Below, one piece after another: positions 1 to 29,553 of a stretch of DNA of 29,553 nucleotides (position 1 is the stretch's first letter; each line of letters begins with the position of its first letter). Source of the stretch: a virus; IMG/VR virus record IMGVR_UViG_3300032294_001388, positions 1-29,553 of that record; one strand, written 5' to 3'. The notes beneath the pieces are model-generated. The model searched no databases, was not told the DNA's origin, and saw nothing but the letters and a program-made list of their open reading frames with translations. The translations under genes were made by a program, and so were the position numbers.

Positions 1-431
1 GCTTGTTTTGCTTCTATCTTCTCTACCTTCACATTTTCTGCACTTCTTACTTTAACTGTATCATATACTGTCTTTGTAATAATTCTAATTGAATCAATAA
101 TCTTTCTAGCTTCTACCTTCTTTTCTTTAAGATCATACTTCCTATTTATCCTAGTTAGTTTTCTTTCATTCCTACCTTTAATTCTTTCCATTCTAGGTGT
201 AGGTGGAGGAATTACAATAGTACCATCAACTGGCATATACCCACATGAGTCAATTAAGATTGAACCATTTTTGATTCCTTCAATTACTTGGTTGATAATC
301 TCTTCTGTATCAAGTGTAGAAGGTAAATTATTATTTACCTGTGCACTATCCTGTTTAGGAGTAGGAGGTTGAACCACTTGTTTTGATTTACAAGAGAATG
401 TAAACAACAGAATTAAAAATAAGTATTTCAT
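1..431 (-). CDS. Putative phage lipoprotein (o-spanin-like?), 3' end beyond window
   Basis: An open frame starts at ATG 431-429 and runs off the left edge of the window after 143 codons. The N-terminus (MKYLFLILLFTFSCKSKQ) is a short lipoprotein signal: two lysine-free hydrophobic turns followed by Cys14, with Ser-Lys after it, as is common for Bacteroidota lipoproteins. The mature part has a Pro/Gln-rich stretch, then a Lys/Arg/Glu-rich, probably helical region (about residues 80-143). The start overlaps the stop of the upstream 185-residue gene in a TAATG, which suggests translational coupling. A lipid-anchored, charged helical phage protein fits an outer-membrane spanin or a host-surface (exclusion) lipoprotein, but no inner-membrane partner is visible here. 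Function is inferred only. Confidence 0.7.
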   Translation of the reverse strand, partial: MKYLFLILLFTFSCKSKQVVQPPTPKQDSAQVNNNLPSTLDTEEIINQVIEGIKNGSILIDSCGYMPVDGTIVIPPPTPRMERIKGRNERKLTRINRKYDLKEKKVEARKIIDSIRIITKTVYDTVKVRSAENVKVEKIEAKQ

Positions 432-988
432 TATGCAGTGTATAGTTTTACAGTTACAGTAATTGTAGATAAATCATTAGCTGATTCATTAGCATCAGAG
501 GTGATTGTAAGAGTTGATTCAATTGGTGATTGATCAATAATAGAACCATTGTCTTCTGTTACAGATCCAAATGGATTCGGTACTCCGTTTGTTAAAGAAG
601 TTGTTAGCTCACCATCATTAACAGAAAAACTTTCAGTGGTAGCACCTGTTATCTCAATTACTACTCCATATAATCTGTTATTTGCTGTAGTTGTAGGAGA
701 AATTTCAAAACCCTGAGCTCCTGATGGTATATTAGATAAGGTACTACCATTAAATGTTAATACTGTTTCTGTAACAGTTGTACCTAATTCGTTTGATCCT
801 GGACAACAACTATCACATGCTCCACAAGGAATTTGACCAGGAGCAGTTACCTCTCCAGCTTGTACAGATAAATCGTACTTTTTAATAAACCAATTAAAAT
901 CCTTAATCATCTGAGGATCAGGAATAGGATACTTATTCAAATGCGAGAGCATTTGTAAAACATGTTTATTTAAAGTATCCGATGCCAT
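431..988 (-). CDS. Hypothetical protein, probable virion/tail-associated
   Basis: I do not recognise this 185-residue protein. The N-terminal 45 residues look helical, followed by a Cys cluster at C55, C58, C61 and C62 (CGACDSCCPG), and then a Thr/Ser-rich, beta-rich C-terminal part (about 68-185) that resembles the beta domains of tail-fibre proteins. It is the first gene after a gap in the tail operon and has its own promoter box: TACATTTG at 1000-993 followed by exactly four bases and then the ATG, so its mRNA may be leaderless. It is followed by the lipoprotein gene with a one-base stop/start overlap. A small structural or receptor-related accessory role is plausible but unproven. Confidence 0.75.
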   Translation of the reverse strand: MASDTLNKHVLQMLSHLNKYPIPDPQMIKDFNWFIKKYDLSVQAGEVTAPGQIPCGACDSCCPGSNELGTTVTETVLTFNGSTLSNIPSGAQGFEISPTTTANNRLYGVVIEITGATTESFSVNDGELTTSLTNGVPNPFGSVTEDNGSIIDQSPIESTLTITSDANESANDLSTITVTVKLYTA

Positions 989-992
989 GATT

Positions 993-1000
993 CAAATGTA
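993..1000 (-). promoter_or_regulatory. Bacteroidota-type -7 box for the 185-aa gene
   Basis: TACATTTG matches the Bacteroidota sigma -7 consensus TAnnTTTG. It ends five bases before the A of the start codon at 988, so the transcription start would fall at or next to the ATG. No clear TTTG -33 box lies at the usual distance. Two copies of ACAGTTA (minus strand, 1041-1035 and 1018-1012) flank the expected -33 area and could be an activator site. Confidence 0.5.
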
Positions 1001-1067
1001 GTAAAAATTATTAACTGTTTAGGAGTAAATGAAATAACTGTAGTCCATCAATGATTGTTGAAATAGC

Positions 1068-1211
1068 TTAATGAGAAATCATAATCATTACTATTCCATC
1101 TTCACTCTGCCACCAAAGAAAGTCTGGATAGTTTTGTAGTTCTTCAAATTGAACTTCTGTGTATTGTGTAGGTTCTCCTTCTGGAGGTAGTTGTGATATA
1201 TAGTATTTCAT
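1068..1211 (-). CDS. Small hypothetical protein (47 aa)
   Basis: This short frame starts at ATG 1211, one base after the TAA of the upstream fibre gene (TAATATG), and ends at TAA 1070-1068. The product begins MKYYISQLPPEGEP and contains the Trp pair of the stretch DFLWWQSEDG before a hydrophobic end (IVMIMISH). It is acidic and has no signal peptide. The near-zero spacing after the tail-fibre gene argues that it is a real, translationally coupled gene; small proteins in this place are often fibre-assembly or fibre-tip accessory factors. That role is inferred only from position, and I do not recognise the family. Confidence 0.6.
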   Translation of the reverse strand: MKYYISQLPPEGEPTQYTEVQFEELQNYPDFLWWQSEDGIVMIMISH

Positions 1212-1212
1212 A

Positions 1213-1947
1213 TTAGTTATATTTTCTACATATTGCGTTATATAAAGTAAACTCTGATGTATTTAGATCTCTGGTTACACTGAAGTTTAGTGTGAATCCA
1301 CTACTTGCTAAACTAGGTACTGTGGTTATTGCTGCAGCTGTGGTAGGGGAGTTTTGCCACCATATAATAGAAGTATCTGATAAACATCTACCAGTAAGTG
1401 TATAATTATGGTGTCTATTACCTGTTACTGTTGCAATCACCGTTGCCCCTGATATATTAGTTATTCTTGTAGTCAAAGTTGAATTGACACCTGAAGAGGC
1501 TCCTGTTGTTCTAGATCCCCAGATGGTAAGTAATATTTGATCTCCTGATTTAAAGACTCCAGCAGGAACTGTTAAAGTTTGTATAGTAGTCTCAGCAGCA
1601 CTACCACCAGATGTTATTGAAGCTACAGGAGCTGTATATGCAACAGTAGTTAATCCAAATTGAGTTTGAATTGGTGAGGTTACACCTTTACCATAACTAA
1701 ACTCTGTAAGAGAAGGATATGTAGATGTAGGTAAAGATGTAATAGTACTACCAGTTGAATTGAATGCAGCAATCTCATTATTAGTTCCTGTACCAGTTAC
1801 AGGATTAGTAAGTGTATTTTGCTTCCCTGCTACTTGATTTTGGATATAAGCTTTGACAGCTTTTTGAGAGGGTACTAAGATATCACTATCAGCAGTTAAT
1901 GTGTTATCAGTATCAATAGGTACCCCTTTTGTAGTTCCTTGTGCCAT
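1213..1947 (-). CDS. Tail-fibre-like protein
   Basis: The 244-residue product begins with a short fibre motif seen in many phage fibres and prophage tail proteins: VPIDTDNTLTADSDILVPSQ then KAVKAYI (residues 9-35), a trimer-forming-like repeat. The rest is Thr/Ser/Gly-rich and beta-rich, ending in a compact C-terminal domain with NRHHNYTLTGRC and WW motifs (about 178-200) that could be a receptor-binding knob. The IDTDNTL motif recurs in the 668-residue protein at 7005-9011, so the two probably share a shaft fold. Start chosen at the MAQG with an AATTATG context. Family assignment by motif; receptor unknown. Confidence 0.75.
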   Translation of the reverse strand: MAQGTTKGVPIDTDNTLTADSDILVPSQKAVKAYIQNQVAGKQNTLTNPVTGTGTNNEIAAFNSTGSTITSLPTSTYPSLTEFSYGKGVTSPIQTQFGLTTVAYTAPVASITSGGSAAETTIQTLTVPAGVFKSGDQILLTIWGSRTTGASSGVNSTLTTRITNISGATVIATVTGNRHHNYTLTGRCLSDTSIIWWQNSPTTAAAITTVPSLASSGFTLNFSVTRDLNTSEFTLYNAICRKYN

Positions 1948-1961
1948 AATTATAATTAATT

Positions 1962-3209
1962 TTATCTACTTATTTCTTCCCAGTCCATTGATGCGAGAAC
2001 GTCACCACCTGCATTATCAGTGGCAACTACAATAGTAAGTTCAAAAGGAGATGATGTTAATCCATTTCTCTCAAGCTGTGTTTTGAATAATGCTTCTTTA
2101 AGAATATCAACTTGGTTGGATCCTTGGTTTGTTGTGCTAAAAAATCCACTTGCAAGTATTCTTCCTCCTGTAAATGAAGTTCCTGTTATATTATATTGAA
2201 CAGAAGAATCATCAGGAGCATCAACCCAAGTACCTGCTGTAGTAGTTCCCGATGCTATAAGTTGCCAATTATAATGTCCTGTACTGGTTGCTATTATAGA
2301 AATTGCAGTGCATATTACTATAGCATCTAATCTATTAGGAGATGCTTTAAGACGTATACTTACCATAGGATAAAATGTGCCTGCAACTGCTAGGTTCCTT
2401 GGAGTAGTTACAGGGATACCAACAGCTTGTTGCAATCCATTAAGTTGATAACCTCCTTCAGATAATACTGTAGAACAGATTTGTTTTAATGTACTTGCTC
2501 CACTTGTAGCACCTGTATTTGTTATCTCATATCTAATTGGTAATGAAGCTGTTGTAATATATGTAGAGGTAATTATGTTAGCATGATGAAATTTATGACA
2601 AACATAGAAATTACCATCTATAACAAAACCAATTCTAACAGTTCCAACTCCCAACCACTCTAAATCCATAAATAAGATTTGAGCTTTTGTAATATCAAGT
2701 GTAACACCACTAACACCTGTTCCATCTAATTTATCTACATTCCAACTTGATTGGTTAACAGTTGTTTCTACTAATGCTCCTGAAACAGATGTTCTCTCAA
2801 CTAAACTAAGAGTACTATTATTTAACTGTAAATAATATCCATTAGCTGCACCATAATACCCAACTCTTTGTCTAAGATTTGTTTTAGCTGCATTCATTAC
2901 AAATGTATTAAGTACCAACAAACTCTTGCCAGGTTGATATGAAAATACTTTAGTAGTTTCTCTAACTACCTCTGACCCTGATGCAGAAGTTACAGCTAAA
3001 TCCATTAATCCTTGACTTGCATTAAATGTAGCAGTTCCACTTGTTGCAGTAGCTGTAGACCATAGCCCATTGTCATCAAATCTATGACTTGAATCAAATA
3101 ATGTAAATGGAGTACTAACTCTTAGTCTACCAAATGCATCTACGTTAGGAGAGTTCTTATATGAAATCTCACTACTTACAATATTATATGCTGAATACCC
3201 TTGTGCCAT
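1962..3209 (-). CDS. Conserved phage structural (fibre/appendage) protein
   Basis: The 415-residue product carries near its N-terminus the motif VDAFGRLRVSTPFTLFDSSH (residues 23-42), which I recognise as typical of a structural protein shared by cyanophages, jumbo phages and other large environmental phages. The rest is a long beta-rich domain with few charged residues, ending in a well-conserved-looking TIVVATDNAGGDVLASMDWE region. It starts two bases after the stop of the 109-residue gene and shares the MAQG start and AATTATG context of its downstream neighbour. It is probably a virion surface or fibre component; the exact location in the particle cannot be read from the sequence. Confidence 0.75.
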   Translation of the reverse strand: MAQGYSAYNIVSSEISYKNSPNVDAFGRLRVSTPFTLFDSSHRFDDNGLWSTATATSGTATFNASQGLMDLAVTSASGSEVVRETTKVFSYQPGKSLLVLNTFVMNAAKTNLRQRVGYYGAANGYYLQLNNSTLSLVERTSVSGALVETTVNQSSWNVDKLDGTGVSGVTLDITKAQILFMDLEWLGVGTVRIGFVIDGNFYVCHKFHHANIITSTYITTASLPIRYEITNTGATSGASTLKQICSTVLSEGGYQLNGLQQAVGIPVTTPRNLAVAGTFYPMVSIRLKASPNRLDAIVICTAISIIATSTGHYNWQLIASGTTTAGTWVDAPDDSSVQYNITGTSFTGGRILASGFFSTTNQGSNQVDILKEALFKTQLERNGLTSSPFELTIVVATDNAGGDVLASMDWEEISR

Positions 3210-3211
3210 AA

Positions 3212-3541
3212 TTATGAAATTTCAGTACCAAACAATTGAAATGATAAACTTGTATTACCTGAATATACTCTCACTACATCTGTAGTAGCTAATGTAACAC
3301 CAATAGTAGCAATGAATGTATCATTACCTGCTAGGATTACATCATAGTAAAGATAATCTTTATTTGCAGTGGCAGAACCTCCTTGAGAGATAGATACCCT
3401 AAATGTAGTTTGACCACTACCTCTATTACAAATAGATATTGAACTAACCACTGTAGACTTAGAAGAAGGTACTGTATACAATGCAGTTTCAGTTGTTGCA
3501 GAAGGACTTGATTGTCCTAATATTTTATAGACGTTTGCCAT
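3212..3541 (-). CDS. Small conserved virion protein (beta-sandwich-like)
   Basis: The 109-residue product resembles a small structural protein found next to the AFGRLRVS protein in cyanophages and other large phages: an N-terminal YKILGQSSPS, then ALYTVPSSKSTVVSSISICN, then DYLYYDVILAGNDT and a C-terminal FQLFGTE. The pattern of alternating hydrophobic residues predicts an all-beta fold. It lies four bases after the stop of the 91-residue gene and two bases before the 415-residue gene, so the three are co-translated. Likely a decoration or fibre-associated protein; this is recognition from memory of the family, not a search result. Confidence 0.75.
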   Translation of the reverse strand: MANVYKILGQSSPSATTETALYTVPSSKSTVVSSISICNRGSGQTTFRVSISQGGSATANKDYLYYDVILAGNDTFIATIGVTLATTDVVRVYSGNTSLSFQLFGTEIS

Positions 3542-3545
3542 ATTA

Positions 3546-3821
3546 TTATGCTCCCATTAATAAGAAATTCATTTCAAATCCTGTATCTCCTCCTGCACCT
3601 CCAGTAGACTTAGCTACTAAGTTTGCATCTTCAATCCCATCTTTAAACCAATATTCTGCAATCCCAGTACCATCATATACACCAACAGTTTGTCCAATCT
3701 TTCTATCCTCAAGTTTTAATACATCAAGACATTGTGTAGTATTAAGATACGGGCCATACTTAGCATCAAGAAGATCATGACCCGCTACAAATAAAGGTGC
3801 TTCAACATTAACTTGTCCCAT
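3546..3821 (-). CDS. Small fibre-associated protein (91 aa)
   Basis: The product has the motif DAKYGPYLNTTQCLDVLKLE then RKIGQTVGVYDGTGIAEYWF and ends in DANLVAKSTGG. This KYGPY...R.IGxTVGV...EYWFKxGIxDxxLV pattern is a repeated module in tail-fibre and adhesin-like proteins of many Bacteroidota phages; here it is a stand-alone gene. Gaps of one base to the upstream 1061-residue gene and four bases to the downstream gene put it in the fibre operon. Probably a fibre-attachment or fibre-tip module; function inferred. Confidence 0.7.
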   Translation of the reverse strand: MGQVNVEAPLFVAGHDLLDAKYGPYLNTTQCLDVLKLEDRKIGQTVGVYDGTGIAEYWFKDGIEDANLVAKSTGGAGGDTGFEMNFLLMGA

Positions 3822-3822
3822 A

Positions 3823-6800
3823 TTATTTAAAGTAATTATCTAGTTGTTGTACAACAGCAGAACCTTCTTCTACAATATCAGTTCTATAAAATGTTAGGTG
3901 AGATAAATAATCACCTCGTTCCATACAAAATATCATTCTTTTAAATCCTGACGTAGTAGTGTTACATAATGATACTACTTGAGCTTTAGTTAAAACAATA
4001 CTATCAGGAGAACTATTTGATATATTATTAGTAATTGGTGTACCTCCAGAAGCTGTAGTTAAAGATATTGCATTTAACACTTCAGGGGAAGTAAATTTAA
4101 TTTTGCTCTCACAGTTATTCCAAGATTTTGTTTTATTTGCTCCTAGGTTAGTATAGGTAAGACTATAACCTCCATTTGGAGTTTGAGTGCTATTTAAAAT
4201 ATCTGCTACTGTACCAATTGGTACTCGAATTGTATTACTTGATGCGTTTGTATAAAAACTAAATCCTTGATGAAAATTATAATGATATACATCTTGTGTT
4301 ACCCATTGTACTGTATCATCAATTTGAGCATATAGTGAAAAATTATTAGAACAATAAAAAAATGTACCCCTTCCTTCTGCAACTGGAAAATGATAAATAG
4401 TTCCTGATAAATTTATGGTGATATTGTATAATTCTTTGTTTGCTGGGACATTAAAACTTGTACTGTTTCCTGGAGTTAAAGAAAAAAAATCGCCACTACC
4501 ATTTGTAATAATAGCCCCAGTTAAATTTAAGTCTATTGGAGAACCGTTATTCCAATCAATAATTCCAATTTTTTTAAATTCATTTCCACCAGTACTAGTT
4601 TTAAAACAATTAGATTGTACCATACTAGCAGTAGCTCTAATTTTACCTCTTTTTCTAAGTGTAATAGTATTATTTGTATTAGCAATACTATTAATAGAAG
4701 ATGGTTGACCTTTCCAATTTTGATTTAAAAATGGTAATACTATAGCAGATGTTTGACCATTTGTTAGTTCTCTTGAACCTGCTGTACTAGTAGTTAAAGT
4801 TTCACCTGTTGGTAACCTTTGTGTAGCAATAGCAGGTTGATATCCAGTTGTTCCAAAGGTAGGTGTTCCTGTTGGATTTATTGTTGCAGTAGTAGTTTCA
4901 ATAACACCAAATGGTATATCAAAAGTATATTTTTGATAAGATGGAACATAAAAATTATCTCCTGGAGATACTGTATCATGTCCAACATTATTTACTAATG
5001 AAAATGGTGTATGAGCTTGTAAATCAAAATACTTTGTAGTATAAACATTAAACTTCTCTCTAAAGTTAAATGTATTTCTAAATTGACCAGTATCAAAACT
5101 ACCACGAAATCCTACAGAATAGTTATTAACAACTGGAATATTTTGTTTGATTACATTACAAAAAATATGTTCAATGTAATAACCACTATTAATTCTATCT
5201 ATAGTAATACTACCTGTTACCGAAGATGTTGCTGTACCATTAGACACAGTACATGTAGATAAATTAGAAGAACTTCCTTTTACAATTCTAAACTCATATT
5301 TTTTAAAATAATTTCGTGATGAAATATAATTTGCTAAATTTGCTGGTGATATAGGAGAATTAGTATCATATGTAACTCCTGAAGGAGCATTTAAAATAGA
5401 AAATGTCAAACCTTCTTTTACACCTGTTGAAGAAGCTGCTCTTTTAATACCAGGTGTACCAGCATAGTTTGTATAGACACTACAACTAGTAGGCGGATTA
5501 TTTGGATAAGTACCCCCATCTCCTTGATTATATATAAGTAATCTTACAAAGTTTGCATCACCATCCCTCATTCCCCATAATTCAACACGAGGATATCTAC
5601 CAAGAAACAAATCTAATTGTGATTCTTCTGTAGGTACTACTAACAAATCTTTAACCAAATAATCTTGTGTATCTAATCCATCATCTAATTGGATACTAAA
5701 TAATATTAAGTCATTTCCAGTGGATGCACTGGTAATAGTTTTTTCACTAGTAACTAATCTTATATTAGATGAAGTTGCACCATCATGAATAGCAGTACTT
5801 AATTGTGTTCCAAATGATGTAATACTTTTAATCAATGGTTTATTACTGTATCCTGAATAAAAACTAATTGGTGGTCCTGGATACAAACCATAGTTATATA
5901 TATTATTTGATCCTTTTATAAAAACAGGAAGAATACCTACAAGCCCAACATTTTTTGTAGTATTAATTACTCCAGTAATACTGGCATTAGGAATATTTTG
6001 AGGTCCTGTTTCTAACATATATCTTAATACCAAATTTCTAGTTGAATCTGGAGATAAGATAGGATTCATCAAACCTGTTACATAACTACTTTTAGATGAT
6101 GGATTATATGTAGGAAAAAAACTAGATGTATTCTCATAAACTCTAAAATCATGTAATGAAACATCTCCTGTACCACCAGCCTCAACAAAATTATTTCTAA
6201 AATTTATTTTACCATATGATGTGACTGTAGATAGCAATTTAAAAAATATACCACTATTAGTAGAATTAGTCCAAGGAAATCCTATAGACTTTGTAAAAGT
6301 ATTAGTTGTTGTAGTATTAAATGCAATACTAGTATAAGGTTGATGTTCAATACCATTAATAAATAATCTTACATTATAGTTTAATGTATATGTTGTAGGA
6401 GCAGCAACATTGTTAGGGGTTCTTGTTACTAATACTGTTATGTTTAACCATTTATTAAAAAGGGTGTTGACATTTAAAGAAGCATTATAAATTGGAGATA
6501 CTAGTGGATAGAATAATGTAGGAGTTGTTACAGTAGTTCGAACAGAATTACTATCAACATAGTTATCAGTGGTTATAATTTCAATACGTGTTGCAGCAGG
6601 GGTTGTGCCCTTAATTATTCTTAAAGTATAATAAGGAGCATCTGTTAAAGCCCCAAATGAAAATGATGTAGTATTTACTGTAGAGTCTCTCAACATAATA
6701 GAAAAACTCAAGCACATATCAGAGTACGCAGTATGAGCGTTTGCAAATAGAGGACTACAATCTGCACCAAATTGATTAGGTACACCATTAGATCTACCAG

Positions 6801-7008
6801 ATCCTACTACAAACCCACTCATTTGAGGGAGACCTGTTGTAGTTACAGATCTACCATTGTAAACTTTATTAGTAGTATCTTTTGTAGTTCTATCACCAAC
6901 TGAACTTTCTACAATACCAGTATCTGTAATATATGAGTTAGCAGGGTCAAAGAAAATTTCTTGACACCTTCCTGCTAATGGGGGAGTAGTTCCAGTAAAC
7001 CTTATCAT
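3823..7008 (-). CDS. Large tail/fibre protein with ConA/LamG-like domain
   Basis: At 1061 residues this is the largest protein of the window. Its N-terminal quarter (about residues 20-290) looks like a concanavalin-A/LamG-type lectin sandwich: a KWLNITVLVTR strand, VRLFINGIEHQ, and GDVSLHDFRVYENT, in that order, as in laminin-G domains. The remainder is Asn/Thr/Ser-rich and beta-rich with several repeated-looking beta segments and almost no helices, which argues against a tape-measure protein. Its ATG overlaps the stop of the 668-residue gene by four bases (ATGA). A glycan-binding tail spike or fibre is the most likely role; no catalytic motif is evident to me. Confidence 0.75.
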   Translation of the reverse strand: MIRFTGTTPPLAGRCQEIFFDPANSYITDTGIVESSVGDRTTKDTTNKVYNGRSVTTTGLPQMSGFVVGSGRSNGVPNQFGADCSPLFANAHTAYSDMCLSFSIMLRDSTVNTTSFSFGALTDAPYYTLRIIKGTTPAATRIEIITTDNYVDSNSVRTTVTTPTLFYPLVSPIYNASLNVNTLFNKWLNITVLVTRTPNNVAAPTTYTLNYNVRLFINGIEHQPYTSIAFNTTTTNTFTKSIGFPWTNSTNSGIFFKLLSTVTSYGKINFRNNFVEAGGTGDVSLHDFRVYENTSSFFPTYNPSSKSSYVTGLMNPILSPDSTRNLVLRYMLETGPQNIPNASITGVINTTKNVGLVGILPVFIKGSNNIYNYGLYPGPPISFYSGYSNKPLIKSITSFGTQLSTAIHDGATSSNIRLVTSEKTITSASTGNDLILFSIQLDDGLDTQDYLVKDLLVVPTEESQLDLFLGRYPRVELWGMRDGDANFVRLLIYNQGDGGTYPNNPPTSCSVYTNYAGTPGIKRAASSTGVKEGLTFSILNAPSGVTYDTNSPISPANLANYISSRNYFKKYEFRIVKGSSSNLSTCTVSNGTATSSVTGSITIDRINSGYYIEHIFCNVIKQNIPVVNNYSVGFRGSFDTGQFRNTFNFREKFNVYTTKYFDLQAHTPFSLVNNVGHDTVSPGDNFYVPSYQKYTFDIPFGVIETTTATINPTGTPTFGTTGYQPAIATQRLPTGETLTTSTAGSRELTNGQTSAIVLPFLNQNWKGQPSSINSIANTNNTITLRKRGKIRATASMVQSNCFKTSTGGNEFKKIGIIDWNNGSPIDLNLTGAIITNGSGDFFSLTPGNSTSFNVPANKELYNITINLSGTIYHFPVAEGRGTFFYCSNNFSLYAQIDDTVQWVTQDVYHYNFHQGFSFYTNASSNTIRVPIGTVADILNSTQTPNGGYSLTYTNLGANKTKSWNNCESKIKFTSPEVLNAISLTTASGGTPITNNISNSSPDSIVLTKAQVVSLCNTTTSGFKRMIFCMERGDYLSHLTFYRTDIVEEGSAVVQQLDNYFK

Positions 7009-9011
7009 ACGTTATATAATGTATCAATTACAATTCTTGGATATACAGTAGAACCAACTGTAATAGTATTAGTTACATTTAACATCAGTACATCTTCTGC
7101 ACTATTATATGGAGATAAAGTAATATCTCTACCAAATGGTAATGTAATATATTTTGACCACCAAGCTGTTTCAGTTTTTGGATTTTTATTAACATTATTT
7201 ACTTGCAATGAAATATAATATGCTACAGTGTTGTCTGTACTATCTTCAAATCTTACAATAGCTGCTGCAGCGTATGTTGTACCACTAGCCCAATTAGCTG
7301 CAATAGTAAATGTATTACCTGTATTCCATGTAGCTTGTTGTAAAATTCTAAGTGGTATTCTTTGACCAACTCTACCACCAGTAAGAGTTAATGATATAAT
7401 AGCACCACCATTTCCTGTATAAGTAATAGTACCACTACCATTTTGAGAGAGGTTAATACTAGCTGGTGCACCACTATTCACTGATAGTGTATATGTTCCA
7501 GATGAAGCAAGTTGTTGAATATCAATTAAAAAGAATCCTGATGCATTATTAAAAATAGTATAACCAACTAATATTGAATTTGCTGTAGGAGAAGAAGCTA
7601 GTGTATAACCACCAGATCCACTAGCTACTAATGTAGCATACACAGGACCTGTATAACTACTAACATAAGCTGTTGTATTCACTGATACAATTCCCTCAAT
7701 CATAATAATAATATCTTGTCCATCAGTTTTTCCTTCAGTAGCAATACCAATAACATTTGTATTAGTAGTACTAGCTTTAATTACAACAGGTTTTCCATTA
7801 GCATTAGAAGTAGATAATACAGAAACAATATCACCTTTAGCAATACTTCCTGAAGCAACACATACTAATCTAACACTTTTACTATATTCATTTAAATATG
7901 AATCTTTAAACAGTTCATAATCAGGAGTTTCTGATGATGTTCCTTGTGGACCTAAATAATAATTTGCGTGGTTACTTGCAGGATTTGTAGGCCAACTTGC
8001 TTTACCACTAAAAGTTCCAAAATCACCTGATGATAAAAAACCAGATTGACTACCACTTGCTTGAAGAATTGAAAATGTACCTTTACCTGCAGTAGAAGTA
8101 GTACTATAGTTTAAAGGAGTGCTAGCTTGTAAATCACCAAATTGAATTCCTGTATTATGTTGAACTGCTTTCCATTTTGATGAAATAGAATCATATTTTA
8201 ATACATATCCATCTGATGGATTTAAATCTGTTAAAAGACCACTACCAGTACCAACATCACTTAATTCATATAAGTGTTGTTTTAATGTTCCTGAACCACC
8301 AAGAGCTAATTCAATAGTATATGTTTTATCTGGAACACTACCTGATGTAGTACCTGCTACAGTTAATGAAGTACTATCACTTTTAAATACAATTTTATTA
8401 AATTCTTCAAAAGATGGACTATTTCCAACTCCAGCTTGAGGTAGTTTAATTTGTACTAAATTTTGAGAGCTAGTAGAATCATTTGATACACTAACACCGT
8501 TTCCAGTAAATGCTAATGTTGGGTAACTACCAAAACTAGTAGTATCTTTTTTAACTGTAAGATTAGCAGCTGTAACTTTTAGTGTATTATCAGTATCAAT
8601 TGCTAAACCTGTACCAATTTTTACTACACCAAATTGAGAGGTACTTGCTTTTTGTACATCTATATCTCCATCACTATCAATAGTTATTACACTACTTGAA
8701 GGAATCCTAACACCACCTAATGCACTATCTGTAGCTTTTGTTAATGTAAAATTACTACCTAAGTCCACTTTTGTCCAACCATTATTAGCATTATTTCTAA
8801 TATACAGTCCATTATTAGTAGCTTCAAGATTGTCATTATATACATATAATGCAGCACCAGGTTCTAATCTTTGGGTGGCTATTGAATCCCCAAGATTAGG
8901 TGTAGATCTCCAACCACCTTTACCTAATTCTGCAAGGTGGGTGGGATATGTATCACTTTGAGAGGTAGTACTTATAGTATCACTTACGACTTGATTTCCA
9001 GGATAACCCAT
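7005..9011 (-). CDS. Tail-fibre shaft protein with repeat motifs
   Basis: The 668-residue product has an N-terminal domain (about 25-80: GGWRSTPNLGDSIATQRLEP ... ALYVYNDN ... NGLYIRNNANNGW) like the particle-proximal part of phage fibres. Next come fibre repeats, ALGGVRIPSSSVITIDSDGD and FGVVKIGTGLAIDTDNTLKV (about 95-145), which are typical collar/shaft repeats. A long beta-rich region follows; the C-terminal part includes a WNTGNTFTIAANW segment. It starts two bases after the 402-residue gene. The IDTDNTL repeat is shared with the 244-residue fibre gene, suggesting both belong to the same appendage or arose by shuffling. Strong fibre call, unknown receptor. Confidence 0.8.
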   Translation of the reverse strand: MGYPGNQVVSDTISTTSQSDTYPTHLAELGKGGWRSTPNLGDSIATQRLEPGAALYVYNDNLEATNNGLYIRNNANNGWTKVDLGSNFTLTKATDSALGGVRIPSSSVITIDSDGDIDVQKASTSQFGVVKIGTGLAIDTDNTLKVTAANLTVKKDTTSFGSYPTLAFTGNGVSVSNDSTSSQNLVQIKLPQAGVGNSPSFEEFNKIVFKSDSTSLTVAGTTSGSVPDKTYTIELALGGSGTLKQHLYELSDVGTGSGLLTDLNPSDGYVLKYDSISSKWKAVQHNTGIQFGDLQASTPLNYSTTSTAGKGTFSILQASGSQSGFLSSGDFGTFSGKASWPTNPASNHANYYLGPQGTSSETPDYELFKDSYLNEYSKSVRLVCVASGSIAKGDIVSVLSTSNANGKPVVIKASTTNTNVIGIATEGKTDGQDIIIMIEGIVSVNTTAYVSSYTGPVYATLVASGSGGYTLASSPTANSILVGYTIFNNASGFFLIDIQQLASSGTYTLSVNSGAPASINLSQNGSGTITYTGNGGAIISLTLTGGRVGQRIPLRILQQATWNTGNTFTIAANWASGTTYAAAAIVRFEDSTDNTVAYYISLQVNNVNKNPKTETAWWSKYITLPFGRDITLSPYNSAEDVLMLNVTNTITVGSTVYPRIVIDTLYNV

Positions 9012-9013
9012 AA

Positions 9014-10222
9014 TTAGTTAATATTAAAAGGATTGAAGTTACTACTTGAACCAAATGCATTTTGAGATACATACACACGATATAAAACATTATGTAATGT
9101 TAATGTTTTATATTTAGCTACCCCACCAGTTCCATAAGAATCTAGATTAGTATAAGTTCCACTAGTATCAGCTTTTAAACCAAATGGACTATTTGTAGCA
9201 CCATATGTAAATGTGGTTAATCCATCAGTAGTAAATAAAGCATCTGGAGCAATAAAATAAAAATATCTATTAGGACTAAATGTAGCAGAGGTATAATTTT
9301 TATTACTAAATGCGAATGTTGATTTTACATCATTTACAAATGTATTACCTGATGCAATATTATTACTTGTAATATCTTCTGGAGCAGTTGCTGAATAACC
9401 AGAATAAATATTATACGTACTATATTTAACATTTCTATTACTAGTTAATGACGTTGTTGTGTTATCTGATTTTACTCCAGTAGCACTAGCAGTAATAGTA
9501 ATTTGACTACTAGTATTTGTAGAGCTTAAACTATTACCATTAGTTTGTCTAAGATAAAATACCTTTGTTGTATTCGATGCCCAATAATTAGCATCACCAG
9601 AATTTGTACTAAATGTAAAAGATGATGCTGGAGAAGTATAGGTGTCTGATAAACTATATTCTAAAGTCTCAGTAAATGTATCAGTGAATTCTATTGTGAA
9701 AGAATTACTTTGGAAAGATGTATTAACTTTAGCTGGACAAGGAGGATAACTAGTAGTTGTATTAATATCTCCTGGAGGAAAAGCATATACAATAGTTAGT
9801 GTGATATTAGTTAAATTAGTATTGATTAATGTTGTATTTCCAACAGCACCAGATAATGACAATGTGGGAGTAGAAATAGATTTTGAACAAGGTGATTCTG
9901 GAGTTTTTAATTGAACAGTATTATCCGTAACTTTAAATATATAACCAGTACCTGATGCATCAAATTTTAAAGGTGTACCATTAGGTAAGTTAATAGTCTT
10001 AGATTCTGCTGCTACACCACTTTCATCATTACCAATTAGAGTTATACTTGTAGTTCCAGTAGTTGTTCCACCACCAGATCCATCACTACCACCATTACTA
10101 TCATTATTTCCTATATACTCTGCAATAAGTTTATTAACAAAATCTTTCAAGGATATACCACTACCCTTATCGCAGATAACATTATCCTTCCTTAAAATAA
10201 TATCGTCATTACAACCAGCCAT
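9014..10222 (-). CDS. Structural/tail protein with Gly-Ser linker
   Basis: I do not recognise the family of this 402-residue protein. It has a short N-terminal domain (residues 1-38, with C4 and C17), a flexible linker very rich in Gly, Ser, Asn and Thr (about 39-59), and a long beta-rich C-terminal part dominated by Ser, Thr and Asn. A small anchor plus a linker plus a beta-rich body is a common plan for fibre or appendage proteins. It is the first gene after the terminator at 10315-10342, so it either has its own promoter in the 142-base gap upstream or is reached by read-through. It is followed by the fibre operon with a two-base gap. Confidence 0.7.
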   Translation of the reverse strand: MAGCNDDIILRKDNVICDKGSGISLKDFVNKLIAEYIGNNDSNGGSDGSGGGTTTGTTSITLIGNDESGVAAESKTINLPNGTPLKFDASGTGYIFKVTDNTVQLKTPESPCSKSISTPTLSLSGAVGNTTLINTNLTNITLTIVYAFPPGDINTTTSYPPCPAKVNTSFQSNSFTIEFTDTFTETLEYSLSDTYTSPASSFTFSTNSGDANYWASNTTKVFYLRQTNGNSLSSTNTSSQITITASATGVKSDNTTTSLTSNRNVKYSTYNIYSGYSATAPEDITSNNIASGNTFVNDVKSTFAFSNKNYTSATFSPNRYFYFIAPDALFTTDGLTTFTYGATNSPFGLKADTSGTYTNLDSYGTGGVAKYKTLTLHNVLYRVYVSQNAFGSSSNFNPFNIN

Positions 10223-10314
10223 ACACTTTTGTTTTGAATTTAAAATTAATCATACATCTCACCTAATTTGTTTAAGATAAAAATGTACTATTCACATAAT
10301 ACTATTGTATATAG
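10223..10314. other. Gap between terminator and 402-aa gene
   Basis: AT-rich sequence with no open frame worth calling. On the minus strand it contains TAATTTTA, one base off the TAnnTTTG promoter box, about 20 bases before the start codon at 10222, but nothing that decides the promoter. The 402-residue gene must be transcribed either from here or by read-through of the terminator. Confidence 0.3.
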
Positions 10315-10342
10315 TAAAAAAGGGTGAGCTTTTGGCCCACCC
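10315..10342 (-). terminator. Intrinsic terminator after the 613-aa structural gene
   Basis: On the minus strand the sequence reads GGGTGGGC, loop CAAAA, GCTCACCC, then a run of seven T (10321-10315). The stem is 8 bp with one G-U pair. It lies 22 bases after the stop of the 613-residue gene and closes that transcript. The A run on the other side gives it a partial mirror form, but no plus-strand gene faces it. Confidence 0.85.
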
Positions 10343-10364
10343 TCTTTTTATTAGGTTAGTTAGA

Positions 10365-12206
10365 TTAAGATGCAGTTTCAGTAGTTTCATTAACCAATGC
10401 ATTAATATATCCTGTTACAGCTGTATTAGATGTAGGTACAGCAATAATTGTCAAATTAGTCATTGATTGAGTGGAGGTATAAGCAGTATCAACTTCAGGC
10501 ATATACTCAATGTAATACAAAGTGTAAGGTCCAGCAGCGTCAATCTTATTTTGGAATGGATCCATTACCATTGCATTATAACGAGGGCTCTTAAACTGTT
10601 GCTTGTACTTCAAAGAGTAAGATTGATATTGGTGAGCAATATGTCTTACTTCTTCTTTCAACAAGTTAGGGAATTTAACTTCGACTTCAAGACCAGTAAA
10701 TTCTTTACTTGCTCCTGTAGATCCAGTTACAGACTTATATTTACCAATTGCAAAACCTGCAGTTTGTGTACAAGCTGTTGATCCAAAATCACTAAAATTA
10801 ATAGTATTAATTGCAATTGTGAAAGGTGTGATCAATCCAGATTGAGTTTGGTCAAATACAATAGGAGTTTGGGTAGAAACACCAGCATTAATAGGAGTAG
10901 TAGTATACCAATCATACTTAGCACCGTAAGGTCCTTCGTGGAAATAACCATTCAATCTTACGATATCCCATTTATAAGGGAAAATAGTAGGATCTGTAAC
11001 ACCAGAAGCATAAGAAAGATTATAGTTAATTTGTTCTTTAGCATCTACCATAAGTGCAGCAGTATAAGTTTTACCAGCAACAACAGCTTCAGTCTTAAGA
11101 GGATAAAATCCAGGTACTGCAGCTTGAGCAACAGTAAGAGCCTCATGCCAAGTGCTATATTTAGTAACATCGATAATTACCTCACGAGTAGAAGCAACTC
11201 TAGAAGTTAACAATAAGTGAGATGGGATATTAGTTGTAGCATTTGTAGAAACACCAGTATAATTAGTTACTGGATTTAAAATGTTTCCATTTTTAAAATA
11301 TACAATATCTGTAACAGTTCCATCTGAAGAACTACAAAAATTAATTACAGCAGTAACATTTACAAATGAAGCCATCATAGTATCATCAGCAAAGTTTTTA
11401 ACTAAGTTAAACAATGCAGAAAATGGAGCATATTGGTTAGATGTTGAAGAAGCACCATTACTTGTACTAACAAATGTTTTCGATGCCATTGCTGAGTATC
11501 CACGAGTGATACCAAATGGAGAAATATTATTAGCTTGTGCAGATCTTACACGTACAGAGAAAGTATATTCTTTGTCAGCTTCAAATTCCAAAGTTCCAGC
11601 AGCAACAGAGCTACCAGGTCTAGTAATTTCAATTTTATTAGAAGTAGCAGTAGTTCCAGATACATAAATCTCACCAAGATAAATTACCAATCCTCCTGTA
11701 CCAGCTGCAGTAACATCACCAATATTGGTAGCAGTAGTAATAGTACCATTAGAACTAGAATTAGTAATACAATAGTACAAACCAGAACCACTATAGTAGA
11801 AAGAACCTGCTACAAAAGCACGAGAAGATGAACCATCAGCACCGCCCCCATTGTAAGTAAGCATTGATCCAGCTGCACCAAAGATTTTTCCTTGACGAGA
11901 ATAATCATCTGTACCAACAAGTTTACGAACAGATACAATTTTAGAAGGATTGATGACACCAGATTTGATAACACCAAGTTCTTTTTCAATTGCATCAGTT
12001 TGATTTAAACCTTGTGCAAAATAAAAAGGTACTGTTGGTACACCATCTGCTAGTAATAAATGACTAGTAGAATAAGAGTTTGCAGTAGTGGCATAAGCCG
12101 CAATTTGAGAATTTGCCAATGATGCCAAGGGAGTCCAAGGATCTGATGTGGCTGGTGCAGATGCAGAAGATCCTGCTACCAAGAAGTGGGTGACTCTAAA
12201 GTCCAT
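10365..12206 (-). CDS. Large structural protein, probably abundant
   Basis: This 613-residue protein is beta-rich with a high Ala/Ser/Thr content and an N-terminal stretch DFRVTHFLVAGSS. A charged helical patch lies near residues 75-110 (DAIEKELGVIKSG). The middle contains two apparent beta domains, and the C-terminal part has KEEVRHIAHQYQSYSLKYKQ followed by beta strands. I do not recognise the family. It lies downstream of the capsid gene and two small genes that look like head-completion genes, ends in a strong terminator, and uses codons like those of the capsid gene. These points suggest an abundant virion protein such as a capsid decoration, ring or tail-tube-like component. The choice among these is inference. 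Confidence 0.75.
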   Translation of the reverse strand: MDFRVTHFLVAGSSASAPATSDPWTPLASLANSQIAAYATTANSYSTSHLLLADGVPTVPFYFAQGLNQTDAIEKELGVIKSGVINPSKIVSVRKLVGTDDYSRQGKIFGAAGSMLTYNGGGADGSSSRAFVAGSFYYSGSGLYYCITNSSSNGTITTATNIGDVTAAGTGGLVIYLGEIYVSGTTATSNKIEITRPGSSVAAGTLEFEADKEYTFSVRVRSAQANNISPFGITRGYSAMASKTFVSTSNGASSTSNQYAPFSALFNLVKNFADDTMMASFVNVTAVINFCSSSDGTVTDIVYFKNGNILNPVTNYTGVSTNATTNIPSHLLLTSRVASTREVIIDVTKYSTWHEALTVAQAAVPGFYPLKTEAVVAGKTYTAALMVDAKEQINYNLSYASGVTDPTIFPYKWDIVRLNGYFHEGPYGAKYDWYTTTPINAGVSTQTPIVFDQTQSGLITPFTIAINTINFSDFGSTACTQTAGFAIGKYKSVTGSTGASKEFTGLEVEVKFPNLLKEEVRHIAHQYQSYSLKYKQQFKSPRYNAMVMDPFQNKIDAAGPYTLYYIEYMPEVDTAYTSTQSMTNLTIIAVPTSNTAVTGYINALVNETTETAS

Positions 12207-12238
12207 GTTTTTAGTTTTTAATTATTAAACAAAAAGGG

Positions 12239-12955
12239 TTATTCGTTGCGTTGTTGTCTAGATTGAGAATACTGTACCTGAGCATTATCTGTAATAGTCA
12301 TTGCTAATTGCTCAACGATAATATCCAAGAGTTCATCTTCTAAGTGTGGAGGGAACTCACAATCTATTGTAGTTGAATTAACTACTTGCGAATTTGGCAA
12401 TCTTTTTTTATATCCTATAATATCTATTTCTCTAGGTAGTCGTAGATAATCTATATATAGCTTATTTAAAGTGTAATCTTCAGCTTTATGAAGCACTAAA
12501 TTATCTGTTGACATTGTTAATAACTGCTCTTGCCAATCAAATGAAGGTTTGTAATTTGAATCCTTCATGTAGTTTTGAACATCATTGTTTGGAACAAGGA
12601 TGTTATAAATTTTTCTATTCTTACAATTACCCTTATCAGCAGTGCAATAAGAGTTGATATAAAACATATAATCTGGCAATGAGGTTGTACTCACTACCAG
12701 ATTATTGTTAGACTTTGTAATATTCATCTCAATCTCTTTCTGAATCAAGAAGTCAAGATCATCAAATCTTTTTCTAAATGATTCAAAACCCATCTTATAA
12801 ACGTTATTTAAACCAATCTTTCTTTTTACCAAAACAAGTTGAGCAGAGTTAATTGCTCTTACTTTATCAGGTACAGAGATCTTAAACTGATCATTAGTAC
12901 CAGATTTGTTAAGGTATTGGTCAATACGTTTAGAAAGATGCTCAGATGAGATCAT
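12239..12955 (-). CDS. Probable head-tail connector or adaptor protein
   Basis: The 238-residue product is mostly helical and begins MISSEHLSKRIDQYLNKSG. It has a middle region LSTDNLVLHKAEDYTLNKLY-like, then YIDYLRLPREIDIIGYKKRL, and a C-terminal helix (FPPHLEDELLDIIVEQLAMT, about 200-220). Size, helical character and position (second gene after the capsid, just before a large structural protein) match head-completion or ring proteins, which in podoviruses include P22 gp4-like adaptors. Its start overlaps the end of the 317-residue gene by 14 bases. The assignment is by context and shape; no family motif was recognised. Confidence 0.65.
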   Translation of the reverse strand: MISSEHLSKRIDQYLNKSGTNDQFKISVPDKVRAINSAQLVLVKRKIGLNNVYKMGFESFRKRFDDLDFLIQKEIEMNITKSNNNLVVSTTSLPDYMFYINSYCTADKGNCKNRKIYNILVPNNDVQNYMKDSNYKPSFDWQEQLLTMSTDNLVLHKAEDYTLNKLYIDYLRLPREIDIIGYKKRLPNSQVVNSTTIDCEFPPHLEDELLDIIVEQLAMTITDNAQVQYSQSRQQRNE

Positions 12956-13895
12956 ATGTTAATGTTAGATAGTTTTTTAATTTCTCAGAGTAAATTAAAT
13001 AAATTTCTTGTTGTGATGGATCAGAGAGTACCATTTCAAATTCTTCAAAAGAATTAGCAAGTGCTGGACTTGTTTCTGTCTCTCTAATTACACCACCTCC
13101 AAATCTACGAACAATACCCTCGTTAATTAAACACTTAGCTAAGTATTTACCATCCAAAATATCATCCGACATAGCACAAAAGTTATTGAACTCTTGTACC
13201 ACTTCTAGCTTAGAATCTCTGATATAATCATCAATGATAGTATAAACTTCTTCATTAGAAGTACGGTATGATACACCAAGATCACCAATGATGATTGCAA
13301 TCTTTCTTCTCTTATTCTCAGAGATCTTCTCAAGGTTAATGATAGCCTTGTTCTGTTCTTTCTTCTTACTTACTTTAGCATCAATCTCCTCTGCAATATT
13401 TTCAATGTACCAGTGACATTTAGGATCACAAGTACCATTCTCCCAATCTTTCAAAGATTTTGCAATTTGAGGGTGAACAGATAACCACAAGTAAGTGATG
13501 TATTGCTCAGGGATTTCTAAGTTAAATACATTCTCTCCATCCTTCAATGCAAATCCTGCTTTGGTATTAGGTTCAGTTGGAGAAGATACTTTCTTATAGA
13601 AATCACTTCTTGGTCCAAGTTCTAAACCTGTTGCATCTTCTAGTTGTTTCTTAAGCTTACGAATTTTTTCTTTCTCAGCTTTCTTTACTTTTTCATCTGT
13701 GATTTTTTCAATCGCTCTGAAGTCTTCATCTAAACCTGTCCAGTATTTGTTAAAGCTGGAATCAAAATAAGGTGAAATGATGAAGTTTGTTCCTGGTACT
13801 CTGCTCAATCCCGCTTTTCTCAGTGAACGAGATAAAGTGAAATCATGTACTCCCCCCTTTTTAGGAATGGGTTTAATTTTTACAATTCTAGCCAT
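12942..13895 (-). CDS. Hypothetical virion-cluster protein after capsid
   Basis: The 317-residue product starts with a basic segment (MARIVKIKPIPKKGG), has a strongly charged, probably coiled-coil stretch at about residues 63-95 (KITDEKVKKAEKEKIRKLKK), a WYIENIAEEI motif near 162 and a second Lys/Glu-rich helix near 180-200. I do not recognise the family. It is the first gene after the terminator that closes the capsid transcript and overlaps the next gene by 14 bases, so it most likely belongs to head completion or the neck. Transcription must come from read-through or a promoter in the 79-base gap, where no good TAnnTTTG box is visible. Confidence 0.65.
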   Translation of the reverse strand: MARIVKIKPIPKKGGVHDFTLSRSLRKAGLSRVPGTNFIISPYFDSSFNKYWTGLDEDFRAIEKITDEKVKKAEKEKIRKLKKQLEDATGLELGPRSDFYKKVSSPTEPNTKAGFALKDGENVFNLEIPEQYITYLWLSVHPQIAKSLKDWENGTCDPKCHWYIENIAEEIDAKVSKKKEQNKAIINLEKISENKRRKIAIIIGDLGVSYRTSNEEVYTIIDDYIRDSKLEVVQEFNNFCAMSDDILDGKYLAKCLINEGIVRRFGGGVIRETETSPALANSFEEFEMVLSDPSQQEIYLIYSEKLKNYLTLTYDLI

Positions 13896-13928
13896 AAATA
13901 TTTTTTTGCTAAGTTAATCAATAATTCT

Positions 13929-13957
13929 AAAAATAGAAAGGGGGAAACCCCCCTTTC
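13929..13957 (-). terminator. Strong intrinsic terminator after major capsid gene
   Basis: On the minus strand the stem is GAAAGGGGG / CCCCCTTTC (9 bp, perfect) with loop GTTT, followed by TATTTTT. It starts 18 bases after the capsid stop codon. It would end or strongly reduce transcription before the head-completion genes. Confidence 0.85.
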
Positions 13958-13974
13958 TTAATTTTCAGAGATTA

Positions 13975-15597
13975 TTAGAATGTTGGATCAACCTGTGGTT
14001 GTTCTTTCAAGATTACAGTACGAGAAGGATCTTCCAAGAATACCCCTACACGATCTTTCATCCACATAGTGTACCAAGGATTTCTGTGTGCAGATTGCAT
14101 ACCTTGCATAGAACCAAATCCAAATGGAGATACAGTACCTTGCTCATAACCCCAGCTCATTCCAGGAGCACCTTTGTGACGGATCTCACGAATACGTTGA
14201 GGAGCAGAAGCACCATCAGAACCTTCAGATACGTCAAATACCATGAACATAGGAGCTGACTTCTTAGATGGACCATATTCCAAGTTACCCATTGGATCAT
14301 CCAAAGCAGGCATGTGTTTGAAATCTACTTGTCCAGTTTCAGTGGTAATGAAGTGGTCAAAAGCATAACCCAAACCAAGGTTCATAGAAGGCTTGTTTTG
14401 AGAGATACCATGCAACATACCAGCATTAGCAGGATCAATACGGAATCCAGAGTTAAACAATTCTTTTTGCAAAGTGTTGTTGATCAAATCCATACCAGCT
14501 TCGTTAGTATAGATAGTTACTTTACGATCACCAAATGCACGTCTGCGATAGAACAAATCACCAAATACAGTACGCAACAAGTTAACACCAAATTCACCAC
14601 GGTTGTAGTAAACTACGTTACCTTGCTCCATTTGCTCGTACAAACCAGCACCTACCAAAGTGTTAGATTGACCACCTTGTCCAGGAACCATACCAGATCT
14701 ACCCCAGATCAACTTATTAACTTTCATGTCAAGCATTTCTTTCTTCAACATCAAGTCAATAGTCTTAGCCCAACGCAAGTCAACGATCATTTCCTTACCA
14801 TTGCGACCAGTAGTAGTTTTACCAATGAAAGAGATATCTTTAGCATTTCCTTCTCTATCCTTATTCAAGTTGATAGTGAAGTTCTTACCAGAAGCATCTT
14901 TCAATTGACGCATTTCAGCCCATTCAGTTACAGTGTGCTCAACACCAAATGATTCTCCCAAAGTGTGCATCACTTCAAGTTCACCATCTGTCAAACCAAG
15001 ACCTGACAATTTAGTATCGAATTCACCAATGATGTTATCAACCTTGAAGTATTCAACACCAACTTGCAAGAATTTAGCTTGTACGAAAGCATCAGCATCA
15101 CCACCAGTGATAGTGAAAGTGTACTTCCATCCTTTTCCGTATGGCTCAGGATCTTTAGTTACGTACAACAAAGCATTTTGCTCAATACGGTGTGCAGTGA
15201 TACGATCACCATGAACAAATACCTTTCTGTCAAATACCAACTGGAAAGTAGTTCCATACTGACCAGGCTTAAGATTAGCACCAGTACCAACAGATGGTAC
15301 TAAGTTTTCAATAATTTTAGGATACTCAACCCCTTTACGGATTCTGTAAGTGAAAGAATCAGAGTGAGTGGTCAAGTAGAATGGTTCAGCTGCAGAAATA
15401 AGATTCAAGAAATCATTGGAGTACAACTTAGTTTGGTTGAACAATTCAATGATGTCTCTGTCGTACTTTTCAGGTGAATCCATGTACAGAGAGTAAAGGT
15501 GATTACTATCAGTAAATTTACCGATTGCATCACGATACATAGAGGAGGTTTCTCCAACTACGAATCTTTTGGGGTACCCAGGAAGAGTGTTTGCCAT
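13975..15597 (-). CDS. Major capsid protein (candidate)
   Basis: The 540-residue product starts MANTLPGYPKRFVVGETSSM. The call rests on context: it is third in the order terminase, portal, acidic scaffold-like protein, and it is closed by a perfect 9-bp terminator. Its codons have many C-ending forms (AAC, TTC, TAC, ATC) compared with the AT-ending neighbours, as expected for a very highly expressed gene. Length is in the range of large HK97-fold capsid proteins (crAss-like proteins are about 500 residues). A possible E-loop and spine region cannot be assigned by eye. The motif KKEMLDMKVNKLIWGRSG (about 290) is strongly amphipathic. I saw no protease motif in or next to it. Confidence 0.8.
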   Translation of the reverse strand: MANTLPGYPKRFVVGETSSMYRDAIGKFTDSNHLYSLYMDSPEKYDRDIIELFNQTKLYSNDFLNLISAAEPFYLTTHSDSFTYRIRKGVEYPKIIENLVPSVGTGANLKPGQYGTTFQLVFDRKVFVHGDRITAHRIEQNALLYVTKDPEPYGKGWKYTFTITGGDADAFVQAKFLQVGVEYFKVDNIIGEFDTKLSGLGLTDGELEVMHTLGESFGVEHTVTEWAEMRQLKDASGKNFTINLNKDREGNAKDISFIGKTTTGRNGKEMIVDLRWAKTIDLMLKKEMLDMKVNKLIWGRSGMVPGQGGQSNTLVGAGLYEQMEQGNVVYYNRGEFGVNLLRTVFGDLFYRRRAFGDRKVTIYTNEAGMDLINNTLQKELFNSGFRIDPANAGMLHGISQNKPSMNLGLGYAFDHFITTETGQVDFKHMPALDDPMGNLEYGPSKKSAPMFMVFDVSEGSDGASAPQRIREIRHKGAPGMSWGYEQGTVSPFGFGSMQGMQSAHRNPWYTMWMKDRVGVFLEDPSRTVILKEQPQVDPTF

Positions 15598-15628
15598 TGT
15601 ATTTAATTTTTAAATGTTAAATGTTGTT

Positions 15629-16828
15629 TTAATCAAGAAACCCACCTTTTTTACCAGGAGTTAGAGTACGCTTCTTTTTAGTTACTCCAAAATCCCACAT
15701 CTTTTTGGTTTCCTCTTTTACTGCTTTTTTGATAGCTGAGTCTACTTTCAAACCACTTTTCAAAAACTTAGCAAGTTTAAGTAGTGATTCTGGACTACGT
15801 TGTGCATCTACAAAATCTTTGTATAATGCTGTAACTGGTCTACCATCTACTGTTTTATATGGTGTGTCAGTTAAGTAGGGGATAAGTTCATCTACATCTC
15901 GTGGAGTAAATGGGATATTATCAATTTGTCCTACTTGTACTGCTTGTCTAACAGAGCCTTCAATAGTTTGAGCAAATCTTAATCTAGCTTGCTCATCTTC
16001 ATATTGTTTTCTCTTAGTTTCCATTTCAATCATCTGTTGCTTCTGATAGTAATGGTTTGCTAATTTTGCTTTAGCTTGTTCAGCTTTCTTTTCTAATTTA
16101 CCAAGATCTCTAAGATCTACAATCTCCTCGCTAATTTCATTTGGATCTCTATCTGGTTCCAACATCCGCATGTATTCAAATACAATGCGTTCTTGGTTAG
16201 TTTCATTCTGAATGTCATACTGCTCAATAAAGCTTTGTGATTCCATTGCTTCAAAGTAAGATCTAGGATCTACACCATCTTGAGCAACCTTCATTAAGAA
16301 CTCTTTCTGCTGAGGTCCAAACCTTGAAAAAGCTTGTTCAATATATTCATTTGCAAGTTTTCTTGCATTATCTTCAAACTTAGATACAAATGTATCTTCA
16401 TTCCATTCAAACTCCTCATCTGCTTCTTCCTCTTCATCAGGTGTAAATACACCTAACTTAGTTAAATTCTTACCAAATAATTCAAAGAAGTTTGCTTCAC
16501 CTTCTTCCTCCTTTTCAACCTTTGTTTCATTTTTCTTAGGAGTGGGTGCTTTAGAAGCTGGTTCATCTTCCTCATCATCTGTTTCATACGTGTTGAGGAG
16601 ATCTTCAATAGTATCCTGATCTTTCAAAAAAGGTTCATCCTTTAATGCTTTTACAGGATCTACTTCATCTTCTTCTGTTTCTACTTTCTTAGATGCAGCT
16701 GGTGCTGGTTCATCTAACTTTTCAAGATCTACATCAGCTCCTGGATTGTAATCTTGTAATAGGGTTGTAGCATCAATAACTTCTGAACTTTCTACACCCA
16801 AGCTGTCAATAAAGTTTTCTGTACTCAT
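15629..16828 (-). CDS. Acidic scaffold-like protein
   Basis: The 399-residue protein has an extremely acidic N-terminal part (about residues 30-145, with runs such as EEEEADEEFEW), a helical middle with a long coiled-coil-like segment (about 245-290, KLEKKAEQAKAKLANHYYQK), and a basic tail (KKMWDFGVTKKKRTLTPGKK, about 375-395). An acidic helical protein with a basic C-terminus directly upstream of the capsid gene is the usual picture of a scaffolding protein, in which the basic end binds the capsid protein. It starts after an 86-base gap that holds a TATCTTTG promoter box, so scaffold and capsid may have an extra promoter. Assignment is by composition and position. Confidence 0.75.
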   Translation of the reverse strand: MSTENFIDSLGVESSEVIDATTLLQDYNPGADVDLEKLDEPAPAASKKVETEEDEVDPVKALKDEPFLKDQDTIEDLLNTYETDDEEDEPASKAPTPKKNETKVEKEEEGEANFFELFGKNLTKLGVFTPDEEEEADEEFEWNEDTFVSKFEDNARKLANEYIEQAFSRFGPQQKEFLMKVAQDGVDPRSYFEAMESQSFIEQYDIQNETNQERIVFEYMRMLEPDRDPNEISEEIVDLRDLGKLEKKAEQAKAKLANHYYQKQQMIEMETKRKQYEDEQARLRFAQTIEGSVRQAVQVGQIDNIPFTPRDVDELIPYLTDTPYKTVDGRPVTALYKDFVDAQRSPESLLKLAKFLKSGLKVDSAIKKAVKEETKKMWDFGVTKKKRTLTPGKKGGFLD

Positions 16829-16914
16829 ATAATTTATAATTCAAAGTTGTTACTCTTTTTCTTTAAAAACAAAGATATTCTATTTTTTAAAATCCCTCTG
16901 CTATATTTATCGCA
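16829..16914 (-). promoter_or_regulatory. Internal promoter candidate before scaffold and capsid genes
   Basis: The minus strand has TATCTTTG at 16877-16870, an exact TAnnTTTG box, 41 bases before the scaffold ATG at 16828, giving a predicted leader of about 36 bases. No TTTG -33 box is evident. A weak TCTTT/AAAGA hairpin overlaps the box. The position would boost scaffold and capsid output over portal and terminase. Confidence 0.5.
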
Positions 16915-19686
16915 TTATTTTTTCTTTTTTTCTCCTGATACAGGATTCTTAAGTGCTGTCTGAGCTTTAATTGTTTCAATTCTTTCTTTTGAATCAATCT
17001 CTTTTTCTTTCAATCTTAATTCTTGCGATTTAATATCACCATCCATCATAGATTGTTCTTTTCTAAGGTTTAAATCTTTTTGCTTAGAATCAATATCTGC
17101 TAGCATCTTAGTATAATCAGAGTTGAACTTATCAATTTCCAATGCATCAGGAGTTTCATTTGTATTCACGTCAGTATTTTGAGCATACCTCATAGCACTG
17201 ATTTGAGCAACCATAATATCCTTCTTACGATCAAGATCATTTTGTTCAGCTTCAAATGCAATCTTCTGATCTGCAATTTGTTTCTGCAACTGTTGTTGTT
17301 GTTCAGCAATTTGTTTTTGTTGTTCAATTTGCTGCTGTTGCATTTTCTGTTGCTGTTCTTGTTGCTCTTCTTTCTTCTCCATATCACCTTTCAAGAACTC
17401 TCTAATCTCAGAAACAGATTGAGAGGTTTGAATCATAGTAGTATAGTAAGGATGAAGTTGATTTTGTGCATATGCAAGAGATAGTTGTCTAATCTCTTCA
17501 AGTTTTCTCTTATCATCAGAACGATTAGTAACAAACACTTGTAGATCTTTCATCTTCAAATCTTCACCATTAATCATAAAGAATGTATCATGCATATCAG
17601 CATTCACATAATTGATAATACTAACTGGCTTAGAAGCTTCAATATGTTGAGCAGTGTCAACAAGTTGTTGATATACCAAGTTCATAATCTGCTCATGTGT
17701 AGTAGTAATAGGTTCTGTTTGAGCAAATGATTGAGAGAGTGATTGGTTAATACCTGTTGCAGTTTCACCAGAAACTGTATTACCCATACGTTGAGGGGTA
17801 AAGCCTAATAGCTCCCAACATTGTGTTTTAGCCCAAGTAGCCAATGAGATACGAGATTGAATCTCTTGTGTACGGGTAAGATCCAAACGAGTGAATTGGT
17901 TAAATGTACTAGAACCTTTAGTATTCTCAGGTGAATCATCAATACCAACAATACCTTGTTCTTTAGCAAGTGTAGTCATTTTATCCAAAGCATCCTCATC
18001 TGTCATATCCTTATACTTTGGCAACTGACGTAGGTTGTACAACACTGCAATACCCACTTCTTTCTCAAGTAGGAGATAAAGTTGGTTCAAGCAAATGTTA
18101 TATACAATCTGATAAACCTTCATTTGATCTACCATAGATTTAGGTAGAGTGTTCTTGGATTTATAGAATCCACCAACAATAGGTGGAAGTTCAGTATGAT
18201 AAAGAGGTTCAATGTTATATACACACTGACCAATTCTATATCCTCTGTACCAACAGTTGGTATACTCCCATTCTACAGTGATGGTAGGATCATTTTTATC
18301 CCACTCGTATTGTTCATCAATAATCTTAAGTTGTTCAATACCTTCCTCATCAATAAATGTAAGACGACCAATCTTTCTCTTACCTTTAAAATAAGCCATC
18401 ACAACAGTGAAGCGGTGGTTACGTGTATCATAACCTAAGTATCCATAAGGAGAGTATCTAGTACCAGTTGGATCATATGAGTCAAGCAATTGGTGTTGTT
18501 CTAGTTCAGAACGAAGAGTTGCCTCATATTGTGTACGTAGTGGATTGTGTTGTGGATATGTGATAGAGGAGTAACCAGTTTTTTGAGTTTCAAAGATATT
18601 CACGTCAGCATTAGGATTCTTTACATAATCATCTCTGTGCTCACGTAGGTATTCTACTTCCTCATCTGTTAAATCAAACTTCTCAATAATCTTAGAAATC
18701 TCCATTGATTGGATGTAACCAATTGCATAACAGTCAGTAGTAAATACTGGATCAGGTTCTGTAAGGAACCAAACCCTCGCAGGATTCAATACCTCATAGT
18801 TCATCCCCATCTTATCTTTCGACATATATACGTGGTGAAACTCACGAGCAGTGATTAGAAGATCTCTAAATCCATCCTCTGATTTATCACGAACATTAAA
18901 ATAATGTTTGAGTTGATCAAGCTTAAGGTTTGCCCATTGTTCAGCAGTAGATTGGAATGTTTTATTTTTATATCTATCTACTTCTTTTGGTCTAAAACTT
19001 TCAATCTGCTCGTTAATTTTTTGAATAGCTTGATTGATTTGCTCCATCTGAGCTTCATACTCTTTAGATTTAGCAGCCAACTCTTGTTGTAACTCTGGAG
19101 AACCACCCTCTTGAACAGATTGCATTGAAGCTTGAATTTGATTTCCAAGTTCTTGCATCTGTGCTTGTAGTTCTTCCTTCTGCTCAATCAATCCTAGCTT
19201 TGTAGCTTTCTGCATAATAATATCCTCAACTTTCTTGAGGTACATATCTTGCAGCATTTCTGTTTTAGCTCTCATATATTCATTATGAGAGTATTCATCA
19301 ATTGCTTTAAATCTAACATTATCAGGACGTTTTGTAATCTCACCAATCAATGTGTTAAGTGGTGGATTCATCATTGGATAATGCTTAATATAATCAGGTA
19401 ATTCTACAGATGTAGATTCATCTAAGAATTCTACAAGATGCTCATAATCAGGGGTGAAATAATCTTCTTTAACAAGAATACCATTAATCAGATCATAGTT
19501 CTTTTTCATTGACTGATTAGTCCAGTACTGGCTATATGCAATATTTGAATAATAGTCCATTGTACTCTTAATCCAATCAGGAGTTTCTTTCTCTTTTAAT
19601 GAGAGAAAATGATCAGGTACAAACAATTCATAGTTATCAACTATGTTGGTAAACCTATCCCTGTTTTTAATTTTTTTAATGATCAT
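16915..19686 (-). CDS. Portal protein
   Basis: The 923-residue product fits a large portal of the crAss-like or N4-like size class. Typical features are MNPPLNTLIGEITKRPDNVR (about 108-127), FRDLLITAREFHHVY then NPARVWFL (about 270-305), and the stem/crown region around PQRMGNTVSGETATGINQSL (about 630). Insertions rich in Gln/Glu (about 165-235) and a Gln-dominated coiled coil (about 760-800) extend the protein. The C-terminal tail is basic and ends KNPVSGEKKKK. The portal forms the dodecameric ring for DNA passage and binds the terminase. The start overlaps the terminase stop by four bases. Confidence 0.9.
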   Translation of the reverse strand: MIIKKIKNRDRFTNIVDNYELFVPDHFLSLKEKETPDWIKSTMDYYSNIAYSQYWTNQSMKKNYDLINGILVKEDYFTPDYEHLVEFLDESTSVELPDYIKHYPMMNPPLNTLIGEITKRPDNVRFKAIDEYSHNEYMRAKTEMLQDMYLKKVEDIIMQKATKLGLIEQKEELQAQMQELGNQIQASMQSVQEGGSPELQQELAAKSKEYEAQMEQINQAIQKINEQIESFRPKEVDRYKNKTFQSTAEQWANLKLDQLKHYFNVRDKSEDGFRDLLITAREFHHVYMSKDKMGMNYEVLNPARVWFLTEPDPVFTTDCYAIGYIQSMEISKIIEKFDLTDEEVEYLREHRDDYVKNPNADVNIFETQKTGYSSITYPQHNPLRTQYEATLRSELEQHQLLDSYDPTGTRYSPYGYLGYDTRNHRFTVVMAYFKGKRKIGRLTFIDEEGIEQLKIIDEQYEWDKNDPTITVEWEYTNCWYRGYRIGQCVYNIEPLYHTELPPIVGGFYKSKNTLPKSMVDQMKVYQIVYNICLNQLYLLLEKEVGIAVLYNLRQLPKYKDMTDEDALDKMTTLAKEQGIVGIDDSPENTKGSSTFNQFTRLDLTRTQEIQSRISLATWAKTQCWELLGFTPQRMGNTVSGETATGINQSLSQSFAQTEPITTTHEQIMNLVYQQLVDTAQHIEASKPVSIINYVNADMHDTFFMINGEDLKMKDLQVFVTNRSDDKRKLEEIRQLSLAYAQNQLHPYYTTMIQTSQSVSEIREFLKGDMEKKEEQQEQQQKMQQQQIEQQKQIAEQQQQLQKQIADQKIAFEAEQNDLDRKKDIMVAQISAMRYAQNTDVNTNETPDALEIDKFNSDYTKMLADIDSKQKDLNLRKEQSMMDGDIKSQELRLKEKEIDSKERIETIKAQTALKNPVSGEKKKK

Positions 19687-21773
19687 CTGAAATGAGTAAA
19701 TTTAAGTGTACGGAAATGACCTTTATGTTTACCAAAGTGACCATGCCTACTGAGTTTTACTTTTTTATAAATGCCTTCATATAATTCAGCATTAGCATTC
19801 TCACCTGGGGTTACAGTACGAGCCATACCATTTGAATATGCTAAGGTAATACCATATGCTCTAATTCTATCAAAGTTTCCTCCTCGTCTATAATTCAGCA
19901 TTTCCTTCAATAGCATGATGTCTTTGATTCTTTCAATACCATATTTGATACTTTTAACTGTACCATCTTCATTATATTCTTTTCCTATTTCTTCGGTGCA
20001 ATACTTAATAATAGAATTATCAAAAAACTCAATATTTTTTTGAGTGGCTCTAATTCCATAATCTGTTGATACAGAGGTATTTGGCGCAATCTCTTTGATC
20101 CAGTGAGGGGTTTTAGCAAGGTATTGATGTAAATTATTACGTAGAAGATAACTAATATAATCGTGAACATCATTCTCAATAAGGGCAGTAGCATTATAGT
20201 ACATTAATAAACGGGTGACATTTTCATACCATTCCTCAAGTGATGCAGGTCTTCCTGTATAACAAGCAACCATACTATCAGCATGTTGGTCATCCATACC
20301 ACTAACTTGTTTATGTATATACACTGATCCAAGAGAATCGGAATATTTAGCTTGGTCAAACTTATAGGGGTCAATACCAGCTACATATAATCCATATGGT
20401 GGTTCATCCATAATAGGATGTTCAAATATTTGTATTACACCTTCTTTCTCTGAATCATTCCTCACTGGAAAATCATGTACAGGTTTGCGATCAGAGAATG
20501 CCCATTCAATAATACCATCATCATTATAAACTAAATCAGATGGAATACCATGATAACTTAAATCCTCTAATTTTTGAAGATGTCTTTTAATAAGGTGGAC
20601 AGGAAATTTGTTGACCTCTCTAACTTGAAATGCCTCATCGAGTGATAATGGTTCCTGCGTGACTGCGAGAACATAATCTTTTGGAGATTTCTTGCGAGCT
20701 GCTTCTCTTTTCTCTTTAATACGTGCAGTGGCACCAGATACATTGGAGTTTCCTTCCTCGTCAATATACCCCTTGTAGGACCAAGAAGCAGGGTGAAAGA
20801 ATCCACATGTAGTATTTTGTTTTCCTTCATCAAAGATGTTTTTAAATTCTGCAAATCCATATTCTTTTGGTTGATAACAAATCTTCTCAAGATCTGCGCA
20901 ATCTTTCATTTCACCCACAGATCCAGTGGCAATGATTTGACCAGTGGTATAATCACCATCCATACATGCTGGTCTCACGTATTCTATGGTTTTTAAAAGT
21001 GTAGGAGCAAGTCCAGGTTCTTCGTAGAAGAATAATGAGACAGCACCCCCTACCCCTTTTGATGGATTATCCTTAAGTGTAACTTTGTGTAGTTCAGACA
21101 TATAGCCTTCCCAGTTCACTTTACCATAATCATCCTTCTCTTGGAATTGAGCTTTCCAGAAATCTTTAGTATAGGGGTTTTTGTTTTTATGCCAAGGTGT
21201 ATTTTTATCTAAATGCCTTGCATTTGTTTCTATCATCTCCCACGTTTTGTCAGCTTTATCACCAACAAATGCACCAATATAAGAAATAGAATAAGGCTCA
21301 AAATAAAACTTCTTAGTAATAAGGGCACCATTCTTAAGTGAGTAACCACGCTGACGAGCCTTCGTACCACCAAAGTGTAACCCTCGGATTTTAGCTTTCT
21401 CAACTTCAATAAAATAGTATGCATCGCTATCCCAGAAATCAGGTGCTACTGATTTTCTTTGTTGTTTATTGTAAATGAGAGAATAGTTAAGATAGTAGTA
21501 CATATCACCACAAATGTAATGGCCATCCGAGTTAACCATTCCATTCTCAATTTTGTACTCCTCCTCATCCCAAAACTGTTCGTATGCAGGAGAACCATAT
21601 ACGTATGGGCAATATGTTCCATATTCTAAAAAATAATTTACTGCTTCTTTAAACTCTTTGGTATTAGACCAAATATAATTTCCTGGTGTATAATCTGTAT
21701 TAAAATACTTTGAGAGCAAGGGATACTTGCTCTCATCAGTACAGGGGTCTATTTCTTCTTGATATATTTGCAT
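19683..21773 (-). CDS. terL: Terminase large subunit (DNA-packaging ATPase/nuclease)
   Basis: The 696-residue product is the packaging motor. The ATPase part has a deviant Walker A, K138-A-R-Q-R-G-Y-S145, in which the usual GK(S/T) lysine is replaced by Tyr and a lysine sits at the front, as in lambda gpA. Walker B with the catalytic Glu is SLFFYEEPG (about 246-254). A motif III-like GQIIATGSVG follows at 278-287. The RNase-H-fold nuclease part shows YVAGIDPYKFD (D468), LIENDVHDY (E533/D535) and a later GIERIKDIMLLKEM, giving the acidic metal ligands. The C-terminal His/Lys-rich end (SRHGHFGKHKGHFR) may bind portal or DNA. It starts one base after the Dps-like gene. No small terminase was recognised nearby. 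Confidence 0.93.
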   Translation of the reverse strand: MQIYQEEIDPCTDESKYPLLSKYFNTDYTPGNYIWSNTKEFKEAVNYFLEYGTYCPYVYGSPAYEQFWDEEEYKIENGMVNSDGHYICGDMYYYLNYSLIYNKQQRKSVAPDFWDSDAYYFIEVEKAKIRGLHFGGTKARQRGYSLKNGALITKKFYFEPYSISYIGAFVGDKADKTWEMIETNARHLDKNTPWHKNKNPYTKDFWKAQFQEKDDYGKVNWEGYMSELHKVTLKDNPSKGVGGAVSLFFYEEPGLAPTLLKTIEYVRPACMDGDYTTGQIIATGSVGEMKDCADLEKICYQPKEYGFAEFKNIFDEGKQNTTCGFFHPASWSYKGYIDEEGNSNVSGATARIKEKREAARKKSPKDYVLAVTQEPLSLDEAFQVREVNKFPVHLIKRHLQKLEDLSYHGIPSDLVYNDDGIIEWAFSDRKPVHDFPVRNDSEKEGVIQIFEHPIMDEPPYGLYVAGIDPYKFDQAKYSDSLGSVYIHKQVSGMDDQHADSMVACYTGRPASLEEWYENVTRLLMYYNATALIENDVHDYISYLLRNNLHQYLAKTPHWIKEIAPNTSVSTDYGIRATQKNIEFFDNSIIKYCTEEIGKEYNEDGTVKSIKYGIERIKDIMLLKEMLNYRRGGNFDRIRAYGITLAYSNGMARTVTPGENANAELYEGIYKKVKLSRHGHFGKHKGHFRTLKFTHFR

Positions 21774-21774
21774 A

Positions 21775-22221
21775 TTATTTCAAGTTCTCTAACTTATAGA
21801 TTGTTCTATCTGTAAGTGCAATCATTTCATCAATAATATTTTGTAAGTGAGAAGCCTCACATGCTTTATACCTCATAGATTGAATATACTCTCTACAACC
21901 TGTCAATGCATCAATAGGATCCATGAAAGATGTGCCAGGAATTGCAAGATCTTGAACACCATACATTCCTTGATAAACTTCAATAAGTTCATCTGCTTTA
22001 TCAGCAAAAGAATCATAAAATTCTCCTAGTGCCATATGTGCAGAAAATGCACCAATTCCTTTAACTCTTAAATGAGCAAGTTTAGCTTTATTGGGTACAG
22101 ATAACAAGTAACCTAAAAATTCTTTTGCTAAAGGATTTTGTTGTTTATTATCATCCATTGATAAAGAAATAGGTTTTGAAAAAAGGGGTTTGGAAGAATC
22201 CAAAAAGTTTGACTTAGCCAT
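21775..22221 (-). CDS. Dps/ferritin-like protein with ferroxidase ligands
   Basis: Taking the ATG at 22221 (four bases after the upstream stop) gives 148 residues. The helical core reads AHLRVKGIGAFSAHMALGEF then YDSFADKADELIEVYQGMYG. This places H50, H62, D77 and E81 in the pattern H-x11-H-x14-D-x3-E, which is the ferroxidase signature of Dps; E. coli Dps has H51, H63, D78 and E82. A last helix (LQNIIDEMIALTDRTIYKLE) completes a four-helix bundle. I recall phage proteins of this type grouped under a DUF (probably DUF5856). Dps proteins oxidise and store iron and can bind DNA. Between the terminase and an unknown gene, a role in protecting or arranging DNA is possible but inferred. Confidence 0.75.
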   Translation of the reverse strand: MAKSNFLDSSKPLFSKPISLSMDDNKQQNPLAKEFLGYLLSVPNKAKLAHLRVKGIGAFSAHMALGEFYDSFADKADELIEVYQGMYGVQDLAIPGTSFMDPIDALTGCREYIQSMRYKACEASHLQNIIDEMIALTDRTIYKLENLK

Positions 22222-22225
22222 TATA

Positions 22226-22762
22226 TTATTTTTTATTCGGTCGTTCTCTATTTGATACAAATCTATTACCTCTCACCTGAGATTGTGCAATCTCTTGTTC
22301 TACTACATCTTTTAGATCCTTTAAAGATTTAACAGCACTACCAAGAGCTGCTAAGTTCTTCATGGCATTGGTTGCCTTTTTGTCAGAATCACCATCCTCA
22401 TCAAAAGCATTAAACTGAACATCAGTGAAATACTCAGCCAACTTGTCTACTAGTTTAAATGCACTTTGGTACAACCTCATAGATGGTGTCTCTTGTAGTT
22501 GATCATACTTCTTAATGCCCTCTAAGATAATAGGATCGTCTGGACTGAACAAATCATTTGGGCAGAAATCTTTTAGACACTGCACCTTTCTGTCCACTTC
22601 AGATAGATTATTATATCCAAGTGCTTTAAAATCAACTAGATGATAAATATAAGCAAAGACAAACAATGATTTATCTTTCCATTTAGCATGAATCTTCTTG
22701 TACTCTGGTACTAACAGGATTTCTTGATCAATACTAACCTGTCCTTTATTTACGTGAAACAT
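22226..22762 (-). CDS. Hypothetical protein upstream of packaging genes
   Basis: I do not recognise this 178-residue protein. It is mainly helical: MFHVNKGQVSIDQEILLVPE, then KSLFVFAYIYHLVDFKALGY, a central acidic segment near FNAFDEDGDSDKKATNAMKN (about 117-136), and an Arg/Lys-rich tail (QSQVRGNRFVSNRERPNKK). The basic tail with a helical body would fit a DNA-contacting small-terminase-like or packaging accessory protein, and small terminases are usually encoded just upstream of terL, but the helix-turn-helix one would expect is not obvious. Gaps of three and four bases to its neighbours place it in the packaging operon. Confidence 0.65.
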   Translation of the reverse strand: MFHVNKGQVSIDQEILLVPEYKKIHAKWKDKSLFVFAYIYHLVDFKALGYNNLSEVDRKVQCLKDFCPNDLFSPDDPIILEGIKKYDQLQETPSMRLYQSAFKLVDKLAEYFTDVQFNAFDEDGDSDKKATNAMKNLAALGSAVKSLKDLKDVVEQEIAQSQVRGNRFVSNRERPNKK

Positions 22763-22765
22763 ATA

Positions 22766-22990
22766 TTAATATTCGTCTAAATCTCCCCATTCTTCGTTGG
22801 GGTCATCTAATCCTCCTGAGAAGGATAATCCTTCTTCATATTTTTGAAGTGCCTCATAAAACATCTGATCATTGTATTTCATAAGAGGGTCTTCATCAGT
22901 TGCTAAAGCGATATGTCTAGCAATTGGATACTCTGGATAATACTGCATTAAATTCTGGAGTATTTGTAAGATTTCGTATTGTGTATCCAT
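22766..22990 (-). CDS. Small acidic hypothetical protein (74 aa)
   Basis: The product (MDTQYEILQILQNLMQYYPE ...) is helical at the N-terminus and very acidic at the C-terminus (GGLDDPNEEWGDLDEY). The start codon overlaps the stop of the basic 78-residue gene by one base (TAATG), so the two are coupled. An acidic partner directly next to a basic protein may be meaningful, but no family was recognised. Confidence 0.65.
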   Translation of the reverse strand: MDTQYEILQILQNLMQYYPEYPIARHIALATDEDPLMKYNDQMFYEALQKYEEGLSFSGGLDDPNEEWGDLDEY

Positions 22991-23226
22991 TATCTATACG
23001 ATTTAACTTTTGATGCAATTTTTTTAGGTTGAGCAACAAACTGTTTACCCTTAGCATTCCCTTTTGATTTTGCAGCATTAGTTGCAGCTTTCTCACCAGG
23101 AGAGAGTGCCTTCCATGCAGCATCTGGCAAATACCTCTTTTTACCTTTAGAGGGTTTACCATCACTAGTCCGCCATTTCTGTGCAGTCCAGTTCTTGAGG
23201 GATTGTTGGGATTTAGCTAGTGCCAT
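22990..23226 (-). CDS. Small basic protein with KKRYLP motif
   Basis: The ATG at 23226 (MALAKSQQSLKN) is preferred over the upstream ATG at 23292, because it overlaps the stop of the upstream gene by one base (TAATG) and the extra N-terminus overlaps that gene fully. The 78-residue product has SLKNWTAQKWRTSDGKPSKG, KKRYLPDAAWKALSPGEKAA and TNAAKSKGNAKGKQFV. This WxxxKWRTxxGKPxxxKKRYLPxxAWxxLxxxEKAATxxAKxxG pattern recurs, from memory, in phages and even in large algal viruses, where it is a domain of unknown function (possibly DUF5872). It is very Lys-rich and has no membrane segment. DNA binding or virion packaging is a guess. Confidence 0.75.
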   Translation of the reverse strand: MALAKSQQSLKNWTAQKWRTSDGKPSKGKKRYLPDAAWKALSPGEKAATNAAKSKGNAKGKQFVAQPKKIASKVKSYR

Positions 23227-23411
23227 TATTTGTATCCTCCACCTTTGGATTTGTATTCTCTTGCAAGCATTTGAGCTTTGCGTGCTGACCACTCTCCAGG
23301 ATCTCCTCCTTTTGAACCAGCCTTGATTTTATTAAACAGCGTTTTCCTCATACTAGGTTTAGTATAATTTCCAGCTGCATTTACTTTTGATTTTGTTTTC
23401 TTTACTGTCAT
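23226..23411 (-). CDS. Small basic protein with GEWSARKAQ motif
   Basis: The 61-residue product has the motif RKTLFNKIKAGSKGGDPGEW followed by SARKAQMLAREYKSKGGGYK at its C-terminus. I recognise this combination as a conserved small protein of unknown function in many environmental phages and some giant viruses, often beside the KKRYLP protein as here. It is strongly basic. It overlaps the holin stop-to-start by four bases and shares one base with the next gene. A nucleic-acid-binding role is suggested only by charge. Confidence 0.75.
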   Translation of the reverse strand: MTVKKTKSKVNAAGNYTKPSMRKTLFNKIKAGSKGGDPGEWSARKAQMLAREYKSKGGGYK

Positions 23412-23800
23412 GGCTTTGTTTCAGATTCTTGTGGTCTTTTAACTCTCTTCATCATAGTTTCGTAGATACTGTATCCAAATAGTAACTTGAAAGATTCATC
23501 AATACTTTTTCCTTCTACCATTGCAATAACACCCACTGCAATTTTTGAAAGAGGTAAAGATTTATCCAATACATGTACTTCAACTAGATAAGAGAGAAGA
23601 ATAGCAATGTTGTAAAGTAAAAGTTTAGGAATGATATTAGACATCTTCCTTGACGTGATAGCCACACCTGTTCTATGACATCTCCAGATTGCAAAAATGA
23701 AATCAGAGATAATCAATAATGTTGCTGTAATGAACAAAGGGGTAGCTGGAGCTAAGGATGCAGCCGCTGCAACCAATACTCCTAGTAACCAGTCTTTCAT
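23408..23800 (-). CDS. Holin
   Basis: The 130-residue product is a small membrane protein. Hydrophobic segments lie at about residues 4-16, 20-39, 57-75 and perhaps 83-95, with a basic stretch RCHRTGVAITSRKM (40-53) between the second and third and a charged hydrophilic tail (MMKRVKRPQESETKP). The plan, and the motif SDFIFAIWRCHRTGVAITSR, match the holin type common in Bacteroidota phages (D..xGIW...K.G..ITS.K followed by KLLLY), which permeabilises the inner membrane to release or activate the endolysin. The endolysin gene lies about 1.3 kb upstream in the same transcript. It overlaps both neighbours by four bases. Confidence 0.8.
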   Translation of the reverse strand: MKDWLLGVLVAAAASLAPATPLFITATLLIISDFIFAIWRCHRTGVAITSRKMSNIIPKLLLYNIAILLSYLVEVHVLDKSLPLSKIAVGVIAMVEGKSIDESFKLLFGYSIYETMMKRVKRPQESETKP

Positions 23801-23955
23801 CCTTTTACTTTTTTAAGACGTGGGTTAGCTTTTTTAGCAGCAGGAGAGGCTTTTCTAGTTGCAGAAGCAAGAATGGCACCAGCAGATTTTTTGCTGATGC
23901 CTTGCTTCTTTGCAATAGAACTCTGAACTGCTTTGAATCCAGGGTGCTTTTTCAT
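23797..23955 (-). CDS. Small basic KHPGF-type protein (52 aa)
   Basis: The frame runs from ATG 23955 to a TGA that overlaps the holin ATG by four bases (ATGA). The product reads MKKHPGFKAVQSSIAKKQGI then SKKSAGAILASATRKASPAA and ends KKANPRLKKVKG. I recognise this K-H-P-G-F-x-A-V...AGAILAxxTRxASxxAKxxNPxLxxVKG pattern from small proteins of unknown function in many tailed phages. Nearly a third of residues are Lys or Arg. It is helical and amphipathic and probably binds nucleic acid, but this is inference. Confidence 0.75.
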   Translation of the reverse strand: MKKHPGFKAVQSSIAKKQGISKKSAGAILASATRKASPAAKKANPRLKKVKG

Positions 23956-23957
23956 GA

Positions 23958-24089
23958 TTAGCAGGATTTACCGCCCTTACGCATCATGGATTTTCCACCT
24001 TTTTTCATCATAGGTGTAGCAGTCATTTTAGATCCCATCATAGCTTTCTTAGCTGGCATCATTTTTTTGGAAGTAGGTTTCTTCATCAT
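23958..24089 (-). CDS. Small Met/Lys-rich protein (43 aa)
   Basis: The frame starts at ATG 24089 (or the second ATG at 24086) and ends at TAA 23960-23958, two bases before the next start. The product is built almost entirely from Met-Met pairs, Lys and Gly: MMKKPTSKKMMPAKKAMMGS followed by KMTATPMMKKGGKSMMRKGG and KSC. Met pairs recur at fairly regular intervals (five times) and the last residue is Cys. It has no hydrophobic segment. The tight spacing and clear pattern argue for a real gene. Met-rich basic tails occur in phage proteins of unknown role; metal or DNA binding is conceivable. Confidence 0.65.
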   Translation of the reverse strand: MMKKPTSKKMMPAKKAMMGSKMTATPMMKKGGKSMMRKGGKSC

Positions 24090-24117
24090 TGTATTAAAGT
24101 TTTAAATTGTTTTACAG

Positions 24118-24387
24118 TTAGCAATTCCATTTCCTTAATGCCAAAGCCTTTCTAGTTGGTTCACCATTAGGCTTCTTCATTGGACCTTTAACACCAGACA
24201 TTCTAGCACAGAAAGACTTTCTTCTATTAGCATCTTTGCTACCAGGTTTCAATTTAGAAGGGGGTGTAGTAACAGCCATTTTAAGTTTGCTGCCAGGGTT
24301 AGCTTTTCTGTAAGAAGCCACCCCTTTTTTATTCAACCCACCTGAAGCAGATTTACCTTCCTTACGTGTCCATGCTGGAGTTTTCAT
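24118..24387 (-). CDS. Basic conserved phage protein (DUF6321-like)
   Basis: The 89-residue product contains PAWTRKEGKSASGGLNKKGV, ASYRKANPGSKLKMAVTTPP, KLKPGSKDANRRKSFCARMS and a terminal KALALRKWNC. This is the layout of a conserved phage and giant-virus family that I recall as DUF6321: AWTRKEGKxxxGGLNxKGxxSYRxxNPGSKLxxAV...RRKSFCARMxG...LRKWNC. The conserved Cys pair (FCARM and the C-terminal WNC) and heavy positive charge suggest a structured nucleic-acid-binding protein. It is the first of the basic-protein island, ten bases after the GroES-like gene. Biochemical function unknown. Confidence 0.8.
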   Translation of the reverse strand: MKTPAWTRKEGKSASGGLNKKGVASYRKANPGSKLKMAVTTPPSKLKPGSKDANRRKSFCARMSGVKGPMKKPNGEPTRKALALRKWNC

Positions 24388-24397
24388 TAGAATTATA

Positions 24398-24721
24398 TTA
24401 ATCCTCCAAAACTAATGAGATATTATGGGCGTTGGTCATAATATAAGAGAGTTCTTTGTCACCATCTTTGATAGTAAATGGCTTGATGTACATTGGATCA
24501 CTCAATCGTACTTTTGCACCAGTTACTAAAGATGGATATCCTTCTGGCTTAATTTGTGGGCCTAAAGCAAATACTGTGTACAATCCAGAATGCTCTTTGT
24601 AAAAATCTTGAACTAAGTTTTCTTTAACAGAGGCAGATAATTCGATTGGCGAGTTAGCCATTTTTTTCATGAACTCAGGTTGTTCAAGGACAACGATGTC
24701 ATTTTGTGGGATTAGTTTCAT
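24398..24721 (-). CDS. GroES-like co-chaperonin
   Basis: The 107-residue product follows the GroES plan: an N-terminal strand KLIPQNDIVVLEQPE (GroES: IRPLHDRVIVKRKE), a mobile-loop-like segment with the hydrophobic triplet I26-E27-L28 (GroES I25-V26-L27), a GLYTVFALGP strand (GroES GEVLAVGNG), VTGAKVRLSD (GroES VKVGDIVIFND) and a final NAHNISLVLED (GroES ESDILAIVEA). Phages such as T4 (gp31) encode their own co-chaperonin to fold capsid proteins with host GroEL; this gene lies in the late structural operon, in agreement. The start overlaps the upstream gene by 23 bases, but this ATG is required for the first strand. Sequence identity to GroES is low. Confidence 0.65.
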   Translation of the reverse strand: MKLIPQNDIVVLEQPEFMKKMANSPIELSASVKENLVQDFYKEHSGLYTVFALGPQIKPEGYPSLVTGAKVRLSDPMYIKPFTIKDGDKELSYIMTNAHNISLVLED

Positions 24722-24890
24722 AATCTTTTATTAAGTTTTGTTTTTTAAGTTTTTTGATCAATGCTTTAGTAGGTACATCTGCGTTAGTAACAGTGAACCC
24801 TTTAATACCAAGTGAGAGAATATTGATCAGTTGCTCTACATCTTGTATCTCATGCCAATTGATGAGGAATTTTTCTTCTGTGTTTCTCAT
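24699..24890 (-). CDS. Small hypothetical protein (63 aa)
   Basis: The product (MRNTEEKFLINWHEIQDVEQ ...) has a helix followed by ILSLGIKGFTVTNADVPTKA and a Lys-rich helix (LIKKLKKQNLIKD). The alternation of helix, strand, helix could be a small winged-helix or a coiled fragment. I do not recognise it. It overlaps the upstream gene by four bases and the GroES-like gene by 23, so it is translated within the operon. Confidence 0.6.
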   Translation of the reverse strand: MRNTEEKFLINWHEIQDVEQLINILSLGIKGFTVTNADVPTKALIKKLKKQNLIKDYETNPTK

Positions 24891-25093
24891 TTATCTTCTA
24901 AGTTTAACTCAATTGTGCAGTTCTTTGACAATGTAACTTGATTTGAATCATAGTGCCTAATTGCACCATCCTTCTCACTAGCTACCACCCATATAGTATT
25001 AGCTTGTGGACCATAGTCAATTAGGAATAAAGCTATCCCTAAACCATGATGGGTGTTGACATACATCAATTGTTTTATCTCGTGTATGATCAT
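24887..25093 (-). CDS. Small hypothetical protein (68 aa)
   Basis: The product reads MIIHEIKQLMYVNTHHGLGI, then ALFLIDYGPQANTIWVVASE and a C-terminal SKNCTIELNLEDK. It looks like a small beta barrel: strands around MYVNTHHGLGIALFLIDYG, TIWVVASEKDGAIRHYDSNQ and CTIELNL. This strand order resembles small SH3-like domains, but no family was recognised. It overlaps its neighbours by four bases on each side (ATGA). Confidence 0.6.
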   Translation of the reverse strand: MIIHEIKQLMYVNTHHGLGIALFLIDYGPQANTIWVVASEKDGAIRHYDSNQVTLSKNCTIELNLEDK

Positions 25094-25557
25094 GAACCAA
25101 TTTCAAAGTGCATCCAATCATAGTTCTTCTCTCTACCTAATGATACAAATCCATGTTTGTAGAAAATATCAATCATAGGTTTGTAGGCAGGTTTAGCAAA
25201 CTGAGCTGTCTTAGATGTAGCTTTCAATGCATTACGTGCTGGGTCTAAGTCAATAGCAATCCCCCAACTGTGTCTGGAGTAATCAGATCCTCCCCTCATC
25301 TTACGGAAGCTAAAGCATCCCCCAAATAAATCAATACCTAAGCGTTGAATCTCTGGTAAACCATAGTGTGCTAGAATATCTTGAAACACAGCTGTAAACT
25401 TAGATGCAAGTAGTTTATGTACCCTCATCTTAGTAACAGTGGTTTTAGTATCCCAGGCTAAACGTAATGGAAATGGTAGTTGGATAGTAACTAAGTAATC
25501 TGAGCCATCCTCATCAGGAGAGCCATACTTAGAAATAATTTGATTTGTAGTTAACAT
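25090..25557 (-). CDS. Endolysin, M15-type D-Ala-D-Ala peptidase
   Basis: The ATG at 25557 gives 155 residues and lies two bases after the upstream stop; an ATG at 25596 would overlap the upstream gene. The Zn-peptidase signature is SRHSWGIAIDLD (H96, D103; family SxHxxGxAxDxD) with the third ligand in YDWMHFE (H150, with D147 as likely catalytic base). This is the M15C/L,D-type carboxypeptidase fold used by many phage endolysins to cut peptidoglycan cross-bridges. It has no signal peptide, so it depends on a holin, which is encoded 1.3 kb downstream in the same operon. The region FGGCFSFRKMRGGSDYSRHS supports the substrate pocket. Confidence 0.88.
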   Translation of the reverse strand: MLTTNQIISKYGSPDEDGSDYLVTIQLPFPLRLAWDTKTTVTKMRVHKLLASKFTAVFQDILAHYGLPEIQRLGIDLFGGCFSFRKMRGGSDYSRHSWGIAIDLDPARNALKATSKTAQFAKPAYKPMIDIFYKHGFVSLGREKNYDWMHFEIGS

Positions 25558-25559
25558 AA

Positions 25560-25841
25560 TTATAAATTTACAGCAGTCCAATATAATCCTGGACATTCAC
25601 AGTCCATACACATTACTTTCTTTTCAATAAAGCATCCACATCCTTCAAAAGTGGTGTTGTTTCTACTTATACCTTTCTTATTAGGATCACAGATATTTTG
25701 TGTTCTAATAGGGCAGGTAAGGCAAATTGCCAATCTTTCTTCTGCCACCTGTTTTTTATTAGCAGGGAGTAGATTTAGTTTATCTAGAAGTGAGTTAGTC
25801 CAACCCTCTCCAATTTGTCTAATCAACTTTAATATCTTCAT
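25560..25841 (-). CDS. Cys-rich phage protein (probable zinc-binding)
   Basis: With the ATG at 25841 the product has 93 residues and overlaps the end of the upstream gene by 23 bases; longer starts at 25859 or 25880 overlap it more. The helical N-terminus (MKILKLIRQIGEGWTNSLLD) is followed by eight cysteines: C40, C43, C51, C68, C70, C78, C81 and C83, arranged as CLTCP, ICDP, CGCF and CMDCECPGLYW. The CxxC...CGC...K...CPxxxW plan is common in phage proteins of unknown function and suggests two zinc sites. It sits next to the endolysin but nothing shows a lysis role. Confidence 0.7.
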   Translation of the reverse strand: MKILKLIRQIGEGWTNSLLDKLNLLPANKKQVAEERLAICLTCPIRTQNICDPNKKGISRNNTTFEGCGCFIEKKVMCMDCECPGLYWTAVNL

Positions 25842-26175
25842 GTTTTGAATATTTATCATAAATCTCCTGAAATGTACCAAGCTTAGAATTTAGATCATCC
25901 ATTAGAGCTCTAGTTCTTTGTGTGGTAGTATCATAATCTTCATCTTCAAAATACTGAATCTTCTTCTCTAACTTTTTCTTATACGATTCTAGGAAACTTT
26001 TCTTGATCTCAAAGTTTCCAAAGTTCTTCACCCTAATCTTACTATACTCGCAATTAGATAATTGATCATGGATTAACTTCCATTGGAACATAATAATATG
26101 CTCACATTCATCATACCCCTTACCAACACGGCAAGAGGTGATGTTTATGATGTGGGAAAAATCATACTGTGACAT
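25819..26175 (-). CDS. Hypothetical phage protein, HU/IHF-like patch
   Basis: The 118-residue product has an N-terminal half with SKIRVKNFGNFEIKKSFLES (about 46-65), which resembles the conserved strand-and-turn of HU/IHF proteins and of related phage proteins (VxxxNFGxFxxxxxxL), followed by a highly charged coiled-coil-like half (KKKLEKKIQYFEDEDYDTTT ...). The resemblance is limited to this patch and the dimerisation half of HU is not clear, so a DNA-binding role is tentative. It overlaps the winged-helix gene by 14 bases and the Cys-rich gene by 23. Confidence 0.6.
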   Translation of the reverse strand: MSQYDFSHIINITSCRVGKGYDECEHIIMFQWKLIHDQLSNCEYSKIRVKNFGNFEIKKSFLESYKKKLEKKIQYFEDEDYDTTTQRTRALMDDLNSKLGTFQEIYDKYSKHEDIKVD

Positions 26176-26509
26176 TAGCAGTAAGTGTTAGCTCTAGAGC
26201 TTTGATATCTGTAGATACTGCAATAGATGGATTGATGGTATAATTGTTTGCTACACAGTAGATTAACTTCAACTTCTTTAATTTAGTCAAAGCATTCTTC
26301 AGTACTTGGTGTTTAAAACCTACACTATCAGCAAGTGCACCAAGTTCTTTGGAGTTGTAAGGTTTCTGATTCAGCTCAACAAGTGTTGTAATTTCTTTAT
26401 CAGAGAGAGTAAGTTTGTTAAACCCTACTAGTAGCAAGTGATAGTAGTTGAACATAAGTTCATTTGGTGTGGAATACTCTCGTTTCCACTTAACATTCTG
26501 TTTCTTCAT
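26162..26509 (-). CDS. Winged helix-turn-helix DNA-binding protein
   Basis: The 115-residue product has a winged-helix core at about residues 33-95: a helix TLSDKEITTLVELNQ, the helix-turn-helix SKELGALADSVGFKHQVLKN, a recognition helix running into ALTKLKKLKLIY and a wing (CVANNYTINPS). The short N-terminal helix (PNELMFNYYHLLLVGFNK) likely dimerises. It is a probable transcription regulator of the phage. Its own promoter box TATATTTG (26521-26514) stands exactly four bases before the ATG, and an imperfect dyad CTAAT...ATTAG at 26531-26550 overlaps the upstream promoter area, suggesting autoregulation. Its stop overlaps the next gene by 14 bases. Confidence 0.75.
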   Translation of the reverse strand: MKKQNVKWKREYSTPNELMFNYYHLLLVGFNKLTLSDKEITTLVELNQKPYNSKELGALADSVGFKHQVLKNALTKLKKLKLIYCVANNYTINPSIAVSTDIKALELTLTANVTV

Positions 26510-26513
26510 TGCT

Positions 26514-26521
26514 CAAATATA
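26514..26521 (-). promoter_or_regulatory. Bacteroidota-type -7 box for the winged-helix gene
   Basis: TATATTTG, an exact TAnnTTTG, lies in the 64-base gap between the 109-residue gene and the winged-helix gene. It is separated by four bases from the ATG at 26509, so transcription would begin at or next to the start codon. No good -33 box is visible. An imperfect dyad, CTAAT (26531-26535) and ATTAG (26546-26550) around TAGCTA, lies just upstream and could be an operator. Confidence 0.5.
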
Positions 26522-26573
26522 CTAATTAATCTAATATAGCTATAAATTAGCCTTTAGTGAACTGTCACAAAAA

Positions 26574-26903
26574 TTAATGATAGCAATTATGCAATGCAGA
26601 CATAGTAGCAATGAAGTCATCCTTATCATGATCAATGGTGATCATAGATCTACCAGCCTTTTCAGTGTAGGTAAGATTGATATATCCATCAGAGGTGAAG
26701 ACAAATGCTTTAATATCATCAATAGAAACATACCCCTCAACAAAAGAGATAGTATCTTTCTCAGCAGCAATGAATTCAGGATCAAGAGTGGGATCATAAT
26801 CATCATCAAACTTATTCTCCTTACGTAAGTCCATTTCAAGTTTAGCTAGTTCTAAATCCTTATCAGGGTTAATGCCAGCAATTTTAGTCTTCAGGTAATT
26901 CAT
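26574..26903 (-). CDS. Hypothetical protein (109 aa)
   Basis: The product has a helical, charged N-terminus (MNYLKTKIAGINPDKDLELA ...; acidic stretch KFDDDYDPTLDPEFIAAEKD) and a beta-rich C-terminal half (VSIDDIKAFVFTSDGYINLT) ending in HNCYH. I do not recognise the family. It overlaps the upstream 84-residue gene by 20 bases and is followed by the 64-base gap with the winged-helix promoter. Confidence 0.65.
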   Translation of the reverse strand: MNYLKTKIAGINPDKDLELAKLEMDLRKENKFDDDYDPTLDPEFIAAEKDTISFVEGYVSIDDIKAFVFTSDGYINLTYTEKAGRSMITIDHDKDDFIATMSALHNCYH

Positions 26904-27138
26904 GATTCATTAATTTTAAAATTTCTTTAATATCCAACTCAAGTATAGCAGTGGTATATGTTGGTGCTAACTCTGGATGGTGTAATATATCCAATTGTCC
27001 AAGAAAATAAGCTAGTGTCATTAACCTATTAACTGTTGACTCTGGGGTGCATTTTCCTACTAACCTTGTATAAACACTAGGGATTGTTAACAAGGAGAGT
27101 TTATCTAATACAAACTCAATTTTACTTTCATGCGTCAT
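26884..27138 (-). CDS. Hypothetical protein (84 aa)
   Basis: The helical product (MTHESKIEFVLDKLSLLTIP ...) includes STVNRLMTLAYFLGQLDILH (about 34-53) and ends in a helix LELDIKEILKLMNHELPED. Spacing and overlaps (four bases with PhoH, 20 with the next gene) support it as real. No motif or family was recognised. Confidence 0.65.
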   Translation of the reverse strand: MTHESKIEFVLDKLSLLTIPSVYTRLVGKCTPESTVNRLMTLAYFLGQLDILHHPELAPTYTTAILELDIKEILKLMNHELPED

Positions 27139-27788
27139 TTGTAGTGTTCTAAAATTTCTTTAACAAAAGGATCACGGTAATTTTGTTTTAGCTCAAAAGT
27201 ACGGAAGTTAGATACCTTTCCTTCTAATGTGAGTAATTTGTCAAAACCACTTTTCTCTTTTGGTGGTAGAAGTACCTGATCTGTATCCCCTGTAAGAATA
27301 AGTTTACCATGTTTCCCCACCCTAGTAAGAAGTAGCTTCATTTGTTGTACGGTCATATTCTGTGCTTCATCAGCAATAGCTACATCATTAATAGTCACCC
27401 CTTGAATAAATGCTAGAGGTAGGATTTGAATAGCTTCCTTTTTGAGGAGTTCTTCTACTTTCTCCTTCTTAATAAGATCATTCATATTCTGAAGGATTGG
27501 AATGAAGTAATGAATCATTTTCTCTTTTACATCACCTGGTAAGAATCCAATATTCTCAGAGGTAACAGTGGGTCTGATGATAATGATTTTTTCCACCTGC
27601 TTTTTTAGTAGCATATCAAGTGCAGCATTAACAGCAACAAATGATTTAGATGTACCAGCCTTACCATATAAAACAGTAACAGTGTTGTTATAGATTATCT
27701 GTTTAGCTTCTTTCTGTTCCTCAGTGAGAGTAGCATTAAGAGTTTTGATTGGTGTTTTAGGACCTTCTGGTTTTGGAGTGTTGTTCAT
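27135..27788 (-). CDS. phoH: PhoH-like ATPase
   Basis: The 217-residue product has the PhoH family hallmarks: Walker A G42-K-A-G-T-S-K-S49 (GxAGTxKS), IIIRPTVTSENIGFLPGDVK (68-87) and Walker B DVAIADEAQN (D140-E141), followed by KLLLTRVGKHGKLILTGDTD (151-170) and SNFRTFELKQNYRDPFVKEI near the C-terminus. PhoH is a P-loop ATPase related to the UvrD/DEAD-like core, common in phages and often annotated as phosphate-starvation inducible; its role in infection is not settled, with helicase or RNA-processing activity suggested. It lies nine bases after the RepL-like gene and overlaps the next gene by four bases, so it is one of the first genes of the leftward block. Confidence 0.92.
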   Translation of the reverse strand: MNNTPKPEGPKTPIKTLNATLTEEQKEAKQIIYNNTVTVLYGKAGTSKSFVAVNAALDMLLKKQVEKIIIIRPTVTSENIGFLPGDVKEKMIHYFIPILQNMNDLIKKEKVEELLKKEAIQILPLAFIQGVTINDVAIADEAQNMTVQQMKLLLTRVGKHGKLILTGDTDQVLLPPKEKSGFDKLLTLEGKVSNFRTFELKQNYRDPFVKEILEHYK

Positions 27789-27797
27789 AAAATAGTT

Positions 27798-28304
27798 TTA
27801 ACGTTTGATAGTAGCAGCAATATTAACACTATCAGGATAATGTTTTTGAAAATAATCTATCCTATTTCCATTGAACAACAAAAATGGGTTAATCCAAAAT
27901 TCTCCGTTACGTTTTTTTGCAATAATGGAGTAAGTTTCCAACTCCTCTATAGCCTTATACAGTGTATTCTTAGAACCAATGTTCAACTCCTTCTGAACTT
28001 CAGTGAGAGTGAGCTTCACATAATCCATTTGTTCACCAAGTGAAAGTGCAATATACATATACACCTTAGTAGCAATAGGTGAGAGTGCACCAATCAACCC
28101 CTTAATATTTTCAGGTTTGTAGAGTGCCACCTTTCTATCTCTCTCAATGAATCTAGTAGCAACAATAGTAGTGATCTTAGCATGATCTGTTACATGCCCA
28201 TCACCATCAAAAGAACTAGACTTACCTAAATACTGATTTTCTACTACCTTGACCAAGTCAAGTTTATTACCATACAAGAATGGATTTGATGTACCTTTTT
28301 CCAT
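27798..28304 (-). CDS. RepL-like winged-helix protein
   Basis: The ATG at 28304 (MEKGTSNPFLYG) gives 168 residues. The longer frame from 28364 is rejected because its first 20 codons run through the promoter box and inverted repeat. The C-terminal half is a winged helix: LIGALSPIATKVYMYIALSL (about 69-88), then LTEVQKELNIGSKNTLYKAI (about 100-119), then EELETYSIIAKKRNGEFWIN, ending in PFLLFNGNRIDYFQKHYPD. This end (FWINPxxxFNGNRxxYF) is typical of RepL-type replication or maintenance proteins found in plasmids and Bacteroidota phages. It is the first gene of the leftward block, with its own promoter and a likely operator, so a regulator or replication initiator are both possible. Confidence 0.75.
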   Translation of the reverse strand: MEKGTSNPFLYGNKLDLVKVVENQYLGKSSSFDGDGHVTDHAKITTIVATRFIERDRKVALYKPENIKGLIGALSPIATKVYMYIALSLGEQMDYVKLTLTEVQKELNIGSKNTLYKAIEELETYSIIAKKRNGEFWINPFLLFNGNRIDYFQKHYPDSVNIAATIKR

Positions 28305-28308
28305 GTAC

Positions 28309-28316
28309 CAAAGATA
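28309..28316 (-). promoter_or_regulatory. Leftward -7 promoter box for the RepL-like gene
   Basis: TATCTTTG, an exact TAnnTTTG, lies four bases (GTAC) before the ATG at 28304. Transcription would start at or next to the ATG, so the mRNA is probably leaderless. The inverted repeat at 28322-28342 covers the expected -33 side. Confidence 0.6.
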
Positions 28317-28321
28317 CAACG

Positions 28322-28342
28322 TTTTCCCAAAAATTGGGAAAA
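28322..28342. promoter_or_regulatory. Perfect inverted repeat, likely operator
   Basis: TTTTCCCAA (28322-28330), spacer AAA, TTGGGAAAA (28334-28342) is a perfect 9-bp inverted repeat. A half-site TTTTCCCA recurs at 28375-28382. It lies over the spacer and -33 region of the leftward promoter, so protein binding here would control the RepL-like gene; the winged-helix protein itself is the natural candidate. Confidence 0.65.
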
Positions 28343-28528
28343 AGTAGCAGAAATGATGGGTCAATAAATGGACTTTTTCCCATTTTGACTTTTGTAAGTA
28401 ATAGTAGCAGAATAAGTTATGAGCTTCACTCGTGTAATATTATATACACATAAACAGTAGATCATTTAAAGAGTAGAAAGTTCAAGCCCCCCACACAAAA
28501 AATTTTAAAAAAATACCCCACTGTGTTT

Positions 28529-28565
28529 ACGGGAGGTGTGACCACGCCAAACAATCACCCCCCGT
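28529..28565. promoter_or_regulatory. Interrupted dyad upstream of the rightward promoter
   Basis: ACGGG-A-GGTG (28529-28538) pairs with CACC-C-CCCGT (28556-28565): 9 bp with one A/C mismatch around a 17-base loop. It is only 3 bases upstream of the TAAATTTG box, in the expected -33 area, and lacks a T run, so it is more likely a regulator site or origin element than a terminator. Confidence 0.45.
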
Positions 28566-28568
28566 TCC

Positions 28569-28576
28569 TAAATTTG
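28569..28576 (+). promoter_or_regulatory. Rightward -7 promoter box
   Basis: TAAATTTG is an exact TAnnTTTG, 25 bases before the ATG at 28602, giving a predicted leader of about 20 bases. No TTTG -33 box is visible at the usual distance; a dyad occupies that place. Confidence 0.5.
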
Positions 28577-28601
28577 TGGGTCATATCCCTACGTAAATTA
28601 T

Positions 28602-28919
28602 ATGGAGACAACAACAAACACCAATCTTGCCAAATGGAAAGAGCTCATGAAGGCAGGAGAGAGATTGGGATCACTGGGTGATCTCATGAAGAGTGGCAAT
28701 GTAACGGTCTATAAAGACCAGTTCGTAAGGTACGAAGCAGGCAGTGTGTCTGCCTGGGTTACTGTTAGTGAAACCACCAAAAAGAAGGGTATTGATCCAG
28801 TAAATCTCGAAGTTACCCTTCGGGATAAGATTACAGGAGAGCCTGGTAAGGTAGCGCAGGCTTGCGCACCTGGCGGTAAACCAGCAACTGCTGCTGACTT
28901 GGCCAAGATCTTTGGCTGA
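28602..28919 (+). CDS. First rightward gene, hypothetical (105 aa)
   Basis: I do not recognise this protein. The N-terminal 35 residues are helical (METTTNTNLAKWKELMKAGE then RLGSLGDLMKSG), followed by beta strands (VTVYKDQFVRYEAGSVSAWV, VNLEVTLRDKITG) and an Ala/Pro/Gly-rich end (KVAQACAPGGKPATAADLAK). It has fewer A/T-ending codons than the leftward genes. The reading frame is the only one supported by promoter and terminator placement; an antisense frame at 28709-28960 is a shadow. First place after the divergent promoter with its own terminator suggests an early, independently expressed gene. Confidence 0.75.
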   Translation: METTTNTNLAKWKELMKAGERLGSLGDLMKSGNVTVYKDQFVRYEAGSVSAWVTVSETTKKKGIDPVNLEVTLRDKITGEPGKVAQACAPGGKPATAADLAKIFG

Positions 28920-28924
28920 GAGTG

Positions 28925-28946
28925 AGGGGTGAAATACCCCTTTTTT
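28925..28946 (+). terminator. Intrinsic terminator after the 105-aa gene
   Basis: AGGGGT (28925-28930), loop GAAAT, ACCCCT (28936-28941) and a T run to 28946, starting five bases after the stop codon. A textbook rho-independent terminator; it makes the 28602 gene a single-gene transcript. Confidence 0.88.
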
Positions 28947-28959
28947 AACCTTTTAACCA

Positions 28960-28989
28960 CTTGAGTGTGAGGAGGTTAAAATAATTTTG
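28960..28989 (+). promoter_or_regulatory. Promoter candidate for the structured RNA and 59-aa gene
   Basis: TAATTTTG (28982-28989) is an exact TAnnTTTG box. CTTG at 28960-28963 stands 18 bases upstream as a possible -33 element. The start would be near 28993, giving a leader of about 170 bases before the ATG at 29164. The box lies within the 5' arm of the RNA stem, so the promoter and the full stem cannot both be used in one transcript. Confidence 0.45.
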
Positions 28990-29124
28990 TAAGTGAAGGG
29001 ACAGGTTTGGGTGACCACAAACCACCATTTTCCTACTGTTGTGCAGTGCATTCCACTGTTCCTCACTTATAAAATTATAGCATACACTCGTTGCAGCGAG
29101 TATAAACAGGTGATTAGGCTGCAA
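28981..29124 (+). ncRNA. Candidate structured RNA or long regulatory leader
   Basis: A long stem pairs 28981-28996 with 29063-29078 (15 Watson-Crick pairs and one G-U), then after a bulged A (28997) pairs 28998-29004 (GGGACAG) with 29056-29062 (CTGTTCC; six pairs and one G-U). Both wobbles are G-U only if the plus strand is the RNA. Inside are GTTTG/CAAAC (29005-29009, 29018-29022) and CAGTG/CACTG (29044-29048, 29054-29058), the latter competing with the main stem. Downstream, ACTCG/CGAGT (29086-29090, 29097-29101) has loop TTGCAG, which pairs with CTGCAA at 29119-29124 as an H-type pseudoknot. No tRNA or known riboswitch core was recognised. It could be a trans-acting small RNA or a leader for the 59-residue gene. 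Confidence 0.6.
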
Positions 29125-29163
29125 GCGTTCTTAACAGAGAGGTTCACATAAAAAAACACAACT

Positions 29164-29343
29164 ATGAACAATTTAATTTTAACTCAGGATCAGGAAATGA
29201 AATGTATGGCAATTGACGCTCAAGTGAGCGCAATGAACGAGGAGGAATTCCTCGCATACATTCATCAACATCCTGATGAACGATGTATCCACATTGGAAA
29301 TGGCATAATGTACGATTATGTCTGGGGTGCATACGAATTATAA
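29164..29343 (+). CDS. Small hypothetical protein (59 aa)
   Basis: The frame runs from ATG 29164 to TAA 29343. The product (MNNLILTQDQEMKCMAIDAQ then VSAMNEEEFLAYIHQHPDER and CIHIGNGIMYDYVWGAYEL) has a helical middle and a conserved-looking GIMYDYVWG end. It has no signal peptide. The upstream A-rich sequence (AAAAAAACACAACT) is a Bacteroidota-like ribosome entry region without Shine-Dalgarno. A structured leader precedes it. Function unknown. Confidence 0.7.
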   Translation: MNNLILTQDQEMKCMAIDAQVSAMNEEEFLAYIHQHPDERCIHIGNGIMYDYVWGAYEL

Positions 29344-29357
29344 TTTCCTTGGGCTAT

Positions 29358-29395
29358 AACACTAAGTGCCTAGAAACAGAAGTGTTTATTTTTTT
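29358..29395 (+). terminator. Weak terminator or attenuator candidate
   Basis: AACACT (29358-29363) pairs with AGTGTT (29381-29386) over a 17-base loop, followed by a T run (29389-29395). The stem is only 6 bp and the loop is large, so termination would be partial. It lies 14 bases after the 59-residue gene and before the next start. Confidence 0.4.
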
Positions 29396-29425
29396 AATCA
29401 CAAACAAAATAAAATAAAAAGCATT

Positions 29426-29553
29426 ATGAAAACAATTGCAAAAAACAACACACTTTCTCCAATTTCTGTTGTTCAAACTAAGTTGGATGAGAACATTAAT
29501 GTTCTTAAAGAATTCATTGAACATAACTGGTCAGCTCTTTGTACAGGAGCTGA
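29426..29553 (+). CDS. Hypothetical protein, cut at the window edge
   Basis: An ATG at 29426, after an A-rich leader (CAAAATAAAATAAAAAGCATT), opens a frame that stays open to the end of the window (42 codons). The visible product is MKTIAKNNTLSPISVVQTKL then DENINVLKEFIEHNWSALCT and GA. The helix from about residue 18 to 35 is amphipathic. Too little is visible to name it. Confidence 0.55.
   Translation, partial: MKTIAKNNTLSPISVVQTKLDENINVLKEFIEHNWSALCTGA

Follow-up and report, generated by a model that had tools for sequence, protein, structure and literature searches.

The window analysed here comprises the 29,553 nucleotides of the IMG/VR record IMGVR_UViG_3300032294_001388 (29.6 kb), which is probably a fragment. 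Its terminase shares about 32% identity with those of crAss-like phages, of which this phage, judged by that protein, is a distant relative. The terminase also matches those of Bacteroides, Flavobacterium and Cellulophaga phages, so that a Bacteroidota host is likely.

Organization of the locus

The locus lies between two small genes on the plus strand (Table 1). The upstream gene has no PHROG or Pfam match, and a homologue search with it returned nothing. Its unit ends in a terminator-like hairpin (28925–28941, U run to 28946), which was absent from the list produced by a terminator consensus scan. The long stem that the earlier note had placed directly after this terminator is separated from it by 34 nt, and this gap holds the −33 box of a predicted promoter. 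Beyond the stem follow a ribozyme, a short A-rich stretch and the gene for a 59-aa protein. A short HPDER segment of this protein recurs in proteins of two close relatives, L025 and L026; since identity is 33% with large gaps, homology is likely but not strongly shown. A search with the HPDER gene itself gave no homologues. ARAGORN called no tRNA in the window, and a tRNA reading of the locus was rejected on these grounds.

Table 1. Features of the locus in window coordinates
Feature	Position	Strand	Basis
Upstream small gene, 105 aa, no family	28602..28919	+	ORF
Hairpin resembling an intrinsic terminator (AGGGGT-GAAAT-ACCCCT, then a U run) at the end of the upstream gene's unit	28925..28946	+	Sequence, fold
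−33 box TTG of predicted Bacteroidota sigma-A-type promoter	28961..28963	+	18-nt spacing to −7 box
Stem, 5′ arm (16 + bulged A28997 + 7)	28981..29004	+	Pairs read from sequence, fold, shuffles
−7 box TAATTTTG inside 5′ arm; predicted start ~28994	28982..28989	+	Spacing; box position from PMC9723704
Loop region, 51 nt, with two predicted small hairpins	29005..29055	+	Fold
Stem, 3′ arm (7 + 16)	29056..29078	+	Pairs read from sequence, fold, shuffles
Predicted pistol self-cleaving ribozyme	29086..29147	+	Rfam RF02679, 54.9 bits, E 1.4e-7
A-rich 21-nt leader remaining on the mRNA after the predicted cut	29143..29163	+	Sequence plus homology
Downstream gene, 59 aa, ATG at 29164	29164..29343	+	ORF; HPDER segment common with L025 and L026 proteins

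A predicted pistol ribozyme ahead of the 59-aa gene

The Rfam covariance model RF02679 aligns here over its full length (model positions 1–68 of 68), with a score far above the curated cut-off of 34.5 bits. The matching element begins 8 nt past the 3′ arm of the stem and had been overlooked in the earlier note, although it determines the context of the stem. P1 (29086–29089/29098–29101) and P2 (29110–29113/29144–29147) each consist of four standard pairs, the pseudoknot formed by the P1 loop (29092–29097/29118–29123) of six, and P3 (29128–29132/29137–29141) of five pairs including two G-U. The P3–P2 junction is made up of two nucleotides, G29142 and U29143. All helices, the pseudoknot, the GU junction, the phage context and the position ahead of a gene agree with the pistols of the Rfam family, and by this homology the element is almost certainly a pistol ribozyme. 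Known pistols cut at the two-nucleotide GU junction between P3 and P2 (PMC4604425), and the cut is therefore predicted between G29142 and U29143, 21 nt 5′ of the ATG of the 59-aa gene.

A cut close to a phage start codon has a counterpart in the HHphage hammerhead of haloviruses HF1 and HF2, for which the part of PMC3088659 considered here gives a distance of 13 nt and a mapped mRNA 5′ terminus no more than 3 nt away from the cut. HHphage belongs to another ribozyme class and no long hairpin is mentioned before it in that part of the paper, whereas our locus is described from its sequence alone. Theta ribozymes near phage tRNAs likewise adjoin a structured RNA in phages (PMC10879173); however, they are of the HDV-like class and their partner is a tRNA, which ARAGORN does not report in our window.

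Structure and significance of the upstream stem

The 23-pair stem with one bulged A described in the earlier note is confirmed: 28981–28996 pair with 29063–29078 in an outer helix of 16 pairs, and 28998–29004 with 29056–29062 in an inner helix of seven, leaving A28997 bulged. The distance between the arms, given before as 60 bases, is 51 nt between the inner and 66 nt between the outer arms. As stated previously, only two pairs deviate from Watson-Crick pairing, and both are G-U on the plus strand (G28989-U29070 and G29000-U29060). These pairs had been taken as a sign of selection on a plus-strand RNA. The plus-strand structure holds, but the argument from the G-U pairs is weak, because two transition mismatches would both be of the plus-strand type by chance in one case out of four.

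Comparison with shuffled sequence, which the earlier note had proposed as a check, gave a minimum free energy of −36.4 kcal/mol for the plus strand (z −4.5; 0/200 shuffles equally stable) and a much weaker signal for the minus strand (z −2.15; 9/200). A helix of 23 pairs with one interruption never arose when the local 161 nt were shuffled 1000 times, and the stem is the best helix of this kind in the real window. Since the earlier reading had scanned the whole window, the corresponding whole-window figure is also needed: a 23-pair helix appeared somewhere on one strand in 10 of 400 shuffles (2.5%), and a bare uninterrupted 16-pair helix is common by chance. Finding such a stem at this position is thus improbable, whereas finding one by scanning the entire window is only moderately improbable.

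The view that the stem matches no RNA class was borne out in Rfam, where its sole match was a chance-level miRNA (21.8 bits against a cut-off of 54). The proposal that an inner CAGTG/CACTG hairpin (CAGTG at 29044, CACTG at 29054) competes with the stem and makes it a two-state switch was rejected, as the fold in which this hairpin is forced is 3.1 kcal/mol less favourable and still contains the outer stem. We also considered that the stem might be a second terminator or an RNase III site which ends read-through RNA before the ribozyme. Its position between a terminator and a new unit would suit such a function, and 23 pairs would be a sufficient length for RNase III. However, no U run follows the 3′ arm (AGCAUACACUCG; the sequence past 29078 reads AGCATACACTCG), so that the stem is not an intrinsic terminator, and the ribozyme already supplies a cut, which makes this explanation very improbable.

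In the predicted fold (calculated without the pseudoknot), the stem coexists with the ribozyme helices. Folding of the ribozyme costs 8.7 kcal/mol with the stem and 9.2 kcal/mol without the upstream RNA, and the native upstream sequence disturbs the ribozyme less than 194 of 200 shuffles do. This milder interference does not come from the stem, since reversal of the 5′ arm leaves the cost unchanged (8.55 vs 8.67 kcal/mol), and a role of the stem as an insulator of the ribozyme was rejected for the same reason.

A predicted promoter that conflicts with the stem

The −7 box that the earlier note had seen in the 5′ arm could be located as TAATTTTG. Bacteroidota sigma-A promoters consist of a TTG near −33 and TAnnTTTG (PMC7366714), and the Flavobacterium −7 box spans −12 to −5 (PMC9723704), which places the start at about 28994 and the TTG of our locus at −33. 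The two boxes, 18 nt apart, match this consensus and spacing; the difference here is that the −7 box forms part of an inverted-repeat arm. The window contains seven loose promoter matches on both strands, three of them on the plus strand with exact spacing, and among these matches the pair described here is the one that is intergenic and beside the 59-aa gene. We therefore predict a Bacteroidota promoter that overlaps the 5′ arm. A further possible −7 box, TAAATTTG at 28569–28576, lies ahead of the gene that begins at 28602, but no TTG stands at the corresponding −33 distance.

A transcript that starts at 28994 is missing the initial 13 nt of the 5′ arm, and a leader with this start folds like its shuffles (z −0.03). 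The predicted probability of the stem, taken as that of the remaining outer 15 pairs, is 0.95 for a start at 28982, 0.63 at 28993 and 0.07 at 28994; energy models are not exact to a single nucleotide, but the direction of these values is clear. The embedded promoter and the full stem therefore do not belong to one transcript. According to these models, the full stem would form only in RNA arriving from upstream, and RNA from about 28994 would be without its outer half.

The overlap of the 5′ arm with the −7 box and start region, together with 94% complementarity of the arms across 16 nt, is also what would be expected of a DNA operator, in which the arms, about 80 bp apart, serve as half-sites for a phage or host repressor of the embedded promoter, possibly with looping. 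Such an operator seems improbable to us, as the window holds no further copy of the arm motif beyond chance, the two mismatches both read as G-U in plus-strand RNA, and folding is more favourable for the plus than for the minus strand.

Other pistols and related phages

Pattern searches yielded at least 63 distinct pistols with paired P1 and pseudoknot. Among the matches listed, 58 loci have a scorable upstream ORF, and in 39 of these the pistol starts between −12 and +15 nt from the end of that ORF, which lies on the same strand in 37 of the 39. Furthermore, at 27 of the 58 loci among the matches listed, an ATG-started ORF of at least 40 codons begins no more than 60 nt from the conserved AGCG. 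Pistols are therefore found mostly at gene junctions, and most of those among the matches listed begin about 15 nt or less from a same-strand stop codon. Our locus departs from this rule in that a 98-nt hairpin and a predicted promoter precede the pistol.

A similar arrangement was observed in another phage, L020, in which two pistols (3700–3756 and 4424–4483) flank one gene and each follows a long hairpin within about 12 nt (z −7.1 and −2.5). These hairpins have no evident sequence in common with the stem at 28981–29078, so the likeness is one of arrangement in two phages and no demonstrated family. Upstream of the hairpin and second pistol, L020 also carries a cloverleaf-like RNA (4284–4361, z −5.0) with a T-arm-like GAGGTTGGAATCCTC, which is called by neither ARAGORN nor Rfam.

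A search with PhoH identified four close relatives (L023–L026), and a TerL search was also made. The records of L023 and L024 end before the position of the stem, and L025 and L026, which both cover it, have neither stem nor pistol. No match to RF02679 was obtained in the records of 13 relatives; this search had no positive control of its own, and the same search finds pistols elsewhere. Searches through neighbour proteins, the pistol pattern and the arm pattern revealed no homologous stem with which covariation could be assessed. The arm pattern gave nine matches; on visual inspection, their similarity did not extend beyond the searched motif in any case. One of these, at L249 105–187, is itself a long inverted repeat (TTTAAGTGAGGGCT.../...AGCCCTCACTTAAA), unrelated beyond the motif and a different repeat.

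The absence of the stem from L025 and L026 also speaks for a simpler explanation, in which the outer arm is promoter DNA, its AT-rich copy about 80 nt downstream is a functionless coincidence or template-switch leftover, and the locus consists of promoter, plain leader, pistol and gene. Here an exactly spaced promoter covers the outer arm, the leader from 28994 is no more structured than its shuffles, and some whole-window shuffles hold a helix this long. On the other hand, none of the local shuffles does, the seven inner pairs lie outside the promoter sequence, and the stem directly adjoins the ribozyme, an arrangement also seen with the L020 hairpins. We consider coincidence unlikely, but it is the strongest rival to a functional hairpin.

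A model for the locus

The ribozyme is of a known kind, and the hairpin is without a known role. The reading to which we give about even odds treats the whole locus (28961–29163) as a ribozyme-processed leader in which the stem works as an RNA hairpin. Within it, processing of the leader by the ribozyme is a well-supported prediction. The match and anatomy of the ribozyme, the stem and the spacing of the promoter boxes are shown by the sequence; we infer cleavage in the cell, use of the promoter, read-through past the terminator and a role for the hairpin. The locus would supply the 59-aa gene with its promoter and leader, the pistol being the working part. Cleavage would shed the upstream part and leave an mRNA whose 5′-OH end lies 21 nt before the AUG. 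The stem is most likely an accessory hairpin that folds separately within the shed RNA and occupies the place at which an upstream gene ends in most pistol loci. In RNA entering past the terminator, stem and ribozyme would form a structured fragment of about 160 nt with a 2′,3′-cyclic phosphate end, and the most likely function of the hairpin is to seal and stabilise this fragment. Transcripts initiated at the embedded promoter would contain no more than the inner half of the stem. The folding z-score, the local shuffles and the two L020 pistols that likewise follow hairpins argue for such a hairpin. Against it, the upstream terminator limits read-through, L025 and L026 lack the stem, a helix of its length arises in some whole-window shuffles, and the stem would be missing from the main transcript if most transcription began at the embedded promoter.

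More speculatively, hairpin and pistol might be a recurring phage module for a stable small RNA whose 5′ side is capped by the hairpin and whose 3′ end arises from the ribozyme cut; this cut would also fix the 5′ end of the downstream gene's RNA. The two RNA sources would then meet different fates, because RNA from upstream carries the hairpin and promoter RNA does not. We regard this extension as a long shot. With a hairpin that overlaps the predicted promoter on one side, a small gene on the other and a predicted cut at a defined distance from the ATG, this pistol allows exact predictions of RNA ends. Moreover, the survey rule that pistols follow stop codons, together with its hairpin exceptions, makes the idea of mRNA processing testable.

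Some further structures were noticed in the relatives. On the minus strand of L025 (2800–4310), a terminator lies behind every small gene, and a similar ACCATCTT-TCTACYAATAAATA-like stretch lies ahead of it, which is perhaps a phage promoter or leader motif. L025 (~3680–3740) and L026 (~890–955), again on the minus strand, share a near-identical double hairpin that ends in GATGCATACTTGGTAACAGAAGCATC and a U run after homologous genes. In our window, a large-loop terminator after 29343 resembles this double hairpin.
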